Source: Acidimicrobiales bacterium (GTDB taxonomy: Bacteria > Actinomycetota > Acidimicrobiia > Acidimicrobiales > Acidimicrobilacustridaceae). Taken from it: a stretch of 64,000 nucleotides of DNA. The stretch lies in NCBI GenBank assembly GCA_025455885.1, contig JALOLR010000001.1:9441-73440 (forward strand). The letters are read 5' to 3'. Position numbers and translations under genes: made by a program. The notes beneath the pieces are model-generated. The model did not search any database and was not told the origin of the DNA. It worked only from the letters and a program-made list of their open reading frames with translations. How positions within the stretch are numbered: the first letter of the stretch is position 1; every line of letters begins with the position of its first letter. This document shows, piece after piece, positions 1 through 64,000 of the stretch.

Positions 1-24
1 CTGAACACTCAACAGTTCGGGAAA
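1..24. repeat. Partial copy of a dispersed hairpin repeat
   Basis: The first bases contain ACTCAACAGTTCGG, the reverse complement of the left arm GAACTGTTGAGT of the better preserved copy at 38414-38463. A third relative lies at 19683-19734. This copy sits just past the 3' end of an acyl-CoA dehydrogenase gene and is cut by the window edge, so its full extent is unknown. Confidence 0.5.
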
Positions 25-31
25 AGGGGGG

Positions 32-1642
32 CTACTTGGCGTTGTCGAGCATGCGGCGGGCGATGACCTTCAGGCACAGGGTCTCGTCGGCCCCCTCGAA
101 GATCGACAGCACCCGGGCGTCGACGAAGTACCGGCTCACCGCGTACTCCTCGGCGTAGCCGAAGCCGCCGTGGATCTGCATCGCCTCGCGCGTCACCCAC
201 TCGGCGGCCTTGCAGACGTAGGCCTTCACCATCGACGCCTCGAGCTGGCCCTGGCCCCGGGCCATCAGCCTCGCCACCTCGTAGCCGAACTGCCGGCCGG
301 CCTGGATGAGCACGACCATCCGGCCGAGCTTGGCCCGGGTGAGCTGGTAGTCGGCGATGGGGTGTCCGAACACCACTCGGTCCAGGGCGTACTGGTGGGC
401 GTCCTCGTAGGCGGCCTGCATCACCCCGACGGCCCGGGCGGCGGTCTGGAGGCGGCCGTTCTCGAAGCCGGCCATCTGGTAGTAGAAGCCCTTCCCCAGC
501 CCGTCGTCCCCGCCGACCTGGTTGGCGGCCGAGACGAACCAGTCCTCGAGGGCGATCTCGTAGGAGTGCATGCCCCGGTAGCCGATCGTGTCGATCGCCC
601 GCCCCTCCATCGTCCCTCCGCCGGCCGCACCGCCGTCGGCGCCGGCCTCCTGCACGAACGAGAACCCGTGTCCCTCCCCGCGGGGCTTGGGCACCACGAA
701 CATCGACAGGCCCCGGTGGGTCTTCGACTTGTCGGGGTCGGTGCGGGCCAGGAACATCAGGGCGTCGGCGCGGGCACCGAACGTGCACCAGGTCTTCACC
801 CCGTTGAGCAGCCAACCCCCCTCGGTGGGGGTGGCGCTGCACGTCACGCCGGCGACGTCGGAGCCGTAGTCGGGTTCGGTGACGGCGACGGCGGCCATGA
901 CCTCGGCCGACGCCAGCTTCGGCAGCCAGTGCGCCTTCTGCTCCTCGGTCCCGCCGGCCAGCAGGGCGCGGGTGAGGATCTCGGGACGGGTGATGAGCGA
1001 GCCCCCCGCCCCGAGCGAGGCCCGCGACAGCTCCTCGGTGGCGACGACCATCCCGATGTACTCGCTCTCCCCGCCCTCGCTGAACCCGTCGTACTCGACG
1101 GGCACGCTGAGACCGAACCCGCCCATCTCGGCCAGGCCCTGGATCAGGTCCTCGGGGATGTCGGCGTTGTGGCGGTGGATGTGCTCGGCGACCGGGGCGA
1201 TCTTCTCGGTGGCGAAGCGACGGAACGTGTCCTGCACCATCTCGAAGTCGCCGTCGAGGTGACGGGGACCGGGAGCGTCGGCCAACGCCGCCAGGAACTC
1301 CGGCGCCCGGTAGGCGGCCACGAAGGCACGGGTCGCGTCGAGCACGCCGGGCTCGACACCCCACTCGGCCTCGCGCCCGAACAGCTTGGGGGCCAGCTCG
1401 GCCACGGCGTCGGCGACGTAGGCGCAGGCGATACGGGCCTCGAGCTCACCGTTGGTGCCGTAGGCGAGCATGGCCCGGCCGGTCTCGACGGTGGCGGCGG
1501 CATGGGCCAGGTCGTACGTCAGCACCTGGTGGGCGTCGGGATCGCCGAGCTCGGCGAGTCGTGTGGTGCAGGCGGCGACGATGCCGTGGGCGGTGTCGAT
1601 GACGGCAGCGGCGGCGGTGAGATCCGGTTCGGTCACGGTCAT
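32..1642 (-). CDS. Acyl-CoA dehydrogenase, long form
   Basis: A 536-residue FAD flavoenzyme of the acyl-CoA dehydrogenase family, predicted to introduce the alpha-beta double bond into an acyl-CoA thioester. An N-terminal extension of about 100 mostly helical residues precedes the usual N-terminal, beta and C-terminal helical domains. The FAD/substrate segment TEPDYGSDV, the IHGGFGYAEEY stretch and the C-terminal FEGADE are present; E516 in FEG aligns with the catalytic glutamate of the YEG motif in the family. Start is ATG at 1642. It is divergent from a MaoC hydratase at 1722, and hydration is the next beta-oxidation step, so the two may share a regulator: the 80-bp gap holds the dyad TTACC-N4-GGTAG. 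Length is greater than the usual 380-400 residues, as in long FadE-type proteins. Substrate is not predictable. Confidence 0.9.
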   Translation of the reverse strand: MTVTEPDLTAAAAVIDTAHGIVAACTTRLAELGDPDAHQVLTYDLAHAAATVETGRAMLAYGTNGELEARIACAYVADAVAELAPKLFGREAEWGVEPGVLDATRAFVAAYRAPEFLAALADAPGPRHLDGDFEMVQDTFRRFATEKIAPVAEHIHRHNADIPEDLIQGLAEMGGFGLSVPVEYDGFSEGGESEYIGMVVATEELSRASLGAGGSLITRPEILTRALLAGGTEEQKAHWLPKLASAEVMAAVAVTEPDYGSDVAGVTCSATPTEGGWLLNGVKTWCTFGARADALMFLARTDPDKSKTHRGLSMFVVPKPRGEGHGFSFVQEAGADGGAAGGGTMEGRAIDTIGYRGMHSYEIALEDWFVSAANQVGGDDGLGKGFYYQMAGFENGRLQTAARAVGVMQAAYEDAHQYALDRVVFGHPIADYQLTRAKLGRMVVLIQAGRQFGYEVARLMARGQGQLEASMVKAYVCKAAEWVTREAMQIHGGFGYAEEYAVSRYFVDARVLSIFEGADETLCLKVIARRMLDNAK

Positions 1643-1651
1643 GAGCTGAGG

Positions 1652-1665
1652 TTACCTACCGGTAG
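1652..1665. promoter_or_regulatory. Candidate operator TTACC-N4-GGTAG
   Basis: A dyad containing the perfect 10-bp palindrome CTACCGGTAG lies between the divergent acyl-CoA dehydrogenase and MaoC genes. A half-site pair with identical 4-bp spacing, TTACC-N4-GGTAA, lies at 26963-26976 between aceE and rnhA. TetR-family regulators of lipid genes often bind such dyads; the regulator here is unknown. Confidence 0.4.
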
Positions 1666-1721
1666 CTTCTGTCACGAGATCGAGCCCGGGCCCGCCGCGG
1701 GCCCGCGACGAGGAGAGACCC

Positions 1722-2243
1722 ATGACCGTGATCGACCGTCCCTTCGGCCGCCACTTCGAGGACTTCGAGGTGGGCGACGTCTACCGCCACTGGCCCGGCA
1801 AGACCATCACCGAGGCCGACGACCACCTCTTCTGCATGATCACGATGAACCACCACCCGACGCACACCAACAACTGGTACGCGGAGAACGAGTCGCCGAT
1901 GGGTCGTCCCCTGGTCGTCGGCAACCTCGTCTACTCCCTCGTCCTGGGCATGAGCGTGCCCGACGTCAGCGGGGCGGCCATCGCCAACCTCGAGGTGGAG
2001 AGCCTCAAGCACGCCAAGCCGACCTTCCACGGCGACACCATCTACGCCGTCACCCGCGTGCTCGACAAGAAGGAGACCTCCGACGGGCGACGGGGCATCG
2101 TGACCGTCGAGACGAAGGGGATCAACCAGCGCCGCGAGGAGGTCTGCGAGTTCCGTCGCCGGGTCATGGTGTGGCGGCGCGAGTTCGCCCCCGAGCGGGG
2201 CCTGCCCTACGGCGACGACGTCTTCGCCGCCGACGAGGGGTAG
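1722..2243 (+). CDS. MaoC-like hot-dog dehydratase
   Basis: A 173-residue single hot-dog domain protein of the MaoC / (R)-specific enoyl-CoA hydratase family, predicted to hydrate or dehydrate a CoA thioester in the cytoplasm. The N-terminal FGRHFEDFEVGDVY and the segment TEADDHLFCMITMNHHPTH resemble mesaconyl-CoA or beta-methylmalyl-CoA dehydratase-type MaoC proteins, with a D-x(n)-H hydratase arrangement and HHP histidines. ATG at 1722 is preceded by GAGGAGA at a good distance. Its divergent neighbour is an acyl-CoA dehydrogenase, so a role in acyl-CoA breakdown is likely, but the substrate is an inference. Confidence 0.87.
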   Translation: MTVIDRPFGRHFEDFEVGDVYRHWPGKTITEADDHLFCMITMNHHPTHTNNWYAENESPMGRPLVVGNLVYSLVLGMSVPDVSGAAIANLEVESLKHAKPTFHGDTIYAVTRVLDKKETSDGRRGIVTVETKGINQRREEVCEFRRRVMVWRREFAPERGLPYGDDVFAADEG

Positions 2244-2310
2244 CGCCGGGCCGCCGCGGTCCGCGGTCTCCCGGGCCGCGCACCGACTCCGTCGTGGCAC
2301 ACTCCCGGCC

Positions 2311-3093
2311 ATGTCCGACGAGCGGATCCCGCGCGCCGCGGCCGAGGGCTTCGACCGGGGCGCCGACGTCTACGAGGCGTCGCGCCCGTCGTACCCGGCT
2401 GACGCCGTCGCCCGGATCGAGTCCGTCGCCGGCCTCGGCCCGGGACGCACCGTCGTCGACCTCGCGGCGGGAACCGGCAAGCTCACCCGGCTCCTCCTCG
2501 GCTCGGGTGCGGAGGTCGTCGCCGTGGAGCCGTTGGCGGAGATGCGCAGGGTGCTGGTCGAGGCCTGCGGCGGACGGGTCGAGGTGCTCGACGGCGTCGC
2601 CGAGGACATCCCGCTCGACGACGCCTCGGCCGACGCCGTCATCGTGGCCCAGGCGTTCCACTGGTTCGAGCCCCGGGCGGCGCTCGCCGAGATGGCGCGG
2701 GTCCTGCGGCCCGGGGGGACGCTCGTCCTGGTGTGGAACACCCGTGACCGCTCCCACGACTGGGTGGAGCGCTTCGGCGACCTGCTGGCCGAGACGGTCG
2801 ACGATCGACCCTACGACAGCTACTACGAGGTCGACTACGCCGGGGTGGTCGCCGCGTCGGGCGCGTTCGGGGACGTGGACCTGTGGGAGACCACCTGGTC
2901 CCAAACCTTCGACGCCGAGCTGCTGGTCGCCCGGGCCGCCTCGGTCAGCGTGGTCGCGGCGTTGGACGACGACGATCGGGCGCGGGTGCTCGACCGGGTC
3001 CGCCGCCTCGCCGCCACTCACCCGGACCTGGCCGGCCGGTCGACCTTCCCCTTCCCGTACACGACCCGGGTCTACACCTGTCGGCGACGGTGA
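2311..3093 (+). CDS. Class I SAM-dependent methyltransferase
   Basis: A 260-residue Rossmann-fold methyltransferase. SAM-binding motif I reads VVDLAAGTGKLT near residue 50, followed by the acidic end of strand 2 (VAVEPLAEM) and the post-I DGVAEDIPLDD segment. AQAFHWFEP and VLRPGGTLVLVWNTR match methyltransferase type 11 / UbiE-like proteins. No clear ribosome site precedes ATG 2311 and a CACACT box lies close upstream, suggesting a leaderless or near-leaderless message. The stop overlaps the GTG start of mutY (GTGA), so the two genes are translationally coupled. Substrate unknown. Confidence 0.85.
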   Translation: MSDERIPRAAAEGFDRGADVYEASRPSYPADAVARIESVAGLGPGRTVVDLAAGTGKLTRLLLGSGAEVVAVEPLAEMRRVLVEACGGRVEVLDGVAEDIPLDDASADAVIVAQAFHWFEPRAALAEMARVLRPGGTLVLVWNTRDRSHDWVERFGDLLAETVDDRPYDSYYEVDYAGVVAASGAFGDVDLWETTWSQTFDAELLVARAASVSVVAALDDDDRARVLDRVRRLAATHPDLAGRSTFPFPYTTRVYTCRRR

Positions 3094-3995
3094 GCCCGAC
3101 GCCCCGCACCGGGGTCGCCTCCGGGCCTGCACTCCTCGAGTGGTGGGCCGAGGCCCGGAGGGACCTCCCGTGGCGACGCACCCGCGATCCCTGGGCGGTC
3201 CTGGTGAGCGAGGTGATGCTCCAACAGACCCAGGTCGAGCGGGTGGTGCCTCGGTGGCACCGCTTCCTCGAACGCTTCCCCGACGAGTCCCGGTGCGCGA
3301 GCGCCGGAGTGGGCGCCGTGGTCGAGGAGTGGGCGGGCCTCGGCTACAACCGCCGGGCCGTCAGCCTGCACCGGTGTGCACAGGCCGTGGTCGACGACCA
3401 CGGGGGTCGCTTCCCCGGCGACCTCGAGGCGCTCCTCGACCTCCCCGGTGTCGGTCCGTACACCGCACGGGCGGTGCTCGCGTTCGCGTTCGAGCGTGAC
3501 GTGGCGGTCGTCGACACGAACGTCGGGCGGATCCTGGCGCGCCACGGCGGCGAGCCGCTCGGCCCGAGACGTGCCCAGGCCGCGGCCGACGCCCTGGTAC
3601 CCGAAGGGGAGGGGTGGGCCTGGAACCAGGCCCTGCTCGATCTCGGCGCGACGGTGTGCCGCAAGCAGCGCCCCGACTGCGATCGGTGCCCGCTGGCGGC
3701 CTCGTGCGCCTGGCACGGGGCCGGTCGTCCCGACCCCGATCCCGCCGTCGGCTCGCACGGCGTCAGCCGATCCCAGAGCCGCTTCGAGGGCTCGTTCCGC
3801 CAGGGTCGGGCCCGGCTCCTCGACGCGCTGCGGGCCGGTGGCGTGCTCGCCCCCGGGGAGTGGCGCTCGGCGTGCGGCTGGGAACGGGAGGGCTCGGCCT
3901 GGGACGCCGACGACGCCCGCCGGGCGGCCGAGGCCCTCGTCGCCGAGGGCCTGGCCGTCGTGACCTCGACCGGGCACCTCGCCCTCGCCCGCTGA
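3090..3995 (+). CDS. mutY: A/G-specific adenine glycosylase MutY
   Basis: MutY removes adenine mispaired with 8-oxoguanine. The 301-residue protein has the catalytic glutamate E41 in SEVMLQQTQ, the helix-hairpin-helix LPGVGPYTA, the catalytic aspartate D142 in VVDTNVGR, and the cluster ligands C190-x6-C197-x2-C200-x5-C206 for a 4Fe-4S cluster. The C-terminal region after the cluster is short, about 95 residues, and lacks an obvious full NUDIX-like domain; this short form is common in actinobacteria. GTG at 3090 is chosen because it overlaps the previous stop and begins just before the conserved ALLEWWAEARRDLPWRR; the longer open frame from 2883 would overlap the methyltransferase heavily. Confidence 0.93.
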   Translation: MSPTPRTGVASGPALLEWWAEARRDLPWRRTRDPWAVLVSEVMLQQTQVERVVPRWHRFLERFPDESRCASAGVGAVVEEWAGLGYNRRAVSLHRCAQAVVDDHGGRFPGDLEALLDLPGVGPYTARAVLAFAFERDVAVVDTNVGRILARHGGEPLGPRRAQAAADALVPEGEGWAWNQALLDLGATVCRKQRPDCDRCPLAASCAWHGAGRPDPDPAVGSHGVSRSQSRFEGSFRQGRARLLDALRAGGVLAPGEWRSACGWEREGSAWDADDARRAAEALVAEGLAVVTSTGHLALAR

Positions 3996-4019
3996 CCGGC
4001 CCCCTGCCGGGGCGGTCAG
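3992..4019. terminator. Bidirectional hairpin covering two convergent stop codons
   Basis: A 28-base imperfect palindrome begins CTGACCGG and ends CGGTCAG (seven outer pairs intact, four more inside). It contains the mutY stop at 3993-3995 and the stop of the convergent selenoprotein gene at 4016-4018. No T-tract follows, so strength is uncertain. Confidence 0.55.
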
Positions 4020-4543
4020 CCGGTCGTCAGGGCGGCGACGATCTCGTCGACGGCGTCGTCGGCGAGGGCCCGGATCTCGTCGTCGGTGCGGTCCTGGATG
4101 GGGTGCGGGACGAACACGCGGGCCGGGTCGGCGCCGAGCGCCGTGGACTGGGCGGTCGCCGCGTCGACGAACTCCGTCGACGCCACGAAGACGCCGACCA
4201 CCCCTCGTGACTCCAGATCCACGATGTCGTGCACACTGCACGACGTGCAGCTCCCTCAGTCGGCGAGCGCCTCGATGACCACCTCGCACTGCACGGCGAT
4301 CTCCTGGCGCAGGTCGACCGGGGCGGGCTTGGTGAACGTGGGCTTGGCGAACCGGGTGATCACCGCTCCCCGTCGGGTGAGCTGCTCCTCGAGGCGGTCG
4401 AGGAAGACGTCGCCGCGCGCCTTGGTGATGTCGAGCAGCGCGACGCGGCGGCCGTCGATCGACGGGATGCGGGGCATGCGCTCACGCCGGGCGGGCGCGA
4501 ACTCACCGGTCGGGTCGAGCACGGTCAGGCTCTCTCGGTTCAC
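4016..4543 (-). CDS. UGSC-motif selenoprotein (in-frame TGA read as selenocysteine)
   Basis: Read through the TGA at 4258-4256, this frame encodes 175 residues with selenocysteine at position 96. The sequence around it is EALAD-U-GSCTSCSVHD. The upstream half contains LDPTGE near the start and the downstream half ends with ASTEF, VPHPI and an acidic helix. This matches the UGSC family, in which the first motif position is Cys or Sec; its biochemical function is unknown, and a thiol/selenol redox role is inferred. Both halves are in the same frame, conserved motifs straddle the TGA, and a perfect 7-bp hairpin starts 12 bases after it. GTG 4543 has GGAGG upstream and overlaps the stop of the preceding thioredoxin-fusion gene (GTGA), so the pair is coupled. 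No selenocysteine machinery gene is in the window. An ordinary gene caller would split or truncate this gene. Confidence 0.87.
4227..4243 (-). promoter_or_regulatory. Candidate bacterial SECIS hairpin
   Basis: On the minus strand, TCGTGCA-GTG-TGCACGA forms a perfect 7-bp stem with a GUG loop. The loop lies 20-22 nt after the UGA, within the spacing known for bacterial SECIS elements, and begins with G-U as is typical. An alternative 6-bp stem CTGCAC-GTC-GTGCAG partly overlaps it. The hairpin lies in the coding region, as bacterial SECIS elements do. Confidence 0.65.
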
Positions 4544-6012
4544 GGACGCACCTCCACGGTGACGGGGTCGCTGCCGACGGCTCCGGAGGCCCAGGACCCG
4601 ATGATGGCACTGAACATGCCCGCCCCGCCGCCGGCGTAGGTGATGGTGAGGCCGCCGTCGCGGAACTTGGGGAGCTTGAGGCCGGCCCACTTCGGGTCGA
4701 GGCCCATCTCGAGCCCGTCCACCCCCTCGAGGAGGGGGTCGGTGTCGAGCATGAGGACCTCCTTCAGCTCGTCGAGGAGGCGCTGCTTGTCCCAGCCCGC
4801 CTCGGCGAACACCCGGCCGTGCTCGGGGCTGACCACCAACATGGCGTCGAAGGCGACCACCACCCGCGGGTGGGTGACCCCGGCCAGGCAGGCGGCGAAG
4901 GAGCGGGCCAGCGACTCGGGGGTCCGGGACGTCTGGTCGGCCATGCCCCGCACCCCCTCGGCGGCGAAGAGCGTGACCGCTGAACGCCCCTCGGGCACGC
5001 CCCGGTCGGTGGCCAGCGACGTCCACGGCGAGCCGTCCTCGTCCTCGGCGAAGCAGAACGTGTACTTCCCGGGGTTCCCGAGCGTCGCCCGGTCGATCCC
5101 CCCGGGGCGGCCGCCCCCGACGTTGCGGATCACCAACTGGAGGGCACGGCCGATGGTGGCGTTGGCCCGGTTCCCCTGGCCGAGGGCGTTCACGCCGCTG
5201 TTCATGCCGATGGCCCGGGTGACGGGTCCGTTGACGACCACGAGCGGACCGGCGAACCACGTCGTGGCCAGGAGCCCGTGGATGTTGAACTCGTCGGTGC
5301 ACGCCGCTTCGACGGCGGCGAGGACGACCGGCAGGTACTCGGGCTTGCAGCCCGCCATCACCGCGTTGACGGCCACCTTCTCGACGGTGCACTCGACGAG
5401 GTCGGGGGGCACGACGGCCACGACCTCGGACGGGTCGCGGCTCGTGCCGTCGAGCATGCGCAGCACCCGTTCGGGGGTCGGTGGCACCACCGGGAGGCCG
5501 TCGGTGAACCCACGGTCGAACAGCGACTCCATCTCGTCGTCGAGCGGTGAGATCTCGATGCGACGCGACCGCAACCGGGCGCCTTCGTGGCGCACCCGGA
5601 GCCGGTCGCGGATCGACGGCTCCTCGGTGAGCGAGCCGCAGCCGGGTCGCTGCTCCGGGAGCCCGGGTGCGAGGTCGGCCACGCCCGTGAGGTGCTCCCA
5701 CTCCCGTCGTGACCAGCCTTCGGTACGACCCTCGTCGGCCCCGCCCACGCGGCGAACCAGGGTCGGCACGGTGGCCACGCCCAGCACCCAGGAGGTGTCG
5801 AGGTCGCGGTCGATGACGACGCCCGGGAGGTGGGCGAAGGGCTCTGCGTCGTCCTGCACCACGACGGTCAGCCCCCCGGCGGCGCCCAGCTGCTCGAGCG
5901 CCGGCACGACCAGGAGGCACGTCGGGCAGTCGCGTTTCACGACGGCGATCAGCCCGTCGTCGGGCAGTTCGGTCCCGACGGTCTCGATCCGGTGCACCCC
6001 GCCCCCCGACAT
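4540..6012 (-). CDS. Thioredoxin-like domain fused to a UGSC-partner domain
   Basis: A 490-residue cytoplasmic protein. Residues about 1-110 form a thioredoxin-like domain with the redox motif DCPTC followed by LLVVPALEQLG and a cis-Pro segment VATVPTLVRR. Residues about 150-490 are a large domain with recognisable conserved stretches (FTDGLPVVPPTPERV, MAGCKPEYLPVVLAAVEA, NSGVNALGQGNRANATIGRA, AGGGAGMFSAII). I recognise this domain only as a neighbour of UGSC proteins; its activity is not known to me. The stop overlaps the start of the selenoprotein gene, so the two are made together. A dithiol domain beside a selenol protein suggests that the thioredoxin part reduces the partner; this is inference. 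ATG 6012 is the first start; the upstream divergent gene begins near 6126. Confidence 0.75.
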   Translation of the reverse strand: MSGGGVHRIETVGTELPDDGLIAVVKRDCPTCLLVVPALEQLGAAGGLTVVVQDDAEPFAHLPGVVIDRDLDTSWVLGVATVPTLVRRVGGADEGRTEGWSRREWEHLTGVADLAPGLPEQRPGCGSLTEEPSIRDRLRVRHEGARLRSRRIEISPLDDEMESLFDRGFTDGLPVVPPTPERVLRMLDGTSRDPSEVVAVVPPDLVECTVEKVAVNAVMAGCKPEYLPVVLAAVEAACTDEFNIHGLLATTWFAGPLVVVNGPVTRAIGMNSGVNALGQGNRANATIGRALQLVIRNVGGGRPGGIDRATLGNPGKYTFCFAEDEDGSPWTSLATDRGVPEGRSAVTLFAAEGVRGMADQTSRTPESLARSFAACLAGVTHPRVVVAFDAMLVVSPEHGRVFAEAGWDKQRLLDELKEVLMLDTDPLLEGVDGLEMGLDPKWAGLKLPKFRDGGLTITYAGGGAGMFSAIIGSWASGAVGSDPVTVEVRP

Positions 6013-6125
6013 GGTCGGTGACGCTACCCTCTGCGGTCGGTGACGGTCCGTGTCACTTGGTGTTCACACGGCCGTCACCGTGGATTAGTGTCGGGGCGTT
6101 GCAGGAGTCGGAGTGGGGGCCGGAC

Positions 6126-6980
6126 TTGGACGTCACCTTCTACGGAGTGCGAGGTTCGACCCCGTGTTCCTGCGACGCGAACCGTCGCTACGGCGGCAAC
6201 ACGTCGAGCGTCGTCCTCCGCTCGGACGACGCCGACCCGATCCTGCTCGACCTCGGCACCGGCCTGCGCTTCTTCGGCATCGACCAGACGTGTGACGAGC
6301 CGCTGCGGGCCCATGCCCTCGTCAGCCACCTGCACTGGGACCACGTCCAGGGCCTGCCGTTCTGCGAGCCGCTCCTGTGCCCCGGCAGCGAGCTCGTCGT
6401 CCACGGCCCCGCCGACGGGGGGCGCGGCTTCGGCGAGGCGTTCGACGCGCTGATGGTGCCCCCGTTCTTCCCGGTGCAGGCCCGGGAGATGTCCGCGGCC
6501 ATCCACTTCGTCACCGTCACCGCCGAGCGCTTCGAGGTGGCCGGTGCGAAGGTCACCGCGGCGCGGGTGCCCCACACCGGCGACACGCTCGGCTACCGGG
6601 TCGAGCGCGACGGGGTCGTGGTGGTCTACGTGAGCGACCACCAACAGCCCGGCGACAACCCCTGGTTCGTCGAGCCGGCGGTGCTCGAGCTGTGCGACGG
6701 CGCCGACCTGTTGATCCACGACGCCCAGTACACGACCGAGGAGTTCGCGTCGCGGGCCGACTGGGGCCACTGCACCGTCGACTACGCGGTGCACGTCGCC
6801 GCCGAGGCGGGGGCGCGGGCGCTGGCGCTGTTCCACCACGACCCCTCCCACGACGACGAACGCATCGACACGCTGTCCCTCGACGCGGCCGAGCTCGGAT
6901 CCGAGCGGGGGGTCGACGTCGTCTTCGCTGCCGCCGACGGCCTCTCCTTCGCGGTCGAGCCGTCCCGCGTGCGGGCCTAA
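6126..6980 (+). CDS. Metallo-beta-lactamase-fold hydrolase (PhnP/RNase Z-like)
   Basis: A protein of about 284 residues with the MBL-fold metal motif SHLHWDHVQG (HxHxDH), downstream His in VPHTGD, Asp in YVSDHQ and a C-terminal LFHHDPSHDD. The N-terminus DVTFYGVRGSTPCSC followed by RRYGGNTSSV is typical of this branch, whose members act on cyclic phosphates or nucleic acids or are uncharacterised. The start is uncertain: TTG 6126 gives a natural N-terminus, TTG 6099 is an alternative, and an in-frame ATG at 6018 would add 36 atypical residues. Its stop codon overlaps the TAAGCT box that probably drives the next gene. Confidence 0.82.
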   Translation: MDVTFYGVRGSTPCSCDANRRYGGNTSSVVLRSDDADPILLDLGTGLRFFGIDQTCDEPLRAHALVSHLHWDHVQGLPFCEPLLCPGSELVVHGPADGGRGFGEAFDALMVPPFFPVQAREMSAAIHFVTVTAERFEVAGAKVTAARVPHTGDTLGYRVERDGVVVVYVSDHQQPGDNPWFVEPAVLELCDGADLLIHDAQYTTEEFASRADWGHCTVDYAVHVAAEAGARALALFHHDPSHDDERIDTLSLDAAELGSERGVDVVFAAADGLSFAVEPSRVRA

Positions 6981-6983
6981 GCT
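6978..6983 (+). promoter_or_regulatory. -10 box TAAGCT for the flavin reductase gene
   Basis: TAAGCT lies 9 nt before GTG 6993, with no Shine-Dalgarno, matching the leaderless pattern seen at many genes here. It overlaps the stop codon of the preceding gene. Confidence 0.45.
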
Positions 6984-6992
6984 CCACCGTTC

Positions 6993-7487
6993 GTGAGCGA
7001 CCAGAGCCGACCAGCGTTCGATTCCGCCAAGTACCGCCAGGTGCTCGGTCACTTCCCGACCGGGGTGACCGTCATCACCTCCATGCACGAGGGGGCACCG
7101 GTGGGGATGGCGATCGGCTCGTTCGCCTCGCTGTCCCTCGAGCCCCCTCAGGTGCTCTTCTGCGCTGGCAGCCACTCGAGCACCTGGCCGAAGGTCCGGG
7201 CCAACGGCTCGTTCTGCGTGAACATCCTCGCCGAGGACCAGGAGGACGTCTGCCGGGTCTTCGCCTCCAAGGCCCCCGACAAGTTCGCGGAGATCGGGTG
7301 GAAGCGCTCCGGCAACGGTTCCCCGGTCATCGACGGCGTGCTGGCCTACATCGACTGCGGGATCGAGAACGTCGTCGACTCGGGTGACCACGCCATCGTC
7401 ATCGGCGCGGTGCAGGACCTCGACGTGCGCCACGAGGGCGGGCCGTTGCTGTTCTTCCGTGGCGGCTACGGCCGCTACACGATGTAG
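6993..7487 (+). CDS. Flavin reductase-like FMN-binding protein
   Basis: A 164-residue split-barrel flavin reductase domain protein. The N-terminal YRQVLGHFPTGVTVIT, the GMAIGSFASLSLEPP segment and the C-terminal FFRGGYGRYTM are hallmarks of the family (HpaC/FRP-type), which reduces FMN or FAD with NAD(P)H, usually for a partner monooxygenase. Some members are oxidoreductases in their own right. GTG 6993 is the only plausible start. No monooxygenase partner is adjacent; the LLM-type oxidoreductase at 8585 is nearby but its cofactor is probably F420. Confidence 0.88.
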   Translation: MSDQSRPAFDSAKYRQVLGHFPTGVTVITSMHEGAPVGMAIGSFASLSLEPPQVLFCAGSHSSTWPKVRANGSFCVNILAEDQEDVCRVFASKAPDKFAEIGWKRSGNGSPVIDGVLAYIDCGIENVVDSGDHAIVIGAVQDLDVRHEGGPLLFFRGGYGRYTM

Positions 7488-7498
7488 CCGGGGCGCCG

Positions 7499-8017
7499 GT
7501 GCCGGTCTACGCCCTCGGAGACCTCGAGCCCCGCATCGACCCGACCGCGTTCGTCCATCCCGACGCGGTGGTGATCGGCGACGTCGAGATCGGCCCCGAG
7601 TCGAGCATCTGGCCGGGCACCGTCCTGCGGGGTGACAACGGCTCGATCCGCATCGGGGCCCGGTCGTCGATCCAGGACGGGAGCGTGGTGCACTGCATCC
7701 CGATCCTGCCCACCACGGTGGGCGACAACTGCGTGATCGGCCACATCGTCCACCTCGAGGGCTGCACGGTCGAGGACGCCGCGTTGGTGGGCAACGGCTC
7801 GGTGGTGCTGCACCGGGCGATCATCCGGACGGGATCGCTGGTCGGCTCGAACGCCGTCGTCCCCGACGGCATGGAGGTCCCGACCGGGATGATGGCCCTC
7901 GGTGTGCCGGCCCGGCTCCGGGAGGGGTCCGGCAAGCTCGACTTCATCCTGCACTCGGCCGACGACTACGTGAAGAAGGGCCAGCGCTACCGACGCGAGC
8001 TGCGCCGCCTCGACTGA
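7499..8017 (+). CDS. Gamma-carbonic anhydrase-like hexapeptide protein
   Basis: A 172-residue left-handed beta-helix protein with repeated hexapeptides (VVIGDV, SSIWPG, GSIRIG). The three metal-ligand histidines expected for the gamma-CA/PaaY/YrdA group can be seen in VVHC and GHIVHLEG. Members bind zinc or iron and some hydrate CO2; many have no proven activity. GTG 7499 lies 11 nt after the flavin reductase stop, so the two are probably co-transcribed. Confidence 0.88.
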   Translation: MPVYALGDLEPRIDPTAFVHPDAVVIGDVEIGPESSIWPGTVLRGDNGSIRIGARSSIQDGSVVHCIPILPTTVGDNCVIGHIVHLEGCTVEDAALVGNGSVVLHRAIIRTGSLVGSNAVVPDGMEVPTGMMALGVPARLREGSGKLDFILHSADDYVKKGQRYRRELRRLD

Positions 8018-8023
8018 CGTCGC

Positions 8024-8518
8024 TCAGGAGAGACCCGACTGGAGCCACGCGAACGGCCCCCAGTCGATGTTGCGGACGACCCAGAACCCCGAGATCGTCG
8101 CCACCAGCGCCCAGGTCATCCAGGCGCGCCACTGGAAGGCCGGCCCGGCTCGCGTGGCTCGGCCGCTCGAGCGCAGCGCGCTCCGCAGGGCCCACCACAG
8201 CAGCACCGGCACGGCGAGCACGAACAGCAGGTTCTGGTCGAGAGCGCCGACGGGGTCGGCGTTGAACAGCGCGTGCAACGCCCGGGTGATGCCGCAGCCC
8301 GGGCAGTCGAGCCCGGTGATCGTCCGGAACGGACAGGCCGGGAACAGCGTCGAGGTGTTGGGGTCGTTGATCGCCACGTACGCGCATCCGGCCAGGCCGA
8401 CCACCGCCAGGCCCCCGACCTTCCACCAGACGGGGCGGGTCGGCGCGACGACGGACGGGCCGGCACCGGCCAGCAGGGCCCGGTCGTCGTCGACCGCGGG
8501 TGGGGGAGGCGGAGCCAC
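8024..8518 (-). CDS. DUF2752 membrane protein
   Basis: A 164-residue membrane protein of the DUF2752 family, function unknown. After a proline-rich N-terminus there is one membrane helix, then the family signature CPFRTITGLDCPGCGITRA with paired cysteines, then two more hydrophobic helices and a terminal aromatic segment. GTG 8518 is chosen because TACACT lies 6 nt upstream; a much longer open frame extending to 9505 is antisense to the next gene and is not supported. Confidence 0.82.
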   Translation of the reverse strand: MAPPPPPAVDDDRALLAGAGPSVVAPTRPVWWKVGGLAVVGLAGCAYVAINDPNTSTLFPACPFRTITGLDCPGCGITRALHALFNADPVGALDQNLLFVLAVPVLLWWALRSALRSSGRATRAGPAFQWRAWMTWALVATISGFWVVRNIDWGPFAWLQSGLS

Positions 8519-8524
8519 CCCGCC

Positions 8525-8530
8525 AGTGTA
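8525..8530 (-). promoter_or_regulatory. -10 box TACACT for the DUF2752 gene
   Basis: TACACT on the minus strand, 6 nt before GTG 8518, no ribosome site. It is back to back with the TAGGGT box of the divergent gene. Confidence 0.5.
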
Positions 8531-8572
8531 GGACGGGGCGGTCCTCGCCGGTTCGAGCCGTGCCGGGCCGCG

Positions 8573-8578
8573 TAGGGT
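8573..8578 (+). promoter_or_regulatory. -10 box TAGGGT for the LLM oxidoreductase gene
   Basis: TAGGGT lies 6 nt before ATG 8585 with no Shine-Dalgarno, consistent with a leaderless transcript. Confidence 0.5.
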
Positions 8579-8584
8579 CACGAG

Positions 8585-9466
8585 ATGGAACTCGGACGGG
8601 TCGGCATCTGGCAGTACCAACTCGATCTCGTGCCTTCGGCCAGGAGCCAGGAGCTCGCTGCGGAGGTCGAGGCGCTCGGCTACGGCGCGATCTGGATCCC
8701 GGAGGCGGTGGGGCGGGAGGCCTTCACCAGCGCCACGCTCCTGCTCTCGGGAACCGAGCGGATCGTCGTGGCCACCGGGATCGCCTCCATCTGGGCTCGT
8801 GACGCCCTGTGCGCCAACTCGGCGCTCCAGACCGTGACCGAGGCCTTCCCCGAGCGCTTCCTCCTCGGCCTCGGCGTCAGCCACCAGGTGATGGTCGAGG
8901 GCATGCGGGGTCACGACTACACGAAGCCGTACTCGACGATGAAGACCTACCTCGACCAGATGGACGCCGGCCTGTTCGCCGCCGTCGCCCCGTCGACCCC
9001 GGCGCGGCGGGTGCTGGCCGCCCTGGGCCCGAAGATGCTGCGCCTCGCCGCCGAGCGGACCGACGGCGCCCACCCCTACTTCGTGCCGGTGGAGCACACC
9101 GCGTTCGCCCGCGAGACCATGGGTGAGGGCCCCCTGCTCTGCGTCGAGCAGGCGGTGGTCCTGGAGGCCGACCCCGACGTCGCCCGCCGGATCGCCCGCG
9201 CCCACATGTCGACGTACCTGACCCTGCCCAACTACACGAACAACCTGAAGCGGTGCGGCTTCACCGACGCCGACATCGCCGACGGGGGCACCGATCGCCT
9301 GGTCGACGCCATCGTGGCCTGGGGGGACGAGGAGGCCGTCGCCGCCCGGGTGGCCGCCCACCACGACGCCGGGGCCGACCACGTGTGCATCCAGGTGCTG
9401 CCCGCCGAGTCCACCGCCGCCCCGGTGGACGAGTGGCGCCGACTCGCCCCTGCGCTCCTCGGCTGA
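8585..9466 (+). CDS. LLM-class (probably F420-dependent) oxidoreductase
   Basis: A 293-residue TIM-barrel protein of the luciferase-like monooxygenase superfamily. The N-terminal LGRVGIWQYQLD, the YGAIWIPEAVGREAFTSATLLL segment, VATGIASIWARD and FLLGLGVSH are typical of the actinobacterial F420-binding subgroup (TIGR03620-like). Such enzymes transfer hydride between F420 and an unknown organic substrate. Length is normal. It is transcribed alone from a leaderless-type promoter and is divergent from the DUF2752 gene. Cofactor assignment rests on family membership; no F420 biosynthesis gene is in the window. Confidence 0.85.
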   Translation: MELGRVGIWQYQLDLVPSARSQELAAEVEALGYGAIWIPEAVGREAFTSATLLLSGTERIVVATGIASIWARDALCANSALQTVTEAFPERFLLGLGVSHQVMVEGMRGHDYTKPYSTMKTYLDQMDAGLFAAVAPSTPARRVLAALGPKMLRLAAERTDGAHPYFVPVEHTAFARETMGEGPLLCVEQAVVLEADPDVARRIARAHMSTYLTLPNYTNNLKRCGFTDADIADGGTDRLVDAIVAWGDEEAVAARVAAHHDAGADHVCIQVLPAESTAAPVDEWRRLAPALLG

Positions 9467-9551
9467 CCGGAAGGACTGAAGTGGCCGGTCCGCGGTGCCG
9501 ATCACCTCTCCGAGGGAGCCGGCACGCGCACCGGCCCGGGGAGGAGACGAC

Positions 9552-10676
9552 GTGCGACGACTTCTGCTGACGATCGGGATCGTGGCGGCGCTGGGGGTGG
9601 TGGCCTCGGCCTGCCAGGCGCCGACCCGACTGGAGGTCGACGCGGTCGTCCCGGGCCTCGACCGACCGTGGGACGTCGCCTTCGTGCCGAACGGCCCGAT
9701 GATGGTGACCGAGCGCAGCGGGCCGGTGAACGTCGTCCGCTTCGACGGCAGCCACTACGAGGTCGCCCGCCCGGCTGACGTCGTCGCCCAGTCCGAGGGC
9801 GGGATGATGGGGCTGGCGGTCGATCCCGCGTTCGCGACCAACCGCCGCGTCTACACCTGCTTCATGTCGAACGCCGGCGGTGCGCTCGACGTGCGCGTCG
9901 TGCGGTGGCGCCTCAACGAGGCGCTCACCGCGCTCACCTCGCGGGCCGACATCGTCACCGGCATCCCGGTCAACACGAGCGGCCAGGCCGGGCGCCACTC
10001 GGGCTGTCGCACCCGCTTCGGCCCCGACGGCTTCCTGTGGGTCACCACCGGTGATGCGGCCATGGCCACCGTCCCCCAGGACCGCACCTCCCTCGGAGGC
10101 AAGGTCCTGCGGGTGGACACGAACGGCAACGGCGCCCCGGGGAACCCGGGTGGGACCCTCGATCCGCGCATCTACTCCTTCGGGCACCGCAACCCGCAGG
10201 GGATCTCGTTCCGGCCGAGCGACCGTCTGCCGGTGGTGGTCGAGCACGGCACCGGGTGCGACGACGAGGTGAACGGACTCCGGGCGGGGGGCAACTACGG
10301 CTGGGACCCGCGCCGCCTCGACGGTGGTCCGGGCTACGACGAGAGCCGCCCGATGACCGACACCGTCCGCCACCCCGGGGCGATCCCCGCGCTGTGGCGG
10401 TCGGGCTGTCCGACCATCGCGCCGTCGGGCGCGACGTTCCTCGACGGTCCCCAGTGGCAGCTGTGGGGGAACGGTCTGGCGATGGCCGTGCTGAAGGGGC
10501 AACAGCTGCGGGTCATGAAGCTCGACAACCCCGATGCCTCGGCCAGCCAGGAGTGGACGCGGCTCACCGACCAGGGACGGCTGCGGGTGGCGGTGCAGGG
10601 CCCGGACGGGAACCTGTACGTGGCCACCGACGCCTCCCCGGGGCGGATCCTGCGGGTCGTCCCGCGGTACGACTGA
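9552..10676 (+). CDS. Secreted glucose/sorbosone dehydrogenase-like lipoprotein
   Basis: A 374-residue predicted lipoprotein. The N-terminal RRLLLTIGIVAALGVVASAC is a lipobox signal peptide with Cys at about residue 23, so the mature protein should be anchored outside the membrane. The rest is a six-bladed beta-propeller of the glucose/sorbosone dehydrogenase family: GLDRPWDVAFVPNG, a calcium/PQQ-site-like GRHSGCRTRFGPDGFLWVTTGD, GHRNPQGISF and GNYGWDP. Members are PQQ-dependent sugar dehydrogenases, but many actinobacterial homologues are uncharacterised. GTG 9552 follows GGGGAGGAG at an ideal distance; the in-frame ATG at 9495 would bury the signal peptide. Confidence 0.88.
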   Translation: MRRLLLTIGIVAALGVVASACQAPTRLEVDAVVPGLDRPWDVAFVPNGPMMVTERSGPVNVVRFDGSHYEVARPADVVAQSEGGMMGLAVDPAFATNRRVYTCFMSNAGGALDVRVVRWRLNEALTALTSRADIVTGIPVNTSGQAGRHSGCRTRFGPDGFLWVTTGDAAMATVPQDRTSLGGKVLRVDTNGNGAPGNPGGTLDPRIYSFGHRNPQGISFRPSDRLPVVVEHGTGCDDEVNGLRAGGNYGWDPRRLDGGPGYDESRPMTDTVRHPGAIPALWRSGCPTIAPSGATFLDGPQWQLWGNGLAMAVLKGQQLRVMKLDNPDASASQEWTRLTDQGRLRVAVQGPDGNLYVATDASPGRILRVVPRYD

Positions 10677-10679
10677 GAA

Positions 10680-10699
10680 TTCCCGGCGAGGCCCGGGAA
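10680..10699 (+). terminator. Short hairpin after the dehydrogenase gene
   Basis: TTCCCGG and CCGGGAA form a 7-bp stem with a 6-base loop, followed by AAAT rather than a T-tract. It lies 3 nt after the stop at 10676, so it may be a weak terminator. Confidence 0.35.
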
Positions 10700-10739
10700 A
10701 ATCCGTCCGGGCGGGATGGTCGGGGCCGAGGGGTTTGTT

Positions 10740-10759
10740 ACTATCGCCGTAGGAGAAAT
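10740..10759 (+). promoter_or_regulatory. SUF box 1 (sufB promoter)
   Basis: The 20-mer ACTATCGCCGTAGGAGAAAT overlaps the -10 sequence TACTAT (10739-10744) upstream of sufB. An exact reverse-complement copy lies at 12627-12646 at the sufD start, and a copy with two changes at 18975-18994 upstream of sufC2-sufS-sufU. The weak internal dyad CTA...TAG is compatible with a protein operator. Confidence 0.75.
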
Positions 10760-10791
10760 CCCCCCACCGTCGCCTCCGGCAAGGAGTTCCC

Positions 10792-12195
10792 ATGGCCACC
10801 ACCGACCTCGACCTCGATCTCGGCCGCTACAAGCTCGGGTGGAGCGACGCCGAGGACTACGTCTTCAAGCCCAAGCGGGGCCTGAACGAGGACATCATCC
10901 GCGAGATGTCGTGGATGAAGGGCGAGCCGGACTGGATGCGCGACATCCGCCTGAAGAGCTACCAGCACTTCGAGCGGCGCCCGATGCCGAACTGGGGCGG
11001 CGACATGTCGGAGATCTTCTTCGACGAGATCTTCTACTACATCAAGCCCACCGACCATCAGGTCGACGCCTGGGACGAGCTCCCCGACTCGGTGAAGCAG
11101 ACCTACGAAAAGCTCGGCATCCCCGAGGCGGAGCGCAAGTACCTGGCCGGCGTGACGGCGCAGTACGAGTCCGAGGTCGTGTACCACAAGAACCGTGAGG
11201 ACCTCGAGGCCCAGGGCGTCATCTTCACCGACATGGACACGGCCCTGCGCGAGCACCCCGAGATCGTGCGGGCCTACTTCGGGACCGTCATCCCGAAGAA
11301 CGACAACAAGTTCGCGGCGCTGAACACCGCCGTCTGGTCCGGCGGCTCGTTCATCTACGTCCCGCCCGGGGTCAGCGTCGAGATGCCGCTGCAGGCCTAC
11401 TTCCGGATCAACGCCGAGAACATGGGCCAGTTCGAGCGCACGCTGATCATCGCCGACGAGGGCAGCCAGGTGCACTACATCGAGGGCTGCTCGGCGCCGG
11501 TGTACACCACCGACTCGCTGCACTCCGCGGTCGTCGAGATCGTCGTGAAGCCCAGCGCCCGGGTGACCTACACGACCATCCAGAACTGGTCCAACAACGT
11601 GTTCAACCTGGTCACCAAGCGGGCCCGGGTCGAGACCGAGGGCCACATGGAGTGGATCGACGGCAACATCGGCAGTCGACTGACCATGAAGTACCCGGCG
11701 GTCTACATGGTCGGTCCGAAGGCGTCCGGCGAGGTGCTGTCCGTGGCCTACGCCGGACCGGGCCAGCACCAGGACGCCGGGGCCAAGATGGTCCACGCCG
11801 CCCCCGAGACGACGTCCAAGATCGTCTCGAAGTCCATCTCGAAGGACGGCGGCCGCACCTCCTACCGAGGCCTGGTCCGGGTCGAGGACGACGCCTACGG
11901 CTGCAAGAGCCATGTCCAGTGCGACGCCCTCATCCTCGACGACGAGTCGGTCTCCGACACGTTCCCGTACATGGAGGTCGGTTCCCGCGACGCCGTCGTC
12001 GGCCACGAGGCCACGGTGTCCAAGGTGGCCGACGAGCAGCTCTTCTACCTGATGAGCCGAGGGCTCTCCGAGGAGCAGGCCATGGGCATGGTGGTCAACG
12101 GCTTCATCGAGCCGGTGACCCGCACCCTCCCGATGGAGTACGCCGTCGAGTGGAGTCGCCTGATCGAGCTCCAGATGGAGGGCTCGGTCGGCTGA
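10792..12195 (+). CDS. sufB: Fe-S cluster assembly scaffold protein SufB
   Basis: SufB (467 residues) is the scaffold subunit of the SufBCD complex on which Fe-S clusters are built in the cytoplasm. Diagnostic stretches are [28 protein letters not shown], the beta-helix segment IEGCSAP, and the C-terminal [11 protein letters not shown] with the cysteine that receives sulfur. Length is normal for the family. AAGGAG precedes ATG 10792 at 6 nt. Unlike typical actinobacterial operons there is no SufR-type regulator gene upstream and sufD is separated by a small four-Cys gene and a second SUF box. Confidence 0.96.
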
Positions 12196-12219
12196 GCCGG
12201 CCGAGCTCCACTCGCTCCG

Positions 12220-12573
12220 ATGCCGATGCGCGAGGAGTGCAAGCAGTTCGAGAGCCGCACCTACGCCACCGGTGAGACGGTGCGCAAGTGCAACCTCGAT
12301 CTCGCCCCCGAGGCGCCGTGGCGCTGCCCCGAGAACTGTCCCGAGTACGCGCCCCGACTGGTCGACGTCGACTGGAAGCACGGCACGCTGGTCACTCCGG
12401 CGACGCCCGACGAGCCGCAGGGGGAGGGGATCGCCGAGCTGCTCGACGCCGCCGAGGACATCGTCAACGCCGCCGGACCCGACATCCTGGCCGAGGTCGA
12501 GGCGGAGCGGCGTCGTGCCGAGGGGGGCGGGCTGATGGCCCGCATGCGCCGTCGCTTCGGCCGCGGGAGCTGA
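12220..12573 (+). CDS. Small four-cysteine protein in the SUF cluster
   Basis: A 117-residue soluble protein I cannot assign to a characterised family. Its N-terminal 45 residues carry four cysteines as C7-x16-C24-x11-C36-x3-C40, within EECKQFESRTY, VRKCNLDLAPEAPWRCP and ENCPEY, a pattern suited to a zinc or Fe-S site. The rest is an acidic helix (residues about 80-95) and a basic tail RMRRRFGRG. It sits 24 nt after sufB and before SUF box 2, so it is most likely co-transcribed with sufB. A role in cluster assembly or sensing is inference from position and cysteines. ATG 12226 is an alternative start. Confidence 0.7.
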   Translation: MPMREECKQFESRTYATGETVRKCNLDLAPEAPWRCPENCPEYAPRLVDVDWKHGTLVTPATPDEPQGEGIAELLDAAEDIVNAAGPDILAEVEAERRRAEGGGLMARMRRRFGRGS

Positions 12574-12626
12574 CCGGTCGCGTTCGCCGGCCTCCCGGCG
12601 CACGCCCCCGGCTGCGGGTGTCCGGA

Positions 12627-12646
12627 ATTTCTCCTACGGCGATAGT
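12627..12646 (-). promoter_or_regulatory. SUF box 2 (sufD promoter/start)
   Basis: Exact reverse complement of SUF box 1. It ends one base before the GTG 12647 called as the sufD start, and its last bases form GATAGTGTG, which could include a TAGTGT -10 (12643-12648). If so, transcription would begin inside the called gene and the true sufD start would be downstream, for example GTG 12695. Confidence 0.75.
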
Positions 12647-13978
12647 GTGAATTCGTCCGAGTCCGCCGGCGCCGATCGCGCCGCCCCACCCGAGGTGGTC
12701 GCCCTGAACAGCCCGACGCCCGCCACCGTCCCCGCCCTCGGTGGCCCCGCCTGGCTCGAGGACCGCCGTCGGCAGGCCGCCGAGGCGGCCGCCGACCGAG
12801 GCCTGCCGAGCACCGACGAGGAGGTCTGGCGCTACAGCCGCATCGCCGACCTGGACCTCGACGAATGGCCGCTGGCCACCGAGCGCCCCCCGGGCGCGCT
12901 CCCGGCCGGCGTGGCGGAGATCCTCGCCGCCCTGCCCGACCGGGCCGCCACCGTCGTGGTGCGCAACGGGTTCGTGGTCCACGCCGAGACCGATCCGACC
13001 TGGGCGGCCGAGGGGCTCTACGCCGGGCCGCTGGTCGACGGGCCCGACCCCGAGGGCGCGCTGGGCGCCACCTCCGACGTGCCGACCGACCTCTTCCACG
13101 GGCTCAACGACGCCTACGCCGCCGAGCCCGTCCTCGTCGCCGCGCCGCGCGGCCTGACCGTCGACGCCCCTGTGATCGTCGTCGACTGGGTCGACGCGGC
13201 GCAGGCTGCCGTCTACCCCCGCCTGGTGGTCCGCCTCGGCGAGGACGCCGACCTGCGCGTCCTCGCCTGGCAGGGCTCGGCCGACGTGGCCGCCTTCGTG
13301 GCGCCGGTCGTCGAGCTCGACGTCGCCCGTGCCGCCCGTCTGGGCTACACCGAGGTGCAGGACCGCGGCGGGCGGCTGTGGCAGATCACCTCCCAGGTGA
13401 GCCGGGTCGAGGCCGACGCCACCCTCACCGCCTCCCACGCCGGGCTGGGCGGGGAGTACGCCCGGGTGCGCACCGACTGCCGCCTCGTCGGACGGGGGGC
13501 GACCGGCAACCTCCACGCCGTGTACTTCGGCGAGGGCGACCAGACCCTCGACTTCCGCACCTTCCAGGACCACGGTGCCCCCGACACGACCTCCAACCTG
13601 TTGTTCAAGGGGGTCGTCGGCGACCGGTCCCGCTCGGTCTACACGGGCCTCATCAAGGTCGAGAAGGACGCCCGGGGGACCAACGCCTTCCAGACCAACC
13701 GCAACATCAAGCTCTCCGCCGAGGCCTGGGCCGAGTCGGTGCCCAACCTCGAGATCGAGAACAACGACGTGCACTGCAGCCACGCCTCGACCGTCGGGCC
13801 CATCGACGAGGAGCAGCGCTTCTACCTCGAGAGCCGGGGCGTGCCCACCGAGATCGCCGAGCGCCTCATCGTGGCCGGCTTCTTCGACGAGGTCACCGAC
13901 CAGCTCCCGGTCCCGGCGGCCCGCCCCCTCGTCGAGCGGCTCATCGAGGCTCGTCTCGACCGGCGGGAGCAGCCATGA
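12647..13978 (+). CDS. sufD: Fe-S cluster assembly protein SufD
   Basis: SufD (443 residues as called) pairs with SufB and SufC in the cluster scaffold. The C-terminal SufBD core is clear: HAVYFGEGDQTLDFRTFQDHGAPDT, SNLLFKGVVGDRSRSVYTGLIKV, QTNRNIKLS and the NDVHCSHASTVGPID segment. The N-terminal part has the EEVWRYSRI motif of SufD. The first 16-17 codons overlap the SUF box region and are poorly conserved-looking, so the start may be GTG 12695 instead. The stop overlaps the ATG of the Rieske gene, showing tight coupling in the sufD-Rieske-sufC1-phhB unit. Confidence 0.93.
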   Translation: MNSSESAGADRAAPPEVVALNSPTPATVPALGGPAWLEDRRRQAAEAAADRGLPSTDEEVWRYSRIADLDLDEWPLATERPPGALPAGVAEILAALPDRAATVVVRNGFVVHAETDPTWAAEGLYAGPLVDGPDPEGALGATSDVPTDLFHGLNDAYAAEPVLVAAPRGLTVDAPVIVVDWVDAAQAAVYPRLVVRLGEDADLRVLAWQGSADVAAFVAPVVELDVARAARLGYTEVQDRGGRLWQITSQVSRVEADATLTASHAGLGGEYARVRTDCRLVGRGATGNLHAVYFGEGDQTLDFRTFQDHGAPDTTSNLLFKGVVGDRSRSVYTGLIKVEKDARGTNAFQTNRNIKLSAEAWAESVPNLEIENNDVHCSHASTVGPIDEEQRFYLESRGVPTEIAERLIVAGFFDEVTDQLPVPAARPLVERLIEARLDRREQP

Positions 13979-14289
13979 GCCTGGAACGCATCTGCGCCGT
14001 CACCGACGTCCCCGACGGCGAGGCCCGCCGCTTCGACCTCGGCCGGGTCCGCCTGGCCGTGGTGCGCATCGGCGGCGACTTCTACGCCATCGGCGACCGC
14101 TGCACCCACCAGGACATCTCCCTCTCGGAGGGGGAGGTCCACGTCGACAGCCTCGAGCTGGAGTGCTGGAAGCACGGGAGCTGCTTCTCGCTCGTCGACG
14201 GCGAGCCGTCGTCGCTCCCGGCCACCAAGGCCACGCCCACCTACACCGTCGCCGTCGACGGCGACGACCTCTTCGTGGAGATCGACTGA
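13975..14289 (+). CDS. Rieske-type 2Fe-2S ferredoxin
   Basis: A 104-residue single-domain Rieske protein. The two ligand boxes are C-x-H in DRCTHQDISLSEGEV and C-x2-H in LECWKHGSCFSL, as in the small non-heme ferredoxin subunits of dioxygenases. It lies between sufD and sufC, an arrangement common in actinobacterial SUF operons, where it probably serves electron transfer during cluster assembly. ATG 13975 overlaps the sufD stop (ATGA). An in-frame open stretch upstream belongs to a shadow frame of sufD. Confidence 0.93.
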   Translation: MSLERICAVTDVPDGEARRFDLGRVRLAVVRIGGDFYAIGDRCTHQDISLSEGEVHVDSLELECWKHGSCFSLVDGEPSSLPATKATPTYTVAVDGDDLFVEID

Positions 14290-14290
14290 C

Positions 14291-15142
14291 ATGGCCGAAC
14301 TGCGCATCCAGGGCCTGACCGCCGAGGTCGAGGGCCGCCCCATCCTGAACGGCATCGACCTCGTCGTCGCCTCCGGCGAGGTCCACGCCGTGATGGGCCC
14401 CAACGGCTCGGGCAAGTCCACCCTGTCGCACGTGCTCATGGGCAAGCCCGGGTACGAGGTCACGGGCGGCTCGGTCACCCTTGACGGCGTCGAGCTGCTC
14501 GACCTGCCCACCTGGCGGCGGGCTCAGGCCGGCCTCTTCCTGGCGATGCAGTACCCGGTCGAGGTGCCCGGCGTGAGCCTCGAGGACGTGCTCGCCGAGG
14601 CGTTCGCGGCCCACGGGCGCGACGTCACCGTCGTCCCCACCGAGATCGCTGCGGAAGCCGAGCGCATCGGCTTCGCCGAGCGGCTCCACACCCGGGCGCT
14701 CAACGTCGACCTCTCCGGCGGCGAGAAGAAGCGCAACGAGACCCTCCAGCTCGCCGTCCTGCGCCCTCGCTTCGCGGTGCTCGACGAGCTCGACTCCGGT
14801 CTCGATGTGGACGCGCTGCGGGCCTGCGCCCGCCGGGTGGAGGCGGCGACGCACGACACGGACCTCGGTGTCCTCGCCATCACCCACTACAAGCGCCTGC
14901 TCGACGAGCTGAAGCCCGACGTCGTGCACGTGCTGTCGAAGGGCCGCATCGTGGCGACGGGCGGTCCGGAGCTGGCCGACGAGCTCGAGCTGAGCGGCTA
15001 CGCCTCCTACGCCGAGGAGGAGAAGGTCGCCGTCACGGCCACCCCCCGCACGCTCGACCCGTCGATGCACCCCGGCGCCGGCGGACCGGGTGGGATGTTC
15101 GGCGACCCGATGTCCGATCCGTTCGCCGACCCGCTCGCCTGA
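14291..15142 (+). CDS. sufC: Fe-S assembly ATPase SufC (copy 1)
   Basis: ABC-type ATPase that energises the SufBD scaffold. Walker A is GPNGSGKST, the Q-loop [12 protein letters not shown], signature [10 protein letters not shown] and Walker [11 protein letters not shown], with the D-loop and H-switch (AITHYKR) intact. At 283 residues it is about 30 longer than usual because of a Gly/Pro/Asp-rich tail ([21 protein letters not shown]). A second SufC is encoded at 18191-18943. ATG follows the Rieske stop by one base. Confidence 0.95.
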
Positions 15143-15152
15143 GGACGCACCC

Positions 15153-15452
15153 GTGCCCGACGAGCTGCTCACCCCCGCGGATCTCCAGCAGGCGCTCGCC
15201 GACCTGCCGTCGTGGACGGTGGAGGGCGGTCGCCTGCACCGCGAGCTCCGGTTCGCCGACTTCTCCGAGGCCTTCGGGTTCATGGCTCGCGTGGCCCTCG
15301 CCGCCGAGAAGCTCGACCACCACCCCGACTGGTCGAACAGCTGGAACCGCGTCGTGATCGACATCGCCAGCCACGATGCAGGCGGTCTCACCGCCCGCTG
15401 TGTCGAGCTGGCTCGTCGGGTCGACCGCGCCGCCCCGGGGTACGCCGGCTGA
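15153..15452 (+). CDS. phhB: 4a-hydroxytetrahydrobiopterin dehydratase
   Basis: A 99-residue pterin-4a-carbinolamine dehydratase. The active-site motif [15 protein letters not shown] carries the paired histidines, preceded by [16 protein letters not shown] and followed by the family's C-terminal [18 protein letters not shown]. It regenerates pterin cofactors or supports molybdopterin metabolism. It starts at GTG 15153, 10 nt after sufC1, and is probably the last gene of that operon. A similar gene position at the end of SUF operons is known in related actinobacteria, but a functional link is not established. Confidence 0.9.
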
Positions 15453-15453
15453 G

Positions 15454-15477
15454 CCGCGGCCGCTGAAACGGCCCCGG
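15454..15477 (+). terminator. Hairpin after the sufD-sufC1-phhB operon
   Basis: CCGCGGCCG and CGGCCCCGG pair with one mismatch around a CTGAAA loop, directly after the phhB stop. There is no T-tract. Confidence 0.45.
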
Positions 15478-15509
15478 TGGATGCTCGTGAGGTCGATCGC
15501 GTCGTCCCC

Positions 15510-15515
15510 TAACCT
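15510..15515 (+). promoter_or_regulatory. -10 box TAACCT
   Basis: TAACCT is 6 nt before a GTG at 15522 that opens a 36-codon reading frame. It is the only promoter-like element in the 184-bp gap before the SRPBCC gene. Confidence 0.4.
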
Positions 15516-15521
15516 CCCGGT

Positions 15522-15632
15522 GTGGCAACCGTGGAGCCGTTCGGAGTGACGCGTCCGACGCCGGTGGGACCGTGGACACGTTCGCACCGTCGTCGCCCGG
15601 CTGCCGACGTCGGGTCGGTGGGGGAGGCCTGA
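15522..15632 (+). CDS. Possible leaderless 36-residue upstream ORF
   Basis: GTG 15522 opens 36 codons ending at TGA 15630-15632, five bases before the GTG of the SRPBCC membrane gene and in a different frame. The peptide is Pro/Arg/Val rich with no recognisable domain. The TANNNT box at leaderless spacing and the close junction suggest a translated leader that couples into the next gene, which has GGGGGAGG inside the ORF end. It could also be chance. Confidence 0.3.
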   Translation: MATVEPFGVTRPTPVGPWTRSHRRRPAADVGSVGEA

Positions 15633-15636
15633 TCCC

Positions 15637-16371
15637 GTGGGGCGGAGGCTGACCCTCGCAGCCGCTGGGCTCGGGACCGGCCTGGCCGCGACCTACGCCC
15701 TGTTGCAGCATCTCGGTCGGACCTCGGGGTCCACCAGGGAGGAGAGGTCCGCGCCGCTGCCCGGTGACGACATCGTCGGCCGTCCCCACCTGGTGACCGA
15801 CCACGCGGTCACCATCGACGCCGCGCCGTCGGAGGTGTGGCCCTGGCTGGTGCAGATGGGGTGGCACCGGGCGGGCTGGTACACCGCTCGATGGGTCGAC
15901 CTCCTGCTCTTCCCGGCCAACGAGGCCTCGGCCGACCGGATCCACGCCGAATGGCAGGACCTCGCGGTCGGCGACCGCGTCCTCGACGGCGACCCGTCGA
16001 CCGAGTGCTGGTTCGTCGTGGAGGAGCTCGAGCCCTCCCGCCACCTGGTCCTGCACTCGACCTCGCACCTCCCGCCCGATGTGCGCGACGCCCTCGGCGC
16101 AGCCATCGACTGGTCGTGGGTCTTCGTGCTGCATGACCTCGGCGACGGCCGTACCCGCTTCCACTTCCGCACCCGGGCGAGGTTGGCTCCGTGGTGGCTC
16201 GCGGTCGCGTACGTCGTTGGGCTCGTGCCGGCCGACCACCTGATGGCGACGCAGATGCTGCGAGGCGTGGCGAGGAGGGCCGAGGGGCGCCACGTGGCGC
16301 AGACCTCGACCATCGCCAGCCGGACGCTGCTCGCTCTCCGGGACCCGGACGACGCGCCCGCTCCGACCTGA
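15637..16371 (+). CDS. SRPBCC-fold protein with N-terminal membrane helix
   Basis: A 244-residue protein. Residues about 4-25 (LTLAAAGLGTGLAATYALL) form a membrane helix or uncleaved signal anchor. The body resembles the START/SRPBCC ligand-binding fold: the ITIDAAPSEVWPWLVQMG opening, WEDLAVGDRV-type strand, VLHDLGDGRTRFHFRTRAR, and a second hydrophobic stretch near residue 190. Homologues occur widely in actinobacteria without known function. It converges on sufU with only 3 bp between stops. Confidence 0.72.
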   Translation: MGRRLTLAAAGLGTGLAATYALLQHLGRTSGSTREERSAPLPGDDIVGRPHLVTDHAVTIDAAPSEVWPWLVQMGWHRAGWYTARWVDLLLFPANEASADRIHAEWQDLAVGDRVLDGDPSTECWFVVEELEPSRHLVLHSTSHLPPDVRDALGAAIDWSWVFVLHDLGDGRTRFHFRTRARLAPWWLAVAYVVGLVPADHLMATQMLRGVARRAEGRHVAQTSTIASRTLLALRDPDDAPAPT

Positions 16372-16374
16372 CGA

Positions 16375-16872
16375 CTAGGACCCGGTGGCCTCGTCGAGGC
16401 CCTGGGCGAGGGTGTTCCAGGCCAGGGTGGCGCACTTGATCCGGACCGGGAACTTCACGACCCCACGCAGCGCCTCGAGGTCGCCGAGCTTCACGTCGGC
16501 GATCTCGGTGTCGTCGGCGCCCTCGGCGTCCTCCGTGGCGTCGTCGCCCCCTTCGAGCGAGCTCTCGTGGATCGACATCATCGCCTTGAACGCTCTCGAG
16601 AGGTCCTCGATCTCCGCCACGGTCCGGCCCTTGACGGCCTGGGACATCATCGACGCCGACGACTGGCTGATCGAGCAGCCCTGGCCGGCGATGCGGATGT
16701 CGTCGACCCTCCCGTCGTCGCCCACCTCGAGGTAGATCACGATCTCGTCGCCGCACAGCGGGTTGAACCCCTCGACCCGGTGGGCGGGAGGGACCTCGAG
16801 CTCGCCCCGGTTCCGGGGGTTGCGATAGTGGTCGAGGATGATCTCGCGGTACAGGTCTTCGAGGCCGGGCAT
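16375..16872 (-). CDS. sufU: Fe-S assembly sulfurtransferase SufU
   Basis: SufU (165 residues) accepts sulfur from SufS through a zinc-bound cysteine. The ligand region is visible as FNPLCGDE (C40), GQGCSISQSS (C66) and RIKCATLAW near the C-terminus. The N-terminal LEDLYREIILDHYRNPRNRG is canonical. Between the helices there is an acidic, low-complexity insertion (EGGDDATEDAEGADD, roughly residues 108-122), longer than in typical SufU. It follows sufS by 77 bp. ATG 16872 is preceded by CTGGAG. Confidence 0.93.
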   Translation of the reverse strand: MPGLEDLYREIILDHYRNPRNRGELEVPPAHRVEGFNPLCGDEIVIYLEVGDDGRVDDIRIAGQGCSISQSSASMMSQAVKGRTVAEIEDLSRAFKAMMSIHESSLEGGDDATEDAEGADDTEIADVKLGDLEALRGVVKFPVRIKCATLAWNTLAQGLDEATGS

Positions 16873-16949
16873 CGGCGGGGAACTCCAGGCAGAGGGACGG
16901 TGGATCAGGGTAGGCGTCGGCACCGCCGCTCGCGGCGGACCGAGGACGG

Positions 16950-18190
<1,241 letters not shown>

Positions 18191-18200
<10 letters not shown>

Positions 18201-18943
18201 GCGTCGTACCCCTCGACCTCGAGCTTCTCGGCCAGCTCCATGCCACCCGAGGCGACGATACGACCGTCGATGAGCACGTGCACGACGTCGGGCTGCAACT
18301 CGGTGAGCAGCCGTTGGTAGTGGGTGATGGCGAGGATCCCCAGGCCGGGTCGTGCGGCCTGGACCTCGCGGACCCCCTTGGCCACGACCCGCAGCGCGTC
18401 GATGTCGAGGCCCGAGTCCGTCTCGTCGAGGATCGCCACCTCTGGCTCGAGGATGGCCATCTGGAGGATCTCGTTGCGCTTCTTCTCACCCCCGGAGAAG
18501 CCCTCGTTGAGGTACCGGTCGGCGAACGACGGGTCCATGTCGAGGCGTTCCATCCACTCCATGATCGCCAGGCGCAGCTCGAGCATCGACAGGTCGATGC
18601 CCTTGCGGGCGCTGAGGGCCTGGCGCAGGAAGTTGAGCACCGAGACGCCGGCGATCTCCTGTGGGTACTGGAAGGCGAGGAACATGCCGGACTTGGCCCG
18701 CACGTCGGTGGGCCAGTCGGTGACGTCGTCGCCGTTGAACAGGATGTGCCCGGCCGTGACCTGGTACTCGGGGCTGCCGAGGAGCGTGGAGGCGAGGGTG
18801 GACTTTCCCGAGCCGTTCGGGCCCATCAGGGCGTGGACCTCGCCGGCGCCGATGGTGAGGTCGAGGCCCCGGAGGATCTCGCTCGGCTGGTCGGAGGCGG
18901 TGCTGACGTGCAGGTCGTCGATGGCGAAGAGTAGGGCGGCCAT
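18191..18943 (-). CDS. sufC: Fe-S assembly ATPase SufC (copy 2)
   Basis: A 250-residue SufC of normal length with Walker [11 protein letters not shown]-loop FLAFQYPQEIAG, signature [10 protein letters not shown] and Walker B AILDETDSGLD. It is clearly different from the sufC1 copy at 14291 (different N-terminus, no C-terminal tail, closer to canonical SufC in the QYPQE and ETDSGLD motifs), so this is an old paralogue and not a recent duplication. ATG 18943 has TAGACT 6 nt upstream and SUF box 3 further upstream. Confidence 0.95.
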
Positions 18944-18949
18944 GGCGCC

Positions 18950-18955
18950 AGTCTA
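18950..18955 (-). promoter_or_regulatory. -10 box TAGACT for sufC2
   Basis: TAGACT on the minus strand is 6 nt before ATG 18943, with no Shine-Dalgarno. SUF box 3 lies 19 nt further upstream, in the -35 region. Confidence 0.55.
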
Positions 18956-18974
18956 GGCAGCCGGGTGGATTCGC

Positions 18975-18994
18975 ACTATCCGCGTAGGAGAAAT
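18975..18994 (+). promoter_or_regulatory. SUF box 3 (sufC2-sufS-sufU promoter)
   Basis: ACTATCCGCGTAGGAGAAAT differs from SUF box 1 at two central positions. Relative to its minus-strand operon it has the same orientation as box 2 has to sufD, that is, opposite to box 1 and sufB. Confidence 0.72.
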
Positions 18995-19013
18995 GTCCGG
19001 CGGGGTCGGTCGG

Positions 19014-19619
19014 TCACCAGCCCCGGTCGACCCACTCCTGGAGGTGCGGGCGCTCGGTCCCGATCGTGGTGCGGTCGCCGTGGCCGGGGAGGACGATCAG
19101 GTCGGCGGGGAGCGTGAAGAGCCGCCGGTCGATCGATTCGATGATGGTGTCGAAGTCGCTGTGCTCGAAGCTGGTGTTGCCCGGTCCGCCGGGGAACAGG
19201 GTGTCGCCGGTGAAGAGGAGCGGGGTGCCCTCGACCCTGAAGCAGATCGAGCCCGGTGTGTGGCCGGGGGTGAGGATCGTGCGCAGCTTCAGGCGACCCA
19301 CGTCGAACACGGTGTCGTCCTCGAGCAGGTAGTCGTAGCTCGGGAGCATGCCGGCGTCGGCGGCGGTGACCCCCACCTCGTAGCCGGCGTCGCGGATCTC
19401 GGGGATGGCCTGGATGTGGTCCCAGTGGCCGTGGGTCTCGACCACGGTGCGCACCTCGAGGGTCCGACACAGCTCGAGGAGCCGGTCGTGCTCGTTGGCG
19501 GCGTCGATGAGGAGCGCGTCGCCGGTCTCGGTGCAGCGCAGCACGTAGACGTTGTTGTCGACGGGGCCCACGACCACGTTGTGGAGCTCCCACCCGGTGT
19601 CGCTCGACAGCAGTGTCAT
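19014..19619 (-). CDS. MBL-fold hydrolase (glyoxalase II-like)
   Basis: A 201-residue metallo-beta-lactamase fold protein. ETHGHWDHIQAI supplies the HxHxDH motif, followed by LTPGHTPGS and LLFTGDTLFPGG with the further His and Asp ligands and a C-terminal VLPGHGD. It resembles hydroxyacylglutathione hydrolase-like enzymes that split thioesters such as bacillithiol or mycothiol adducts; the substrate is not known. ATG 19619. It ends close to SUF box 3, on the same strand as, but separate from, the sufC2 operon. Confidence 0.86.
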   Translation of the reverse strand: MTLLSSDTGWELHNVVVGPVDNNVYVLRCTETGDALLIDAANEHDRLLELCRTLEVRTVVETHGHWDHIQAIPEIRDAGYEVGVTAADAGMLPSYDYLLEDDTVFDVGRLKLRTILTPGHTPGSICFRVEGTPLLFTGDTLFPGGPGNTSFEHSDFDTIIESIDRRLFTLPADLIVLPGHGDRTTIGTERPHLQEWVDRGW

Positions 19620-19682
19620 GCCACGAGTCTCCCACCTCCGCGGTGCGCCGCCACCCCCGGCCGCACGCCCGCCCCCTCACCC

Positions 19683-19734
19683 CGAACTGTCGAGTCCTCA
19701 GCTCGCTCAGGCGATCCCTGGACGCAACAGTTCG
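19683..19734. repeat. Dispersed hairpin repeat, copy 2
   Basis: Arms CGAACTGT and ACAGTTCG enclose 36 bases that include GAGTCCTCAGCTCG, shared with the copy at 38414-38463. It lies between the 3' end of the PIN toxin gene and the 5' end of the MBL gene. The inner stem is weaker than in copy 3. Confidence 0.6.
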
Positions 19735-19767
19735 CAGAGGTGGGCGCGAGCCGGGGTTGGCGGGGGC

Positions 19768-20181
19768 TCACTCGGTGGGGGTGGGGACCGGCTCGAGGTC
19801 GAGGGCGACGGCGGTGAGGACCTGGCGGGGGTCGAGCGTGAGGTAGCGGACGGGTCGGGGCAGTCGGGCGGCGGCGGCGAGGTGGACGGCGTCGACGACC
19901 CGCAGCCCGAAGTCGGCACCGATCTCGGCGGCCCGGGTCAGGCAGCGCTCGTCCACGGGCACCACGTGGAAGGCGTCCCAGTCGGCGTGGAAGGACCGCA
20001 GCAGCTCGTCGGCCTGGGCGGGTCCGCCGGCCAGGCGGTGCAGCAGGACCGTCACCTCGCAGCGCAACAGGTCGGACGCCACCCAGACGGGATCGGCCTC
20101 CATCGCCGCCAGCACCTCCTCGGTCCGAGGCTCGTCGAGGTAGCGCAGCACCAGCGCGCTGGTGTCGACGGCGAGGGTCAT
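19768..20181 (-). CDS. vapC: VapC-like PIN-domain toxin
   Basis: A 137-residue PIN domain RNase. Acidic metal ligands are visible as D6 in AVDTSAL, E42 in LLRCEVTVLL, D97 in GLRVVDAVHLAAA and D117 in YLTLDPRQ. It overlaps the upstream antitoxin gene by 4 bp (ATGA), the usual antitoxin-toxin coupling. VapC toxins typically cleave tRNA or rRNA; the target here is not predictable. A dispersed hairpin repeat follows its 3' end. Confidence 0.9.
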   Translation of the reverse strand: MTLAVDTSALVLRYLDEPRTEEVLAAMEADPVWVASDLLRCEVTVLLHRLAGGPAQADELLRSFHADWDAFHVVPVDERCLTRAAEIGADFGLRVVDAVHLAAAARLPRPVRYLTLDPRQVLTAVALDLEPVPTPTE

Positions 20182-20450
20182 CCCCGCACCTTGCGCAGCT
20201 CGCGTTCGGGTCGGGCGTCGACGGGGATCCGGGCCCGGGCCACGGGCCGGTCGTCGGGTCGGACCCGCGGCGGGATCACGGCGCCGACGGCGACGAGCTG
20301 GTCGAGGCCGGGGGAGGGGTCGGGCGTGTCGACGGGGCCCAGCCGGGCGACGGGCCGGCCGGAGACGGTGACGACGACCGACTCACCGGCGCCGGCGCGT
20401 CGTACCACGGCGGCCAGGTCGGCCCGCAGCTCCCGGATGCCGATCTCCAT
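20178..20450 (-). CDS. PHD/YefM-type antitoxin
   Basis: A 90-residue protein with the PHD/YefM antitoxin N-terminus: MEIGIRELRADLAAVVRRAGAGESVVVT followed by VSGRPVARLGP. This domain binds DNA; the basic/acidic tail (residues about 60-90) should bind the PIN toxin. ATG 20450 is chosen because it begins exactly at the conserved domain; the open frame to 20549 would run through the operator. A near-perfect 24-bp palindrome lies upstream. Confidence 0.88.
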   Translation of the reverse strand: MEIGIRELRADLAAVVRRAGAGESVVVTVSGRPVARLGPVDTPDPSPGLDQLVAVGAVIPPRVRPDDRPVARARIPVDARPERELRKVRG

Positions 20451-20470
20451 GTCCCCGAATCTAGCTCCTG

Positions 20471-20494
20471 GTTGTGTACGCATGTGTACACAAC
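20471..20494. promoter_or_regulatory. 24-bp palindromic operator of the toxin-antitoxin pair
   Basis: The arms GTTGTGTAC and GTGTACACAAC form a palindrome with one mismatched pair, 21 bp upstream of the antitoxin start. It also sits 30 bp before the -10 box of the divergent acyl-CoA dehydrogenase, so antitoxin binding might affect both. Confidence 0.75.
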
Positions 20495-20523
20495 TTGGGT
20501 TGCAGGGGCCTGCGAGCGCCGCG

Positions 20524-20529
20524 TACGGT
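20524..20529 (+). promoter_or_regulatory. -10 box TACGGT for acyl-CoA dehydrogenase
   Basis: TACGGT lies 7 nt before ATG 20537 with no ribosome site, the leaderless arrangement. Confidence 0.5.
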
Positions 20530-20536
20530 CCCGGCC

Positions 20537-21652
20537 ATGAACTTCGCATTCTCAGAAGAGCAGGAAGAGCTGCGCTCCATCGTCCGTCAGTTCCTCGAGG
20601 CCAAGTCCTCCGAGGCGGCGGTGCGGGAGCAGATGGAGACCGAGCGGGGCTACGACCCCGAGGTCTGGAGCCAGATGGCCGAGCAGCTCGGCCTCCAGAG
20701 CCTGATCGTCCCCGAGGAGTTCGGCGGGCAGGGCTTCGGGTTCGTCGAGCTCACGGTGGTGCTCGAGGAGATGGGCCGGGCCCTGCTGTGCGCCCCGTTC
20801 TTCTCCACCGTCGTGCTCGCCACGAACACCCTCGTCAACGCCGGGGACGACGACGCCAAGGCGGCGCTGCTGCCCGGCATCGCCTCGGGCGAGACCATCG
20901 CCACGCTGGCCTTCACCGAGGCCAACGGCCGGTGGGACGAGTCCGGCATCGAGGCCACCGCCACCCAGGACGGCGGCACCTGGAAGATCACCGGCACCAA
21001 GATGTACGTCCTCGACGGCCACGTCGCCGACGTCGTCCTCGTCGCCGCTCGCACCCCTGCCGGGGTGAGCCTGTTCCACGTCCCCGGCGACGCCGCCGGT
21101 CTCACCCGCACGGCGCTGTCCACCATGGACCAGACCCGCAAGCAGGCCAAGCTCGAGTTCGACGGCGTCGAGGCCACCCTCATCGGCACCGACGGCGCCG
21201 GGTGGGACACGCTGTCCACCGTGCTCGACCTCGCCGCCGTCGGCCTCGCCGCCGAGCAGGTCGGGGGCGCCCAGATGTGCCTCGACATGGCCGTCGAGTA
21301 CGCCAAGGTGCGCGTGCAGTTCGGCCGGCCGATCGGCTCGTTCCAGGCCATCAAGCACAAGTGCGCCGACATGCTCCTCGAGGTCGAGTCGGCCAAGTCC
21401 GCCGCCTACTACGCCGGGTGGTGTGCGTCGGAGATGAACGACGAGCTCCCGTCGGTGGCCTCGCTGGCCAAGGCCTACTGCTCGGACGCCTACTTCCACG
21501 CCGCCGCCGAGAACATCCAGATCCACGGCGGCATCGGCTTCACCTGGGAGCATCCCGCCCACCTGTACTTCAAGCGGGCCAAGTCCTCCGAGCTGCTCTT
21601 CGGCGATCCCACGTACCACCGGGAGCTGCTGGCCCAGCGCATCGGGATCTGA
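20537..21652 (+). CDS. Acyl-CoA dehydrogenase family protein lacking the C-terminal Glu motif
   Basis: A 371-residue member of the acyl-CoA dehydrogenase family. The N-terminal FAFSEEQEELRSIVRQFLE, LAFTEANGRWDESG, and the C-terminal IQIHGGIGFTWEHPAHLYFKRA are typical. The position where classical enzymes have YEG(T) with the catalytic Glu reads ELLFGDPTYHRELL, so that glutamate is absent. Family members of this type often act as one half of a heteromeric enzyme (as in mycobacterial sterol side-chain ACADs) or use another base. No partner gene is adjacent. ATG 20537 begins at the conserved N-terminus. Confidence 0.88.
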   Translation: MNFAFSEEQEELRSIVRQFLEAKSSEAAVREQMETERGYDPEVWSQMAEQLGLQSLIVPEEFGGQGFGFVELTVVLEEMGRALLCAPFFSTVVLATNTLVNAGDDDAKAALLPGIASGETIATLAFTEANGRWDESGIEATATQDGGTWKITGTKMYVLDGHVADVVLVAARTPAGVSLFHVPGDAAGLTRTALSTMDQTRKQAKLEFDGVEATLIGTDGAGWDTLSTVLDLAAVGLAAEQVGGAQMCLDMAVEYAKVRVQFGRPIGSFQAIKHKCADMLLEVESAKSAAYYAGWCASEMNDELPSVASLAKAYCSDAYFHAAAENIQIHGGIGFTWEHPAHLYFKRAKSSELLFGDPTYHRELLAQRIGI

Positions 21653-21730
21653 GCACCGGGCGTCGCCGGCGCCGTCGCCACCGGATCGGGGGCCGCACCG
21701 CACCGGTGCGGCCCGCCGCCGTTTTCTCCC

Positions 21731-21736
21731 TAGTCT
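21731..21736 (+). promoter_or_regulatory. -10 box TAGTCT
   Basis: TAGTCT lies 7 nt before GTG 21744, no Shine-Dalgarno. Confidence 0.5.
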
Positions 21737-21743
21737 GCGCACC

Positions 21744-22190
21744 GTGGTGATCCTCTTCGTCGTGCTCACGGTGCTGGCCGTCGCGGTGATCGGTCTCGTC
21801 GCCCTCGGCCGGCTCACCTACCAGCTCGAGGACGCCGCGCCGACCTCGGTGTACGACGTGGCCGAGGCGGTCGAGTTCGTGGCCGACCGGCTCCCCGACG
21901 AGGTCACCGCCGAGCTCAGCTACGACGACGTGCGCTCGATGCTCCTCTGGCACGTCGACTACCTCGAGGACCGGGGGGTGGCCCGCGAGTCCGGCGACGA
22001 CGTGACCAGCGGGCCGCTCGTGGCCGCCGAGGACGAGGCCCTGGCCTACGTGCTCGGCAAGGCGACGGAGGCCGGCCTCGAGGTCGACGACACCTGGGTC
22101 GTGGCGGTGCTCGACGCCTCCAGCGCCTACCTCGAGGCCATCGGCGCCATCGGCGGCCAGGTCCCGGAACCGCCCGATCCCACGACCTGA
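21744..22190 (+). CDS. Membrane-anchored small protein of unknown function
   Basis: A 148-residue protein not assigned to a known family. Residues about 2-22 (VILFVVLTVLAVAVIGLVALG) are a single membrane anchor. The remainder is soluble, acidic and helical, with the stretch DVRSMLLWHVDYLEDRGVA and a second helical part ending in SSAYLEAIGAIGGQ. Topology prediction places the soluble part in the cytoplasm or outside with equal plausibility. It is transcribed alone from a leaderless-type promoter. Confidence 0.7.
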   Translation: MVILFVVLTVLAVAVIGLVALGRLTYQLEDAAPTSVYDVAEAVEFVADRLPDEVTAELSYDDVRSMLLWHVDYLEDRGVARESGDDVTSGPLVAAEDEALAYVLGKATEAGLEVDDTWVVAVLDASSAYLEAIGAIGGQVPEPPDPTT

Positions 22191-22248
22191 ACTGTTCACA
22201 CAACTGCCGTGCACCGACCGCTCCTCGCTGGCACACTGAGCGGACCGA

Positions 22249-22264
22249 GGAAAGGAGGTGGTCC
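22249..22264 (+). promoter_or_regulatory. Extended Shine-Dalgarno
   Basis: GGAAAGGAGGTGGTCC matches 14 of 16 bases of the complement of the 16S rRNA 3' tail (AGAAAGGAGGTGATCC). It is 5 nt upstream of ATG 22270. In a window where most genes have weak or no ribosome sites this is exceptional. Confidence 0.65.
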
Positions 22265-22269
22265 ACACG

Positions 22270-22314
22270 ATGAACGACGGTAGATGTGGGACTTCGGAGG
22301 TGGCTGGCCGCTAG
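22270..22314 (+). CDS. 14-residue ORF behind an extended Shine-Dalgarno
   Basis: The ORF encodes MNDGRCGTSEVAGR and ends at TAG 22312-22314. The ribosome site, start and stop are well formed, and it is followed by an 8-bp hairpin and then a 13-bp GC hairpin. I do not recognise a characterised peptide. Options are a conserved actinobacterial micropeptide, a leader peptide controlling the 73-residue gene downstream, or a ribosome-binding decoy RNA. Confidence 0.45.
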   Translation: MNDGRCGTSEVAGR

Positions 22315-22330
22315 CGCGGCGAGCTGGGCC

Positions 22331-22351
22331 GGCTGGTGAAAACCACCAGCC
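22331..22351 (+). other. RNA hairpin after the small ORF
   Basis: GGCTGGTG and CACCAGCC pair perfectly (8 bp) around an AAAAC loop, 16 nt after the small ORF stop. Between here and 22421 I see further GC-rich sequence but no clear feature. Confidence 0.5.
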
Positions 22352-22421
22352 ACCGCTGGTCACGGCGGCCGGGAGCTCGTCCCGCCCGGTGCACAACGTC
22401 CGACCGGTCAGAATCAGCTGC

Positions 22422-22452
22422 AACGGGGGAGGGCCACGTGCCCTCCCCCGTT
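22422..22452 (+). terminator. 13-bp GC hairpin
   Basis: AACGGGGGAGGGC and GCCCTCCCCCGTT form a perfect 13-bp stem with a CACGT loop. Only the two stem-ending T bases follow, so it could be a terminator/attenuator of the small ORF transcript or a structural element. It ends 42 bp before the next gene. Confidence 0.6.
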
Positions 22453-22494
22453 CGCGTGCGCCCTACGATGCGGGTCGCGAGAGGAGCAGCCGAC

Positions 22495-22716
22495 ATGGAA
22501 CGTCCCGGCAAGTTCGCCGAACACCGTTGGGTGGGTGACAAGCGCACCCAGGTCGTCTACGACGTCGACAACCTCACCGAGACCGAGATCATCGACGAGC
22601 TGATGGAGGCGGAGACCTTCATCGGGTTCGGGCCCGACACCCTCCCCGAGGCTCGCAACCGTGGCTACAAGCCCTACAAGGGCGACGGCAGCGGCACCGG
22701 CGCGTCCGACGAGTGA
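22495..22716 (+). CDS. Conserved small protein of unknown function
   Basis: A 73-residue soluble protein with no recognised domain. The sequence is well structured: a KFAEHRWVGDKRTQVVYDVDN segment, an acidic helix TETEIIDELMEAETFIGFGPD, and a basic segment ARNRGYKPYKG. ATG 22495 is preceded by AGAGGAG. It lies just downstream of the small ORF/hairpin region, which may control it. Confidence 0.65.
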   Translation: MERPGKFAEHRWVGDKRTQVVYDVDNLTETEIIDELMEAETFIGFGPDTLPEARNRGYKPYKGDGSGTGASDE

Positions 22717-22743
22717 CGACCGACCGACGGGAGTAGGGCCCAC

Positions 22744-23517
22744 GTGGAGGAGCTGTTCACGTCCGGTGGCCTGGCGATCAGCGGCCACCTGGCCCGCCCC
22801 CGGATCGCCCCCGGCACCTCGGTGCCCGGCCTGATCATCGCCCACGGCTTCCCCCACGCCAACCAGGGCGGTCGCCTGTCGGCCCGGTCGTTCCCGGAGC
22901 TCGCCGAGCGGATCGCCACCGAGATGGGCTGGATGGTGGTGGTGTTCACCTTCCGCGGGTGCGGGGACTCCGAGGGCGACTTCTCGCTGCAGGGATGGCT
23001 CGACGACCTCCTCGCCGGGGCCCGCTTCCTGCGGGAGGTCGACGGGGTGCGCGGCGTGTGGGCGGCCGGCTTCGGGACCGGCGGGGCGCTGGCGTTGTGC
23101 GCCGCCGCCCGGGACCCCGAGATCCGGGGGGTGGCGGCCATGGGCGCCCCTGCCGACTTCGACGACTGGGCCAGCCACCCGCGTCGGTTGCTCCAGCACG
23201 CCCGCGACACCGGGCTGATCCGATCGGCGTCGTTCCCTCCGGCCTTCGACGTGTGGGCGCGTGAGGTGCGCTCCGTGCGGGCCATCGCGGCGATGCCCGA
23301 CGTCGCGCCCCGGTCGGTGCTGCTCCTGCACGGCTCCGACGACGACCTCGTGCCGGTGTTCGACGCCCGTGTGCTCGCCGACGCGCACGGCGAGGCCGAC
23401 CTGCGCATCATCGACGGTGGCGGCCACCAGCTGCGCCACGACCCGCGGGCGGTGGCGGTGTTGCTCGGGTGGCTCAACCGGCAGCGGGCGATCACCGTCG
23501 AGGAACGCACCGCCTGA
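22744..23517 (+). CDS. Alpha/beta-hydrolase-fold protein lacking the nucleophile Ser
   Basis: A 257-residue protein with the fold landmarks of serine hydrolases: LIIAHGFPHANQGG (oxyanion loop), VVVFTFRGCGDSEG, and the C-terminal LLLHGSDDDLVPV (Asp) and GGGHQLRHDP (His). The nucleophile elbow, normally G-x-S-x-G, reads G109-F-G111-T-G113, so the serine is replaced by glycine. Unless T112 substitutes, catalysis by the standard mechanism is not expected. It follows the small gene by 27 bp and is probably co-transcribed. Start GTG 22744. Confidence 0.8.
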   Translation: MEELFTSGGLAISGHLARPRIAPGTSVPGLIIAHGFPHANQGGRLSARSFPELAERIATEMGWMVVVFTFRGCGDSEGDFSLQGWLDDLLAGARFLREVDGVRGVWAAGFGTGGALALCAAARDPEIRGVAAMGAPADFDDWASHPRRLLQHARDTGLIRSASFPPAFDVWAREVRSVRAIAAMPDVAPRSVLLLHGSDDDLVPVFDARVLADAHGEADLRIIDGGGHQLRHDPRAVAVLLGWLNRQRAITVEERTA

Positions 23518-23541
23518 GGCGCGCCGCTGACGGCGCGAGCG

Positions 23542-24120
23542 TCAGTCGGCCTTGCCGCGCCCCCCGGCCTTCTGGGCCTTCTTGAACGCCCGCACCTCGG
23601 CGAGGGCCTCGGGCGAGGAGATGTCGGCCACCGAACGCGGCACGTCGTCGCTGAACGGCGCGGCAGCCTCCTCCCACCCGGAGGGTGCACGGCCGAACCG
23701 CTTGGCCAGGATGGCCAGGAAGATCCGGGCCTTCTCGTCGCCGTAGCCGGGGAGCTCCCGCAGGCGCCGGTAGATCTCGTCGCCCGAACGGACGCCCTTC
23801 CACACCCGGGCGGCGTCGCCGTCGTAGTGGTCGACGAGGAACCGGCACAGCTCGTGGGTGCGGCGGGCCATGGCCGCCGGGTAGCGGTGCAGCGCCGGCT
23901 TCTCGACGAAGACCGCCACCAGGTCCTCGGGGTCCATCGTCGCGATGGCCGACGCGTCGAGGGCACCCAGGCGGTCACGCAACGTGAGGGGGCCCTTGAA
24001 CGCCCATTCCATGGGAACCTGCTGGTCGAGCAGCATCCCGATCAGCAGGGCGAGGGGATCGGTGACGAGGAGCCGGTCGGCCTCGGGGATGCCGGTGACG
24101 GGGATCGACGCGGTGGCCAT
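23542..24120 (-). CDS. HhH-GPD family protein (TIGR03252-like)
   Basis: A 192-residue protein of the uncharacterised actinobacterial HhH-GPD family. The N-terminal LLIGMLLDQQVPMEWAFKGP matches the first helices of the DNA glycosylase fold, and LRELPGYGDEKARIFLAILAKRFG is the helix-hairpin-helix. The tail is lysine/glycine rich (KKAQKAGGRGKAD). A role in base excision is possible but the catalytic residues of typical glycosylases are not evident. ATG 24120 has TAGCGT 7 nt upstream. Confidence 0.83.
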   Translation of the reverse strand: MATASIPVTGIPEADRLLVTDPLALLIGMLLDQQVPMEWAFKGPLTLRDRLGALDASAIATMDPEDLVAVFVEKPALHRYPAAMARRTHELCRFLVDHYDGDAARVWKGVRSGDEIYRRLRELPGYGDEKARIFLAILAKRFGRAPSGWEEAAAPFSDDVPRSVADISSPEALAEVRAFKKAQKAGGRGKAD

Positions 24121-24127
24121 GGCGGTC

Positions 24128-24133
24128 ACGCTA
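24128..24133 (-). promoter_or_regulatory. -10 box TAGCGT
   Basis: TAGCGT on the minus strand is 7 nt before ATG 24120, no ribosome site. Confidence 0.45.
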
Positions 24134-24183
24134 TTCGACGGGTGCGGGCCCGCCACCTCCCGCGACGGTCGACCCGGCGCGGG

Positions 24184-26943
24184 TCAGCGGGTGCGGGGGT
24201 CGGGGCTGTCGGCGTCGAGCTCGTGGCGTTTGATGGCGTCGGCCACCGCCGTGGCGTCGACCTCTCCCTCGGCGGCCAGCGCCGAGAGCACCGCCACCTC
24301 GACGTGGGCGGCGTCGGTCTCGAAGAAGCGCCGCAACGCCTCGCGCGTGTCGGACCGACCGAAGCCGTCGGTGCCGAGCGGGACGAAGCGCTTCGGGACG
24401 AACCGGGCGATCTGGTCGGGCACCGACTTCATGAAGTCGGTCACCGCCACGATCGGCCCCGGTGCGGCGCCGAGACGCTCGGCCACGACGCTGGTCCGGT
24501 TCTCGTCGAGGGGGTGCAGGCGGTTCCAGCGCTCGACCTCGAGGGCGTCCTCGCGCAACGTCTTGTACGAGGTGGCCGACCACAGCTCGATCCCGATGCC
24601 CTGCTCGGCCAGCGCCTGCTGCGCGTCTCGGGCGGCGGCCTGCGCGGTGCCCGAGAACACGACCGTGGCCTTCGCCTCGAGACCCTCCGGCGCCCCGCTC
24701 CAGCGGTACAGCCCGCCCACGATGTCGTCGTCGGTGACGCCGTCGGGGCGGGCCGGCATCTCGTAGTTCTCGTTGTAGGCGGTGAGGTAGTAGAAGCCGC
24801 CGTCACCGTGGGTCGAGGTGCCCCCGGGGCCGCCGTACATCCGGTGGAGGCCGTGCTTGATGATCGCCGCCATCTCGTAGGCGAAGGCCGGGTCGTAGGC
24901 GTGGCAGGTCGGCACGGTGGAGGCCAGGACGAGGCTGTGGCCGTCCTGGTGCTGCAGGCCCTCGCCGAGCAGCGTGGTGCGCCCGGCGGTGGCGGCGATG
25001 AGGAAGCCCTTGGCCTGGGCGTCGGCCGCCGCCCAGATGAGGTCGCCCACCCGCTGGAAGCCGAACATCGAGTAGAAGATGAAGAACGGCACCATCGGGA
25101 CGCCGCGGGTGGCGTAGCTGGTGCCGGCGGCGGTGAAGCTGGCCATCGAGCCGGCCTCGGTGATGCCCTCCTCGAGGATCTGGCCATCCTTGCCCTCGAC
25201 GTAGGAGAGCAGCAGCGAGGCGTCGACGGGCTCGTAGAGCTGGCCCGCGGAGGCGTAGATCTTCAGCTCCCGGAACAGGGCGTCCATGCCGAACGTGCGG
25301 GCCTCGTCGGGGATGATCGGGACGACGCGACGCCCGAAGTCGTCGTCGCGGCAGAGGCTGCGCAGCATGCGGGTGAACGCCATGGTGGTCGACACCGCCT
25401 GACCCCCGGACCCGGCGTCGAACTCGGAGAAGGCGGCGTCGGCGGGCATCGCGAGCGGGCGTCGCACCGCCGTCGACCGGGTCGGCACGGGGCCGTCGAG
25501 GGCCTTGCGGCGGCTCACGAGGTACTGGTGCTCCGGGGAGTCCTCGGCCGGCCGGTGGTAGGGCGGGGTGTCCTCGTCGTCGAGGGCGTCGTCGGGGATG
25601 TCGTCGTGGAGGTGGAGCCGTTCGCGCAGGACGCGCAGCTGGGCCATCGACAGCTTCTTGATCTGGTGGGTGGCGTTGCGCCCCTCCACCTCGGAGCCGA
25701 GCGCCCACCCCTTCACCGTCTTGGCGAGGATCACGGTGGGAGCGCCACGGCTCGACGCGGCTGCCTGGTAGGCGGCGTACACCTTCTTGTAGTCGTGGCC
25801 GCCGCGGGGCAGGGCCCGCAGGTCGTCGTCGCTCAGGTGCTCGACGAGCTTGCGCAACCGCGGGTCGGGGCCGAAGAAGTGCTCGCGGATGTAGGACCCC
25901 TCTTCGACGGCATAGCGCTGCCACTCACCGTCGAGGGTGGCGTTCATCTTGGCCAGCAGGATCCCGTCGACGTCGCGGGCCAACAGGTCGTCCCACCCGG
26001 CGCCCCAGATGACCTTGATCACGTTCCAGCCGGCGCCGCGGAAGACCGACTCGAGCTCCTGGATGATCTTGCCGTTCCCGCGGACGGGTCCGTCGAGGCG
26101 CTGCAGGTTGCAGTTGACGACCCACACGAGGTTGTCGAGCTGCTCGCGGCCCGCCAGCGAGATGGACCCGAGCGTCTCGGGCTCGTCGGTCTCGCCGTCG
26201 CCGAGGAAGCACCACACCCGGCTCCCGGTGGTGTCGTCGATGCTGCGGTTGTGGAGGTACTTGTTGAAGCGGGCGTGGTAGATCGAGTTGATCGGGCCGA
26301 GGCCCATCGAGACCGTCGGGAACTCCCAGAAGTCGGGCATCAGCCACGGGTGCGGGTAGCTCGACAGCCCTTCGCCGCCGATCTCGCGGCGGAAGTTGTC
26401 GAGGTGCGTCTCGTCGAGACGGCGCTCGAGGTAGGCCCGGGCGTACACGCCCGGAGCGGCGTGGCCCTGGAAGTACACGTGGTCGCCGGCCAGCCCGTCC
26501 TCCTTGCCCCGGAAGAAGTGGTTGAAGCCGACCTCGTAGAGCATCGCCGAAGAGGCGAACGTCGACAGGTGGCCGCCGATGCCCTCGGCCTCCTTGTTGG
26601 CGTTGATGACCATGACCGCGGCGTTCCAGCGCAGGAAGCGTCGGAGCCGCTTCTCGAGGTACTCGTCGCCGGGGAACCACGGCTGCTCGGTGACCGGGAT
26701 CGTGTTGACGTACGGGGTGGACACCTCGGCGGGCGTGCCGACCTGGCGCTCGCGTGCCCGTTCGGTGAGTCGGCTCACCAGGTAGCGGGCCCGCATCTTC
26801 CCCCGGGCGCTGATGACCGCGTCGAGCGAGTCGAGCCACTCCCCGGTCTCGGCCGGATCGGCGTCGGGGAGCTGGCTGACGTGCTGGTCGAGGTTCACGG
26901 GGACCGCTCTTTCGCAGCTGGGGGCGGGGGGCTCGGAACTCAT
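24184..26943 (-). CDS. aceE: Pyruvate dehydrogenase E1, homodimeric type
   Basis: AceE (919 residues) is the thiamine-diphosphate E1 subunit that decarboxylates pyruvate and acetylates lipoyl-E2. The ThDP/Mg motif is FLGDGETDEPET followed by an Asn-containing VVNCNLQRLDGPV. SYPHPWLMPDFWEFPTVSMGLGP and GHAAPGVYARAYLE are characteristic of the single-chain E1. Length is typical (about 880-930). Its E2 and E3 partners are probably the genes at 46617 and 45164, 18 kb away. A TTACC-N4-GGTAA dyad lies 20 bp upstream of ATG 26943. Confidence 0.96.
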   Translation of the reverse strand: MSSEPPAPSCERAVPVNLDQHVSQLPDADPAETGEWLDSLDAVISARGKMRARYLVSRLTERARERQVGTPAEVSTPYVNTIPVTEQPWFPGDEYLEKRLRRFLRWNAAVMVINANKEAEGIGGHLSTFASSAMLYEVGFNHFFRGKEDGLAGDHVYFQGHAAPGVYARAYLERRLDETHLDNFRREIGGEGLSSYPHPWLMPDFWEFPTVSMGLGPINSIYHARFNKYLHNRSIDDTTGSRVWCFLGDGETDEPETLGSISLAGREQLDNLVWVVNCNLQRLDGPVRGNGKIIQELESVFRGAGWNVIKVIWGAGWDDLLARDVDGILLAKMNATLDGEWQRYAVEEGSYIREHFFGPDPRLRKLVEHLSDDDLRALPRGGHDYKKVYAAYQAAASSRGAPTVILAKTVKGWALGSEVEGRNATHQIKKLSMAQLRVLRERLHLHDDIPDDALDDEDTPPYHRPAEDSPEHQYLVSRRKALDGPVPTRSTAVRRPLAMPADAAFSEFDAGSGGQAVSTTMAFTRMLRSLCRDDDFGRRVVPIIPDEARTFGMDALFRELKIYASAGQLYEPVDASLLLSYVEGKDGQILEEGITEAGSMASFTAAGTSYATRGVPMVPFFIFYSMFGFQRVGDLIWAAADAQAKGFLIAATAGRTTLLGEGLQHQDGHSLVLASTVPTCHAYDPAFAYEMAAIIKHGLHRMYGGPGGTSTHGDGGFYYLTAYNENYEMPARPDGVTDDDIVGGLYRWSGAPEGLEAKATVVFSGTAQAAARDAQQALAEQGIGIELWSATSYKTLREDALEVERWNRLHPLDENRTSVVAERLGAAPGPIVAVTDFMKSVPDQIARFVPKRFVPLGTDGFGRSDTREALRRFFETDAAHVEVAVLSALAAEGEVDATAVADAIKRHELDADSPDPRTR

Positions 26944-26962
26944 GATGCCCCGCCCGTCCCGG

Positions 26963-26976
26963 TTACCGGCGGGTAA
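26963..26976. promoter_or_regulatory. Candidate operator TTACC-N4-GGTAA
   Basis: A perfect 5-bp dyad with 4-bp spacing between the divergent aceE and rnhA genes. The same half-sites and spacing occur at 1652-1665. Confidence 0.4.
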
Positions 26977-27019
26977 GCGTGCGAACAGTCGGTGAACCGG
27001 GCTGTGCGACGCTGGTGCG

Positions 27020-27559
27020 ATGTCGATCGAGGCCTACACCGACGGGGCGTGCAGCGGGAACCCCGGCCCGGGGGGGTGGGCCTGGGCGGTCGGCGAGGGC
27101 ACGTTCGCCAGCGGGTTCGAGGCCCGGACCACCAACCAGCGCATGGAGATCGTGGCCGCCTTCGAGGCGGTGCGGGCGCTGCCCGGGCCGCTCGAGATCG
27201 TGAGCGACTCGACCTACGTGGTGAAGTGCTTCCAGGACCGCTGGTGGGAGGGGTGGCGGCGCCGGGGGTGGCGCAACTCCCAACGCAAGGCCGTCGCCAA
27301 CCGCGACCTCTGGGAGCCCTTCGTCGACCTCGTCCTCGACCGGGGCGACGTCACCTTCCGGTGGGTGAAGGGCCACAGCGGGGACCCGATGAACGACTTC
27401 GTCGACGCCCTGGCCGTCGAGGCGGCCACCAGCCAGTCGGCCCGCTCGGCCGGCGCGCTCCGGACGGCGCCCCGGCCGGGGCGAGCCGCTCGCGCCGACG
27501 CGGTCGATCCCGACGCGGTCGATCCCGACGTGGTCGAGCAGGGCTCGCTGTTCCCGTGA
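27020..27559 (+). CDS. rnhA: Ribonuclease HI
   Basis: RNase HI degrades RNA in RNA-DNA hybrids. The DEDD residues are visible: D8 in AYTDGACSGNPGPGGW, E43 in NQRMEI, D63 in VSDSTYVVKC and D129 in NDFVDALA, with H119 in VKGHSGDPMN. After residue 140 there is a low-complexity tail with a short repeat (DAVDPDAVDPDVV) ending SLFP. The stop overlaps the GTG of the hydantoinase A gene. Confidence 0.94.
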   Translation: MSIEAYTDGACSGNPGPGGWAWAVGEGTFASGFEARTTNQRMEIVAAFEAVRALPGPLEIVSDSTYVVKCFQDRWWEGWRRRGWRNSQRKAVANRDLWEPFVDLVLDRGDVTFRWVKGHSGDPMNDFVDALAVEAATSQSARSAGALRTAPRPGRAARADAVDPDAVDPDVVEQGSLFP

Positions 27560-29427
27560 GGCCCGAGGAGCGCGTCGGCACCGACACGGGCGGCACGTTC
27601 ACCGACGTCGTGACCGCCGACGGGCGCATCACCAAGGTCCCCAGCACCCGCCACGACCCGGGCGAGGCGGTGCGGGCCGCGGTCGCGCACCTGCTCGGCC
27701 CGGCGGTGCCCGACGTCCTGGCCCACGGCACCACCGTGGCCACCAACGCCCTGCTGGAGCGCACGGGCGCCACCGTCGCGCTGGTCACCACCGCCGGGTT
27801 CGCCGACGTCGTCGAGATCGCCCGCCAGGACCGCCCGTCGCTCTACGACCAGACCGTGGTGCGCCCCGAGCCGCTGGTGCCGCGGCACCTGCGTCTCGAG
27901 GTGCAGGAGCGACTGGCCGCCGACGGCACCGTGCTCGTGCCTCTGGGCGAGGTGCCGGCGGTGCCCGACGGTGTGGACGCGGTGGCGGTGTGCTTCCTGC
28001 ACAGCGACCTGCAGCCCGCCCACGAGATGCTGGCCGGCATGGAGCTCGAGGGCCGTGGGCTCGACGTCACCTGCTCGTGCGACGTGAGCCCCGAGTTCCG
28101 CGAGTACGAGCGCACGGTCACCACCGTGGTCAACGCCTACCTGCGCCCCGTCTGTCGGACCTACCTGCGGGGGCTCGAGGGCGCGGCCGGCTCGGTGCAG
28201 GTGATGACCTCGGCCGGCGGTCTGGTGCCTCCCGTCGAGGCCGCCGAGCGGCCCGCCGCACTCTTGTTGTCCGGTCCCGCCGGGGGCGTGCTCGCCGGCG
28301 CGGCCGCCGCAGTGGCCAACGGCTTCGCCGACGCCGTCACCTTCGACATGGGAGGTACGTCGACCGACGTCTGCCTCGTGCTCGGCGGCGAACCGGCCCC
28401 CGCCGCCGGACGGGAGGTGGCCGGCCTCCCCGTGCGGCTGCCGTCGCTCGACATCCACACCATCGGCGCCGGCGGGGGGTCCGTCGCCCGCGTCGACGAC
28501 GGGGGCGCCCTGGTGGTGGGGCCCGAGAGCGCCGGCGCCGAGCCCGGCCCGGCGTGCTACGGCCGGGGCGGCACCCGCCCGACGGTCACCGACGCCGACC
28601 TCGCCCTCGGGCGCATCCCGCCCGACCTGGCCTTCCCGGGGCTCGGGACGCTCGACCTCGTCGCCGCGACGGCCGCCCAAGCCGCCGCCGGTGTGACCCC
28701 GGAGGGGGTCGTCGCCGTCGTCGACGCGGCGATGGAGGAGGCCATCCGGGTGGTCTCGGTGGAGCGCGGCGTCGATCCCCGGGGGCTGGCGCTCGTGGCC
28801 TTCGGCGGTGCCGGGCCGCTGCACGCCTGCGCACTGGCCGACGCCCTCGACATGGCGGCCGTCATCGTGCCGGCCCGCGCCGGGGTGCTCTCGGCGGTGG
28901 GCATCCTGGGGGCGCCCCTCCAGGTGGACCTGGTCCGCTCGGTGCCGGACCCGCTCGACCACGCCGCCGCCCGCGCCGCCGCCGACGAGCTCGTTGCCGA
29001 GGCGCAGCGGCGGCTCCTGGCCCAGGCCCCGGCGCTGCCCGCACCGGAGCACCACGAGATCGCCGGGGGCCTGGTCGAGGTCACCGCCGTCGAGCACCGG
29101 GTGCACACCGACACGGCGTTCGACTGCCGCTACGCCGGGCAGAGCCACGAGCTGGCGGTGCGCCATCCGGGCCGGTTCCACCGTGAACACCGCCTGCGCA
29201 ACGGCTACGAGCGATCCGACCACCCCGTCGAGATCGTGGCGGTGCGCGCCCGGGCCTGGCTGCCGTCGCCGGTCGACGTCGGCGCCCTCGGAACCGTGGA
29301 GCGCGAGCCTGCGGTGGGGCCCGTCGTGATCGCCGAGGAGGACTGCACCATCTGGGTGCCGGAGGGCTGGACCGCCGAACCGGGGGCCGGTGGCGCACTC
29401 GTGCTGCGTCGCCGGGGGACGCCGTGA
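27556..29427 (+). CDS. hyuA: Hydantoinase/oxoprolinase A-type subunit
   Basis: A 623-residue ATP-binding subunit of the HyuA/OplA-N family, predicted to open hydantoin, oxoproline or related cyclic amides, or carboxylate ketones, with ATP. The N-terminal VGTDTGGTFTDVV is the phosphate-binding loop, followed by HGTTVATNALLERTGA, ITSAGG-like VMTSAGGLVPPVEA, VTFDMGGTSTDVCLV, GAGGGSVARVD and FGGAGPLHACALA. It is slightly shorter than the common 680 residues. GTG 27556 overlaps the rnhA stop and begins at the conserved N-terminus. It is coupled to hyuB by GTGA overlap. Confidence 0.92.
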   Translation: MRPEERVGTDTGGTFTDVVTADGRITKVPSTRHDPGEAVRAAVAHLLGPAVPDVLAHGTTVATNALLERTGATVALVTTAGFADVVEIARQDRPSLYDQTVVRPEPLVPRHLRLEVQERLAADGTVLVPLGEVPAVPDGVDAVAVCFLHSDLQPAHEMLAGMELEGRGLDVTCSCDVSPEFREYERTVTTVVNAYLRPVCRTYLRGLEGAAGSVQVMTSAGGLVPPVEAAERPAALLLSGPAGGVLAGAAAAVANGFADAVTFDMGGTSTDVCLVLGGEPAPAAGREVAGLPVRLPSLDIHTIGAGGGSVARVDDGGALVVGPESAGAEPGPACYGRGGTRPTVTDADLALGRIPPDLAFPGLGTLDLVAATAAQAAAGVTPEGVVAVVDAAMEEAIRVVSVERGVDPRGLALVAFGGAGPLHACALADALDMAAVIVPARAGVLSAVGILGAPLQVDLVRSVPDPLDHAAARAAADELVAEAQRRLLAQAPALPAPEHHEIAGGLVEVTAVEHRVHTDTAFDCRYAGQSHELAVRHPGRFHREHRLRNGYERSDHPVEIVAVRARAWLPSPVDVGALGTVEREPAVGPVVIAEEDCTIWVPEGWTAEPGAGGALVLRRRGTP

Positions 29428-30995
29428 CCGCCCTCGATCCGGCCTCGCTCCAGGTGCTCATCGCCCGGCTCACGGGCATCGCCACGGAGATGGGGGCGGT
29501 GCTGGCCCGCAGCGGGTTCAGCCCGAACATCAAGGAGCGCCACGACCACTCGTGCGCGGTGTTCACCGCCGAGGGCGAGATGCTGGTGCAGGCCGAGCAC
29601 ATCCCCGTGCACCTCGGGTCGATGCCGGCGTCGGTGGCCGCCGCCATCGAGCGCTTCGGGCCGGGCACCCCGGGTTGGGACACCGTGGCCGGGGACGACC
29701 AGATCGTGCTCAACGACCCCTTCGCCGGCGGGACGCACCTCAACGACATCACCCTGGTGGCCCCGTGCGTGGCGGACGGGCGACTCGTCGGGTGGGTCGC
29801 CAACCGCGCCCACCACGCCGACGTGGGTGGTGCCGCGCCCGGCTCGATGCCCGCCGACGCCACGGAGATCTTCGCCGAGGGCCTGCGCCTGCCGCCGGTG
29901 CGCCTCACCCCCGAGGTGCGGGCGGTGATCCTGGCCAACTCCCGCACGCCCCACGAACGCCGTGGCGACCTCGACGCGCAGCTGGGCGCCAACCGGCGGG
30001 GCGTCGAACGCCTCGCCGAGCTGGCCGACGCGCCGTTCGCCGAGGTGGTCGCGTACGGGGAGCGACGCATGCGGGCCGCTCTGGCCGCGTTGCCCGACGG
30101 TACGTGGGGCTTCGCCGACGTCGTCGACAGCTTCGGACCCGCCCCGCACCAGCAGGTGGTGACCCACGTGCGGGTCGAGCTCACCGTCGACGGCGACGGC
30201 ATCACCTTCGACCTGACCGCCAGCGACGACCAGCGGGCCGGCAACGTCAACGCCGTGGAGGCGGTGACGGTGAGCGCCGCGGTGTACGCCCTGCGGGCCG
30301 CGCTCGACCCGACCCTGCCGATCAACGGGGGCGCCCTGCGACCGGTGCGGGTGCGCACCCGGCCGGGGTCGATCGTGGCCGCGCTCGAACCCGCGGCGGT
30401 GGGGGCGGGCAACGTGGAGGTGAGCCAGCGCGTCGCCGACGTCTGCCTCGGGGCCCTGGCCCTCGCGCTGCCCGACCGGGTGGGGGCGGCCTCGCAGGGG
30501 ACGATGAACAACGTGCTCGTCGGCGGCCCGGCCGTCGACGGCCGGCCGGCCTGGGTGTACTACGAGACGGTGGCCGGCGGGCAGGGCGGCCGGGTCGACG
30601 GCCCCGGCATGAGCGGCGTGCACACGGCGATGACCAACACCCGCAACACGCCTGTCGAGGCGTTCGAGCGGGCGTTCCCGATGCGGGTCCTGCGCCAACG
30701 CCTGCGGCGGGGGAGCGGCGGGGTCGGGTCGGCCCGGGGCGGGGAGGGCATCGAGCGCGACTTCGAGGTGCTCGTCGACGCCACGGCCTCGCTCATCACC
30801 GAGCGGCGCACGTCCCGGCCGTGGGGCCTGGCCGGCGGCGGCCCGGCGGCCGTGGGGGAGAACTGGCTGCTGCCCGGCGGCGACGAGTCGCGAGCCGAGC
30901 GCCTGCCCGACAAGTGCACGATCCACCTGCGGGCCGGCGACGTCCTGCGCATGCTGACGCCCGGTGGTGGTGGGTGGGGGAGTCCGACCACCTGA
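29424..30995 (+). CDS. hyuB: Hydantoinase/oxoprolinase B-type subunit
   Basis: A 523-residue HyuB-family subunit. Signature stretches are SGFSPNIKERHDHSCAVF, LGSMPASV, QIVLNDPFAGGTHLNDITLV, NRAHHADVGGAAPGSMP and the C-terminal GGQGGRVDGPGMSGVHTAMTNTRNTPVEAFE. The family forms heteromers with HyuA. Exact substrate cannot be told from sequence; hydantoin, 5-oxoproline and acetone/acetophenone carboxylation are all known in the superfamily. Confidence 0.92.
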   Translation: MTALDPASLQVLIARLTGIATEMGAVLARSGFSPNIKERHDHSCAVFTAEGEMLVQAEHIPVHLGSMPASVAAAIERFGPGTPGWDTVAGDDQIVLNDPFAGGTHLNDITLVAPCVADGRLVGWVANRAHHADVGGAAPGSMPADATEIFAEGLRLPPVRLTPEVRAVILANSRTPHERRGDLDAQLGANRRGVERLAELADAPFAEVVAYGERRMRAALAALPDGTWGFADVVDSFGPAPHQQVVTHVRVELTVDGDGITFDLTASDDQRAGNVNAVEAVTVSAAVYALRAALDPTLPINGGALRPVRVRTRPGSIVAALEPAAVGAGNVEVSQRVADVCLGALALALPDRVGAASQGTMNNVLVGGPAVDGRPAWVYYETVAGGQGGRVDGPGMSGVHTAMTNTRNTPVEAFERAFPMRVLRQRLRRGSGGVGSARGGEGIERDFEVLVDATASLITERRTSRPWGLAGGGPAAVGENWLLPGGDESRAERLPDKCTIHLRAGDVLRMLTPGGGGWGSPTT

Positions 30996-31013
30996 CGCCG
31001 GCGACGGTCGGTG

Positions 31014-31973
31014 TCAGTGTGCGGCCGACTGTGCCCCGGGGGCGGGGCGTCGCCTGCGGACCGCCCCCACGGCGACCACGAGCAGGCCGCCCACGACGAG
31101 CCCCACCGCCGCGGAGGCGGCCGTGTTCACGAGCCAGGCCAGGACGCCGCCGACGCCGGCGACGTCGCGAACCGCGTCCTCCAGGTGGTGCACGACGTCG
31201 TAGGGCCCGCCCCAGCCGAGCTCCTGGGCACCGACCAACAGGATGTGGCCGCCCACCCAGAGCATCGCCGCGGTCCCCACCGCCGACAGGACCGCCAAGA
31301 GCTTCGGCATGGCCGCCACCAGCGCGTGTCCGAGGCGCCGCTGGGTGGGCGACTCGCGTGCCACCAGGCGCAGGCCGATGTCGTCCATCTTCACGATCAG
31401 CGCCACGGCGCCGTAGACGAGCACGGTGATCAGCACCCCGACGATGACCAGCACCGCCGCCCGGCGCAGGAACGGCTCCTCGAGCACCTCCTTCAGCGCG
31501 ATGACCATGATCTCGGTGGAGAGGATGAAATCGGTGCGCACCGCACTCGCCACGACGGCCTTCTCGGCCTCGGGGCCGCGCAGCACGGCGGGGACGTCGT
31601 GATCGTGGCGGTGGGCCGGCGAGAGCCGGTGGTGCAGCTTCTCGGCGCCCTCGAAGGCCAGGTAGGCGCCGCCGAACATCAAGATGACCTCGACGAGCAG
31701 CGGCGCCACCGCGCTGAGCAGCAGCGCGGCGGGCAGGATGATCGCCAGCTTGTTGCGCAGCGAGCCGGTGGCGATCTTGCGGATGATGGGCAGCTCGCGG
31801 GATGCCGCCAGGCCCTGCACGTAGGCGGGGGTGACGGCGGCGTCGTCGACGACCACGCCGGCCGCCTTGGCCGAGGCCCGCCCGGCGGCGGCCCCCACGT
31901 CGTCGACCGAGGACATCGCCAGCTTGGCCAACGCCGCCACGTCGTCGAGCAACGCCGCGAGTCCCGATGCCAC
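31014..31973 (-). CDS. DUF808 membrane protein
   Basis: A 319-residue integral membrane protein of the DUF808 (YedI) family. The N-terminal MASGLAALLDDVAALAKLA and DDAAVTPAYVQGL are family signatures, followed by about six hydrophobic segments and the cytoplasmic loop GPEAEKAVVASAVRTDFILSTEIMVIAL. A His-rich loop (HHRLSPAHRHDHD) precedes it. The C-terminus is basic. Function unknown. It converges on hyuB. Confidence 0.88.
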   Translation of the reverse strand: MASGLAALLDDVAALAKLAMSSVDDVGAAAGRASAKAAGVVVDDAAVTPAYVQGLAASRELPIIRKIATGSLRNKLAIILPAALLLSAVAPLLVEVILMFGGAYLAFEGAEKLHHRLSPAHRHDHDVPAVLRGPEAEKAVVASAVRTDFILSTEIMVIALKEVLEEPFLRRAAVLVIVGVLITVLVYGAVALIVKMDDIGLRLVARESPTQRRLGHALVAAMPKLLAVLSAVGTAAMLWVGGHILLVGAQELGWGGPYDVVHHLEDAVRDVAGVGGVLAWLVNTAASAAVGLVVGGLLVVAVGAVRRRRPAPGAQSAAH

Positions 31974-32120
31974 GACTGGCTCCTCCCCGCTCGATCGACG
32001 CGCCGCCGGACCCTAGCGGCCGTCGGGAGGTGTGACCCACGGCGCACCGCCCGGATGTGCCTTCCGAGGCCGCCGGTCGTACTGTGTCAGAAGACCAGCA
32101 CGACCTCGAGGGGGGACCCC

Positions 32121-33353
32121 ATGCTCGGACCCGACGACCGCTACATCGTCATCTCCGCCGACACCCACGCCGGTGGCAGTCACGCCCAGTACCGCGAGTT
32201 CCTCGACGAGAAGTACGTCGCCGACTTCGACGCCTGGCGCGAGAAGTACAAGAACCCGTTCAAGGATCTGAAGGACACCGACCAGCGGGTGCGCAACTGG
32301 GACAGCGAGCGCCGCGACTCCGATCAGAACGGCGACGGTGTCGTGGGCGAGGTCATCTTCCCGAACACGGTGCCCCCGTTCTTCCCGAACTTCGTGCTGT
32401 TCGCCCAGCCGCCCACGCCTGACGAGTACGAGCACCGTCATGCCGGCGTCCAGGCCCACAACCGTTGGTTGGCCGACTACGTTTCGGAGAAGCCGGCCCA
32501 GCGGGCCGGCATCGGCCAGGTCTTCCTGAACGACGTCGACGACGCCATCGCCGACGCCAAGTGGTGCAAGGAGAACGGCCTGCGCGGCGGCATCCTCATC
32601 GGTTCGGTGCCCCCGACGTGCGACTGGATCAAGCCGCTCTACGACCCCGCGTACGACCCGTTGTGGGCGTTCTGCGAGGAGAACGAGATCGTCGTCAACT
32701 CCCACAGCGGCACCGGCGGGCCCGTGTACCAGAAGGCCCCGGCCATGCCGTTGGTGCACTTCCTGGAGATCCCCTTCTACTCCCAGCGCCCGCTGGCCTA
32801 CCTGATCCTCGGCGGCGTCTTCGAGCGCTTCCCGAACCTGAAGTTCACCGTCACCGAGGCCGGTTGCGCCTGGATCCCGCCGTTCCTCACCCAGCTCGAC
32901 GACCTGATGGCCGGCATCCGGTCGAACAAGGTCGGCGAGATGCGCATCGGCGGCGAGCTCGTGCCGCCCCGCTCGGCGTCGGAGTACTTCCAGCAGAGCT
33001 GCTACGTCGGCATCAGCCAGCCCCGTCCGCTCGACGTCGCCGCCGGCCTCAGCGACGCCGTGGGTATCGACCACATCATGTGGGGCAGCGACTACCCCCA
33101 CGACGAGGGCACCTACCCGTACACGACCGAGCACTTCCGCCAGGTGTTCAACGGGCTTCCCCCCGAGCAGGTCCAGCAGATCCTCGCCGGCAACGCCGCA
33201 AAGCTCTACGGGTTCGACCTCGAGGCGCTCCGGCCCCTGGCCGACCAGTTCGGCCCCACCGTCGCCGAGGTCCGGCAACCGCTGACCGAGCTGCCCGCCG
33301 ACGCCAACCAGGCGCTGGTGAACTCGGCCCGCCAGCTCGCCGCCGCCAGCTGA
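32121..33353 (+). CDS. Amidohydrolase family protein
   Basis: A 410-residue TIM-barrel protein of the amidohydrolase-2 (ACMSD-like) family, predicted metal-dependent hydrolase or decarboxylase. The metal/active-site segments are ISADTHAGG near the N-terminus, NSHSGTGG, FTVTEAGCAWIP and the C-terminal WGSDYPHDEGTYP with its Asp. Many such paralogues occur in acyl-CoA-degrading actinobacteria. ATG 32121 follows GAGGGGGG; a TACTGT box lies about 40 bp upstream. A strong hairpin terminator follows. Confidence 0.88.
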   Translation: MLGPDDRYIVISADTHAGGSHAQYREFLDEKYVADFDAWREKYKNPFKDLKDTDQRVRNWDSERRDSDQNGDGVVGEVIFPNTVPPFFPNFVLFAQPPTPDEYEHRHAGVQAHNRWLADYVSEKPAQRAGIGQVFLNDVDDAIADAKWCKENGLRGGILIGSVPPTCDWIKPLYDPAYDPLWAFCEENEIVVNSHSGTGGPVYQKAPAMPLVHFLEIPFYSQRPLAYLILGGVFERFPNLKFTVTEAGCAWIPPFLTQLDDLMAGIRSNKVGEMRIGGELVPPRSASEYFQQSCYVGISQPRPLDVAAGLSDAVGIDHIMWGSDYPHDEGTYPYTTEHFRQVFNGLPPEQVQQILAGNAAKLYGFDLEALRPLADQFGPTVAEVRQPLTELPADANQALVNSARQLAAAS

Positions 33354-33378
33354 CCCACCGGCCGCATCGACGTCGAAC

Positions 33379-33404
33379 GGAGGGCCGGCCCGTGCCGGCC
33401 CTCC
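33379..33404. terminator. Bidirectional terminator hairpin
   Basis: GGAGGGCCGGC and GCCGGCCCTCC form a perfect 11-bp stem with a CCGT loop, followed by TT on the plus strand. It lies between the convergent amidohydrolase and glycosyltransferase genes. Confidence 0.75.
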
Positions 33405-33417
33405 TTCGCGTCAGCGT

Positions 33418-35421
33418 TCAGGTGAGCAGCGCCCGCAGCGACGCCCGGGGGAGCCGGGCCAGGTGGGCCGAGCGGTCCTTCACGCCGTAGGACAGGACGA
33501 CGTCGTCGCCGACGGCGGCGAGGCCGGCGCAGAACTCGATCGCCGCGCCGGAGAACGAGAAGGGCGCCGAGACACCGGAGATGGTGAAGTCCCGCTCCAG
33601 GCGGACCAGGCGATGGGCGTAGGTGCGCGGCGGGTCGACGACCTCGTGCACGACGAAGAGCCAGCCGTCGCCGTCGGGCAGGCCCTGGGAGCCTCCTCGG
33701 AACGACGCCGCCCCGGGGGGTCCGGGTGACGACGTGACCGTGGACGTCGTCGCGGTCGTGAGGTCGTGGTGCAGCACCACGAGCGGGTCGCACGAGTAGA
33801 CGAGGTGGAGCTCGCCGTCGACCGCGAACGGCATCCAGTTCTTCTCGTGACGACGGGCCCGTCCGGCGTCGAGCACCGCCATCCCCTCGATGCCAACGGA
33901 CCGTCCGGGGCCGGTGGACGCGAGGGTCAGCAGCGCCATCTCGCACCACTCCCCGTCGTTGCGGTCCCGGACCGTGGCGGTGGCCACCCAGTGGCCGTCA
34001 ACGGCGACCAGGCGCACGTCCTCACATCCCCAGACCCGCGACGCGAACCGAGGGGGCCCCTCGGGGACCTCCGTCCACATCGTGTCGGAGGTCGTCCGGA
34101 GGTCCTCGTCGAGGGTGAGGAACCGGTTCCGGGTGCGGATCAGCCCGCCGTCCTCGGGGCGGGTCGTGTACACCCCGCGGTCGTCGCGTCGGTAGTTCAC
34201 GGTGCGGACCACCATGGCCGTGCCGTCCGGGCCGATGCTGGGGTTCAGCGCCGACCAGCCCGCCTCGAGATCGAGTGTGACGTCGGTGACCGTGAGGTCG
34301 GGGCAGCGGTCGCCGAGGAGGGTGAGCTGGTCGGGGCTCCAGGCGGGGCGGGGTCGGTCCAGCTCGTCGAGGGCCTGGTTGCACCACGCGAGGTTGTGGC
34401 GGACCCACGGCTCGATCTCGGGGGGCACGCCACCGGCCAACAGCTCGGTGTTGAGCTGCCGCGCGCCGAACACGTCACCGGTCCAGTAGAGCGCGATGGC
34501 GTGCTCGAACGTGAGCGCCCAGTCGTACGCCTCGCGGTGCACGAAGAGGAGATCGTCGGGCGGCGGGAGCTCACGGCCTCGCCGGGCGTAGAGCTCGGCC
34601 AGGTGGTGCTCGCCCCTGTTCCGGTGGCTCCGCGCCAGCTCGAGGAGGGGCTCGGCCCGGGTCGGGCGCATCTGCCACGCGGTGAGCAGCGCCTCGTGGG
34701 ACCCGCTCGGGTCCTCGGCGGCCAGCAGGAGCCCCAGCTGGAACTGGGCGTAGAACGTCTCCTCGTCCCACCCGCCCACGGCCACCCGCCGCCGGTAGGT
34801 CTCGATCGCCCGCCCCGTCTCCCCGAGGTCGCGGTAGGTCTGGGCCAGGTAGAAGAGCGATCGGGGGTCGTCCGGCGTCTCGGCGAGGGCCGCCTCCAAC
34901 AGTCGGCGGTCGCGCTCGAACTTGTCGCCCCGCGACCCGCCGTCGGCGTGGTGCTCGATCACCCAGGCGTCGAGCGGGGAGATGGAGAAGGGTCGGGGCG
35001 AGGCCAGGTACTCGTGGGTGGCGCCGACGTAGTGCCACTCCCGATCGCCTCGCACCAGGCGGGGGACGGCGTAGCGGAGGTCGCCGACGTGGCGGAGGTG
35101 GTAGGCGTCGGCGGTGAGCGCGGGGAGCTCGTCGAGCACCGTGACGACCATGTCGGCGTCGACGAGCAGCAGGTAGTCGGCGCTGCCCCGGGCGTGGCCC
35201 ATGAGGGAGGTGCGGTTGTGGCCGAAGTCCACCCACGGCTCCTCGACCAGGGTGCCGCGCATCCCGTCGAGCGACGCCCTGACGCGCTCGAGGGTGTCGT
35301 CCGCGGAGCCGGTGTCGACGATCGTCCAGGTGTCCACGAGGGGCCGGACCGACGCGAGGCACCGTTCGATCACGGCGGCCTCGTCACGCACGATCATCGC
35401 CACGCCGATGGTCGGCGCCAT
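33418..35421 (-). CDS. Family 2 glycosyltransferase with TPR and beta-propeller-like regions
   Basis: A 667-residue protein. Residues about 1-200 are a GT-A glycosyltransferase: [29 protein letters not shown] and the metal motif [14 protein letters not shown]-like helical middle ([22 protein letters not shown]) follows. The C-terminal 250 residues read as a five-bladed propeller of the GH43/GH130 type ([34 protein letters not shown]). Similar three-part proteins occur beside sugar-modified surface proteins. It is divergent from the collagen-like gene with a 70-bp shared gap, suggesting that it may glycosylate the Thr-rich repeats; that is inference. ATG 35421; the open frame continues antisense through the collagen gene, which is not coding. 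Confidence 0.82.
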
Positions 35422-35491
35422 CCGTTCGTCCTCACCGTCGCCGTCTCGTTGCCGACCTAAGGTATCCGGCGAGGGGTCGCGGACGGCCTCC

Positions 35492-37501
35492 GTGGGAGCC
35501 GACGTGGACGCACCTGACGAGCTGGGCACCGGACCCGACGGCGCCGACGGCACGGGCGAGGGGCGCGTAGGCGGTCCCCTCAGCCGACGGGCCATGCTCG
35601 CCGGGATCGTGGGCACGGGGGTGCTGGTGGTGACCCAGCGGGCCCTCGCCGGCTCGCCGTTCGGCCCCGCCGCCGTCGCGCCGCCGTCGCGGGTGGCGGC
35701 GCTCGGCGGGGAGTTCTCCGCCTCGTTCGACTTCGTCTCCGGCACCACCACCGTCACCGGCACGACGGGCCTCCCGGTCGGGACCCCGGTCACCGTCACC
35801 GTCGACGCGTACCTCAACGGCGCTCCCATGCCCCCCGGTGGGTCCGCCGCCACCCGCACGGTCACCGTCGTCACGGCCGCCGACGGGTCGTTCCTGGCCG
35901 AGCCGTCGTTCGGGGGCTCGACCGACGGCGCCGCCAACCAGTTCGCCCTGACGATCTCGACCGGGTCCGACGCCGACGGCGCCTGCCTCGTCGGCTCGCT
36001 CCTCACCCCCGACCCGCCGGTCGGGCCCCCTGGTCCGGCCGGACCGGTCGGACCCGAGGGCGCGGCGGGCCCCGACGGGCCGACCGGCCCCACGGGTCCC
36101 GGCGGGACGTCATCACCCGGTCCGACAGGCCCCACCGGAGCGACCGGTCCGGTGGGCCCGGTGGGCGAGATCGGGGAGGAGGGTCCCGTCGGTCCCACCG
36201 GTCCCACGGGCATCGTCGGCCCCCGCGGCCCGGTGGGTCCCACCGGTGCGGTCGGACCCACCGGGGTGGTCGGTCCCACCGGTCCCACGGGCCCGGTCCC
36301 GGTCTTCTTCTCTCCGGTGGGTGCCGCCGACAGGCGGGCGTCGGTCGCCGCCGCGCCCTCGGCGACGATCGCCGCCGCGGCGATCGTGCCCGGCGCCGCT
36401 CCCGGTCCGACCGGAGTCGTCGGTCCGACCGGTCCGACCGGCGCTTCGGGCTCGTCGACTGCAGGTCCGACCGGTGCTCCGGGGCCTTCGGGCACGCCCG
36501 GCCCGACGGGTCCGACCGGCTCGCTCGGTCCAACGGGGTCCGCCGGACCCGTCGGGCCGACCGGCGAGCCCGGTGATGTGGGCGTCGTCGGTCCGACCGG
36601 TCCGGTGGGGGCGACCGGTGCGACCGGAGGGACGGGCCCTACGGGTCCGACGGGGCCCGTCGGACCCACCGGCCCCTTCTTCGGTCTCGGTCCGACTGGT
36701 CCGACCGGTGCGGTGGGGGCGACCGGTGCGATCGGTGCCCTCGGGGCCTCGACGGTGTCGTCCGGTGGGCGAGGCGCGGCGCTGCCGTCGGGCCCGTCGC
36801 GCACGGGCTCACGGATGCTCCCGTCCACGGTCTCGGCGGTCGGTGACCTGGTCCTTCCGCCCGGTCCGACCGGGCCCACCGGTCCGACCGGCCCGACCGG
36901 CCCTGCCGGGGTGACCGGCCCCAGTGGGCCGACCGGTCCTGCCGGCGCCGACGTCATCGGTCCGACCGGTCCGGCCGGTGCGACTGGTCCGACCGGTCCG
37001 TTCGGCCAGACCGGTCCTGCGGGTCCGACCGGCGTGACCGGTCCGACGGGCCCCGCCGGTCCCGTCGGTCCTGCGGGTCCGACCGGTCCCGACGGTCCGA
37101 CGGGACCCGTCGGTCTGATCGGTCCGACCGGCCCGGAGGGCGATGGTGCGACGGGCCCGATTGGTGCGACGGGCCCGACTGGTCCGATTGGTGCGACGGG
37201 CCCGATTGGTGCGACGGGCCCGACTGGTCCGATTGGTGCGACGGGCCCGACTGGTTCGATCGGCCCGACCGGCCCGACGGGTTCGATCGGCCCGACCGGC
37301 CCGACCGGCCAGCCGCTCGCGTCCGACACCCGGGCCGTCGACGGCCAACCGGTCGTGTTCCACGACCCGTTCGTCGGGGCGCTCGTTCCCGGCGACGACT
37401 GCCCGGCCCCACCGGCGCCCGATCCCGACGCCCAGGGCGCCGGGGCCGAGGCCACCGAGGCCGCCGAGGCGACGCAGGCCACCCCGAGGTTCACCGGCTG
37501 A
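35492..37501 (+). CDS. Tat-exported collagen-like Gly-Pro-Thr repeat protein
   Basis: A 669-residue predicted surface protein. A twin-arginine signal ([18 protein letters not shown], cleavage after RALA) lies about 30 residues in. Residues about 65-170 look like a beta-sandwich ([26 protein letters not shown]). From about residue 172 to 610 the chain is collagen-like Gly-X-Y, dominated by GPT, with two breaks (around 36302-36405 and 36740-36865). The C-terminus (about 60 residues) is Ala/Glu/Pro rich and lacks LPXTG or a membrane helix. Bacterial collagens such as BclA carry O-glycans on GPT threonines. Start GTG 35492 is favoured, GTG 35504 is possible. Confidence 0.85.
37143..37313 (+). repeat. 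Tandem 18/27-bp repeats inside the collagen-like gene
   Basis: Near-identical units beginning GGTGCGACGGGCCCGA alternate as 18 bp (GATGPI) and 27 bp (GATGPTGPI), then decay to GPTGPTGSI units. The DNA identity is far higher than in the earlier GPT repeats, which suggests recent expansion. Confidence 0.75.
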
Positions 37502-37542
37502 ACACCGGTCCCGCTCGTCTGGCCCCCCTGCAACGGGCTGCC

Positions 37543-37548
37543 TAGGCT
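37543..37548 (+). promoter_or_regulatory. -10 box TAGGCT for the SDR gene
   Basis: TAGGCT lies 8 nt before ATG 37557, no Shine-Dalgarno. Confidence 0.5.
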
Positions 37549-37556
37549 CGCCGGCC

Positions 37557-38336
37557 ATGGACATCAACGGCATCTCAGCAATCGTCACGGGCGGCGCGTC
37601 CGGCATCGGCGAGGCCTCGGCCCGTCAGCTGGCGGAGCGGGGCGCCAAGGTCGTCATCGCCGACCTCAACGACGACAAGGGCAACGCTGTCGCCACCGAG
37701 CTGGGCGGCGCGTTCTGCCATGTCGACGTGACCGACGTCGACGAGGTCGTGGCCGCCGTCGAGACCGCCAAGGAGATGGGCCCGCTGCGCGCCGTCGTCA
37801 ACTCCGCGGGCATCGGCGCCGCCAGCCGCACCATCGGCAAGGACGGCAGCTACGACTCGGCGTTCAACCTCGACTACTGGCGCAAGGTGATCGACATCAA
37901 CCTGACCGGCACCTTCAACGTGATCCGCCTGGCGGCGACGGCGATGGGGCAGACCGACCCGCTCGACGAGTCCGGCGAGCGCGGCGCCATCGTGAACATG
38001 GCGTCCGTCGCCGCCTTCGACGGCCAGATCGGCCAGGCCGCCTACTCCGCCTCCAAGGGGGGGATCGTCGGCATGACCCTCCCCATCGCCCGCGACCTCG
38101 CCGTCGTCGGCGTGCGGGTCAACACCGTGGCCCCGGGGCTCATCGACACGCCCATCTACGGGGAGGGCGAGGGCTCGGAGGCGTTCAAGGCCAACCTGTC
38201 CAAGGACGTGCTGTTCCCCAAGCGCCTCGGCTACGCCGACGAGCTGGCCAGCATGGTCCTCGAGCTCGTGACGAACTCCTACATGAACGCCCAGACCATC
38301 AGGGTCGACGGCGGCGCCCGCCTCGGCCCGAAGTGA
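37557..38336 (+). CDS. Short-chain dehydrogenase (3-hydroxyacyl-CoA dehydrogenase type 2-like)
   Basis: A 259-residue classical SDR. NAD binding is [11 protein letters not shown] with D in VIADLND, the NSAG segment is present, and the catalytic S-Y-K triad is in [23 protein letters not shown]. The body, including the insertion [20 protein letters not shown] and [22 protein letters not shown], resembles HSD17B10-like 3-hydroxyacyl-CoA dehydrogenases. It probably oxidises a hydroxyacyl-CoA or steroid. Transcribed alone. Confidence 0.9.
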
Positions 38337-38413
38337 CGTTTCGGCCGGCGGGTGGGTGATCGGCCGAACCGCTCGCCTCTCCCACAGATCGCCCCGATCC
38401 GCGAGCGCTCCCT

Positions 38414-38463
38414 GAACTGTTGAGTCCCCAGCTCGGATCGCCGAGCCGGGAACGCAACAGTTC
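38414..38463. repeat. Dispersed hairpin repeat, copy 3 (best preserved)
   Basis: GAACTGTTG and CAACAGTTC form a 9-bp outer stem. Inside, GCTCGG and CCGAGC form a 6-bp stem with ATCG loop. The element lies 78 bp after the SDR gene, in the 223-bp gap before DUF427; nothing else is evident in that gap. It may be a REP-like element or a terminator. Confidence 0.65.
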
Positions 38464-38559
38464 GGGACGGGGCCGTCCGGAACAGAAGGGGCCCGGTGGC
38501 GGGTTGACGAGAGGGACGGGGACGCCCCCCGCCCGGATCGAACCCAGGGAGACGACGAC

Positions 38560-38844
38560 ATGGCCAAGGCCACGTGGAACGGTGCAGTGCTCGCCGAGAG
38601 CGACACGACGGTGGTGGTCGAGGGCAACCACTACTTCCCCCCGGCGAGCCTGAACGACGAGTACTTCGTCGACAGCGCCACCACCAGCGTCTGCCCGTGG
38701 AAGGGCACCGCCGCCTACCGCAGCGTCGTCGTCGACGGCGAGACCAACGCCGACGCCGCCTGGTACTACCCCGCCCCGAAGGACGCCGCAGCCGAGATCA
38801 AGGACCACGTGGCGTTCTGGCGCGGCGTGACCGTCGAGGCCTGA
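38560..38844 (+). CDS. DUF427 domain protein
   Basis: A 94-residue DUF427 protein. The conserved ATWNGAVLAESD, VEGNHYFPP, TTSVCPWKGTAAYRSV and AWYYPAPKDAAAEIKDHVAFW segments span its full length. The fold is a small beta-structure of unknown function, common next to redox genes. ATG 38560 is preceded by CAGGGAG. Confidence 0.92.
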   Translation: MAKATWNGAVLAESDTTVVVEGNHYFPPASLNDEYFVDSATTSVCPWKGTAAYRSVVVDGETNADAAWYYPAPKDAAAEIKDHVAFWRGVTVEA

Positions 38845-38871
38845 GAGCGGTCCGTCGGGACACGGGCGGCG

Positions 38872-39900
38872 TCAGCGACGCTTGTCCCGCGACACCTCCC
38901 TGGCCATCTTCGAGAAGCGCCGGCCGGCCCGGCGGGCCGCCGCAGGATCGGCCCGCTCCCGGGCCGCCTCGGTCTCGGCGAGCAGCGCCCGCCAACGCGC
39001 CACCCGGGCCGCGTCGAGCTCACCGGCGTCGAGCGCCGCCCGGATCGCGCAGCCGGGCTCGGTGTCGTGCCCGCAGTCACTGAAGCGGCACGTCTCGGCC
39101 ACCTCGGTCACCTCGGCGAAGGTCTCCTCCACCGCGTCGGCCTCTCCGACCAGCCCCACCTCCCGGATGCCGGGGGTGTCGATCAGCACACCGCCGTCGG
39201 AGAGCAGGTGCAGCTCCCTGGTGGTGGTGGTGTGGCGCCCTTTGGCGTCACCGGTCCGGACGTCGCCGGTGAGGGCCACCTCGGTGCCCAGCAGTGCGTT
39301 CACGATGCTCGACTTCCCGGCGCCGGACTCGCCGAGGAGGGCGACCGTCCGACCCGTGATCAATTCGTACAGCTCCTCGACGCCGACCCCCTCCCTCACC
39401 GAGGTCACGACCACCGCCACCCCGGGGTTCCCGGCCCGCACCTCGGCGGCGGCCGCATCGGGATCGGCCGTGTCGGGGCCCGCGGCCTTGGTGAGCACCA
39501 CCACCGGCTCGGCGCCCGCGTCGTGGGCGATCGCCGTGCCCCGCTGGATGCGACCGTCCTTCACCGGCCGATCGAGCCCGCACACCAGCAACAGCCGGTC
39601 GACGTTGGCGGCGAGCGGTTGCTCCCCGCCCCCGTGGACGGCCCGGCGGCGCAGGAGGGAGCGGCGGGGGAGGACCGTCACGATCTCGCCGTCGACCACC
39701 GCCACCCAGTCGCCCACCGTCGGCTCGGGGTCGAGGCGGCGGGTGAACATGACGGTCCGGGCCTCGCCGTCGAGGGCCAGCACGAGACCGGCCCCGTGGT
39801 GCTCGAGCACCCGGGCCGGCTCGGCGCGCGGATCCACGGCCCCGAGAGCGACGTCCCACTCGTCGTCCCATCCGAGCGGGACCAGCGATGCCCTCGTCAT
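38872..39900 (-). CDS. rsgA: Ribosome small-subunit GTPase RsgA
   Basis: A 342-residue circularly permuted GTPase that assists 30S maturation. An OB-fold N-terminus is followed by the permuted motifs VVLTKAAG (G4), GESGAGKSS (G1), IDTPGIREVG (G3), and the zinc ligands CRFSDCGHDTEPGC. ATG 39900. The C-terminus ends in a basic, arginine-rich tail. Confidence 0.94.
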   Translation of the reverse strand: MTRASLVPLGWDDEWDVALGAVDPRAEPARVLEHHGAGLVLALDGEARTVMFTRRLDPEPTVGDWVAVVDGEIVTVLPRRSLLRRRAVHGGGEQPLAANVDRLLLVCGLDRPVKDGRIQRGTAIAHDAGAEPVVVLTKAAGPDTADPDAAAAEVRAGNPGVAVVVTSVREGVGVEELYELITGRTVALLGESGAGKSSIVNALLGTEVALTGDVRTGDAKGRHTTTTRELHLLSDGGVLIDTPGIREVGLVGEADAVEETFAEVTEVAETCRFSDCGHDTEPGCAIRAALDAGELDAARVARWRALLAETEAARERADPAAARRAGRRFSKMAREVSRDKRR

Positions 39901-39985
39901 CGGGGTGCGGCGTCGGTGATGTCCACGCCGTCGCGACGGTAGCGGACCCGGCCCACCGGCTGGTCGGCCCGTCGCCCGGCGCCGG

Positions 39986-40453
39986 TCAGGACGGCTCGGC
40001 GCTCCCGGTGGTCACCAGGCGGTCGAGGCGCTCGAGGGTCCGCTCCATGCCGGCGGGGTGCTTCGAGGGGTACCCCATCAGCTCGATGCCGAGCGGGAAG
40101 CGGGCCGTGGACCAGTCGAACGTCTCGGTCACGCGGGTGCCCCCGTCGGTGGGCTCGAGCCGGTACCGCCAGCGGTGCCGTCCGAGGTGCTGCCAGGCGA
40201 TCAGCCGGTCGGGTTCGAACTCCACGACCTCGTTCTTGATCACGTAGGGCATCCCCATGCGCATCCCCATCGAGAACTTCGAACCCATCGTCAGCGTCTC
40301 GTCCTCGCCCCGGGCGCGTTGCACGGTTCCCGACCCGTCGATGACGGCGTGCTGGGACGGGTCGACGAGGACCGCGAAGATGGCGGCCGGCTCGGCGGCG
40401 ATGACGCGCGACACCGAGACCTGGCGGGGGCCCTGGACGGGATGATCGGCCAT
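39986..40453 (-). CDS. SRPBCC family protein
   Basis: A 155-residue START/SRPBCC-fold protein (polyketide cyclase-like). VSVSRVIAAEPAAIFAVLVDPSQHAVID is the typical opening, with KNEVVEFEPDRLIAWQH and GGTRVTETFDWS. Ligand unknown. It lies directly after the epimerase gene with almost no gap and is probably co-transcribed. Confidence 0.87.
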   Translation of the reverse strand: MADHPVQGPRQVSVSRVIAAEPAAIFAVLVDPSQHAVIDGSGTVQRARGEDETLTMGSKFSMGMRMGMPYVIKNEVVEFEPDRLIAWQHLGRHRWRYRLEPTDGGTRVTETFDWSTARFPLGIELMGYPSKHPAGMERTLERLDRLVTTGSAEPS

Positions 40454-40454
40454 C

Positions 40455-41366
40455 TCAGGCCGCCTCGGGGAGATCGAGCATCGATCGCAGCGCGCTCTCG
40501 AGATCCGGATGGGCGAACTCGAAGCCGTGCTCGAGCAGCACGCCGGGCGTCACCCGGGCGCTCGTGAACAGCAGTGCCTCGGCCAGCTCGGAGCCGAGCA
40601 GGAGCTTCGGGCCGAAGGCCGGCACGGGGAGCGCGGTGGGCCGGCGCAACACGGCGCCGAGGGTCTTCGTGAGCTCCGCGTTGGTGACGGGCTCGGGGGC
40701 CACGGCGTTCACCGGCCCGGCCACCTCGTTGTCGAGCAGCCAGCGGATCACCCCGACCTCGTCGTCGAGCGAGATCCAGCTCCACCACTGGGTGCCCTTG
40801 CCCATGCGGCCACCCAGCCCGAACCGGAACAGCGGGAGGAGCTTGGCCAGCGCCCCGCCGGCGGGGCTCAGCACGATCCCGGTGCGCAGGAACGGGACGC
40901 GGATGCCGGCCTCCGCCGCAGGGGCGGCGGCGGCCTCCCACTGCACCACCACGTCGGCGAGGAAGTCGTCAGCCGGCGTCTCGCTCTCGTCGGTCGGGGT
41001 GTCGCCGGTGTCCCCGTAGATCCCGATGGCGGAGCCGCTCACCAGGACCGATGGCGGGGCGTCGAGCCCGGCGAGGGTGCGGGCCAGCAGCGAGGTGCCC
41101 TTCGTGCGGCTCTCGAGCACCTGGCGCTTGTAGCTGTCGGTCCAGCGCTTGTCGCCGATGCCCGCACCGGCGAGGTGGACCACTGCGTCCATGGCCTCGA
41201 GACCCTGGGCGTCGATCGTGCCCTCCATCGGGTCCCATCGCACGGCGCGCTCGCCGGCCAGGGGCGGGCGGCGGACGACGGACGTGACCTCGTGGCCGTC
41301 GGCGGACAGGGAGCGGACCAGGGCGGAGCCGATCAGGCCGGTCGAACCGGTGACTGCGATCTTCAT
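40455..41366 (-). CDS. TIGR01777 family epimerase
   Basis: A 303-residue NAD(P)-binding extended SDR with the N-terminal KIAVTGSTGLIGSALVRSL and the family's DUF1731 C-terminal region (VPAFGPKLLLGSELAEALLFTSARVTPGVL). The signature WWSWISLDDEVG is present. Members include the cell-division-associated SulA/YfcH-type proteins; substrate unknown. ATG 41366 is chosen over an upstream in-frame ATG at 41384 since it begins at the dinucleotide-binding strand. Confidence 0.9.
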   Translation of the reverse strand: MKIAVTGSTGLIGSALVRSLSADGHEVTSVVRRPPLAGERAVRWDPMEGTIDAQGLEAMDAVVHLAGAGIGDKRWTDSYKRQVLESRTKGTSLLARTLAGLDAPPSVLVSGSAIGIYGDTGDTPTDESETPADDFLADVVVQWEAAAAPAAEAGIRVPFLRTGIVLSPAGGALAKLLPLFRFGLGGRMGKGTQWWSWISLDDEVGVIRWLLDNEVAGPVNAVAPEPVTNAELTKTLGAVLRRPTALPVPAFGPKLLLGSELAEALLFTSARVTPGVLLEHGFEFAHPDLESALRSMLDLPEAA

Positions 41367-41417
41367 GCCGGGTGCAACCACCACCCTCCCGCTGGTATGC
41401 CCGCGGCGGGGGGCCGG

Positions 41418-41423
41418 TAACCT
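41418..41423 (+). promoter_or_regulatory. -10 box TAACCT for the small membrane peptide
   Basis: TAACCT lies 8 nt before GTG 41432. Confidence 0.5.
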
Positions 41424-41431
41424 CGGATCCC

Positions 41432-41521
41432 GTGAGCACCCGCAAGCTGATCCTGCTGTCCTTGGCCTGCGGGCTCGCCATCCTGGCCGCGTTCGCCGTG
41501 CAGCTCGTGATCGCCCGCTGA
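41432..41521 (+). CDS. 29-residue single-helix membrane peptide
   Basis: GTG 41432 opens MSTRKLILLSLACGLAIL and 11 more residues, ending QLVIAR. A basic N-terminus (RK) followed by about 23 hydrophobic residues gives a single membrane helix. The start is preceded by a leaderless-type -10. It lies 115 bp before the ATP-grasp gene and may be the first gene of that operon, although a second promoter at 41624 exists. No function can be assigned. Confidence 0.6.
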   Translation: MSTRKLILLSLACGLAILAAFAVQLVIAR

Positions 41522-41623
41522 GGCCTCTCGCCGGGCGGGCACGGGCGTTTCACCTCCGTTGTCCTTGTGTGAACGAGGTGTGAAGGTGCGACGGGCTGCT
41601 TGGCATCGCGTCGGGCCGACCTC

Positions 41624-41629
41624 TACGGT
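41624..41629 (+). promoter_or_regulatory. -10 box TACGGT for the ATP-grasp operon
   Basis: TACGGT lies 6 nt before GTG 41636. Confidence 0.5.
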
Positions 41630-41635
41630 CGGGGA

Positions 41636-43195
41636 GTGCCAGGTGATCTGTTCCGGGAGTACCGGACCGAGGGATTCTTCGACGAGGTCTTCTCCGAGGA
41701 CGGCAAGGTGCGGGGCCACTACGAGGCCCTGGTCGATCGGCTCTCGCAGTTCGACGCCGACGACCTGGCGCGTCGTGAGCGGCGCCGGGACGCCGCGTTC
41801 CGCAGTCAGGGCATCACCTTCACCGTGTACGGCGAGGGTGAGGGCATCGAGCGGACCTTCCCGATGGATCTCCTGCCCAGGGTGGTCCCGGCCGACGAGT
41901 GGGACCACATCGAGGCCGGCCTCGTCCAGCGGGTGACCGCCCTCAACCGCTTCCTCGACGACCTGTACGTGGGAGAACGGGCGGCGGTCCACGACGGCAT
42001 CGTCCCGTGGTGGCTGGTGTCGAGCTCCGACGGCTTCGCCCGGGAGGCGTTCGGCGTCCCGATGCCGCTGGGGGCCCGCTGCCTCGTGGCCGGCAGCGAC
42101 CTCGTGCGCGACGCCGAGGGCACCTACCGGGTGCTCGAGGACAACCTCCGCAACCCGAGCGGCATCTCCTACGTGGTCGAGAACCGCGTGGCCATGACCC
42201 GCCTGCTGCCCCACGTCTTCGCCGACACCCCGGTGCGACCCGTCGACCACTACGGCCGGTCGTTCCTCGGTGCGTTGAGCCGGGTGGCGCCTCCGGCGGC
42301 GGGGGAGAACCCCACGATCGTCGTGCTCACGCCCGGTGTCTACAACTCGGCGTACTTCGAGCACGTGTTCCTCGCCGCCCACATGGGCGTCGAGCTCGTC
42401 GAGGGCCGCGACCTCGTCGTCGACGACCACGTCGTCTACATGCGCACCACCCGGGGCCTGAAGCGGGTCGACGTCATCTACCGGCGCATCGACGACGACT
42501 TCCTCGACCCGGTGGTCTTCCGCCCCGACTCCACCCTCGGGGTGCCGGGCCTGCTGGCCGCGGTGCGGGCCGGCAACGTCACCGTCACCAACGCCATCGG
42601 CAACGGCGTGGCCGACGACAAGGCCGTCTACGCCTACGTGCCCGAGATGGTCCGGTACTACCTGGGGGAGGAGCCGCTGCTCCCCAACGTCGAGACCTAC
42701 CTGCTCTGGGACGAGGACCAGCGCCACGCCGTGCTCGACCGGCTCGACGAGCTCGTCGTGAAGCCGGTCGCCGAGGCGGGCGGCTACGGGATCACGATCG
42801 GGCCGGCCGCATCCGACGAGGAGCTGGCGATCTGCCGGCGCAAGATCCTCGCCGATCCCCGCAACTGGATCGCCCAGGAGGTCGTCTCGCTGTCGCGCCA
42901 CCCGACGCTCGACGGCGACCACCTCGAGGGACGTCATGTCGACCTGCGGCCGTTCGTGCTGACCAGCGACGCCGTCGAGGTGATCCCGGGGGGCCTCACC
43001 CGTGTCGCCATGCGCAAGGGCTCACTGGTGGTCAACTCCTCCCAGGGTGGCGGGTCGAAGGACACGTGGGTCCTCGCCCGCACCGCTGCCGACCTCGAGG
43101 ACGAGGAGGCCGCGCTGCGGGCCAAGAAGGCCGACGACCTGGTGGCCACCGGCCGTCACCGGGCCGTGTCGGTCGACGAGGGGGCCACCGTCTGA
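41636..43195 (+). CDS. Circularly permuted ATP-grasp protein (DUF404/DUF407)
   Basis: A 519-residue ATP-grasp of the circularly permuted type. Key stretches are FTVYGEGEGIERTFPMDLLPR, YRVLEDNLRNPSGISYVVENR, the ADDKAVYAYVPEMVRYYLGEEPLLPNVETY segment and VVKPVAEAGGYGI. The family is predicted to join carboxylates to amines (peptide-like ligation). It is followed without gap by alpha-E and transglutaminase genes, an association described in comparative genomics as a likely peptide synthesis or modification system, but unproven. Start GTG 41636. Confidence 0.9.
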   Translation: MPGDLFREYRTEGFFDEVFSEDGKVRGHYEALVDRLSQFDADDLARRERRRDAAFRSQGITFTVYGEGEGIERTFPMDLLPRVVPADEWDHIEAGLVQRVTALNRFLDDLYVGERAAVHDGIVPWWLVSSSDGFAREAFGVPMPLGARCLVAGSDLVRDAEGTYRVLEDNLRNPSGISYVVENRVAMTRLLPHVFADTPVRPVDHYGRSFLGALSRVAPPAAGENPTIVVLTPGVYNSAYFEHVFLAAHMGVELVEGRDLVVDDHVVYMRTTRGLKRVDVIYRRIDDDFLDPVVFRPDSTLGVPGLLAAVRAGNVTVTNAIGNGVADDKAVYAYVPEMVRYYLGEEPLLPNVETYLLWDEDQRHAVLDRLDELVVKPVAEAGGYGITIGPAASDEELAICRRKILADPRNWIAQEVVSLSRHPTLDGDHLEGRHVDLRPFVLTSDAVEVIPGGLTRVAMRKGSLVVNSSQGGGSKDTWVLARTAADLEDEEAALRAKKADDLVATGRHRAVSVDEGATV

Positions 43196-44169
43196 TGCTG
43201 GCCCGGGACGCCGAGAGCCTCTTCTGGATCGGGCGGTACATGGAGCGGGCCGAGGACACCGCCCGCCTCCTCGACGTCACCTACCACGGCCTGCTCGAGA
43301 CCACCGCTGCCGAGGAGCGAGCCGCCTGGGGTGGGGTGCTGGCCGCCGTCGGGCTGCACGAGGCGTTCGCCGCGACGGGTCGGCCCATGAACGCCGGCGC
43401 GGTGTCGGAGTTCCTGGTCCTCGACCGGGAGAACCAGGGGTCGATCGTCGCCGCCGTCGAGCAGGCTCGTGAGAACGCCCGGACCGTGCGGGGATGGCTG
43501 TCCACCGAGCTGTGGGGTGCCATCAACTCGTTCTGCCTCGGTCTCCGCAGCCGCAACCTCGCCGCCGACCTCGAGCACCAGCCCCACGAGCTGTACGGCA
43601 TGGTGCGCAGCGAGTGCCAGGCGGTGGCCGGTGTGGCCCACGAGACCCTGGCGCGCGACGAGGGCTGGCGCTTCCTCGAGCTCGGCTGGCACCTCGAACG
43701 CGCCGAGTGGGCGTGTCGGCTGTTGCGGGTCCGCCAGGGCCAGCTCACCTCGGCCGGGTTCCACGAGTGGGTCGGCACGCTGCGGTCGGCGTCGGCGCTC
43801 GAGGCGTACCGCCGCAACCACCGTGGGTCGATGGATCCTGCCGACGTCGTCGCCTTCCTGTTGCTGTCGCGCACCTTTCCCCGTTCGGTCCTGCACTCGC
43901 TGCGCACCGCCGAGGACAGCCTCAAGCTGCTCGAAGCGGGGAGCCCCGAACTGGTCCGCCCGCTCCGGTTGCTCGGCCGGCTGCGCGCCGACCTCGAGTT
44001 CGCCGACATGAGCGAGCTGATGGCGGGGGGCCTGGCCGAGGAGCTGGCCCGAGTGCAGGACGGGATCCGCCAGGTCGGCACGGCGGTGACGGTGCAGTAC
44101 TTCACGAACAGCCACGAGCTGGACCTGCACTCGCTGAAGGTGTTGCCCGGTGACCGGTGGGCGTCGTGA
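43195..44169 (+). CDS. Alpha-E domain protein (DUF403)
   Basis: A 324-residue all-helical alpha-E protein. LARDAESLFWIGRYMERAEDTARLLDVTYH is the N-terminal signature; conserved Glu/His clusters follow (WRFLELGWHLERAEWACRLL). Function unknown, always seen with ATP-grasp and transglutaminase partners. ATG 43195 shares one base with the preceding stop (TGATG). Confidence 0.92.
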   Translation: MLARDAESLFWIGRYMERAEDTARLLDVTYHGLLETTAAEERAAWGGVLAAVGLHEAFAATGRPMNAGAVSEFLVLDRENQGSIVAAVEQARENARTVRGWLSTELWGAINSFCLGLRSRNLAADLEHQPHELYGMVRSECQAVAGVAHETLARDEGWRFLELGWHLERAEWACRLLRVRQGQLTSAGFHEWVGTLRSASALEAYRRNHRGSMDPADVVAFLLLSRTFPRSVLHSLRTAEDSLKLLEAGSPELVRPLRLLGRLRADLEFADMSELMAGGLAEELARVQDGIRQVGTAVTVQYFTNSHELDLHSLKVLPGDRWAS

Positions 44170-45089
44170 GGCTCGACATCCGCTACCGCACGTCGTTCAC
44201 CTACGACGACCTGGTCAGGGAGTCGCAGAACGAGCTGCGGGCCTGCCCGACCAGTGACGCCTACCAGAACCTGGTGAGCTACCGGGTCACGACGTCGCCG
44301 TCGTCGAAGGTGTCGTCGTTCATCGACTACTGGGGCACCCGGGTCGACGCGTTCGGCCACCGGTCGCCGCACATCGCCCTCGAGGTCACCGCGACCGCCA
44401 CGGTCGAGACGTACCCCCGCCCGATGCTGAGCGCGGCGAGCCCCCGCTGGGCGCTCGAGGACCTGGCCTTCCGCGACGCCCACGCCGAGTACCTCGAACC
44501 GTCCCCGCACGCCGACTGGGGTCAGGGCGTCACCGAGGCGGCGCGGCTCCAGTCCGAGCTCGTCGGCCCCGACACCGTGAGCGCCGTGCTCGCCATGCAC
44601 CGGACGGTCGGCACCGTGTTGGAGTACACCCCGGGAGCCACGAAGGTGGGCGTGTCGGTCGAGGACGTCCTGCGCGACGGCCACGGTGTGTGCCAGGACT
44701 TCGCCCACCTCGCCGTGGCGCTGTGCCGCAGCCAGGGGATCCCGGCCCGCTACGTGTCGGGCTACCTGTTCACCCGCGACGAGACCAAGAACATCGACCC
44801 CGCCGACGACCCGGCGATGGGCGACGACGACGACACCGTCGTCGTGCAGACCCATGCCTGGTTCGAGGCTGCCGTGCCGGGCTTCGGTTGGATCGCTCTC
44901 GATCCCACCAACCAGCAACCGGTCGGGCAGCGCCACGTGAAGATCGGCCACGGCCGTGACTACGACGACGTGCAGCCGCTGCGCGGGGTGTTCTCGGGGC
45001 ACGCCCAGGCGCTCGTCGAACCCCACGTGGAGATCCGCCGCCTCGCCGTCTCCGAGAACCAGTACCAGCTCTCCGCCCTCCAGCAGTAG
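44166..45089 (+). CDS. Transglutaminase-like cysteine peptidase/amidase
   Basis: A 307-residue protein with a bacterial transglutaminase N-terminal beta-domain (LDIRYRTSFTYDDLVRESQNELR) and the transglutaminase-like core. The triad is visible: C176 in DGHGVCQDFAHL, H230 in QTHAWFEA and D246 in LDPTN. Partner in the ATP-grasp/alpha-E operon, where it could process or cross-link a peptide. GTG 44166 overlaps the preceding stop; GTG 44157 is an alternative. Confidence 0.92.
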   Translation: MRLDIRYRTSFTYDDLVRESQNELRACPTSDAYQNLVSYRVTTSPSSKVSSFIDYWGTRVDAFGHRSPHIALEVTATATVETYPRPMLSAASPRWALEDLAFRDAHAEYLEPSPHADWGQGVTEAARLQSELVGPDTVSAVLAMHRTVGTVLEYTPGATKVGVSVEDVLRDGHGVCQDFAHLAVALCRSQGIPARYVSGYLFTRDETKNIDPADDPAMGDDDDTVVVQTHAWFEAAVPGFGWIALDPTNQQPVGQRHVKIGHGRDYDDVQPLRGVFSGHAQALVEPHVEIRRLAVSENQYQLSALQQ

Positions 45090-45163
45090 GGCCGTCGCCC
45101 CCTCCGGAACGACGGTCGGCGCCGCCCCGCCCCCTGGGTAGGCTCCGACACGTTCCCGAGGAG

Positions 45164-46573
45164 GTGGTCCCCACGGCCGAGAAGTTCGACGTCGTCATCA
45201 TCGGTGGAGGTCCCGGTGGCTACGCGGCTGCGCTGTACGGCGCGTCAGCGGGTCTGTCGGTGGCGCTCGTCGAGAAGCACAAGGTCGGCGGCACATGCCT
45301 CCACGTCGGCTGCGTGCCCGCCAAGGAGCTGCTCGAGACGGCCTCCGTGCACCGCACCATCGTCGACGCCGCGACGTTCGGCATCGCCGCAGGCGAGCCG
45401 ACGCTCGACTTCTCCGTCACCCAGGCCCGCAAGCAGCAGGTGATCGACCAGCTCTTCGGCGGCCTCAGCGGCCTGCTCAAGGCCCGCAAGGTCACGGTGT
45501 TCGACGGCACCGGCACGCTGCACGCCGACCACCTCGTCAAGGTCACCGGCGGCGAGTCGGGCGACGTCGAGCTCCACGGCACCCACGTCGTGCTGGCCTC
45601 GGGTTCGGTGCCGCGCACCATCCCCGGCTTCGACGTCGACGCCCCGACGGTGGTCACCTCCGACGAGCTGCTCTCGGTCGAGCGGCTCCCGGCCTCCGCG
45701 GTGGTCATCGGCGGCGGGGCGATCGGCTGTGAGTTCGCGTCGATGATGAGCGACCTCGGCACCGACGTCACCATCCTCGAGGCACTCCCCAAGATCCTCC
45801 CGGGCTGCGACGACGACATCACGCGGGTCGTGCTCAAGTCCTTCAAGAAGCGCGGCATCGACGTGCGCACCGGTGTGGCGGTCACCGGGCACGACCCCCA
45901 CGACGGCGGCACGACCGTCCGCTTCGGCGACGACGAGTCCATCGACGTCGAGATGGTCGTGGTGTCCGTCGGGCGCCGACCGCTGTCGGAGAACCTCGGC
46001 CTCGAGGGCACCGCCGTCAAGATCACCGAGCGTGGGCACGTCGACGTCGACGAGGGCTATCGCACCGCCGAGCCGGGTGTCTACGCGGTCGGCGACCTGA
46101 TCGCCACACCGGCGCTGGCCCACGTGGGCTTCGCCGAGGGCATCTGCGTGATCCAGGACATGCTCGGCGAGGACCCCGTCCCGGTCGACGACGCGCGGGT
46201 GCCATGGTGCATCTACTGCCACCCCGAGGTCAGCTTCGTCGGGTACTCCGAGGCGGCTGCCAAGGAGGCGGGCTACGACGTGGTCGTCAGCAAGCACCGC
46301 TACACCGGCAACGCCCGAGCGCTCATCCTCGACGAGCCCGAGGGCATGGTGAAGATCATCGCCGAGCGCCGCCCCGACGGCACCGGTGGCCGCCTGCTCG
46401 GGGTCCACATGGTGGGCCCGTGGGTGACCGAGCAGCTGGGCCAGGCCTATCTGGCCGTCAACTGGGAGGCCACCGCCGACGAGGTCGCCCACTTCATCCA
46501 GCCCCACCCCTCGCTGAGCGAGCTCTTCGGTGAGAGCGTTCTCGCCCTCACCGGGCGCTCGCTGCACGGCTGA
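45164..46573 (+). CDS. lpd: Dihydrolipoamide dehydrogenase (E3)
   Basis: The flavoprotein E3 reoxidises the dihydrolipoyl arm of E2 with NAD+. FDVVIIGGGPGGYAAAL binds FAD, the redox disulfide is GGTCLHVGCVPAK, VVIGGGAIGCEFASMM binds NAD, and the C-terminal HPSLSELF-type segment HPHPSLSE has the catalytic His-Glu pair. Annotated from GTG 45164, but the GGAGG at 45160-45164 overlaps that codon; the ACG at 45173 sits 8 nt after GGAGG and would begin (M)AEKFDVVIIG, the usual N-terminus. The true start may therefore be a non-canonical ACG (466 residues). It heads the lpd-E2-lipBA block. Confidence 0.95.
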   Translation: MVPTAEKFDVVIIGGGPGGYAAALYGASAGLSVALVEKHKVGGTCLHVGCVPAKELLETASVHRTIVDAATFGIAAGEPTLDFSVTQARKQQVIDQLFGGLSGLLKARKVTVFDGTGTLHADHLVKVTGGESGDVELHGTHVVLASGSVPRTIPGFDVDAPTVVTSDELLSVERLPASAVVIGGGAIGCEFASMMSDLGTDVTILEALPKILPGCDDDITRVVLKSFKKRGIDVRTGVAVTGHDPHDGGTTVRFGDDESIDVEMVVVSVGRRPLSENLGLEGTAVKITERGHVDVDEGYRTAEPGVYAVGDLIATPALAHVGFAEGICVIQDMLGEDPVPVDDARVPWCIYCHPEVSFVGYSEAAAKEAGYDVVVSKHRYTGNARALILDEPEGMVKIIAERRPDGTGGRLLGVHMVGPWVTEQLGQAYLAVNWEATADEVAHFIQPHPSLSELFGESVLALTGRSLHG

Positions 46574-46616
46574 CTCCCCCCGCCCGCCGCCACCCTGATC
46601 CGCAGAGGAACGTCAC

Positions 46617-47999
46617 ATGGCCGAGATCCAGCTGCCCCAACTCGGTGAGTCGGTCACCGAGGGCACCATCACGAAGTGGTTCAAGCAGGTGGGCGACGCC
46701 ATCGCCGAGGACGAGGTGCTGTTCGAGGTCTCGACCGACAAGGTCGACTCGGAGGTGCCCTCGCCGGTGTCCGGGGTGCTCACCGAGATCCGGGTGCCGG
46801 AGGGCGACACGGTCGACGTGGGCACCGTCCTCGCGGTGGTCGGCGACGAGAGCGCAGGGGCGGCCGCTGCGCCCGCGCCGGCCGCCGAGCCGGAACCCAC
46901 GCCCGAGCCGGAGGCCGCCCCCGCCGCCGAGCCGCCCGTCCCTGCGCCGGCCGCCGCCCCGCCTGCGCCGGTAGTGGCGCCCCCGCCCACCCCCGCGCCC
47001 GCCCCGCCGGCACCGGCGGCGCCGACCGCGGCGAGCGGTGCGACCACCGGTCGGCTGCTCTCGCCGATCGTGCGCCAACTGGTGAACGACTACGGCCTCG
47101 ACCCCGGTCGCATCGTCGGGTCGGGAGCCGGCGGTCGCATCACGCGCGCCGACGTCGACCGGGCCATCCGTGACGGCTCCGCCGCCGCTCCGCCGGCTCA
47201 GGCCCCGGCTGCCCCGGCCGCGTCCTCGCCGGGTGCGCCGGCGTCGGGCGGCACCCGTCGCCCCGCTCCCGTGCCGCGCTCGGGCACGGGCGACACCGTC
47301 GAGCCGCTCAACAACATCCGGCGTCGCACCGGCGAGCACATGGTCATGTCGAAGGCCACGTCCCCGCACGCCTACTCGGTCGTCGAGGTCGACTACGAGA
47401 ACGTCGAGCGGGTCCGGCGCCGGCACCGGGAGGCGTTCAAGGCCGATGAGGGCTTCAGCCTCACCTACCTGCCGTTCATCGCCAGGGCGGTCATCGATGC
47501 GCTCCGGCTCTACCCGCACATGAACGCCTCGGTGGGTGAGGGCGAGCTGGTGGTCCACAACTTCGTCAACCTGTCGGTGGCCGTCGACCTCGACTTCGAG
47601 GGCCTCCTCGCCCCGGTGGTCCACAACGCCGACGACATGCGGTTGCGGGCCATCGCCCGGCGCATCAACGAGCTGGCCGACCGCGCCCGCACGAAGAAGC
47701 TGTCCGCCGACGACATCGTCGGAGGCACCTTCACGCTCTCGAACTCCGGGTCGTTCGGCAGCCACCTGGTGCTGCCGGTCATCAACCAGCCCCAGGTCGC
47801 CATCCTCAGCACCGACGGGGTGAGCCGCAAGCCCGTCGTGGTCACCGACGCCGACGGTGGCGAGTCGATCGCCATCCACTCCGTCGGCCTCCTCGGGATG
47901 GGCTGGGACCACCGCGCCTTCGACGGGGCCTACGCGGCGGCATTCCTGCGTGAGGTGAAGGAGACGCTGCAGTCCCGTGACTGGGAGAGCGAGCTGTGA
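46617..47999 (+). CDS. Lipoyl-dependent dihydrolipoamide acyltransferase (E2)
   Basis: A 460-residue E2. Residues 1-78 form one lipoyl domain with the lipoylated lysine K42 in STDKVDSEV. A long Ala/Pro-rich linker leads to a peripheral subunit-binding domain (SPIVRQLVNDYGLDPGRIVGSG), another linker, and a catalytic acyltransferase domain with the C-terminal WDHRAFDGAY (HxxxDG). It could serve pyruvate, 2-oxoglutarate or branched-chain 2-oxoacid dehydrogenase; AceE and Lpd in the window favour pyruvate. AGAGGAAC precedes ATG. Confidence 0.93.
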   Translation: MAEIQLPQLGESVTEGTITKWFKQVGDAIAEDEVLFEVSTDKVDSEVPSPVSGVLTEIRVPEGDTVDVGTVLAVVGDESAGAAAAPAPAAEPEPTPEPEAAPAAEPPVPAPAAAPPAPVVAPPPTPAPAPPAPAAPTAASGATTGRLLSPIVRQLVNDYGLDPGRIVGSGAGGRITRADVDRAIRDGSAAAPPAQAPAAPAASSPGAPASGGTRRPAPVPRSGTGDTVEPLNNIRRRTGEHMVMSKATSPHAYSVVEVDYENVERVRRRHREAFKADEGFSLTYLPFIARAVIDALRLYPHMNASVGEGELVVHNFVNLSVAVDLDFEGLLAPVVHNADDMRLRAIARRINELADRARTKKLSADDIVGGTFTLSNSGSFGSHLVLPVINQPQVAILSTDGVSRKPVVVTDADGGESIAIHSVGLLGMGWDHRAFDGAYAAAFLREVKETLQSRDWESEL

Positions 48000-48015
48000 C
48001 GGTGCGCCGACGGCC

Positions 48016-49815
48016 ATGACGGCACCGGGTGGCCCGCCGGGAGCGCACGACCCGATCGGGCGCGCCCCGCTGCGGGTCCGCTGGTTGGGCTCGGTGCCCT
48101 ACGGCGAGGCTCACGCCCTCCAGCACGCCCTGTTCGCCGGTCGCGACGACTGGCTGTTGCTGCTCGAGCACCCGCACGTCTACACGCTCGGCGCCCGGGG
48201 GCGTCCGGAGAACGTCCTCGTCGACCCGGCCGACGTCGGGGCCGAACTGGTCCGCAGCGACCGGGGCGGCGACGTCACCTATCACGGACCCGGGCAGTTG
48301 GTCGGCTATCCGATCTTCACCGTTCCCGGCAAGCGCGGTGGAGGCATGGCCGACACCGTCGCCTACGTGTGCTCGGTCGAGCAGCTCGTGATCGACACCC
48401 TCGCCGACCTCGGCCTCCCCGGAGCGGGCCGTCTCCGCGAGTACCCCGGCGTGTGGGTGGATCCCGGGGGGCCCACCCCCCGCAAGATCGCGGCCATCGG
48501 CGTGCGCCTCGACCGGGGGCGCTCGATGCACGGCTTCGCCCTCAATGTCGCCCCCGACATGTCGATGTTCGGCCACATCGTGCCGTGCGGGATCCCCGAC
48601 AAGGGCGTCACATCCCTCGCCGAGGAGGGCGTCGACGTGACGATGGGTGACGTCGTCGACGCGCTCGTCGCCCGGGCGGTCGAGCGGTGGGCACCTGACG
48701 GGCGCCGTTGGGAGCGGGTCGGCGTCGTCGGCGCCCGGGCCGACGACCGCGACCTCTCGGCGTTCAGCCGAGGGCGTGGCGCCGGCGCCCCGGTCCGCAC
48801 CGCTGCGGACCATCGTGGCGAGGGCGCGCCTGGTCCCGCGGGCGAGGTGGCCGACCAGGGGGCCGACCGGGTGGCTGTGGAGGTGGCCGTGGACGGTCCG
48901 TCGCGGCGGCTCCGGGGCCGCCTCGCCGACGCCGGGGTGGTGGGCGGCCTCGCCGTCGCCGAGCGCAAGCCCGAGTGGCTCCGGGCGCCGCTGCGCCTCG
49001 ATCCTGCCGTGATCGCCACCGAGCGCACGGTCCGCGACCTCGGACTGGTGACCGTGTGCGAGGAGGCCGGGTGCCCCAACCGCTCCGAGTGCTGGGCCGA
49101 CGGGACGGCCACCTTCATGATCAACGGGGAGCGCTGCACGCGGGCGTGCGGGTTCTGCCTGGTCGACACCCGCAAGCCCGCCCCGCTCGACCCGACCGAG
49201 CCCGAACGGGTCGCCGAGGCCGTCGAGCGGATGGCCCTGGGCTTCGCCGTCGTCACCACCGTCGCCCGCGACGACCTCCCCGACGAGGGCGCCGGGGCCA
49301 TGGCCGCCACCGTCCATGCCATACGGCGCCGCACCCCGCACGTGCAGGTCGAGGTCCTCATCTCGGACTGCCGGGGCCGCCCGGAGGCCCTCGACCTGAT
49401 CTTCGCCAGCCGGCCCGACATCGTGAACCACAACGTGGAGACCGTCCCGAGGCTGCAACGGGCGGTCCGGCCCTCGGCCGGCTACGCCCGTTCGCTGGCG
49501 GTGCTCGCCCGGGCCCGGGCCGCCGGCCTGGCCACCAAGTCGGGGCTGGTGGTCGGCATGGGGGAGACCGACGACGAGGTGGAGGGCACGCTCGCCGATC
49601 TGGCCGGGGTCGGGGTGGGGATCGTGACCATCGGGCAGTACCTGCGTCCGACCTCGCACCACCTCCCCGTCGACCGTTGGGTCCCGCCGGACCGGTTCGA
49701 CCGGTACCGCGCCGTGGGCGAGGCCCTCGGGCTGGCCCACGTCGAGTCGAGCCCGCTCACGCGGTCGAGCTACCACGCCCGCCAGGCCGCCGACGCCGCC
49801 TCGGCGGGGGTCTGA
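48016..49815 (+). CDS. lipB-lipA: LipB-LipA fusion: octanoyltransferase + lipoyl synthase
   Basis: One uninterrupted frame of 599 residues. Residues about 15-235 are LipB, which moves octanoyl from acyl carrier protein to E2: RSDRGGDVTYHGPGQLVGYP, K157 in RKIAAIGVR and C191 in VPCGIPDKGVTS (same 34-residue spacing as in E. coli LipB). Residues about 300-599 are LipA, which inserts sulfur: auxiliary cluster C348-x4-C353-x5-C359, radical-SAM C374-x3-C378-x2-C381, and the C-terminal RSSYHA. A linker of about 60 Arg/Ala/Gly residues joins them. lipB and lipA are normally adjacent separate genes; I know of no common fusion. A second start inside the linker could also give free LipA. Confidence 0.9.
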   Translation: MTAPGGPPGAHDPIGRAPLRVRWLGSVPYGEAHALQHALFAGRDDWLLLLEHPHVYTLGARGRPENVLVDPADVGAELVRSDRGGDVTYHGPGQLVGYPIFTVPGKRGGGMADTVAYVCSVEQLVIDTLADLGLPGAGRLREYPGVWVDPGGPTPRKIAAIGVRLDRGRSMHGFALNVAPDMSMFGHIVPCGIPDKGVTSLAEEGVDVTMGDVVDALVARAVERWAPDGRRWERVGVVGARADDRDLSAFSRGRGAGAPVRTAADHRGEGAPGPAGEVADQGADRVAVEVAVDGPSRRLRGRLADAGVVGGLAVAERKPEWLRAPLRLDPAVIATERTVRDLGLVTVCEEAGCPNRSECWADGTATFMINGERCTRACGFCLVDTRKPAPLDPTEPERVAEAVERMALGFAVVTTVARDDLPDEGAGAMAATVHAIRRRTPHVQVEVLISDCRGRPEALDLIFASRPDIVNHNVETVPRLQRAVRPSAGYARSLAVLARARAAGLATKSGLVVGMGETDDEVEGTLADLAGVGVGIVTIGQYLRPTSHHLPVDRWVPPDRFDRYRAVGEALGLAHVESSPLTRSSYHARQAADAASAGV

Positions 49816-49830
49816 CACCAGGCCCACCGG

Positions 49831-49836
49831 TAGCCT
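49831..49836 (+). promoter_or_regulatory. -10 box TAGCCT
   Basis: TAGCCT lies 6 nt before GTG 49843, no Shine-Dalgarno. Confidence 0.5.
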
Positions 49837-49842
49837 CCGGAC

Positions 49843-50949
49843 GTGCACGCTGACCGCCTGGCCCGGGTTCGGGCCGCCATGGACGCCGCCGGCGTCGACG
49901 TCTGCCTCCTCTCGGTCGGCCCCGATCTGCCGTGGCTCACCGGGTACGAGGCGATGCCGCTCGAACGCCTCACGATGCTCGTCGTCCCCCGTGAGGGCGA
50001 CGCCACGCTGGTGGTGCCGAACCTCGAGGTGCCGAGGGTCGTCGAGCGCCCCGAGGTCTTCGGGGTGCGGGGTTGGGGGGAGACGGAGGACCCCGTCGCC
50101 ATCGTCGCCGACCTCGTCGGGCCGGCCGGGGTGGCGGCGATCGGCAACCACACCTGGGCCCAGTTCCTCGTCGGGCTCCAGACGGTCCGACCCGACCTCC
50201 GGTTCACGACCTCCTCGGAGGTCGTCGGCCCGCTCCGGGCGGTCAAGGACGCGGCCGAGGTCGAGGCGTTGCGCCGCGCCGCGGCGGCCGTGGACCGCAT
50301 CGCCGGTGAGCTCCAGAGCGGTGCCGTCGCACTCGTCGGTCGCACCGAGGCCGAGGTGTCCGCGGAGCTCGGCCGGCGCATCCTCGCCGAGGGTCACGGC
50401 CGGGTGAACTTCGCCATCGTTGCCGCCGGGCCCAACGCGGCCAGCCCCCACCACGAGCCCGGCGACCGCGTCATCGGCCCCGGCGAGGTCGTGCTGTGCG
50501 ACTTCGGCGGGACGATGTTCGTCGAGGGCGGCGCCGGCTACTGCTCCGACATCACCCGGTGCGTCGTCACGGGCCCGATCCCCGACGACGTGGCCGAGGT
50601 CTACGGGGTGCTCCAGGAGGCCCAGGCCGCCGCCGTCGAGGCCGGCGTGCCCGGGACGCCCTGCGAGGTCGTCGACGCCGCCGCCCGGCGCATCATCGCC
50701 GACGCCGGCTACGGCGACCGCTTCGTCCACCGCACCGGGCACGGCATCGGGGTGGAGGCCCACGAGGACCCTTACATCGTCGACGGCAACACGACACCGC
50801 TCGTCCCGGGTCACGCCTATTCCGTCGAGCCCGGCATCTACCTGCCGGGTCGGTTCGGGCTGCGCCTCGAGGACATCGTCGTCACCACCCCGGACGGTCC
50901 GGAGGCGCTGAACCGCGCCGACCACCGGCTCGTGGCCGTCGACGCGTGA
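49843..50949 (+). CDS. M24 family Xaa-Pro peptidase-like protein
   Basis: A 368-residue pita-bread metallopeptidase. Metal ligands are visible: Asp in LCDFGGTM, Asp in CSDITRCV, His in HRTGHGIGVEAHE, Glu in SVEPGIYLP and Glu in RLEDIVV. The N-terminal creatinase-like domain covers residues 1-130. It is predicted to cleave N-terminal Xaa-Pro bonds, or to be a creatinase/dipeptidase relative. Transcribed from its own leaderless-type promoter. Confidence 0.92.
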   Translation: MHADRLARVRAAMDAAGVDVCLLSVGPDLPWLTGYEAMPLERLTMLVVPREGDATLVVPNLEVPRVVERPEVFGVRGWGETEDPVAIVADLVGPAGVAAIGNHTWAQFLVGLQTVRPDLRFTTSSEVVGPLRAVKDAAEVEALRRAAAAVDRIAGELQSGAVALVGRTEAEVSAELGRRILAEGHGRVNFAIVAAGPNAASPHHEPGDRVIGPGEVVLCDFGGTMFVEGGAGYCSDITRCVVTGPIPDDVAEVYGVLQEAQAAAVEAGVPGTPCEVVDAAARRIIADAGYGDRFVHRTGHGIGVEAHEDPYIVDGNTTPLVPGHAYSVEPGIYLPGRFGLRLEDIVVTTPDGPEALNRADHRLVAVDA

Positions 50950-50977
50950 GCTTCCCCGCGAAGGGCGCCCGGCCCCG

Positions 50978-51844
50978 GTGATCAGCTTCGACGCGGCCTC
51001 GGTGCTGCTGCAGTGGGCGACGGGCGGCCTGTTCTTCCTGTGGATCACGACCCGCCGTCGAGAGGTCTCCCTCGGCTACGGATGGCTCATGCGCGGCACG
51101 TACGGGTTGATGGCCGCCGGCGCGGCGTACATCGGGATCGCGGTGATCGAGCCGAACCTCGTCCGTGACGCGTCCGCGGTCGGGGTGGCGCTGGCGACCG
51201 GGTTCGCGCTGACCGTGTCCGTCGTCCGCCGCAAGGCCGGTGTGGCCGGCCAGGTCGAGCTGGCCGAGGCGCGCACCGCCCGGGTGGCGGCCATGACCGG
51301 CATCGAGCGCGAGGCCGCCGGCAAGGACGCGTCCGTGCCCGAGTTCGACCCCCGCCTCGACCTCGTCGCCCCGATCATCGGGGTGGTCGGCGTGGTGGCC
51401 GCCGCGGTGGCCGCCGCCGACGCCGCCGACGGCCGGGTGTGGTTGGCCGTGGCCCGCTTCGTCGTCGGGGCGGCCTTCCTCGGGGCCGTCACCGACGCCA
51501 TGCTGCTCGGCCACTGGTACCTCGTGCAGCCGGGGATGCCCCGCGGCCCGCTGCTCGAGCTGGTGCGCTGGACCGGGTGGCTCTGGGTGCCGGAGGTGGT
51601 GCTGCTCCTCGTCCCCGTGGGCATGGTCTCGGCCCTCAACGGCACCATCGACGACGGGTACAACGGCCTGCTGGCGTGGTTCTGGGCCATGTCCGTGGTC
51701 ACCACCATCGGGCTCGTGGTCGTCACCCGGCTCGCGCTCAAGGAGCGGTCCTACAGCGCCGTCATGGCCGCCACCGGCCTGCTCTACCTGGCGATCCTCA
51801 CCGCGTTCGGCATCGATCTCGTGGCGAGGGCGCTACTTTCCTGA
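50978..51844 (+). CDS. Polytopic membrane protein of unknown function
   Basis: A 288-residue protein with about eight hydrophobic helices. A conserved-looking loop SLGYGWLMRGTYG follows helix 1, and LLGHWYLVQPGMPRGPLLELVRW places a histidine at a helix end, which could bind a cofactor such as heme. The middle part has a long cytoplasmic loop of about 35 residues. I do not recognise the family. Start GTG 50978; it lies 28 bp after the peptidase gene, so read-through transcription is likely. Confidence 0.75.
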   Translation: MISFDAASVLLQWATGGLFFLWITTRRREVSLGYGWLMRGTYGLMAAGAAYIGIAVIEPNLVRDASAVGVALATGFALTVSVVRRKAGVAGQVELAEARTARVAAMTGIEREAAGKDASVPEFDPRLDLVAPIIGVVGVVAAAVAAADAADGRVWLAVARFVVGAAFLGAVTDAMLLGHWYLVQPGMPRGPLLELVRWTGWLWVPEVVLLLVPVGMVSALNGTIDDGYNGLLAWFWAMSVVTTIGLVVVTRLALKERSYSAVMAATGLLYLAILTAFGIDLVARALLS

Positions 51845-51868
51845 GTCTCGGGCGGGAAGGAGCTCCCC

Positions 51869-52750
51869 ATGCCTCGTGCCATCTGGAGTGGATCGATCAG
51901 CTTCGGCCTGGTCAACATCCCGGTGAAGCTCTACAGCGCGGTCAGCCGCAAGACGGTGCACTTCAACCAGGTCGACCGGCGCAGCGGCAGCCGGGTCAAG
52001 CAGAAGCGGGTCGACGCCGAGACCGGTGACGAGGTCCCGTGGGAGGAGATCGTCAAGGGCTACGAGCTGCCCGGCGGCGGCTACGTGACCGTGACGGACG
52101 ACGAACTCGCCGCACTCGACCCGAAGGCGGTGCGCACCATCGAGATCGAGGAGTTCGTCGACCAGTCGGCGATCGACCCCGTGCTCTACGACGCCGCCTA
52201 CCTCCTCGTCCCCGACAAGGTCACCAAGCCCTACGCACTGCTGGCCCGGGCGATGGAGGCCGAGGGCAAGGTCGGCATCGCGCACCTGGTCATGCGCACC
52301 AAGCAGTACCTCGCCGCCATCCGGCCCCAGGACGGTCGCCTGGTCCTGTCCACGATGGTCTACGCCGACGAGCTCAACGACCCTGCCTCGATCCCCGAGC
52401 TGGCCGAGGTGGGCGACGTCGAGGTCTCCGACCGGGAGCTGGCCATGGCCACCCAGCTGGTCGAGTCCCTGTCGACCGACTTCGAACCCGATCGATTCCA
52501 GGACACCTATCGGGAGGCGGTGCTCGAGCTCATCGAGCGCAAGGCGGCCGGGGAGGACGTGATCGCCCCCGTCGCCGACGCCGAGCCCGACCGGGTCGTC
52601 GACCTGATGGCCGCCCTCGAGGCCTCGGTCGCCGCCGCCAAGCAGACCCGGGCCCGCCACCCGACCGCCCACCCCGACCCCGCCGACGACGCGGACGCCT
52701 CCCGGAGCGGCGCCGCCGAAGCCCCGGCGGAGAAGCGCCAGTCCGCCTGA
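51869..52750 (+). CDS. ku: Ku end-binding protein
   Basis: A 293-residue bacterial Ku homodimer subunit that binds DNA ends and recruits LigD in non-homologous end joining. PRAIWSGSISFGLVNIPVKLYSAV is the N-terminus; ELPGGGYVTVTDDELAALDPKA and KPYALLARAMEAEGKVGIA lie in the core. The C-terminal tail is extended and Ala/Asp/Glu-rich. LigD is not in the window. GAAGGAG precedes ATG at 7 nt. Confidence 0.95.
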   Translation: MPRAIWSGSISFGLVNIPVKLYSAVSRKTVHFNQVDRRSGSRVKQKRVDAETGDEVPWEEIVKGYELPGGGYVTVTDDELAALDPKAVRTIEIEEFVDQSAIDPVLYDAAYLLVPDKVTKPYALLARAMEAEGKVGIAHLVMRTKQYLAAIRPQDGRLVLSTMVYADELNDPASIPELAEVGDVEVSDRELAMATQLVESLSTDFEPDRFQDTYREAVLELIERKAAGEDVIAPVADAEPDRVVDLMAALEASVAAAKQTRARHPTAHPDPADDADASRSGAAEAPAEKRQSA

Positions 52751-52777
52751 GCCGCGTTCGGGGCACGGCGCAGCCAC

Positions 52778-52795
52778 CGGGCGCCGAAACGCCCG
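52778..52795 (+). terminator. Short GC hairpin after ku
   Basis: CGGGCG and CGCCCG pair around CCGAAA, 27 nt after the ku stop and immediately before the next -10 box. No T-tract. Confidence 0.35.
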
Positions 52796-52799
52796 CTGC

Positions 52800-52805
52800 T
52801 AGATT
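52800..52805 (+). promoter_or_regulatory. -10 box TAGATT
   Basis: TAGATT lies 7 nt before ATG 52813, no Shine-Dalgarno. Confidence 0.55.
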
Positions 52806-52812
52806 TCGCCCC

Positions 52813-53829
52813 ATGGCGACCGTCGAGGGCACCCCTGTCGAAGCGGGCTCCAGTCGCTACCACGTCGAGGTCGACCCCTCCGCGGCGAACAACGCCCACG
52901 CCATGAGCCTGCGCTTCGTCGGCTTCGACCGCGACGTGCTCGAGGTCGGCGCCGGCGCCGGGCACGTCACCGCCGTCCTCGCCGAGCGCGGCAACCGGGT
53001 CACCGCCGTCGACGTCGACGCCGATGCGCTCCAGGGTGCGGCCCGTCACGCCGTGGCCGCCCATGCCGGCGACCTCGACGTCACGCCGCTCGACGAGCTC
53101 GTCGGGGCGAACACCTTCGACGCCGTGCTCCTCGGTGACGTCATCGAGCACGTCCGCGACCCGGTGAGGGTGCTGCGGTCCGCTCGTCGGGTCCTTCGCC
53201 CCGGTGGCTCCATCGTGGTGTCCGTGCCGAACGTCGCCCACGTCGACCTGCGCCTGCACCTCTTCATCGGCCGTTGGCAGTACCAGCCCATCGGCCTGCT
53301 CGACGCCACCCACCTGCGCTTCTTCACCCGCACCACCCTCGAGGAGGCGCTGGCGGCGGCGGGCCTGCGGATCTCGGCCCTCGAGCGCGTCTTCCGTCCC
53401 GTCTTCGGCTCCGGGCTGAACGTCGGACCCGGTGACGTCGCCCCGGAGATCGTCGAGGAGCTGCTCCTCGACCCCGAGGCCGAGACCTTCCAGTTCGTGG
53501 TCCACGCCAAGCGGGAGGAGGACGCGCTCGACGCCGCGGAGAGCGAGGCGCGTCTGCTCGAGGCCGACGAGCTGCTCCTTCGCGCCCGCCGCCGGGCAGA
53601 GGCCCTGGAGGAGCAGCTCGGGATCGTGCGCGAGCGCGAGCTCGAGCTGGCGGTGGAGCTCGACGCCGTCAACGCCGACCGCGATCGGCTCCGGGCCGAG
53701 GCGGCGGAGGCCCGCGAACGCAGCGCCGGGCTCGATGCCGAGCTCGGAGCGTTGCGGCGACTCCTGCCCGTTCGCCTGACCCATGCGCTGCACCGGAGGT
53801 ACCGGCGGTTCCGGGTCACACCACGGTGA
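52813..53829 (+). CDS. SAM-dependent methyltransferase with C-terminal coiled coil
   Basis: A 338-residue protein. Residues about 35-190 are a class I methyltransferase with motif I VLEVGAGAGHVTAVLAE, an acidic motif II VDVDAD, LGDVIEHVRDP and SVPNVAHVDLRLHLFIGRWQYQ, the last typical of methyltransferases in polysaccharide gene clusters. From about 235 to 320 it is a strongly charged coiled coil (EEQLGIVRERELELAVELDAVNADRDRLRAEAAE), a length-sensing or partner-binding device in O-antigen chain terminators such as WbdD; that parallel is inference. The stop overlaps the GTG of the GH99-like gene. Confidence 0.83.
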   Translation: MATVEGTPVEAGSSRYHVEVDPSAANNAHAMSLRFVGFDRDVLEVGAGAGHVTAVLAERGNRVTAVDVDADALQGAARHAVAAHAGDLDVTPLDELVGANTFDAVLLGDVIEHVRDPVRVLRSARRVLRPGGSIVVSVPNVAHVDLRLHLFIGRWQYQPIGLLDATHLRFFTRTTLEEALAAAGLRISALERVFRPVFGSGLNVGPGDVAPEIVEELLLDPEAETFQFVVHAKREEDALDAAESEARLLEADELLLRARRRAEALEEQLGIVRERELELAVELDAVNADRDRLRAEAAEARERSAGLDAELGALRRLLPVRLTHALHRRYRRFRVTPR

Positions 53830-55145
53830 CGACGCCCGCCGGCGGACCCGACCAGGATCGAGCGGAGTCGGGAGATCCCCGCTCGCCTCACCGGTTGCTG
53901 GCGTTCTACCTCCCGCAGTTCCACGTCTTCCCCGAGAACGACGCCTGGTGGGGCTCCGGCTTCAGCGAGTGGCGCAACGTGGTGAAGGCCCGCCCGCTCT
54001 TCCCCGGTCACGAGCAGCCCCGCCTGCCCGGCGAGCTCGGCTTCTACGACCTGCGGGTGCCCGAGACCCGGGAGCTGCAGGCCTCGCTCGCCCGAGCTCA
54101 CGGCATCGACGGCTTCTGCTACTACCACTACTGGTTCCACGGTCGCCGCATGCTCGAACGTCCCCTGGCCGACGTGCGCCGCAGCGGCTCCCCGGACTTC
54201 CCGTTCTGCCTCTTGTGGGCCAACGAGAACTGGACGCGCACCTGGGACGCCGGCCAGCGCGAGATGCTGATCCCGCAGACCTACAGCGCCGAGGACGACG
54301 AGGCCCACGGGCGCTACCTGGTGGAGCAGTTCGCCGACGACCGCTACGTCCGCGTCGGGGGTCGTCCCCTCTTCGGGGTGTACAGGGTGCAGACCCTCCC
54401 CGACCCGAAGCGCACCTTCGACCTCTGGCGGCGCCTGGCCGTCGAGGCCGGTGTCGGCGAGCCCTACGTCGTGAAGTTCGAGTCGTGGGGCGACTTCAGC
54501 GACCCCGCCGCTTTCGGGTGCGACGCCTCGGCCGAGTTCCCTCCCCACGGGGTCTTCGAGCACGTCGAGCGGGTCCACCCCGTCGGGTCCGACCCTCGCA
54601 ACGAGATCGCCGACTACCGCGACGCCGCCCGGTTCTTCGCGGACCGCCCCGACCCCGACTGGACCCGCTATCCGACCGTCGTCCCGAGCTGGGACAACAC
54701 CCCCCGCCGGCCCCAGGGCCCCGCCAAGCTCCTCCTGGGGCGCGATCCGGCGTGGTTCCGGGCGTGGTTGGAGGCGGCGATCAAGCGGGCCCGGCGCACC
54801 CCCGAACGGCTGGTGTTCGTCAACGCGTGGAACGAGTGGGCCGAGGGCGCGTACCTCGAGCCCGACGAGGTCCATGACCGCGCCTTCCTCGAGGCGATCC
54901 GTGCGGCCCGGGAGGCCACGGGCCTCCCGCCCACGTCGATCGCGCCCGCCCGCCACGACGAGCCGGGCGAGCCGCTCGGCATCGGCGAGGCCTACGCCGC
55001 GCTCTACGCCCGCGACGTCGAGCTCCAGCACGCCCACGTCGAGCTGCAGGGGCTCATCCAACGCCGGATCGAGGCCGCCACCCTCGAGGACCGCCGGCGG
55101 ATCGCCGACCTCGAGGCCGAGCTGCTCCGCTGGCGCCGGGCCTGA
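53826..55145 (+). CDS. GH99-like / WbsX family protein
   Basis: A 439-residue protein of the glycoside hydrolase family 99-like (WbsX) group found in polysaccharide clusters. LLAFYLPQFHVFPENDAWWGSGFSEWRNV is the hallmark N-terminus, followed by GFCYYHYWFHGRRMLERPL, WANENWTRTWD and FVNAWNEWAEGAYLEPD. The C-terminal 60 residues form a helical coil. Together with the coiled-coil methyltransferase it suggests modification or trimming of a surface glycan; only these two genes of such a locus are present. Start GTG 53826 overlaps the previous stop. Confidence 0.86.
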   Translation: MTTPAGGPDQDRAESGDPRSPHRLLAFYLPQFHVFPENDAWWGSGFSEWRNVVKARPLFPGHEQPRLPGELGFYDLRVPETRELQASLARAHGIDGFCYYHYWFHGRRMLERPLADVRRSGSPDFPFCLLWANENWTRTWDAGQREMLIPQTYSAEDDEAHGRYLVEQFADDRYVRVGGRPLFGVYRVQTLPDPKRTFDLWRRLAVEAGVGEPYVVKFESWGDFSDPAAFGCDASAEFPPHGVFEHVERVHPVGSDPRNEIADYRDAARFFADRPDPDWTRYPTVVPSWDNTPRRPQGPAKLLLGRDPAWFRAWLEAAIKRARRTPERLVFVNAWNEWAEGAYLEPDEVHDRAFLEAIRAAREATGLPPTSIAPARHDEPGEPLGIGEAYAALYARDVELQHAHVELQGLIQRRIEAATLEDRRRIADLEAELLRWRRA

Positions 55146-55169
55146 CCCGGACCCCGACGGGAGGGGCGC

Positions 55170-58100
55170 TCAGCGGGCCACGAAGTACTTGGCGCGGGGG
55201 TGGTGGCAGATCAGCGCCGAGGTGGTCTGCTCGGGCTGGTACTGGAACCCGGTCTCCTCGCTGACCTCCACCCCGAGGCGTCCGACGTCGAGGAGCTCGG
55301 CGACGGTGAGGTTGTCCTCGAGGTCGGGGCACGCGGGGTAGCCCCACGAGTAGCGGCCGCCCCTGTACTGCTGGCGGAAGAGCCCGGCCAGTGACGGACC
55401 GTCCTCGTCGGCGTACCCCCACTGCTCGCGGATGCGCCGGTGCCAGAGCTCGGCGAGGGCCTCGGCCATCTCCACTCCGAGGCCGTGGACGAGCAGGTAG
55501 TCCTGGTACCGGTCGGCGGCGAACAGCTCGGCGGTCACGTCGCTCACCCGCTGGCCCATCGTCACGATGTGGAAGGCCGCATAGTCGGCCTCGCCCGAGT
55601 CGACCGGTCGGAAGAAGTCGGCGATGCAGAGGTGCGGGCTCTGGCGCTGCCGGGGGTAGTGGAAGCGGGCCCGTTCGGTGCGGCGGTCCTCGCCGGTCCA
55701 GATCACGAGGTCGTCGCCGTCGCCGTTGGCCGGGAAGAACCCGTAGACGAGCTGGGGGACCAACATGTCCGACGCCTTGGCCTCGGCGAGCTGCTCGCGC
55801 AGGATCGGGCGGATCCGGGCCTTGAACTCCTCGTCGGTCTCGGCCGTGCCGTCGGCCCGGCTCTCCGGGCGGAACTGCCACTGGTTGCGGAACAGGGCGG
55901 TCTCGTTGATGTACCCCGCGATGTCGTCGAGGGGGATGCCCTTCACCACCTCGGTGCCGAGGAACGGCGGCACGGGCACCGGGTTGTCGGTCTCCACCTC
56001 GGGGGAGCGGGCCGGGACGGGCTCGGAAGGTCCGTCGTCGTTGCGGTTCGAACCGGTGCGGGCCGGCACCCGGCTCTCGCTGGGCACCCGCCCCCAGTCG
56101 GGGTCGTCCGGCCCGCCGCGCTTGATCTCGCCGAGGCGGTCCATCACCCGCAGGCCCTCGAAGGCGTCCTTGCCGTAGAAGAGCCGACCCTCGTAGACGT
56201 CGCGCAGGTCGCGCTCGACGTAGCTGCGGGTGAGCGCCGCCCCGCCGAGCAGCACGGGGATGTGCGAGAGCTCGCGCTCGTTCAGGACCTCGAGGTTGTC
56301 GCGCATGATCAGGGTCGACTTCACGAGCAGGCCGCTCATGCCGATGGCGTCGGCCCCGACCTCGACCGCCTTCTCGATCATCTCGGTGATGGAGATCTTG
56401 ATGCCCAGGTTGGTGACCTCGTAGCCGTTGTTGGTGAGGATGATGTCCACCAGGTTCTTGCCGATGTCGTGGACGTCGCCTTTGACCGTGGCCAGCACGA
56501 TGCGACCCTTCCCGCCGGTGTCGTCCTTCTCCATGTGCGGCTCGAGGTGGGCGACGGCCTTCTTCATGGTCTCGGCGGACTGGAGCACGAAGGGCAGCTG
56601 CATCTCCCCGCTGGCGAAGAGGTCGCCCACCACCTTCATGCCGGCCAGGAGCACGTCGTTGATGATGGCGAGGGGCGCGAGGCCCGACGCCATCGCCCGA
56701 TCGAGATCGTCCTCGAGGCCCTCGCGCTCGCCGTCGATGATGCGTTGGCTGAGGAGCTGCTCCACCGTCCAGTCGCTGCGGTCCTCCTGCTCGACGGTCG
56801 TCGCCTCGACGTCGGAGAAGATCTCGAGGAGCGCGGTGAGCGGGTCGTAGTCGTCGCGGCGGCGGTCGTGGACGAGGTCGAGGCACACCTCGCGCTGCTC
56901 GGCGGGGATCTTGTTGAGCGGCATGATGCGGGCGGCGTGGACGATGGCGGAGTCGAGCCCGGCCTGGACGCACTCGTGCAGGAAGACCGAGTTGAGCACG
57001 TGCCGGGCGGCCGGCTTCAGGCCGAACGAGACGTTCGAGACCCCCAGCGTCGTGTGGACCCCCGGGAGCTCGGCCTTGATGCGGCGGATGGCCTCGATCG
57101 TGGCGACGGCGTCACCCCGGAGGTCGTCGTCGCCGGTCGAGAGCGGGAAGGTGAGGGCGTCGAAGATCAGGTCGCTCGGCTCGAGGCCGTAGCGGTCGAC
57201 GGCGAGGTCGTGGATCCGGTGGGCGATGCGCAGCTTCCACTCGACGTCGCGGGCTTGGCCCTCCTCGTCGATGAGCAGGCAGATGATCGCCGCGCCGTAC
57301 TCCTTGGCCAGTCGCATCACCCTGTCGAGGCGACTGCCCTCGGCCTCGCCGTCCTCGAGGTTGGCGGAGTTGAGGATGGCGCGGCCCCCCAGCCAGGACA
57401 GCCCGGCCTCCATCACCTGGGGCTCCGTCGAGTCGAGCACCAGCGGGACGCTGGCCTGGGTGGCCAGCAGCTTGGCCAGCTCGTCCATGTCGGTGGTGCC
57501 GTCGCGACCGACGTAGTCGACGCAGAGGTCGAGGACGTGGGCGCCCTCACGCACCTGGTCCTTGGCCATCTGCACGCACGTCTCGAGGTCGCCCTCGAGC
57601 ATGGCCTCGCGGAACTTCTTCGACCCGTTGGCGTTCGTGCGCTCGCCGATGATCATGAACGACGTGTCCTGCTCGAACGGGACCAGGGAGTAGATCGACG
57701 TGGCGCCGGCCTCGTGCACCGGCGCGCGGGCCGCCGGGGTGAGGTCGCGGCAGCGGTCCACCACCGCGGCGAGGTGCTCGGGGGTGGTGCCGCAGCACCC
57801 GCCGATCACGCTCACGCCGAGCTCGGTCACGAACCGGGCGTGGTGCTCGGCGAGCTGGTCGGGCGTGAGGTCGTAGTGCATCGCCCCGTCGACGACGCTC
57901 GGCAACCCGGCGTTGGGGATGCACGAGATCGGCATGCGGGCGTGGGCGGCGAGGTGGCGCAGGTGCTCGCCCATCTCCACCGGACCGGTGGCGCAGTTGA
58001 TGCCGATCACATCGGGTCGCAGTGGGTCGATCGCCGCCAGGGCGGCCGCGATCTCGGTGCCCGGCAGCATGCGCCCGGTGAGCTCCATGGTGACCTGCAC

Positions 58101-58667
58101 CTGCAGTGGGACGTCGCGCCCGAGGGTGCGCATCGCCCGTCGGGCCCCGTTCATCGCCGCCTTGACGGTGAGCAGGTCGAACATCGTCTCGATGATGATC
58201 AGGTCGACGCCGCCGGTGAGCAGCCCGTGGCTCTGCTCCTCGTAGTGGTCGCGCAGCTCGGCGTAGCGGATCTGGCCGAGCGACGGGAACTTGGTGCCGG
58301 GGCCGATCGAGCCCGCCACCCAACGAGGCCGGTCGGGGGTGGCGAACGACGACGCCACCTCCTTGGCCACCCTCGCGGCGGCCACGTTGAGCTCGTGGCT
58401 CCGGTGGGCGATGCCGTACTCGGCCAGTGGGATCGCGAACGCCCCGAAGGTGTCGGTCTCGACGATCTCGCAGCCGACTTCGAGGTAGGCGGCGTGCAGT
58501 TCGGCGAGCACGTCGGGCCGGGTGACGGCGAGCAGCTCGTTGCACCCCTCGAGCTCGGCACCGCCGAAGTCGTCGGCGGTGAGCTCCCGGGCCTGGATGC
58601 CGGTGCCCATCGCCCCGTCGTAGACGACGACCCGCTCGCGGGCGGCGTCGAGGAACGAACTGCTCAT
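55170..58667 (-). CDS. metH: Cobalamin-dependent methionine synthase
   Basis: MetH (1165 residues) transfers methyl from methyltetrahydrofolate via cobalamin to homocysteine. Domains in order: homocysteine-binding (DGAMGTGIQ start; zinc Cys in GINCATGP and GGCCGTTPEH), pterin-binding (GERTNANGSKKFREAML), cobalamin cap (LLAGMKVVGDLF), B12-binding with the ligand H733 in GDVHDIGKNLVD, and AdoMet reactivation domain from about 930 (WQFR, CIADFF, SWGYPACPDLEDN). A Pro/Glu/Ser-rich segment of about 45 residues lies between the B12 and reactivation domains and looks unlike the core. Ribosome site CAGGAG. I see no B12 riboswitch in the 150-bp upstream gap. Confidence 0.95.
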   Translation of the reverse strand: MSSSFLDAARERVVVYDGAMGTGIQARELTADDFGGAELEGCNELLAVTRPDVLAELHAAYLEVGCEIVETDTFGAFAIPLAEYGIAHRSHELNVAAARVAKEVASSFATPDRPRWVAGSIGPGTKFPSLGQIRYAELRDHYEEQSHGLLTGGVDLIIIETMFDLLTVKAAMNGARRAMRTLGRDVPLQVQVTMELTGRMLPGTEIAAALAAIDPLRPDVIGINCATGPVEMGEHLRHLAAHARMPISCIPNAGLPSVVDGAMHYDLTPDQLAEHHARFVTELGVSVIGGCCGTTPEHLAAVVDRCRDLTPAARAPVHEAGATSIYSLVPFEQDTSFMIIGERTNANGSKKFREAMLEGDLETCVQMAKDQVREGAHVLDLCVDYVGRDGTTDMDELAKLLATQASVPLVLDSTEPQVMEAGLSWLGGRAILNSANLEDGEAEGSRLDRVMRLAKEYGAAIICLLIDEEGQARDVEWKLRIAHRIHDLAVDRYGLEPSDLIFDALTFPLSTGDDDLRGDAVATIEAIRRIKAELPGVHTTLGVSNVSFGLKPAARHVLNSVFLHECVQAGLDSAIVHAARIMPLNKIPAEQREVCLDLVHDRRRDDYDPLTALLEIFSDVEATTVEQEDRSDWTVEQLLSQRIIDGEREGLEDDLDRAMASGLAPLAIINDVLLAGMKVVGDLFASGEMQLPFVLQSAETMKKAVAHLEPHMEKDDTGGKGRIVLATVKGDVHDIGKNLVDIILTNNGYEVTNLGIKISITEMIEKAVEVGADAIGMSGLLVKSTLIMRDNLEVLNERELSHIPVLLGGAALTRSYVERDLRDVYEGRLFYGKDAFEGLRVMDRLGEIKRGGPDDPDWGRVPSESRVPARTGSNRNDDGPSEPVPARSPEVETDNPVPVPPFLGTEVVKGIPLDDIAGYINETALFRNQWQFRPESRADGTAETDEEFKARIRPILREQLAEAKASDMLVPQLVYGFFPANGDGDDLVIWTGEDRRTERARFHYPRQRQSPHLCIADFFRPVDSGEADYAAFHIVTMGQRVSDVTAELFAADRYQDYLLVHGLGVEMAEALAELWHRRIREQWGYADEDGPSLAGLFRQQYRGGRYSWGYPACPDLEDNLTVAELLDVGRLGVEVSEETGFQYQPEQTTSALICHHPRAKYFVAR

Positions 58668-58806
58668 CGTGGGGTGCTCCTGGCGCGTCGAAGAAGGATC
58701 TCCATCATCGCCGGAGCCGGGGCGATCACGCCCTCCCCATCAGGACAGCTCGAGGCGGTGGCGACGATACCAGCGCCCCGGCGCCGGTCGGCACCCACGC
58801 CGTCGG

Positions 58807-58812
58807 TACGAT
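58807..58812 (+). promoter_or_regulatory. -10 box TACGAT
   Basis: TACGAT lies 7 nt before GTG 58820 in the metH-adenosyltransferase divergent gap. Confidence 0.5.
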
Positions 58813-58819
58813 CGGGCCG

Positions 58820-59362
58820 GTGAAGATCTACACGCGCACCGGTGACGACGGCACGACCGGCCTCCTCTACGGGGGGCGGGTGCCGAAGGACTCCGCCCAG
58901 CCCACCGCCTACGGGTCGGTCGACGAGGCCCAGGCCGCCATCGGCGTGGCCCGCGCCGCCACCGACGACGTCGAGCTGGGCGACCTGCTCCTCGGCCTGG
59001 AGCGCGACCTGTGGGTGCTGATGGCCGAGCTGGCCACCGACCCGGCCAACCGCGACAAGCTCACCGACGACAAGAGCCGCGTCACCGATGCCATGGTCGA
59101 GCGGCTCGAGCGGCTCATCGACGACGTGAGCGAGCGCTTCGAGCCCCCGACGGAGTTCGTCGTGCCGGGCGAGACGATGGTCGCCGCGCTGCTCGACGTG
59201 GCCCGTACCGTCGCCCGCCGCGCCGAGCGTGACGCCCTCTCCGCGGCGGCGGAGGGTGCTGCCGTCGTCCCCTACCTGAACCGTCTGTCCGACCTGCTCT
59301 GGACGCTGGCCCGTTGGCAGGAGGGCGAGTCGCGCCCCACCCGCTCGGTCGCGTCCGGCTGA
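58820..59362 (+). CDS. PduO-type ATP:cob(I)alamin adenosyltransferase
   Basis: A 180-residue four-helix-bundle enzyme that makes adenosylcobalamin. KIYTRTGDDGTTGLLYGGRVPKDS binds ATP, and the C-terminal RTVARRAERDALSA and YLNRLSDLLWTLARWQE carry the conserved Arg, Asn-Arg-Leu-Ser-Asp and aromatic residues. It is divergent from metH, the window's only evident cobalamin user. Start GTG 58820 at the canonical N-terminus. Confidence 0.94.
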   Translation: MKIYTRTGDDGTTGLLYGGRVPKDSAQPTAYGSVDEAQAAIGVARAATDDVELGDLLLGLERDLWVLMAELATDPANRDKLTDDKSRVTDAMVERLERLIDDVSERFEPPTEFVVPGETMVAALLDVARTVARRAERDALSAAAEGAAVVPYLNRLSDLLWTLARWQEGESRPTRSVASG

Positions 59363-59375
59363 CCCAGGAGCGCCC

Positions 59376-60863
59376 ATGCCGCCGCTGATCGAGTACGCCC
59401 GAGAGTTGCCCGACGGGCTGGAGATGGTGGCGGTGCCGGTCACCGCCGAGACGGGCCTCGACCTCGCCGAGGCCGGTCTGCCGGCCGCGGCGCTGGCCGC
59501 GCAGGGCTTCACCGGCGCCGCCGGCCAGGTGGCGATCCTCCCCGTCGAGGGCGGGCCGACCCTGATGGTCGTGGGCGTGGGGCCGGTCGACGAGGTCGAC
59601 CCCGACGGCCTGCGCCGGGCGGCCGGGCTGGCCGTGCGGGCCGGGCGGCGGGTGGCGTCGGTCGGGCTGCGCCTGCTCGACGTCGTCCCCGCCGACGCTT
59701 CGCCGGCCCGGCGAGCCGACGCCGCCCGGGCCGTTGCCGAGGGGGCTCGCCTGGGCGCCTACGCCTACCGGGAGATGCGCTCCGATCCCGACGAGGAGCC
59801 GCTCACCTCCGTGGTCGTCGCCGGTCGGGGTGGCGCCCGCGTGGCCGCGGCCGTCGAGCAGGGCGTCGCCGTCGCCGAGGCGCAGTGCCTCGCCCGTGAC
59901 CTGGTGAACACCCCCGGCGGGCACCTCACGCCGGCGGCGCTCGCCGAGGTCGCCGTCGAGATCGCCGAGCGCGAGGACCTCAAGGTCACGGTGCTCGGTC
60001 CCGCCGAGATCGCCGAGGCCGGCCTCGGGGGCCTGCTGGGGGTGAACCGCGGCTCGGAGCAGGAGCCCCGGTTCGTGGAGCTCTGCTACGAGCCCGAGAC
60101 GCCCCGGGGCACCCTGGCCTTCGTCGGCAAGGGCATCACGTTCGACTCCGGCGGTCTCTCCCTCAAGACGGGGGAGGGGATGATGACGATGAAGATGGAC
60201 ATGGGCGGCGCCGCCGCCGTGCTCGGTGCCTTCTCCGCGCTGCGGGTCGTCTCGCCCCGCTGCCGCGTGGTCGGCTACCTGCCCGTCACCGACAACATGA
60301 CCGGTGGCGACGCCACCCGCCCGGGCGACGTGCTCGCCATGCGCAACGGCACCACCGTCGAGGTGCTCAACACCGACGCCGAGGGTCGGCTGATCCTCGC
60401 CGACGCCCTGTGCCTGGCCAGCGAGGCGCAGCCCGACGCCATCGTCGACCTGGCCACCCTCACCGGCGCGGTGGAGATCGCCCTCGGGACCCGGATCGCC
60501 GGCCTCCTCGCCAACGACGACGGATGGCAGCGACAGGTCGGCGATGCCGCGTCCGCCGCCGGTGAGCGGGTGTGGGCTCTGCCCATGCCGGCCGACTACC
60601 GCCCCCGACTCGACTCCGACGTCGCCGACCTGCGCAACATCCCGAAGGGCAAGGGCGCGGGGACCATCACCGCCGCGCTCTTCCTGGCGGAGTTCGTGGC
60701 CGACGACATCCCGTGGGCCCACCTCGACATCGCCGGGACGGCGTGGTGGGGCGACGCCGACGACGGGCAGTGGACGACCGGGGCCACGGGGTTCGGCGTG
60801 CGTACGTTGCTCGAGCTGGCCCGGACGTTCAGGCCTCCTCGGCGGGCCCGCGCCCCGCGCTGA
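59376..60863 (+). CDS. pepA: Leucyl aminopeptidase (M17)
   Basis: A 495-residue M17 aminopeptidase. The catalytic domain has VGKGITFDSGGLSLK, MKMDMGGAAAVLGAF, and the signature NTDAEGRLILADAL; the N-terminal macro-like domain covers residues 1-160. It removes N-terminal residues from peptides with two metal ions; some PepA proteins also bind DNA. CCCAGGAGC precedes ATG. Its last 35 bp overlap the 3' end of the convergent gene. Confidence 0.94.
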   Translation: MPPLIEYARELPDGLEMVAVPVTAETGLDLAEAGLPAAALAAQGFTGAAGQVAILPVEGGPTLMVVGVGPVDEVDPDGLRRAAGLAVRAGRRVASVGLRLLDVVPADASPARRADAARAVAEGARLGAYAYREMRSDPDEEPLTSVVVAGRGGARVAAAVEQGVAVAEAQCLARDLVNTPGGHLTPAALAEVAVEIAEREDLKVTVLGPAEIAEAGLGGLLGVNRGSEQEPRFVELCYEPETPRGTLAFVGKGITFDSGGLSLKTGEGMMTMKMDMGGAAAVLGAFSALRVVSPRCRVVGYLPVTDNMTGGDATRPGDVLAMRNGTTVEVLNTDAEGRLILADALCLASEAQPDAIVDLATLTGAVEIALGTRIAGLLANDDGWQRQVGDAASAAGERVWALPMPADYRPRLDSDVADLRNIPKGKGAGTITAALFLAEFVADDIPWAHLDIAGTAWWGDADDGQWTTGATGFGVRTLLELARTFRPPRRARAPR

Positions 60864-61677
60864 GTACGCCCGGCCCACCGGCGGCCGACGGTCGGGAGTC
60901 CCCGATCGCCGGCGCCGGGGGCCGCGACGACCGTGGCCCGGGGGTGGGGTCCACGGTCGGCACCGGGCGGGGCAGGGGGGACCCCGGCCCAGGTGCGGCG
61001 AGGCGGGCGGACGGTGGCGCCGTGGCCAGCGCGGCGACCGGGGCCGACGCGGTCGGCGGCGTCGGTCGCCCGTCCTCGAGCGCGGCGTGGGCGGTGACCG
61101 CCCAGCGCACCGCCTCGAAGGCGATGGCGGGATGGAAGCGCCACCGGTGCAGCTGGCGCTCGCAGGCCTCCGGGGCCTCACCGAGCTCGAGCAGCGAGAG
61201 CGCCAGGCGCCGGGCCCGCTCTTGCAGCTGGGTGCCGGTGGGGTGGCCCTGGGGTCGGGTCACCCAGGCGTCGTGCTCGGCGCGCAGGTCGTCGGGGAGG
61301 CGCTCGGTCTGAGCCCGGTTGAGCGGGGCCAGTCGGCGCCGGACCTCGAGGTTGGTGTGGCCGTACAGACGTGCCGCCCCGAACCGGCAGCAGCGTTCGA
61401 CGGTCTTCATGATCGGGGCGTTGCGGCCGCCGCGCATCCCCACGCCGAGGCACCGGGCGACGTCGGCGAGGTCGAGCTCGAAGCCCTCGGGCTCGACGTC
61501 GAGACGGTCGGCCACGCGGCGCAGGAACCAGATCGTCGAGGGACCCAGCACCGGCAGCCAGAACCGCTCGGTGTAGGCGCCCCTGGGGTCGACGCCGAGC
61601 TCGTCGACGACGGGGTCGGCCCAGGCCTCGACGTGCAGGCGGGGGAGGGGTGCGGGGATCTCGGTGCTGAACGACAT
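60829..61677 (-). CDS. Conserved hypothetical protein with Pro-rich tail
   Basis: A 282-residue protein. Residues 1-190 are a conserved-looking helical domain (YTERFWLPVLGPSTIWFLRRVADRL, RGGRNAPIMKTVERCCRFGAARLYG, VRRRLAPLNRAQTERLP). The rest is Pro/Ala-rich and low complexity. Helical actinobacterial proteins of this type have unknown function. Unlike most genes here it has a near-consensus promoter: TTGACA and GACATT spaced by 17 bp. Ribosome site AGGAGGC precedes ATG 61677 at 6 nt. Confidence 0.72.
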   Translation of the reverse strand: MSFSTEIPAPLPRLHVEAWADPVVDELGVDPRGAYTERFWLPVLGPSTIWFLRRVADRLDVEPEGFELDLADVARCLGVGMRGGRNAPIMKTVERCCRFGAARLYGHTNLEVRRRLAPLNRAQTERLPDDLRAEHDAWVTRPQGHPTGTQLQERARRLALSLLELGEAPEACERQLHRWRFHPAIAFEAVRWAVTAHAALEDGRPTPPTASAPVAALATAPPSARLAAPGPGSPLPRPVPTVDPTPGPRSSRPPAPAIGDSRPSAAGGPGVLSAGRGPAEEA

Positions 61678-61733
61678 GGTGCCTCCTGGGGTGTCCGCCG
61701 GCTCGCAGCGCGTCTCGCCTCGATGGTTCTCGG

Positions 61734-61780
61734 GACATTTCCGGCAACGTGAATGTCTCAGATGGCATGTGAAGTGTCAA
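61734..61780 (-). promoter_or_regulatory. Sigma-70-like promoter with inverted repeat
   Basis: On the minus strand TTGACA (61775-61780) and GACATT (61752-61757) are 17 bp apart. The GACATT also pairs with AATGTC (minus strand of 61734-61739) as a 6-bp dyad with 12-bp spacing, so it could be an operator across the -10/start site. The region is visibly more AT-rich than its surroundings. Confidence 0.5.
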
Positions 61781-61861
61781 GAGTCACGGACAGGGGTGGA
61801 GAGGGGACGAGGGCGCGTCGGGGCCGTCCCGGAGCTGCCGCCGGTGGGGTAGACGCGAGGG

Positions 61862-61909
61862 GTGCCCGACTCCGTACCCGACTCCGTGCCTGACCCCGTG
61901 CCCGACGCC
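61862..61909 (+). repeat. Four 12-bp tandem units at a gene start
   Basis: GTGCCCGACTCC and three variants of it follow each other, encoding PDSVPDSVPDPVPDAV. Three of the four units begin with GTG, so several start codons are possible. Confidence 0.7.
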
Positions 61910-62776
61910 GTGCGCCACACGCCCGTCCCGGTGGCCTCGGTCGGTGGGTGGCGCGCGGTGCTCACCCGGATCGGCCGACGCATCAGCGCCGACAACGCGG
62001 TGCTCCTCGCCGCCGGCGTGGCGTTCTTCGGGATCTTCGCCGTCTTCCCCACCGTGGTCGCGGTGGTCAGTGTCTACGGGCTGGTGTCCGATCCCGCCGA
62101 CGTGACCGAGCAGGTGGCCGATCTCACCGAGGCCCTCCCGGAGCCGACCCGCGACTTCCTCCTCGACCAGGCGAACGCCGTGGTCGCCACGGGGAGCACC
62201 GAGTTGGGCGTGGCGCTGGTGCTCGCCATCGCCGTCGCCCTCTGGTCGGCCTCGAGCGGGGTGCGCCACCTCATGGAGTCCATTCGCGCCGCCTACGGCG
62301 AGCCGCGCCAGAGCTTCGTGCGCCTGCGGGCCCAGGCCCTGCTCCTCGCCGTCGCCGGCGTCGTGTTCCTCGCCGTCCTGGTGGCGGCGCTCACGGTCGT
62401 GCCCACGATCCTCCGTCGGGTCGCCCCCGACGCCACCTGGTTGTCGTCCTACGTGCGGTGGCCGGTGATCGCCGCGTTGATGGTCGCCGCCCTCGGGGTG
62501 CTGTACCGCATCGCGCCGAGCCGCGACACCCCTCGACGGCGCTGGTGGTCACTCGGTGGCGTCGTCGGCACCGCGCTCTGGCTGGTGTCCTCGGTCGGCC
62601 TGGCCGTCTACTCGGCCCTCCTCGCCGACATCGAGGCCTCGTACGGCTCGTTCGGCGCGGTGCTGGTCACCATGGTGTGGCTGTGGTTGTCGGCCCTGAG
62701 CGTCCTGGTCGGGGCGTACCTCAACGACGAGACCGAACAGCCCGCCACGGGCGCCGGCGCGTCGCGATCCGGGTGA
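61862..62776 (+). CDS. YihY/BrkB family membrane protein
   Basis: A 304-residue membrane protein of the YihY/UPF0761 family. After a repetitive PDSV N-terminus there are six hydrophobic segments. The family core includes DNAVLLAAGVAFFGIFAVFP, SSGVRHLMESIRAAYG, the cytoplasmic segment RIAPSRDTPRRRWWSLGGVVGTALWL and SYGSFGAVLVTMVWLWLSALSVLVGAYLN. Function uncertain; once called ribonuclease BN by error. The exact start among the GTG codons of the repeat is uncertain; TAGACG lies about 6 nt before the first. Confidence 0.9.
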   Translation: MPDSVPDSVPDPVPDAVRHTPVPVASVGGWRAVLTRIGRRISADNAVLLAAGVAFFGIFAVFPTVVAVVSVYGLVSDPADVTEQVADLTEALPEPTRDFLLDQANAVVATGSTELGVALVLAIAVALWSASSGVRHLMESIRAAYGEPRQSFVRLRAQALLLAVAGVVFLAVLVAALTVVPTILRRVAPDATWLSSYVRWPVIAALMVAALGVLYRIAPSRDTPRRRWWSLGGVVGTALWLVSSVGLAVYSALLADIEASYGSFGAVLVTMVWLWLSALSVLVGAYLNDETEQPATGAGASRSG

Positions 62777-62837
62777 GAATGGCGGCCATGGATCCCCTCG
62801 AGGCCATTCCGGGACCGGTCGCCGCCGGGCTGGGCAG

Positions 62838-63614
62838 GTGAGCGGTTCCCCGTCGGCGGACGATGCCGCGCTGGCCGCGGCGCGCGCGCTCCTGGCGGGG
62901 GCGACGCGGATCGCAGTCCTCACCGGCGCCGGCATCAGCACCGAGTCGGGCATTCCCGACTTCCGTGGGCCCGACGGCGTGTGGACCCGCGACCCGGCCG
63001 CCGAGAAGCGCTCGACCATCGACCACTACGTGGCCGATCCCGGGGTCCGACGGGCGGCGTGGCGGATCCGCCTCGAGTCCGAGATGTTCGACGCCCGCCC
63101 CAACCCCGGCCACCTGGCGGTCACCGACCTCGACCGCCAGGGGCGGCTCCACACCCTCGTCACCCAGAACATCGACGGCCTCCACGCCGAAGCGGGGGTC
63201 GATCCCGATCGGATCGTCGAGGTGCACGGGACCGTGCACGAGTTCGTCTGCCTCGGATGCGACGACCGGGGGCCGATGGTCGACGCCCTGGAGCGGGTGC
63301 GGGCGGGGGAGGAGGATCCGGCGTGCATCCGGTGCGGGGGCATCCTGAAGTCGGCCACCGTCATGTTCGGTCAGGCCCTCCTACCCGAGGACCTCGCCCG
63401 GGCCGAGCGGGCCGTGCTCGAGGCCGACGCCATGGTCGCCGCGGGCACCAGCCTCGCGGTGTACCCGGTGGCGGCGATGGTCCCCCTCGCTCTGGAGGTG
63501 AGCTGCCCCGTCGTCATCGTCAACGCCGAGGCCACGCCGTTCGACGACGAGGTCGACGCGGTCGTCCGCGGGTCGACCAGCGCCGTGCTGCCCGCCCTCT
63601 TCGCCGCCCCCTGA
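62838..63614 (+). CDS. cobB: Sir2-family NAD-dependent deacetylase
   Basis: A 258-residue sirtuin. VLTGAGISTESGIPDFRG binds NAD, TQNIDGLH and VHGTVHEF contain the catalytic His, and the zinc ligands are C-x2-C in CLGC and C-x2-C in CIRC. GTSLAVYP lies near the end. It deacylates protein lysines, for example of acetyl-CoA synthetase. GTG 62838 is preceded by a weak site. Confidence 0.93.
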   Translation: MSGSPSADDAALAAARALLAGATRIAVLTGAGISTESGIPDFRGPDGVWTRDPAAEKRSTIDHYVADPGVRRAAWRIRLESEMFDARPNPGHLAVTDLDRQGRLHTLVTQNIDGLHAEAGVDPDRIVEVHGTVHEFVCLGCDDRGPMVDALERVRAGEEDPACIRCGGILKSATVMFGQALLPEDLARAERAVLEADAMVAAGTSLAVYPVAAMVPLALEVSCPVVIVNAEATPFDDEVDAVVRGSTSAVLPALFAAP

Positions 63615-63747
63615 CCGGTCGGCGTCCCGTCCGCGGGCCTCCCACTGCGGCGAAGGTCGCAGAATGCCGACCAAGTAGGTAGGCTTTCGCCACTCCGGTC
63701 CACCCGCCGCCCGTCCCCCGACGGCCGGCCCACCTCGAAGGGGCGCC

Positions 63748-64000
63748 GTGCCCACCTTCCGTGACCTCCTCAACCAGACGAAGGCCCAGATCCGCGAGGT
63801 GTCGCCCGACGAGGCCGACACCCGCCGCGACACCGAGCCCGAGACGGTCTTCCTCGACGTCCGCGAGCCCGACGAGTTCGACCAGGGGGCGATCCCCGGA
63901 GCGGTGTTCATCCCCCGCGGCCACCTCGAGGCCCAGGTCGAGGGCCGCATCCCCGACCGCGACACCCCCGTCGTGGTGTTCTGCGCCGGCGGGGTGCGCT
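63748..64000 (+). CDS. Rhodanese-domain protein, N-terminal part
   Basis: The frame begins at GTG 63748 and is cut by the window end after 84 codons. It encodes FRDLLNQTKAQIREVSPDEA then VFLDVREPDEFDQGAIPGAVFIPRGHLEAQV and VVVFCAGGVR, a rhodanese fold with its catalytic Cys in FCAGG. The N-terminal extension is typical of rhodanese-ThiF/MoeB fusions, so the rest may be an adenylyltransferase, but that lies outside the window. Confidence 0.82.
   Translation, partial: MPTFRDLLNQTKAQIREVSPDEADTRRDTEPETVFLDVREPDEFDQGAIPGAVFIPRGHLEAQVEGRIPDRDTPVVVFCAGGVR

Follow-up and report, generated by a model that had tools for sequence, protein, structure and literature searches.

A probable UGSC-family selenoprotein and its recurrent partner gene in an Acidimicrobiales bacterium

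The window, a stretch of 64,000 nucleotides from an Acidimicrobiales bacterium, carries on its minus strand a gene of the UGSC family (4016..4543) that is interrupted by one in-frame TGA (4256..4258). Comparison of sequences makes it nearly certain that this gene forms a two-gene operon with a longer partner gene (4540..6012, minus strand, 490 residues), and that its UGA is read as selenocysteine (Sec) by means of tRNA-Sec and SelB, aided by a hairpin downstream. The locus is confirmed as a true observation, far beyond chance. UGSC proteins are recurrently paired with, or fused to, this one partner, whose core has a fold that was not recognised.

The UGSC gene and its in-frame TGA

The first-pass annotation had placed a selenoprotein at these coordinates, which are correct; it left the strand unnamed, and this is the minus strand. 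A plus-strand reading of 4016-4543 yields no sensible protein and was discarded. When 4543-4016 is translated with TGA as U, a single frame reads VVIEALAD-U-GSCTSCSVHDIVDLE; the protein has 175 residues, of which number 96 is Sec, and a second TGA at 4018-4016 ends it. The only in-frame interruption is the TGA at 4258-4256. Two same-frame pieces split by one TGA, and the reading EALAD-U-GSC across it, had been described from the letters alone, and both hold in this translation. So does the account of the start: the GTG (4543-4541) and the TGA that ends the upstream gene (4542-4540) overlap in the sequence GTGA, and a Shine-Dalgarno GGAGG (4551..4555, minus strand) lies 7 nt before it.

The joined product matches the NCBIfam model NF041046, "UGSC family (seleno)protein", with 155 bits (curated cut-off 125) and Pfam PF24696 with 147.1 bits (curated cut-off 25). 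Both matches cross the TGA, and the family assignment made at first sight is upheld. Pfam PF07992, which was also sought, was uninformative. The motif in the window protein is U96-G97-S98-C99, and the U/C-G-S-C columns are invariant in 11/11 and 37/37 aligned members, where Sec is written as C and the 37 members were picked from 81 for spread.

Relatives were collected by a scan of genome contigs, from which the best 80 of 130 were kept, a choice that biases the sample to close relatives. By title, most belong to Acidimicrobiia or elsewhere in Actinomycetota, and some to Deltaproteobacteria and further groups. All 80 kept loci have TGA at the Sec site, none has a further stop in the 60 codons before or after it, and 78 to 90 codons remain open beyond the TGA. 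Within the bacterium's own family, NF041046 finds matches in 15 of 37 genomes. The best four of the 25 matches listed contain exactly one TGA, and the other 21 are free of stops. Each of these 21 stop-free loci has a Cys codon at the aligned site, which agrees with the earlier statement that the first motif position in this family is Cys or Sec, and is the result of the alignment with Cys-carrying members that had been proposed as a check.

Across the class Acidimicrobiia, NF041046 has matches in 155 of 394 genomes, 118 of them with matches above cut-off. One TGA is carried by 135 of the 137 listed class matches over cut-off, and the other two have no stop. The family seems to be expanded in some genomes of the class, which have six to eight matches to it. 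G110, G151, G251 and G318 are examples, and each of these four includes one or more matches with TGA.

In a tree of 89 rows, 73 Sec types cluster together with good support and the Acidovorax row is additional to this cluster, so that the Sec/Cys label requires two changes. This tree includes every second locus of L040-L119, omits three plasmid rows whose motif pattern was unmatched, and has long branches.

The machinery needed to read UGA as Sec was sought in the genome of the window (3.29 Mb, 33 contigs); its absence had been named beforehand as a finding that would refute the selenoprotein. All four components are present. tRNA-Sec is found with 70.6 bits (gathering score 47), and ARAGORN gives it the anticodon TCA (UCA). 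On contig C2, selA (418 bits) is directly followed by selB (273 bits), and selD is found with 364 bits. A second match of the tRNA-Sec model, with 48.9 bits, is also above cut-off; it is probably another long tRNA, because the model gives matches in all 14 control genomes. As for other users of Sec in this genome, 11 formate-dehydrogenase-like matches were found, all below cut-off and without an internal stop.

Selenoproteins had been called uncommon in actinobacteria. This does not hold for the class Acidimicrobiia, where selA is above cut-off in 256 of 394 genomes (257 of 394 at E <= 1e-60) and Sec decoding is common. A selA match at E <= 1e-60 occurs in 116 of the 121 genomes with a listed TGA-type UGSC gene versus 141 of the 273 others (Fisher p 9e-21, with genomes that are related and hence non-independent). 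Here the TGA type is defined among the matches listed, to about E 8e-34, and the 273 others may include some TGA genomes. In four genomes of the bacterium's own family (G014, G015, G016 and G021), every UGSC gene is free of stops and selA has no match.

A SECIS-like hairpin is predicted on the minus strand at 4226..4244. It begins 11 nt after the UGA and consists of a 7-bp stem (GUCGUGC/GCACGAC) and the loop AGUGU. In E. coli fdhF, the spacing between UGA and hairpin is 11 nt. Among 81 sequences, codons +4 to +10 after the TGA are almost invariant, silent sites included, and TGC, AGT and GTG at +6 to +8 are each present in 81/81; many equally conserved UGSC residues elsewhere in the same sequences have mixed codon use. 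In 43 of the 81 sequences, picked for spread, 99.3% of the cells of the stem are paired and two of the seven pairs have two-sided changes, in six cells. The covariation score of these 43 was reached by none of 500 shuffles. Controls slid along the alignment stayed below it, the +3 slide coming close (0.064 vs 0.084) with two pairs changed two-sidedly.

The hairpin is absent in the 21 Cys-type loci, where the codons are partly mixed and the mean fold of the stretch is -4.6 kcal/mol, versus -12.3 kcal/mol in the 80 Sec loci. Folded alone, the hairpin region of the window is no more stable than its shuffles (z 0.33), and an Rfam search over 4100-4400 gave no match to a SECIS family. As expected for a bacterial selenoprotein, a conserved stem and loop follow shortly after the UGA. 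With the Sec machinery and the TGA of the relatives, this hairpin supports the original reading of TGA as Sec.

Other explanations of the TGA can be weighed against these observations. If it were a true stop, the locus would be a pseudogene or would encode two separate fragments, with translation of the second beginning anew at the GTG of codon +8. This GTG is indeed found in 81/81 sequences, and a mechanical listing of open reading frames shows a fragment at 4016-4234. However, all 80 kept relatives share the TGA with its long open frame behind it, and relatives with Cys at the site encode one continuous protein. Moreover, the invariant stretch spans +4 to +10 with paired changes, beyond the GTG itself, and no conserved Shine-Dalgarno is seen before the GTG in the alignment. 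A true stop is thus highly improbable. Even less probable is an error of sequencing or assembly, in which TGC or TGT was read as TGA. A Cys codon is only one base away from TGA, but such an error can practically be dismissed, because the same TGA stands in 80/80 kept public loci and in 135/137 listed class matches over cut-off; this speaks against the second refutation foreseen by the first-pass annotation. A genome-wide recoding of TGA as Trp or Gly is likewise given next to no weight. Nothing was found in its favour, and against it both the UGSC gene and the upstream partner terminate in TGA, the genome has a tRNA-Sec whose anticodon is TCA, and the stop-free relatives have Cys at the site, neither Trp nor Gly.

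The partner gene and its surroundings

Partner proteins were compared as a set of 32, consisting of the window's own and 31 others picked for spread. Two parts can be distinguished in the window's partner. About residues 20-111 (5680..5955, minus strand) make up a thioredoxin-like N-terminal domain with the motif CPTC at 29-32, and about residues 147-485 (4558..5574, minus strand) make up a core domain without a family match.

Evidence for the N-terminal domain comes from profiles and from a structural model. Searched against solved structures, the profile built from this set finds thioredoxins (best E 3.4e-4), and 28 of the 32 members match TIGR01068 when E up to 1 is allowed (best 2.7e-5). 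The model of the partner matches thioredoxin-fold chains with Z about 10, and C29, T31 and C32 are invariant in 32/32 partners (CxTC). Taken alone, the window's partner has no NCBIfam match and matches Pfam TraF at E 0.006, under cut-off; no Pfam or NCBIfam model matches the whole protein above cut-off. These profiles and this model show a thioredoxin fold with a CxxC motif at the N-terminus.

The core was less easily placed. Its structure matches contain no convincing fold (mean pLDDT of the model 83), and beyond thioredoxins the partner profile finds one weak GldM row among solved structures. Foldseek rows suggesting a fumarate hydratase-like protein were set aside, with TM-scores near 0.2. 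None of the tools applied, profile comparison included, connected the partner with a reductase subunit.

A homologue of the partner is present in 73 of the 80 relatives' loci, and in 70 it ends no more than 700 bases upstream of the TGA. Seven loci lack it; in three of these a contig end lies close upstream, and the genomes of five of the seven have a partner elsewhere, partial in two cases. Of the 73 partners of the Sec clade, 67 extend over the thioredoxin part, and five of the other six start at a contig end. At locus L062 there is room upstream of the partner core, yet no match to the thioredoxin part.

Cys-type UGSC genes are also paired. In all 16 of the Cys-type loci tested (of 21), the partner core lies beside the UGSC gene, either upstream or downstream. 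In 14 of the 16, at most 49 residues precede the core, which leaves no room for the thioredoxin part. The partner frames of the loci L019 and L036 have long upstream stretches with CxxC; as candidates for a thioredoxin part these were rejected, since by eye they look like spurious frames before a start codon.

The genome of the window contains a second UGSC-partner pair (G000:C11:93350-94905; L030, L163, L180), which is of the Cys type and without the thioredoxin part. Its neighbours have catabolic functions: a P450, an acyl-CoA thioesterase, an SDR, a luciferase-like oxidoreductase and an enoyl-CoA hydratase. Thioredoxin is absent among the five neighbours scanned around this pair; here, as around the Arthrobacter array described below, neighbour frames were chosen by third-position GC.

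Further arrangements can be found on plasmids. A search of plasmid proteins gave nine UGSC records, and the partner is beside the UGSC gene or fused to it in 9/9. In the plasmid of Arthrobacter ERGS1:01 the gene order is trxB-trxA-partner-UGSC. The UGSC protein of this plasmid also has a C-terminal NifU-like domain (L177:6998-7813). In Variovorax SRS16, trxB lies upstream of the UGSC-partner pair with two genes in between, and in Variovorax boronicumulans UGSC and partner are a single fused ORF. A trx gene is unlisted in seven of the nine plasmid stretches, whose gene tables are incomplete and in one case without annotation.

The plasmid p2-T1 of Acidovorax sp. T1 encodes a UGSC-partner fusion with TGA at the Sec codon (L173:6995-9490). 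The hairpin after this TGA has an identical loop and one compensated pair in its stem, and the fusion has no thioredoxin part. Sec and thioredoxin fusion are therefore not strictly coupled, as this plasmid and locus L062 illustrate. The gene table of p2-T1, which is incomplete, lists solely the 96-residue fragment before the TGA, as "hypothetical protein". Gene tables can thus still cut UGSC genes at the Sec codon.

The genes around the pair vary. On three of four haloarchaeal plasmids it lies near CoA transferases, together with parts of tripartite tricarboxylate or TRAP transporters, and on the fourth near an acyl-CoA dehydrogenase and an MFS transporter. In many loci of Acidimicrobiia, genes for MaoC-like proteins, acyl-CoA dehydrogenases and HhH-GPD proteins recur near UGSC. 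In the window these are an acyl-CoA dehydrogenase (32-1642, minus strand), a MaoC-like dehydratase (1722-2243, plus strand) and an HhH-GPD base-excision protein (2883-3995, plus strand). Ten loci, mostly from other groups, have other neighbours, two of them with acyl-CoA dehydrogenase-like genes by eye. For this reason the neighbours that recur in Acidimicrobiia probably reflect synteny of the lineage, and because neighbours vary between groups, they do not indicate a substrate.

Fold, kinship and a proposed enzyme

The model of the UGSC protein (pLDDT 91.9) has an alternating strand-helix fold, with Sec96 immediately ahead of the helix after the third, central strand. Its listed matches are mostly flavodoxin-, receiver- and other Rossmann-like folds. 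The best VIA match is 8s7v_H (Z 12.1, rmsd 2.8, 129 aligned); a functional link to this chain is not claimed, only a shared fold. Neither thioredoxin nor peroxiredoxin occurs among the 50 rows shown per match list. Since the listed matches are flavodoxin- and receiver-like, a thioredoxin-like fold of UGSC is not favoured, although the lack of a listed match is no proof against it. A sequence search of the UGSC profile against solved structures gave nothing at E up to 1.

Similarity to the protein B subunits of selenium-dependent reductases recurs among UGSC members. At E up to 1, the GrdF model NF040794 is matched by 31 of 37 members (best 3.5e-6), the GrdB model TIGR01917 by 25 of 37 (best 5.6e-6) and TIGR01918 by 12 of 37 (best 4.3e-4). 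The window protein matches GrdF at E 0.05, its residues 93-173 aligning with positions 347-425 of the 435 in the model. It does not belong to GrdB/PrdB, as its 12.1-12.2 bits against GrdF compare with a cut-off of 800 bits, and PF07355 is not listed for it at E up to 1. In hhalign comparisons of UGSC with PrdB-like proteins, Sec falls on Sec, with E 0.0099 and 0.0032 and probabilities of 4% and 10%. These alignments hint at shared ancestry of UGSC and protein B, rather than membership.

Nine UGSC-carrying genomes were searched for PF07355 itself, and seven have it. All 12 PrdB-like (PF07355) frames extracted from them (L150-L161) end at a TGA in the expected place of Sec, which makes further selenoproteins likely in these genomes. 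After the TGA, nine frames continue with PxC, one with QVC and two with PLD.

Glycine, sarcosine, betaine and D-proline reductases are fed by thioredoxin. A comparable mechanism can be proposed for UGSC and its partner, which would form one enzyme. The selenolate of Sec96, placed before the helix that follows the central strand, would attack the substrate, while the partner core would bind or activate it. Cys99 of the UxxC motif would be the resolving thiol, as expected by analogy with the protein B subunits of glycine, sarcosine and proline reductases. The thioredoxin domain of the partner, through its CPTC motif, would reduce the selenenyl-sulfide in each turnover, taking the place of a thioredoxin encoded apart. 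In Cys-type relatives, Cys would act as the nucleophile and a free thioredoxin would serve as reductant. The catabolism of organic acids or CoA esters would be the likely context.

Such a two-subunit seleno-reductase, driven by thioredoxin and serving organic-acid catabolism, stands at about even chances. It is favoured by the thioredoxin domain in the partner, by the Arthrobacter order trxB-trxA-partner-UGSC and by the trxB gene of Variovorax SRS16. The weak GrdF and GrdB matches, the alignment of Sec on Sec and the catabolic neighbours also speak for it. It is weakened by the E of 0.05 of the window protein against GrdF, by the low profile probabilities and by the unrecognised fold of the partner core. 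The linkage to thioredoxin is also not universal, as is seen in Acidovorax, in the genome's own Cys pair and in the seven plasmid stretches without a listed trx gene. More tentatively, UGSC and partner may represent a new class of seleno/thiol reductase, made up of a Sec subunit resembling protein B and a thioredoxin-bearing, substrate-binding subunit. If true, this class would take part in organic-acid catabolism in Acidimicrobiia, other bacteria and haloarchaea.

Alternatively, Sec may be correctly assigned while the pair acts as a peroxidase or a thiol repair system, with a peroxiredoxin-like Sec protein served by thioredoxin. The thioredoxin domain of the partner would suit this role, and the selenoprotein families of the GOS survey are, in the available part of PMC2398784, mostly thiol oxidoreductase-like. 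However, the UGSC model matches Rossmann-like folds and no peroxiredoxin is among the 50 rows shown per list, the neighbours are catabolic rather than those of a stress response, and weak matches to GrdB and GrdF recur among UGSC members. A peroxidase or repair function is regarded as unlikely. The thioredoxin-driven reductase has the practical merit that a recurring partner, a thioredoxin fusion and a weak kinship to protein B outline a two-protein enzyme amenable to expression and assay.

Comparison with known systems

Geodermatophilaceae are actinobacteria. The available part of PMC5330540 describes Sec-type UGSC members in this group that are decoded with a CUA anticodon. The UGSC family as such is known from surveys of metagenomes and genomes, according to the accessible portions of PMC2398784 and PMC13188914. 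The window gene is a further member of this already named, functionally uncharacterised family, and because the family is named in databases, the finding is less surprising than the first-pass annotation held. Compared with NF041046 and PF24696, the window protein is alike in passing the cut-offs, in its U/CGSC motif and in having Sec where members have Sec or Cys; nothing was found that separates it from its relatives.

GrdB, GrdF and PrdB (PF07355, TIGR01917, TIGR01918, NF040794) resemble the window protein in that the Sec of PrdB-like proteins aligns, at low probability, with the Sec of UGSC. In contrast to protein B, the window protein is shorter, at 175 residues against a model of 435 positions, and it scores 12 bits where 800 are required.

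In the parts of the UGSC-selenoprotein literature covered here, the partner, its thioredoxin domain and the kinship to reductases are undescribed, and earlier work may hold more. A Trx-like fold is supposed for UGSC in the available text of PMC2398784, whereas the UGSC model obtained here matches flavodoxin- and receiver-like folds. The same text (Zhang and Gladyshev 2008, PMC2398784) describes a UGSC/Unknown_1 fusion, in which a UGSC protein is joined to a second conserved domain. Unknown_1, as far as that portion of the paper describes it, may be the fused partner of the plasmid records. Unlike the UGSC/Unknown_1 fusion as presented there, the partner in the window is a separate, overlapping gene with a thioredoxin domain of its own.
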